Source: Thoreauomyces humboldtii
Lineage: Eukaryota; Chytridiomycota; Chytridiomycetes; Spizellomycetales; Powellomycetaceae
Length of the DNA stretch: 13,572 nucleotides
Reading direction: 5' to 3'
Assembly (NCBI GenBank): GCA_027596035.1
Contig: JADGJA010000633.1
Location: 1 to 13,572 of the forward strand
Shown here: one piece after another, positions 1 to 13,572 of the stretch
How the letters are laid out: each line of letters opens with the position of its first letter
Numbering within the stretch: position 1 is the stretch's first letter
The notes under the pieces: generated by a model
Told to the model about the DNA's origin: nothing
The model's input: only the letters and a program-made list of their open reading frames with translations
Database searches by the model: none
Made by a program: the position numbers and the translations under genes

Positions 1-1291
1 TCCCCATGCCCCCCCGAACAGAGCCCTCCCTGCGTGAAGCTCGAATGCTACCTCCGTCTTTGCAACGTCCCATACCTCGACAGAAGAGCCCAGGTCCTGC
101 GAAAGTCTCCCACAAAGACTGCTCCCTACGTCGAGTACAACGGGCGATGCGTCTCGGACACCACCCTGATCGTGGCCTGGCTGGAGGAACGAGGCATCTC
201 AAAGGGGCTCGACGGGAACTTGACCGGCGAGGAGATGGCGACGTCCGAGGCTTTCAGATACCTGATCGAGGAGGGAATCTACTGGCATGTGAGTTGGACG
301 AAGGTCTACGGGCCGAGAAAGCGGGGCCAGTTCTTATGCGCGCGAAGCGCGGATCTCCCGTGAGGCGCCCACGAAAGCGGGGCCAGTTCTTACCCGCGCG
401 GAGCGCGGCACTCCCCTCTCGGTCCGCGTAGCGGACCGTTCGTTGCATGCGTTCCTCTTACCCGCGCGAAGCGCGGATCTCCCGTGAGGCGCCCACGAAA
501 GCGGGGCCAGTTCTTACCCGCGCGAAGCGCGACACTCCCCTCGCGATCCGCGAATTCCTCCTCCTCTTCCGCGCGAAGCGGAACCCAAAATGTCCGCAAA
601 GCGGACCGGCGAAGCCATGCAAGGCACTCCCCACAAAAGCGAGGACCCCTTGCATGCCGCGCAAAGCAAAGCACGGCATCTCGACTTTCCTCACGAATCT
701 CACTTCTCACTTTTCACTTCCACCTCCATCTCAACCTCCACCGTCAAGACATTGTACAGCAGATGGGAGAACCAAGCCAACTGGAGTCGATTCGCGTCGC
801 TGGCGTTCGCGGGACTCCCTAGCATCCTGCGCTTTCCCGTCTCCACGCTCGTGCGAAGGCTCGTCCGAAAGCAGCTGGCAGGGCAAAAGACGGGGCGACA
901 CTCCTTCGAGACGGTGCTGCGCTTGTCCGATCGTGCGTTCGATGGTGGGTCTCCCCCTTTCCCCAACCCGATCTTCCATACACACCGTCCGCTGATGGTA
1001 CGCTTCCACCATCTCCAGCCCTGTCGGTACAGCTCGGATCGAAGAGGTATCTCTTCAGTGACGAGAAACCTTCATCGATCGATGCGAGCGCTTTCGCTCA
1101 TCTGTCCAACATCCTGTACGTGGCCCTCCCTGACGACCGATTGCGCGAGTTACTGGTAGGCATCACCGAACGTCCTTCCGTCCTTCATTCCACGAACCAC
1201 TTACACACCCCTCTCCCAGTCCACCAAGGCCAACCTCGTCAAGTACTGCGAGAGGATGCGACGTGACGTGTTTCCAGAGCGAGTCGTCTAA
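1..1291 (+). CDS. Fax/metaxin-like glutathione S-transferase-fold protein, 5' partial
   Basis: The reading frame is open from base 1, so the true start lies upstream. Exons by splice signals: 1-288, 749-944, 1019-1155, 1220-1291 (stop TAA 1289-1291); phases agree throughout, giving 230 visible residues. The N-terminal part is a thioredoxin fold: SPPCVKLECYLR, then VPY, then APYVEYNG with the cis-Pro position, then VSDTTLI. The C-terminal helical part contains YSRWENQANW, GLPSILR, GRHSFE, YLFSDEKPSSIDA and NLVKYCERM. This order is that of the failed-axon-connections/metaxin GST-like family (GST_N_4 and GST_C_6 type domains), which is present in many fungi. The biochemical role of fungal members is poorly defined; glutathione use is not shown by the sequence. 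The acceptor of intron 1 (CAAG at 745-748) is weak but gives the expected join YWH-TLYSRW. Intron 1 (289-748, 460 nt) is far longer than introns 2 and 3 (74 and 64 nt) because of a hairpin-rich repeat cluster. Family assignment is fairly sure; exact function is not. Confidence 0.85.
311..680. repeat. GC-rich mini-hairpin cluster with 124-bp direct repeat, inside an intron
   Basis: This stretch lies wholly inside intron 1 of the GST-like gene. At least seven short perfect inverted repeats can be read, most with 3-nt loops: 339-351, 394-408 (6-bp stem), 420-438 (8-bp stem, loop GTA), 462-476 (6-bp stem, loop GAA), 519-531, 567-583 (6-bp stem, 5-nt loop) and 592-606 (6-bp stem, loop AAA). Longer-loop pairs follow: CATGCAAGG 616-624 with its complement 648-656, and ATGCCG 654-659 with 674-679. 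A direct repeat of about 86 bp, 332-417 against 456-541, has only a few mismatches. The core AAAGCGGGGCCAGTTCTTA recurs at 318, 374 and 498. No coding sense is evident. I do not recognise it as a named element; stem-with-tiny-loop GC elements are best known from organellar genomes. Confidence 0.85.
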
Positions 1292-1500
1292 GTATGTGTG
1301 TATTGCCCATCCGGACCGTCCGGAACGACATCCACCCATGTCATCAGGTCTTGATTCATCGTTCCACCGATTTCCAGCTGGGCATGTACATAGAATATCA
1401 TTTGATACAGGGGTTCGGGAGGATTTCTGAAAGCCTCCGTCCTTCGTTCCCCAACTGCTCTCGTGATATTCCGCGCTGCTTGTCTTACGGTACGAGCCGT

Positions 1501-1556
1501 ACCCAGTCCCTGGGTCGCCCTTGTCCGATACCAGCAGGGCGCCCTTGTCCGATACC
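1501..1556. repeat. Short hairpin plus 24-bp tandem repeat
   Basis: ACCCAG-TCC-CTGGGT at 1501-1515 is a perfect 6-bp inverted repeat with a 3-nt loop. It is followed by a tandem pair sharing CGCCCTTGTCCGATACC at 1516-1532 and 1540-1556 (offset 24 bp). It lies between the two copies of the duplicated exon; no gene is seen here. Confidence 0.7.
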
Positions 1557-1675
1557 TGTACGGGTCCTGTAACGCTATGGTAGCTGAGGATGGGCACTCG
1601 TGTATCTGGTTGTGGGACATTTATGTTGAGAGGGGTTCGGGTAAGGGTCAGGGTTCTTACGATGTCGGCGTTGGA

Positions 1676-1919
1676 GTCCTTCATTTCGCGAACCACTTAC
1701 ACACCCCTCTCCCAGTCCACCAAGGCCAACCTCGTCAAGTACCGGTACTGCGAGAGGATGCGACGACGTGACGTACAGTATTCCCAGAGCGAGTCGTCTG
1801 AGCGTATTGCATCCGAACCGTCGGGACGCACGCCAGGCCATCTTCCGTTTCCTCCATCTTTCCTCTGCGGCACTGGGTGCGTTGAGGGGCGGAGGGGGGG
1901 GGGAAGAAAATATCATTTG
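1676..1919 (+). repeat. Diverged second copy of the GST-like gene's last exon and its 3' flank
   Basis: This segment resembles 1180-1404 at an offset growing from 496 to about 515 bp through small insertions. The match starts in intron 3 before the acceptor, runs through all of exon 4 and continues into the 3' flank to a shared AATATCATTT (1394 and 1909). The first 25 or so codons are nearly the same, but copy 2 has extra bases such as a repeated TAC around CGG near 1740 and an extra CGA near 1765. The acceptor CTCTCCCAG at 1707-1715 is unchanged. In phase with exon 3, copy 2 stays open to a stop at 2010-2012, with no TAA at the original place. It may be a dead exon copy or an alternative terminal exon. 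Confidence 0.8.
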
Positions 1920-2174
1920 TGGAGAGATTTCGGTTCCATGCTACTATCATGGCATGAAAGTCCTTCCCGTGCGCGAAAAGAGAAGTGCACCGACTTGGAT
2001 CGGCGACGCTGATTCAAGCGACCCAAGGAGGTCTTTGCATCCATCCAGACGGCCGACAAAACCCGTCGACGCACAGGGTAGTGCAACTCCGTGCCCTTTT
2101 CCTCTTCCACCACCGCGACGGAGTCCCATACCTTCCCATCCTTCGACGAGAGAAGGGGGGGAATGACGTACTTG

Positions 2175-2480
2175 TTAAAAGTCATCGTCCACCTCGAACC
2201 AGCCGGTCCTCAGACCCGGCAGAGGGGCCAACGGAGCGCCCATCAATGCCCCTGGAGTCCTGGTCGCTTCTGCCATCGCCGATGGCGTCGGTGCGGTATG
2301 TATGGATGATCGAGGCGGTGCAGTAGACGACGATGAGGAGGAGGAGGAGGAGGATGTGGGTCGTGGTGGTTGGGCAGAGGAACGAGGTTGGTTGGAAGGC
2401 GAAGGACGGGAGGAGGCTGAAGATGGCCGTGACGACTGGCCACTCCGGAAGGCCCTGAAGGAGGAGGATCGGAAGGCCAT
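2175..2480 (-). CDS. Small Ser/Pro-rich hypothetical protein (doubtful)
   Basis: This is a 101-residue minus-strand frame starting at ATG 2480-2478 in a good initiation context (A at -3, G at +4). The N-terminal half is rich in Ser, Arg and Pro and has a run of ten serines, encoded by a TCC/TCN repeat; the basic start MAFRSSSFRAFRSG could be a mitochondrial presequence. The C-terminal part reads PGALMGAPLAPLPGLRTGWF before a stop at 2177-2175. I do not recognise a family. A second frame overlaps the stop and runs to 1913. A phase-0 intron starting GTGGAC (about 2188) and ending after a C7TTCTCTCGTCGAAG stretch (about 2135) would join the two into a longer protein. The gene would be head-to-head with DDB1, 267 bp apart. 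Low-complexity composition means it may be spurious. Confidence 0.35.
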   Translation of the reverse strand: MAFRSSSFRAFRSGQSSRPSSASSRPSPSNQPRSSAQPPRPTSSSSSSSSSSTAPPRSSIHTAPTPSAMAEATRTPGALMGAPLAPLPGLRTGWFEVDDDF

Positions 2481-2747
2481 TTTGCTCTGGCTGCCCTTGT
2501 TGTCGTTGGAATGACGGTAGTGAGCAGTGGTTGAATGGGCGCGGTGGTGGTGAGATGCTCTCGAGCAGAGGTTGCTCGTCGGGAGGAGCGAAAGAGATGG
2601 ACAAGACGTTAGCGGGGGCTGGTGAGATCATTTTGGGACCCATCCGAACCGTTCGGACACAACTTCCCTTTTCCCACGTCACCGTACGTTGCAATTCTTT
2701 GCAGCAGCAGCACCCGCCTAGTTCATATAAACACCCACAGACGTACG
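2481..2747. promoter_or_regulatory. Likely divergent promoter region upstream of DDB1
   Basis: This 267-bp gap sits between the doubtful minus-strand gene and the DDB1 start. It contains a near-perfect palindrome at 2643-2657 (TCCGAAC-C-GTTCGGA), a GCA trinucleotide run near 2700-2711, and an AT-rich CATATAAA at 2724-2731 only about 17 bp before the ATG, which is too close for a normal TATA box with a usable leader. The assignment as promoter is by position only. Confidence 0.45.
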
Positions 2748-5700
2748 ATGGGTCCAAATCTGTACGTCGTCAGTGCGAGGAAGCCAGACTCTGTGTCGCA
2801 TGCCGTCAAAGCCAGCTTTACAGGTCCAGACGACATCAACGTCATCGTCAGGTAACTTTCCCTCTGGCAAGCAAGCGTTCCGCTCTCCCTCTGAACCTGA
2901 ACTAAAAGGCATGGCCGCCCTTGGACAGCAAAACAACCCATCTAGAGGTCTTTATCCTGGAGCCCACCGGAGCAGATGACGGAGAGCAGTACCTACGACT
3001 GGTGCTAGACGCACCCATATACGACCGAATCACCACCCTGGGGAAATGCCGCCTTCCGGTACGAAGACCCAAAGAGAGGAGCCATACGGGCTGTGCTCCC
3101 GCTCCGCTGCAGATTCAGGAAACAAAGCTGAAAGTATGGACGGTGGCGAATCTTTGTCCTGATAGGGGAAGACGCAAGATTCCATCATCATATCCACGGA
3201 ACGACACAAGTTCCTCATCGTATCCTACAATTCGCGGACGCACCACCTCGAGACGGAGATCGTGGACGACATACGGGAGCCCGCGGCTCGCGTCTCAAAC
3301 TTCGGCTACATGGGGATGGTTCACGCGGACGGAAACCTGGTGGGAATCCACAGCTACGAGGGGATCCTTAAGGTCGTGGACCTGGGTCGACAGTTCAAGG
3401 CGGGGAAGAATGCGAAAAAGTCCACCAGAGAACCGAGACGGTCTTTGACGGCCGTTACTTTGAGGTCGGTTCCACGGAACGGGGGACCCATCCCGACTTG
3501 TTTCTCACTCGCTGGGGCTGGATGTTTTTTTTCCCGTCAGATTGGAGGAGAGATCTGTCATCGCCATGCAGTTCATGGAATCGGACGGATCCGGGGACCA
3601 GAAACCGATGCTGGCCTTGGTGTATCAGGATCACAAGAAGCAGCAGAACCTGAAGGTGTATGAGTTGGACCTCGTGGCACGGGAACTTTCCGAGAACAAG
3701 GACATCGTCCTGCAGAACTTGGACTTGCCGAAGCTTCTGATCCCAATCCCACGCGTCAGTGGTATGTGGGATCTTGAATGAAGAAGCGTTGGCATCTTCA
3801 AACAAAGTGGAGCTGTTGACAGATGGTGTGTCTGGTCTGCCCAGGTGGCGGTGTCGTCGTCATCTGCGAGCAAGTCATCCACGCATCGACCTACAAAGGA
3901 TCTGCAAGCACGCCCATCAAGCCAACTATCATGAAGAGGTGCGTTGCAAACAGATTTTGCTTCCATGTATGACCGTATGTGCTAAAGTTGCTTGCTTCTA
4001 GTTGGACGCGGCTGGACCCAGAAGGCACACGTTATCTCTTGGGTGATTACGAGGGCAAAGTCTACGTGCTGTACCTAGAATTCAAGAACGATGCCCTAGT
4101 GAACCTTACCGTCCAGAACATGGGTCAGGTAACGGAGCCTTTGGATATCCCAGGGTCCAAAAGCACAAGTTCCGAAATCTGACCTCTCCCTTTGAAATTT
4201 CCTATAGGCATCCCAATCCACGGCCCTTGCTTACCTTGACTCTGGCTACCTTTATGTCGGATCCCACTATGGAGATTCCCAACTCGTCCATCTTCGGCTG
4301 AAGCACAACGAGAATTACCAATATCTCGACGTTGTCATGGAATTCGAAAATCTGGCGCCCATAACGGATTTCTGCATCGTGGACATTGAAAAGCAGGGCC
4401 AGGTTCGTGGATATGCCGTCTCGAGTTTTCCTTGCAAACCATAATTCCGTAGGGGGACTGATCGTAATTTGAAAAAAATAGGGTCAAGTGGTCGCATGTT
4501 GCGGAGCCGGAAACGACGGGTCCCTCCGAGTGATTCGCAACGGTATAGGTATCGAGGTCCTCGGCACACTGAACGATGTTCCCGACATCAACGGAATATG
4601 GTCGTTGCGGTCGTCTTTCGCGGCAAAGTACGGGGCAAGCGGGGTTGCAGAGAGCTTCCACGGCATGGAAAAGCGTCAGTGAAGCTGATCGTAATTGCTC
4701 TTTCTGCCTCGCAGGACGGACGACACGCTCGTCCTATCGTTCATGACGGAGACGAAGCTGCAAGGGAAGGATCTGGACGGTAGCTTGGGGCCCATAGATC
4801 CTGCTGATGCCGGAGGTTTCATCCTGGATCAGCCAACTCTTGCCTGTGCGACCGTCCCGTTCGACCGAATCGTTCAGGTAACGTTACCGGTCCGGCTCTT
4901 CCTCAGGCCTGAGTCGGTAAGTTAAGAGAAGAATGAATCTAGGTCACGGCAACGACGGTTATGCTCTTGAATTCGAGGACACGAGGAATCGTCAAGACGT
5001 GGAACATCAGCGACCCCCAGTCCCAGATTCAACATGCTTCCATCAACCCGTCCCAGCTCGTTCTTGCAATTACCGGCGGTCGGATGAAGTACTTTGAGCT
5101 GACCGAACATGACGGTTTGATCGAGAAGAGGTAAACGTCGGCTTGTCGAACGACGGGGTTCTCCTTGGACCAGCTTATTCACACCATGCATCTCTTGGGT
5201 AAACAAGCGAGATTACCTTAGAGCACGAGGTCTCGTGTCTTGACATCAGTCCGTTCCAATCGAAGTCCAGCGACAGTTCGTCGTTCTGTCTCGTGGGACT
5301 GTGGACGGATATGAGCATACGACTTTTGGAACTCCCTTCGCTTCGGGAGATGGACAAGCAGGTTCTCGATGAAGGTTCTGAACCCTGTTAAGCTGCTATG
5401 TCAGTTTAGGAGCTTAATTGATTTACCAATCTAACTCTTCATAGAGATGATACCGAGATCCGTGCTGATGGTTACATTGGGCGGGATCGACTTTGCGATG
5501 GCCGCGCTAGGTGGGTGACAGCCCCGAGCTACTGGGACGACAACGAGCGGATTTTCACGCAGCATCCATCGCATCTTAGGTGATGGGCACCTGTTCACTT
5601 TCCACTGCGACCTCCATACCGGGAAGTTTGGAGAGCGGCAGAACGCATCCTTGGGAAGTCACGCGGTCGGACTTCGAACATTTCAATCCGGCGGTGAAAT

Positions 5701-7494
5701 GTGCGTGTTCGCTGCATCGGACCGACCCACGGTCCTCCATATGAGCAACTCAAAATTGAGGTTCTCTCCGGTCAATCTAAAGGTGCGTGCGCGCGGGAGC
5801 TCAATGGTCTTGTGCATAAGCTTGATCGCGCACATCTCGGTTCGGTTCCATAGGACGTAGCGTACATGTGTCCCTTCAACTACGATGGCGATGCACTCGC
5901 CCTCGTCTCTGATGGATCCTTAAAGATCGGAACCGTCGAGACAATCCAGAAGCTCCACATCAAGCGTATCCCTATCGGCGAGACGGTCCGACGTATCGCT
6001 CACCAGGAGAGGACCGGAACGTTCGCTCTTCTCACCATCAGACTCCTTCAAGACAAGAAGACACACGAGGAGGAGGAGCGCGGGATCGTCAAGTTGCTGG
6101 ACAACCAGACATATGAAGGTACGAACCTGCAAAAGGAACTTAAACCAGTCACTATGTCTCATCCCGCTTCCGGTTTCCCAAAAAAAAAGTACTGGACGAG
6201 GCCGTTCTGGGACCGTTCGAGATGGTTCAGTCCCTCCAGTCGGTAATGTTCGACGGGGCCGACAAAGAGTACTACTGCGTCGGAACGGCCATCGTCGTTC
6301 CTCACGAGTTAGAACCTGAGAAGGGAAGGATACTGGTGTTCGAAATCACGGTGGATCGAAAGCTGAGGTTGATGTACGAGCACGCCGCTTCGGGATGCCC
6401 TTACGTACTAAATACCGTTAGAGGAAGATTGGTGGCCGGGATCAACAGCAAGGTAAAACCAAGGAAGAAGCAGGGTGAGGGACGTCCATTGCTCATTGAA
6501 CCTTTCTGATACCAGGTACATATCTTCCGATGGGAGAAACAAGAAGGCAGCCAAACCTTTGCCTTGATCGAAACCGCCACTCACCGAGGCAACATCATTG
6601 TCCTCAATCTCGCCGTCCGAGGCGACTTCATCGTGATCGGTGACCTCGAGAAATCCGTCTCGGTCCTCACCTACGATCCCGAGACAGAATCCCTCTCCCT
6701 CGTCGCACGAGACCCCGACTCGAAATGGATGAGGGCCCTGGAGGCCCTCGACGACGACCTCTACATCGGAGCGGAACACAACCAATACCTCTTCGCGTTG
6801 AAGCGACAGAGCGACGCACCGAACGATGACGATAGGAGGAGGTTGATGCCCTTTGGTTTTTATCATCTTGGGGAGGGCGTCAATCAATTGCGACTCGGTG
6901 AGTTTGTCTGCAACGCGTCCGGGTGATCGTGTCAGCTGCGCTGGTTTCTGACCTTTTCCGTTTCCTCTTTTCTTCTGGGGGGATCTCAACGTAGGCTCAT
7001 TCAGCTCGAGTGTAGCCAGTCAGGACGACGCAAAGGCGAAAGCCGTGCTGGTGTACTGCACTGTCAGCGGCGGACTCGGCATCGTCGCCACCGTCGACGA
7101 TGCGACATTCACGATCCTGTCGCACGTGCAGGACAACATGAGGACGATCGTCAAGGGTGTAGGAGAATTGAGACATGATTCGTAAGTATCATTGTGTGTT
7201 TCTTGGCATCCACATTGAAGATCAGCTTGCTCAGTTTTCACGGACAGGTGGCGAGATGTAATGGACACGAGGGGACGACTGGTACCCTCCAAAGGGTTCC
7301 TGGACGGCGATCTCATCGAACAGTACCTCGATCTATCCAAGGAGCAGAAGGACGCCGTGGTGAGAGGCAGCAAGTCCGGAGGAGATGCCTCCCAGCAGCA
7401 AAATCACCAGCACGACAGCAAGCGGATGAAGAAGCTCAACGTGACGGTCGAGGACCTCACTCGTATCATCGAGGAGATGTCGAGGTTGCATTAG
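2748..7494 (+). CDS. DDB1: DNA damage-binding protein 1 homologue (CRL4 ubiquitin-ligase adaptor)
   Basis: DDB1 is the three-propeller adaptor that links CUL4-RING ubiquitin ligases to substrate receptors, acting in nucleotide-excision repair, replication control and chromatin regulation. Eighteen exons with consistent phases: 2748-2851, 2929-3058, 3166-3464, 3541-3761, 3845-3938, 4002-4128, 4208-4402, 4482-4627, 4715-4877, 4943-5130, 5208-5374, 5445-5510, 5580-5782, 5854-6118, 6190-6452, 6516-6897, 6995-7181, 7248-7494. The product is about 1148 residues, close to the family's 1140. Family signatures run in order: LYVVSARKP at the N-terminus, GKTQDSIIISTERHKFLI, LDPEGTRYLLGD, VGSHYGDSQLVHL, LRVIRNGIGI, TDDTLVLSF, LVGLWTDMSIRLLELPS, ASDRPTVLHMSNSKL, MCPFN, TIQKLHIKRIPIGE, GTAIVVP, GDFIVIGDLEKSV, and the C-terminal GFLDGDLIEQYLDLS with VEDLTRIIEEMSRLH. 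The N-terminal MMS1_N-type region and the C-terminal CPSF_A-type region (from about residue 790) are both present. Introns are 63-107 nt. The gene looks intact and functional. Confidence 0.96.
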
Positions 7495-7919
7495 TGAGAC
7501 CCTCCTCCCACCTCTCTCCCCCTCTCTCACACCCGAAAACGTAGTTAGCTTCCAGAAACCCTTTCTTTGTATCCTTCTTTTTTCTCTGCCACCGTTTTAT
7601 TTAGTACATTTGCGTCTCTGGGTTATTTGTGGTTGATGATCTGGGTGGGGCCCGGGCGGCCGTATTGCGCTCGAGAATCAGAAACACGAGACCCACCTTC
7701 GCGGTCACTTTCCTGTATTTCCCCGTCGGCCTTCAACTGTTTGGATTCCAGAGATCATCTATTCATCGGAAAAACATACGAGTATCGCATGTCCGGCCTA
7801 AAAAAAAGTAAACGCACAAATCGGGAAACGCAAGTAGCAGCGGGGAAGAGAGATGGGTGGTATTGGATGCGGGTAAAGTGTTTTGAGTTATGGGCCATAG
7901 TTGATCGAAAGGATGAAGG
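7495..7919. other. Convergent 3' intergenic region of DDB1 and the PPR gene
   Basis: DDB1 (plus) and the PPR gene (minus) end 425 bp apart, facing each other. The stretch begins with a pyrimidine-rich tract (about 7500-7600). I see no RNA gene, repeat or supported coding frame; the open frames here lack motifs. It probably holds both 3' untranslated regions. Confidence 0.6.
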
Positions 7920-10598
7920 TCACCGATGCCCATCCTTCAAGCCGTGGTCCTTGCGCGACCGTTTCGACTGACGCGACCGAAGTTGTCTGGGATCGCCGGA
8001 CAGGTCGTAGGACACGGCTGTGGGAGGGCAGGGGAGCGTATCGGAGGGCGACGATGGTATTTTGGACTTTGGCGTCGTCGCGCGTTGGTAGCGTGGTGGT
8101 GAATTCGATTCAACAACCGCGGGCGTCTCACTAGGCGGGTATGTGGGAACGACCAGTGAATTTGGTGGGGCGCGAATTTGGATGAAAGAGGAAAGAAGCT
8201 TCTCCAGATTGTCGATGTTCCGCTGTAAGCTCTTGGATGGCTGTATCTGTCTTGACTCGTAAGGTTGTTGGGGCTGCAGACGCTCCAACGTTGGCTTCGA
8301 GAGAGTCACGCCAGCGTCGGCCGCTTGCGACTGGTATGCGAGGGCCAGATCCCGATCGCATCGGTCGAGACATTTGCCGATGATAATCGAGTAGGAGTAG
8401 TCGTCCATCGTCATACCGTTGGCCAGCTCCTTGTCAAAGAGTTCCCGAGTAGAGAATCCAACATGATCGTCACGAGCGACGGCACGCAGGAGCTGATTGA
8501 ACGACCATGTGGTCGGAACGATGCCAGCCGATCGCATCTCAGCATAGAGGTGTCTACACCCTCGTATGTCTCTCGCGTGACCTCGAGCAGTCACCAACGG
8601 ATCATACATCTCCGCGTCCGGTCTCAGACCGCTCGCACGGAGTTCCTCCAAGACCGAGTAGGCCAGGTCCCAGTTCGGTGGCATCTGATGTAAAATGCCT
8701 TCCAGATACGCTCGGAAGACCCGGATGTCAGGAATCACGGGCGGAGACGTTCGCGTTCCTTGTTTCATCCGTGCCCACAGCTCGGTCAAGACGGACGCGT
8801 CGTACTTGAAGAGATACAGCAGCTGGGTGTAAGCTGCCGCATCGGCTGGAACGCCGCGTTGCTGCAGTTGCAGAAACACCTGCAGGCCTTGTTGTGGGTC
8901 GTTTGCTCGGGCGAAGGCCGCCAAAAACATGCCCATGACATAGGAGTCGGCCTTGATGGAGGGAGGTGGCTTCTCGTCGGTGCCCATGTTATCCACAATA
9001 TTCATGGCCGCGTCAAAGTCGCCTCGCTTCAGATAGCCATCGAGCAGCTTCGTCATGCAGAACTTGTCAGGCTGCATGCCGGCGTCGATCATTTGACGGA
9101 GAACGTCTTCTGCAAGAGCGTCCTCATTCTGAACCAGAAGTCCTGCGGCGACAGCACCGTAAGTTGAGGCGTCTGGGGGGATTCCGCGTTTTCCCATCAG
9201 TTGCAGGATAGCTAAAGCTTCTTTCGGTTGCGGCTGCCGAGCAAAAAAGTCAATCAAGACAGAGAAAAACGTACGATCGAGCTCGACGCCCGACTCGTTG
9301 ATGATCCAGTCAATGAGCCGTGAAGCTGTCTCGCCACAGTCCGAGGACTTTCCAAGGATCTGCCGTAGCAGGATGGTGAGTGTCACAACGTTCGGTGGTG
9401 TCCCGGATGCCAAGATCTGAGATATCAATGCGTCGAAGTCCGCCGCGACCTTATCCGACGCACTGAGCGCAGTATTGAGCATCCTGAAATCCGGCTTGAG
9501 TCCCAGATCACGCATCCTTTCCAGCACGAACCGGGCGAACACGTTATCTCGTAACCGAGACGCTATGATCAAGAACTGCATGTAACTTTGAGGTGAAAGC
9601 GGAATCGCCGATGTGCATAACGCGTCGAATAAGCGCTCCGCGCCGAAGATGTCTCTTGCCGCTGCGTGGAGCCCCAATAACTTCTTGATGAAGCGCGAGG
9701 TTAGGTTCCGCGTATCTGCGATGATCCCATCCGTCACCCACGCCATTTCCGCGGGGTCACGAGCCTGAGATGCGGCTTGATAAAGCAAGAACCAGGTATG
9801 CGCATTTCGTCGCCTAGTACCCCGCTCCTCCATCCTTTCAATGAGCTGCATTGCCCGATACAGTTGTCGCCCCGGCGACTCTAGGTACAGACTCAGCAGA
9901 TGGTTCCACTCCCGGGCCCCAGGTTTCCGCTTGTTGGTATCAAAGAGGTATCGAATCAATCGATGTATGCGCCGCGCTGCCCTGTTTGGTTCCAGGGATC
10001 GTCGCATGAGCTCGATAACCTTGTGAATATCATTCCACGTGAGCCTTTCCAACACACTACACGCGTTCGACCGAATGTTCTGCTCCTCGCCGTGAGTCAA
10101 AAGATCCCACACAGCGTTCGGATCTGCGCTAGATTCCGAATAAAGCCTGCTGCGGATCTCCTCGATCCGTGCGTTCAGACGTGTAAAGTCATCCTGCGCA
10201 CGGTTGCTCCGTTCGCTCCACGGATTTACACACATCTTCCAATTTCCCCTGGACATCGTATGTTGTTGGTCTGTCCTCGTGCTGTAAGACAGGATGGTGC
10301 ACCAGATGGCAAAGATAGGGATGTTCCGTGCTGGATCCGTCTCATGGTGGTCGCGGGCCCTGTGGCGCGCACGATGCCTTCGTTCGCGTTCTATGCCGCT
10401 GTCCGCAGCGCACGACCAGAGCTGACGCCATTTCACGCGCTGTCCTCCTAGTATGGCAGCGCATCCGCTTCGCGTGAGGTAAGGGTATCGACGACGCAGG
10501 GTCGGACAGAGGGAGAAGCTGCTGTTGGAAGCGAATATGTTGTTGACGTTCTCGAACGTCGCTAGTGGTAGCAGGCGATGAGCCGCAGTGAAGCTCAT
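7920..10598 (-). CDS. Pentatricopeptide repeat (PPR) protein, probably mitochondrial
   Basis: This is an uninterrupted frame of 892 codons from ATG at 10598-10596 to TGA at 7922-7920. A TTG codon just before this ATG is in frame but is not a likely eukaryotic start. The first 45 residues are rich in Arg, Ser and Phe with few acidic residues and look like a mitochondrial presequence. The middle of the protein holds helical repeats of about 35 residues typical of PPR proteins, for example PPDASTYGAVAAGLLV followed by AEDVLRQMIDAGMQPDKF, then MTKLLDGYLKRGDFDAAM, and later AYSVLEELRASGLRPDAEMY and LYAEMRSAGIVPTTWSFNQL. The last 115 or so residues are a low-complexity Pro/Ser/Gln/Arg tail. PPR proteins bind organellar RNA and act in stability, processing or translation; the RNA target cannot be read from this sequence. 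The stretch from about residue 60 to 125 is His/Arg-rich and poorly repeat-like, so a retained intron or a later start (Met near residue 114) is possible. The gene has no visible intron, unlike its neighbours. Confidence 0.88.
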   Translation of the reverse strand: MSFTAAHRLLPLATFENVNNIFASNSSFSLCPTLRRRYPYLTRSGCAAILGGQRVKWRQLWSCAADSGIERERRHRARHRARDHHETDPARNIPIFAIWCTILSYSTRTDQQHTMSRGNWKMCVNPWSERSNRAQDDFTRLNARIEEIRSRLYSESSADPNAVWDLLTHGEEQNIRSNACSVLERLTWNDIHKVIELMRRSLEPNRAARRIHRLIRYLFDTNKRKPGAREWNHLLSLYLESPGRQLYRAMQLIERMEERGTRRRNAHTWFLLYQAASQARDPAEMAWVTDGIIADTRNLTSRFIKKLLGLHAAARDIFGAERLFDALCTSAIPLSPQSYMQFLIIASRLRDNVFARFVLERMRDLGLKPDFRMLNTALSASDKVAADFDALISQILASGTPPNVVTLTILLRQILGKSSDCGETASRLIDWIINESGVELDRTFFSVLIDFFARQPQPKEALAILQLMGKRGIPPDASTYGAVAAGLLVQNEDALAEDVLRQMIDAGMQPDKFCMTKLLDGYLKRGDFDAAMNIVDNMGTDEKPPPSIKADSYVMGMFLAAFARANDPQQGLQVFLQLQQRGVPADAAAYTQLLYLFKYDASVLTELWARMKQGTRTSPPVIPDIRVFRAYLEGILHQMPPNWDLAYSVLEELRASGLRPDAEMYDPLVTARGHARDIRGCRHLYAEMRSAGIVPTTWSFNQLLRAVARDDHVGFSTRELFDKELANGMTMDDYSYSIIIGKCLDRCDRDLALAYQSQAADAGVTLSKPTLERLQPQQPYESRQIQPSKSLQRNIDNLEKLLSSFIQIRAPPNSLVVPTYPPSETPAVVESNSPPRYQRATTPKSKIPSSPSDTLPCPPTAVSYDLSGDPRQLRSRQSKRSRKDHGLKDGHR

Positions 10599-11284
10599 CA
10601 ATCAGGAAACACGGACGGACTGAAAGAGGTCCCGAATGGTGTCCGTGATCGCAGCAGGGGGGGCTGAAAGGGAAGGGAGGAGAAGATGGCCGAGCTAATC
10701 TGTCGTCCGAGACATCGGGCGGGAACGAGCGAGAGCACGGGTTGAAGTATGTATGCAGGGTCGAGGACTCGATGGAGATGTGAAGACGATCTTTGAGAAG
10801 GAATGCGTCAGCAGGTTCCAAGGAAGCTGAAGGAGCACCCGCGATTCTCCGCTGGGAAATCGCGCGACGACCACGAAACGAGAGGGAGCTTACACCGTGC
10901 GGCAAGGACTAAATCGCTGGATAAATATGTGACTAGAAACGGACTCTTCAAGATGATAGTAGATATCGAGGAAGATTCGACCAAGGGTCTTCCCTCTGGT
11001 AGTGGGATCGTGTTTGGGGTGGTGGGTGGGAGAATGCTAAGATTGCGACCCTCAGGACTTAGGAGGATGGGTACGGTAGTTTTGCGCCTGTGAGAAAACG
11101 GGTTCTCCCTGCTGTCAAACAAAAAGAAGCACGGGCAACTACGGGCAGCCAGGCAGCAGGCAGCCCCTTTCGCCGTGACTTCTGATCAAGACTATCTCCG
11201 TCGAGGCAGACCACACCTAAAGGTCTTACCTTGGACACTGCAACCGTTCAGAAAGAACTATTCAGGCAACCACTCGATGTTTAG
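10599..11284. other. Unassigned stretch between the PPR gene and the receiver-RasGEF gene
   Basis: This region lies upstream of both flanking genes, which diverge from it, so promoters and leaders for both are expected. A 96-codon plus-strand frame (10803-11093) and minus-strand frames (10342-10905, 10808-11122) are open but show no family motif. A small GGCAG-rich repeat occurs near 11142-11166. Further 5' exons of the downstream gene could hide in the right half. Confidence 0.5.
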
Positions 11285-11598
11285 GAGCTCAAATCCGATC
11301 TGAAGAAATCATCGCCTTTTTGGTCAGAAGCGCTGACGGAGAAAGAGCAGTTCTTTCCTGTTCAAATGGCTTCGGGTCCGTTTCCTGACGATATCGCGTG
11401 AGCTGGAGTCCAGGCACAGCCTTGACCGGCGGTGCTGACTTGGCGTTAGGGATTGGACACGCATCGGTACATTGTGCGCGCGTTCCAGTCCTGTCCTTTG
11501 CCGGTGTTAGTGGTAGCGTTGATGATTCAGCCAGTGTCTGGTAGACAGCCTCTCGGCCTTCATCTCGGTGGTTGCCGACCGCCTTCTTGCCCGGAAGG
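11285..11598 (+). CDS. Candidate 5' exons of the receiver-RasGEF gene (tentative)
   Basis: Three short stretches chain together in phase into the receiver exon. The first is 11285-11397, after acceptor GATGTTTAG, with an internal ATG at 11366 in a good context (A at -3, G at +4) and donor GTGAGC. The second is 11450-11503, between acceptor GGCGTTAG and donor GTGTTA. The third is 11549-11598, after acceptor GTAGACAG, with donor GTTTTT. The last would join acceptor CCTGCAG at 11908 across a 310-nt intron, in phase with the receiver exon. From the ATG the residues begin MASGPFPDDIADWTRIGT and include LSAFISVVADRLLARK, which looks helical and protein-like. I recognise no domain. The 45-nt intron and the weak GTTTTT donor count against it. 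The alternative is a start at ATG 11887. Confidence 0.35.
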
Positions 11599-11886
11599 GT
11601 TTTTGCCGACACTCTCACCGTCTCTGGGGGTCGCCTCGATTACCTAAGCAAATCTCCGACCAAAACGAGAAGGATCTACATCGATTTCTACACTTTCGGG
11701 TTGTCCTTCTGCGTCTGGCCTCCGAAACCCCACGAAAGTCATTCTGTTTCCTCAAAGGAAAACGCCGTTTATTTCAATATTTTTCTTCAAAGGAAAGGCT
11801 TTTCACAAAACAAACCACCACCCGTCCGGTCAGCTAGAAACGGATCGTCCCAGCGAGTCCCCCCACCCCACTGCCCACTTTGAACC

Positions 11887-13572
11887 ATGCCTTGGAGGAA
11901 ACCTGCAGCTGAAAAGGAGGTTGAGATATTGGGAGCCGACTACAGGAACTTTCGGGTCGCTATCGTTGTGAGTGGCGTCGTGAATGCGTTGGGTCTTGAG
12001 CGTCCTGTGCCCTCTTGTCTGATCTGGGCGGGTTTGGATAGGATGATAATGCTGTGGTCAAGAAGATCCTGACGGTAAAAAAATTAGGCCGGACGGGCCT
12101 GAAGGTTTCTCCTAGACGATGTCTCTGAAGCTTTCTGTTGCGTTCAACAGAAATCCTTGAAGCAACATTTCCAAGTCAACGTCACGACAGGTGACTTTTA
12201 CTCGTGACCACGGCGGCTTTTTGATCTCGGCCCAGACTGCCCAGACTGATGGAAGTGTGGATTTTGATGTGATGCAGATGACGATTTCGAGAACGGTCTT
12301 CAGCTGCTTAAAGCGCTTCAGATCCGAAGGTGAGACTCGAAGATCGAGGGTTGGGAGACTTGAAATCTTACTAAATCTTTTGCATCGCAGATACGATCTC
12401 ATCATGATGGACATAGGTATCTTAAACCACCAACGGGTGGTTTTCGGGTAAAAGGCTCCATGATGGCTAACGTTCGACGAGTTTCCTCTCCAAGACATGC
12501 CCATCATGAGCGGTACAGCCGCCACGCTACTCATCCGAGGCAAACGCGTCGCGTCCCAAGCGGCCGAACTCCTCGCACCGCCCCCCACCGTGGAAGGAGC
12601 GGAACCCTCGCGTCGTTGGGGTCGATCGCCTAGCATCTCTCGATCCTCCCGCGTGGCACCCATGACGACGTCCGACTCTGAATCGTTCGACACGATCGCG
12701 GAACGGATCATCGGCGAGAATCGACTTGTCCCTATCGTCGCCATCACGAGCAACACGGGTCCCGAACACAGGGAGGCTTACCTCGCCTCCGGCATGAACG
12801 ACGTGTTGGGAAAACCTGTGACGCCGAGCATGGTGCAGGAGATACTGGGAAAGTACCTCACGATGGTGGAGTTGAGCGCCACGAGAGGGTTGGGCGCGAG
12901 TGTCCTCGTGTCTTCGAAGATCGATCCGGCGGCGCTTGGCACGACGACTCAGTTGAGCGCTGGGACGAGGGAGGAGCTGTTGAAGGCTTTGCTGCATCTG
13001 AAGTCAGGTACGAGCTTTGTCTTTTCTTTTTTTTTTTGGTGTGGGGGGATGGGAGGGGGGATACAGTTGGGAGTTCATGGACTTTGAGCCACTCATGTTC
13101 GATTTTTTTGCTGTGACGAACAGCGGGACCTGGATATCTGAGTGTCTTCCTCCTGACGTTTCGGTCCTTCATGATGCCCGAGGAACTCCTGGCGTGGTTG
13201 GACGATAAGTTCCATGGACAAACCGACACGACTTCCTCCGCCTCTGATCTATACACCGCCACGAGAAACATGGTGTCGAAAGAGCAAGGGTGAGATTCTT
13301 GCGGTGTGGCGGGAAGAGTCCGCATAGATAGCCTTCTGACGTTGTTAGGGCGTCTTTTTCTTTCATTGGTTTATCAGGGTGGTGACCGTATTGAACTCGT
13401 GGATCGCGGATCAGTGGCAAGATTTCGCGTCAAATCCCAAACTAAGAACTGGACTCATGCAGCTCATCGCGTCCATGAGGGTTCACAACTGTCAGGAGGA
13501 AGCGGTGCAGTTGAAACAGGCTGTCGAGAAGACGGTTAGTCTCAATCTCGTGCATGTCGCGCGCGGGGGGGG
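11887..13572 (+). CDS. Receiver domain-RasGEF N-terminal (REM) domain fusion protein, 3' partial
   Basis: Exons by splice signals, all phases consistent: 11887-11967, 12042-12074, 12151-12190, 12278-12329, 12391-12416, 12495-13007, 13124-13289, 13378-13534; the gene then continues past a GTTAGT donor and the window edge. Numbering from ATG 11887 (context AACCATGCC), 356 residues are visible. Residues about 23-205 form a response-regulator receiver: VAIVDDNAVVKKILT with the acidic pair D28/D29, YDLIMMDIDMPIMSG with phosphoacceptor D76, VPIVAITSN with switch T162, and LGKPVTP with conserved K184. All key residues are present, so it should be phosphorylatable by a histidine phosphotransfer protein. 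Residues about 98-152 are a Ser/Pro/Arg-rich insertion before the fourth strand. From about residue 232 a RasGEF_N/REM domain follows: AGTREELLKALL, GYLSVFLLTFRSFMMPEELL, then VVTVLNSWIADQWQDF. REM domains stabilise Cdc25-type Ras exchange domains, so a catalytic RasGEF domain is expected downstream. The first two exons of the receiver and the REM part share no assembly gap. An earlier start is possible. Confidence 0.85.

Follow-up and report, generated by a model that had tools for sequence, protein, structure and literature searches.

A receiver–REM–RasGEF fusion in the chytrid Thoreauomyces humboldtii: a candidate link between phosphorelay and Ras-family signalling

Introduction

Two-component phosphorelays and Ras GTPases are normally treated as separate eukaryotic systems that meet, if ever, far downstream. 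The known RasGEFs of the Cdc25, SOS and Epac kinds are regulated by domains other than a receiver. In Dictyostelium, the receiver of RegA is phosphorylated through RdeA and the attached phosphodiesterase is activated (PMC11988041), while in Myxococcus RomR/RomX serves as a GEF and polar recruitment factor for MglA (PMC7332107). Among fungal response regulators, Ssk1 has its alpha3 and beta4 separated by an insert rich in Pro and Ser, a loop that is proposed to bind a partner; it has Phe or Tyr at position K-3 and is active upon losing its phosphate (PMC8510515).

The window analysed here is a stretch of 13,572 bases, the entire contig C589 of a T. humboldtii assembly of 20.67 Mb in 823 contigs. 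The species is a chytrid of the family Powellomycetaceae in the order Spizellomycetales (Chytridiomycota). An earlier note on this DNA had reported a receiver joined to a Ras exchange-factor REM domain and knew of no characterised protein of that architecture. This is consistent with a search of the open-access literature, in which neither such a protein nor a description of a receiver–RasGEF architecture was found. The main text of a source on fungal response regulators likewise contains no words beginning with Ras or GEF (PMC8510515).

Results

The front of the gene occupies the last 1.7 kb of the window, where eight exons splice in a single frame into 356 residues with all seven introns being GT..AG (Table 1). 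The open frame of the ATG starts one codon upstream, just past a stop. C589 terminates within the gene, just past the exon 8 donor, and its final 273 bases have a single occurrence in the assembly. The start and end of this front part and the borders of exon 6 had been given exactly to the base in the earlier note, and both its on-phase joining of exons and its reading of exon 6 as receiver C-terminal half, linker and REM start in one uninterrupted frame are borne out by the spliced model.

Table 1. Coordinates of the receiver–REM–RasGEF gene, its neighbours and related genes (window positions unless a contig is named)
Feature	Position	Strand	Content	Following intron compared with C31
GST_N_4 / Tom37-like gene fragment	1-363	+	left contig end
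Direct repeat, first copy	332-428
Direct repeat, second copy	456-552
DDB1/RSE1/CPSF-A family gene, part	3166-6926	+
Pentatricopeptide-repeat frame	7920-10601	-
Exon 1	11887-11967	+	start Met and receiver first strand (ends FRVAIV)	same column and phase
Exon 2	12042-12074	+	receiver DD pair (D28, D29)	common
Exon 3	12151-12190	+	receiver	common
Exon 4	12278-12329	+	receiver	absent from C31
Exon 5	12391-12416	+	receiver phosphoacceptor D76 (YDLIMMDI)	common
Exon 6	12495-13007	+	insert, receiver C-terminal half (T162, K184), linker, REM start; one open frame	common
Basic/serine stretch SRRWGRSPSISRSSR	12608-12652	+	within receiver insert
Exon 7	13124-13289	+	REM (RasGEF_N)	six columns off, same phase
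Exon 8	13378-13534	+	REM end; then donor GTTAGT, then G run at contig end
RasGEF exons	C214: 91-417, 493-585, 663-786, 909-1159		preceded by intron-like 90 bases ending TTAG
Sister receiver–REM–RasGEF gene	C31:3600-7400
RBD-REM-RasGEF gene	C43:1-4200
Standalone receiver gene	C1:133600-136349		gene from about 650 in
Ypd1-like HPt gene	C269:10923-11258
Ypd1-like HPt gene	C313:84-269

In Pfam scans of the 356 residues, Response_reg (PF00072) is matched with E = 2.4e-16 (60.3 bits against a curated cut-off of 30.2) in two stretches with an insert between them, and RasGEF_N/REM with E = 3.3e-16 (59.8 bits, cut-off 28.3) at residues 231-328, covering positions 2-101 of the 106 in the profile; no further family appeared up to E = 1. 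The receiver active site is complete (D28, D29, D76, T162 and K184). The complete receiver and the REM domain, both of which had been read from the letters alone, are thus recovered by profile search. At the level of sequence, the receiver–REM fusion is confirmed as real and lies far beyond chance.

Elsewhere in the window, beta-propeller and CPSF_A matches in 5 of 7 ORFs scanned mark a portion of a DDB1/RSE1/CPSF-A family gene that is rich in introns, and an uninterrupted frame of 893 codons encodes a pentatricopeptide-repeat protein (PPR_2, 6.4e-32). Near the left end, a GC-rich 97-nt unit is present as two direct copies, 94% alike and 124 nt apart, and overlaps the end of the GST-like frame.

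An assembly profile search for RasGEF gave 23 exon-level matches on 13 contigs. Contig C214 opens with RasGEF exons on a strand fitting a join to C589; together they encode 264 residues, in which Pfam finds a RasGEF domain at full length (1.2e-54, profile 2-181 of 181). The join is in phase, giving a predicted protein of 620 residues, and the bridging intron falls at alignment column 500 in phase 0, as in a sister gene on C31. Identity of the joined protein to P0001, P0002, P0004 and P0005 is 54-60% across 98-100% of the query, and coverage is 97-100% in alignments to Geranomyces, Thoreauomyces and Rhizophlyctis proteins. The gene very likely continues outside the window at C214:91-1159, an inferred join supported by the C31 intron at the identical column and phase and by database proteins that run through the junction. 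With that join, the catalytic RasGEF domain which the earlier note expected downstream lies on C214, and all three domains are found in full-length relatives.

Almost the entire joined REM-GEF part can be aligned to cell division control protein 25 (7nzz, 7.3e-28) and to SOS2 (2.3e-21). For the catalytic domain, the best PDB match is Rap GEF 4 (3cf6, 4.4e-36), which we take to be Epac2, and the next distinct one is 2ije, a guanine nucleotide-releasing protein that is presumably RasGRF1; with a Rap exchange factor first and 2ije next, the ranking does not discriminate between Ras and Rap specificity. None of the 28 PDB matches listed for the joined REM-GEF part has a receiver, judged by their names. 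HSF DNA-binding, protein kinase and cAMP phosphodiesterase domains were absent from the Pfam scans of the window protein and C214, and no families beyond receiver, REM and RasGEF were found in the scans of these two and of the aligned relatives.

The same genome holds a second, complete receiver–REM–RasGEF gene on C31, a contig of 39,331 bases. This gene is P0002, record HKX48_001148: its spliced coding sequence translates to the record exactly, and exact 8-mers from the C31 exons cover 644 of the 645 residues. There are 11 intron sites in the window gene with C214 and 10 in the C31 gene, of which nine coincide in column and phase. The two non-coinciding introns of the window and C214 are one that is displaced by six columns in the same phase and one that is extra (after R68). 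Comparison of the two copies gives a pN of 0.14 for the GEF domain and of 0.17 and 0.19 for the two halves of the receiver, against 0.56 for the insert, 0.59 for the linker and 0.40 for REM; pN was kept as the measure and dN/dS is unusable, with synonymous sites saturated or dS > 1.3.

A protein search with the joined sequence (about 8,000 word-sharing candidates scored) gave 137 matches with E no higher than 1e-3. Among the best 120, at least nine have both receiver and RasGEF domains: P0001, P0004, P0005 and P0006 of Geranomyces variabilis, P0003 of G. michiganensis, P0002 of T. humboldtii, P0007 and P0008 of Rhizophlyctis rosea, and P0009 of Fimicolochytrium jonesii. REM is precomputed in eight of these nine, P0006 being without it, and all three families are matched in every one of the nine aligned rows, among them the joined window protein (E up to 0.001). 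The sister gene and relatives from four genera have the domains in the order receiver, REM, RasGEF. These four chytrid genera span two orders, Spizellomycetales and Rhizophlyctidales. No further fused protein was found with an alignment of the fused set among the 15 matches listed at E up to 1e-10 (about 8,000 candidates scored). Likewise, none of Spizellomyces or Powellomyces is among the matches listed in either protein search, so the fused protein may be dispensable. The database names of the fused proteins, where shown, are automatic: hypothetical protein, ras GEF domain-containing, response regulatory domain-containing, or Rap GEF 6.

Conservation within the fused proteins is uneven. D76 and K184 are present in 9 of 9 rows; T162 is kept in eight, with Ser taking its place in F. 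jonesii. Two of the nine models start too late to include the DD pair, and the other seven have both of its residues. Identity to P0001 is 55/76 and 40/55 in the two receiver halves (95/131 for the core) and 173/229 in the GEF domain; it is 61/128 in REM, 17/53 in the insert and 10/24 in the linker. The receiver–REM linker is less similar still to P0007 (5/25), P0008 (3/25) and P0009 (2/24). Judged by the similar identities to P0001 and the similar pN between the Thoreauomyces copies, the receiver is constrained about as tightly as the catalytic GEF domain. Residue K-3 is Val or Ile in all fused rows and T+1 varies; as bacterial receivers typically have an aromatic K-3, the classical receiver switch may differ here.

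The insert between receiver alpha3 and beta4 is rich in Pro, Ser and Arg; the 63-residue stretch parsed in the window has 16% Ser and 10% Pro. A pattern R-x-x-S-[IV]-[SNG] occurs in the inserts of 10 of 10 fused rows examined (RAASIS, RASSIS and RAASVN; RSPSIS in the window), a pattern that was written after the motif was noticed and in related rows, 4 of the 10 being from G. variabilis. Shuffling gave rates of 2.6-6% per fused insert, which for related rows and a post hoc pattern is no significance test. The motif resembles what we take to be a site for basophilic, PKA-type kinases, and its use as a kinase site is put forward as a lead.

The closest receivers to the fused ones, by sequence and by tree, are those of a standalone family named here after SPPG_00279 of Spizellomyces, which have neither REM nor RasGEF. 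Members are listed from Spizellomyces, Phlyctochytrium, Thoreauomyces (on C1), Powellomyces, Borealophlyctis, Rhizophlyctis, Gaertneriomyces and Fimicolochytrium; most of these genera belong to Spizellomycetales or Rhizophlyctidales, with Phlyctochytrium arcticum in Chytridiales according to NCBI. The family shares with the fused proteins the alpha3-beta4 insert and the basic RxxS motif, the latter being placed near the C-terminus of a long tail rather than in the insert. An RxxS-like motif is present in the tails of 8 of 12 standalone rows (11 genes, that on C1 counted twice), six of which read RASS[IVF][SNT]; of the four rows without a match, P0129 is a partial record and P0134 is unparsed. 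The C1 gene itself is of the standalone kind: its receiver is followed by a long tail, rich in Ser and Pro, that ends MIRRASSFSKRH. Many tails in its unnamed chytrid family have an RRASS-like motif.

In a receiver tree of 23 rows (6 fused, 6 standalone and 11 other receivers), the fused receivers form one clade (98/96), the standalone six group by themselves (83/78), and the two sets together are separated from the 11 others at 97/93, with long branches among the outside receivers and a very long one for P0146, which was badly cut. Four of the ten standalone proteins tried were left out (P0128, P0130, P0132 and P0134, for which the cutting pattern failed) and P0133 is also absent, as are two of seven other database proteins and the fused P0003, P0005, P0006 and P0008; six of the 33 receiver matches of T. 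humboldtii were included.

A tree of REM and GEF was built from 20 rows and midpoint-rooted for drawing only, with the outside row P0017 flagged as long. The ten fused rows lie on one side of a branch with support of 98/100, Rhizophlyctis being the first among them to branch as drawn with this root. The T. humboldtii copies pair with each other (96/92), suggesting a duplication of the fused gene within the Thoreauomyces lineage. Taken together, the simplest account of the origin would be a single fusion event, in which a duplicated standalone-family receiver became linked to a REM-RasGEF gene prior to the split of Spizellomycetales and Rhizophlyctidales.

Four of the seven nearest non-fused GEF rows (P0011, P0013, P0015 and P0121) contain Ras-binding domains. 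These RBD-REM-RasGEF proteins are among the nearest exchange-factor relatives of the fused proteins, and their Ras-binding domains are N-terminal, where the fused proteins have the receiver. A gene of this kind, resembling P0011, lies on C43 in the T. humboldtii genome alongside the receiver fusions. A simple or allelic swap of an N-terminal Ras-binding domain for a receiver was rejected, as T. humboldtii has both kinds (C43 and C31/C589).

Components of a phosphorelay are present in the genome. C269 and C313 each have a Ypd1-like HPt gene with HFLKGSSAALGL; the two are very similar, both carry LGHFLKGSSAALGL, and they are duplicated like the receiver–RasGEF gene. Exon-level matches number 33 for Response_reg and 31 for HATPase_c, a family that marks other ATPases too. 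C368 encodes an Ssk1-like receiver (5kbx, 7.2e-28), and C803 a Skn7 candidate with HSF and receiver matches on one strand about 1.2 kb apart. The window receiver matches Ssk1 weakly (5kbx, 9.4e-4), and a profile of five fused receivers reaches 2.4e-8 against 5kbx, ranking below many kinase receivers. An assignment of the window gene as the Ssk1 ortholog, prompted by its Pro/Ser-rich alpha3-beta4 insert, was rejected on the grounds of K-3 being Val/Ile and C368 being a better Ssk1.

Discussion

The phosphotransfer residues that are kept, the full-length GEF domain, and the HPt and histidine-kinase-type exons of the genome support a putative direct link from histidine kinase to a Ras-family GTPase as the best reading of the parts. 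The earlier note had proposed such a link for osmotic, oxidative or light-type input, among which the sequence does not discriminate. The favoured form of this reading, held with somewhat better than even confidence, is that a Ypd1-type phosphorelay acting on Asp76 would relieve inhibition of Ras/Rap exchange by this predicted 620-residue response regulator. Ypd1 would transfer phosphate to Asp76 of the receiver, which when unphosphorylated would dock intramolecularly on REM/RasGEF and block exchange. Phosphorylation would release the block, and Ras- or Rap-GTP would rise, the substrate being a Ras or Rap/Rsr1-type GTPase. Receiver control of the GEF output is proposed by analogy with RegA, in which a phosphorelay receiver already works as the activator of a C-terminal enzyme (PMC11988041). 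The reverse sign is possible, since Ssk1 acts once its phosphate is lost (PMC8510515). The poor conservation of the receiver–REM linker does not favour one rigid coupling.

A fuller version, in which the one-step His-Asp phosphorelay switch of a Ras-family GTPase is combined with PKA-type feedback at the RxxS[IV]S site of the insert, is offered tentatively and at somewhat less than even confidence. The conserved basic motif in the alpha3-beta4 loop would in that case add a PKA-type input to that of the phosphorelay and close a feedback loop.

The receiver could instead, once phosphorylated, steer the place or partners of the protein through dimerisation or through membrane or pole targeting, with the intrinsic rate of the GEF unchanged, as for RomR in Myxococcus. 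RomR/RomX is both a GEF and a polar recruitment factor (PMC7332107), and the variable linker and long Pro/Ser-rich insert would suit such a role, the similar loop of Ssk1 being one that is proposed to bind a partner (PMC8510515). However, no targeting partner is identifiable from the sequence and the Pfam scans gave no lipid-binding domain, and we regard this explanation as unlikely, while giving it real weight.

A role of the receiver as a side branch or phosphate sink in a HOG-type relay, in which it would compete with Ssk1 and Skn7 for Ypd1 phosphate next to a constitutive GEF, is improbable. The Ssk1-like receiver of C368 and the Skn7 candidate of C803 would share Ypd1 with it; yet covalent attachment to REM-RasGEF would be superfluous for a sink, and that attachment is found in four genera and in both Thoreauomyces copies. 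Slightly more improbable again is a receiver that no longer accepts phosphate and is a structural or docking module only. An aliphatic K-3 and a variable T+1 would agree with this, and in around 27% of the fungal response regulators that are unclassified, the sequence is degenerate, shows deletions or lacks conserved residues (PMC8510515). The catalytic residues are nevertheless kept, and conservation of the core is close to that of the GEF domain. Finally, that receiver and REM come from two neighbouring genes or a chimeric contig has a negligible probability and is already refuted by the sequences as to architecture: although the contig breaks inside the gene and the C214 join is inferred, exon 6 spans the receiver–REM border in one frame, the C31 sister gene is complete on one contig, and at least eight database proteins of four genera (that of C31 included) have all three domains.

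If the fuller version with its one-step switch and PKA-type feedback is true, the protein would be a first direct phosphorelay-to-Ras wire in a eukaryote. A single chain holding both systems, in two chytrid orders, would make their meeting one testable step: whether aspartate phosphate sets Ras-GTP.

With respect to known systems, the joined protein has REM and a CDC25-type catalytic domain like the Cdc25, SOS and Epac RasGEFs. Ssk1, Skn7 and Rim15 are fungal response regulators in which the receiver active site is complete as in the window protein, and Ssk1 also resembles the window receiver in its Pro/Ser-rich alpha3-beta4 insert. Their outputs differ, however, from that of the window protein, in which the HSF domain of Skn7 and the kinase domain of Rim15 are absent. 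RegA, like the window protein, has a receiver joined to a C-terminal signalling enzyme; it is fed by a hybrid kinase and the HPt protein RdeA, and ties a phosphorelay to a core eukaryotic second-messenger system, but its output is a cAMP phosphodiesterase instead of a Ras exchange factor (PMC11988041). RomR/RomX places a response-regulator protein within the exchange factor of a small Ras-like GTPase, as is proposed here, yet it is a bacterial two-protein complex for which no RasGEF or REM domain is named in the available portion of the source (PMC7332107), in contrast to the single receiver–REM–RasGEF chain of the chytrids.
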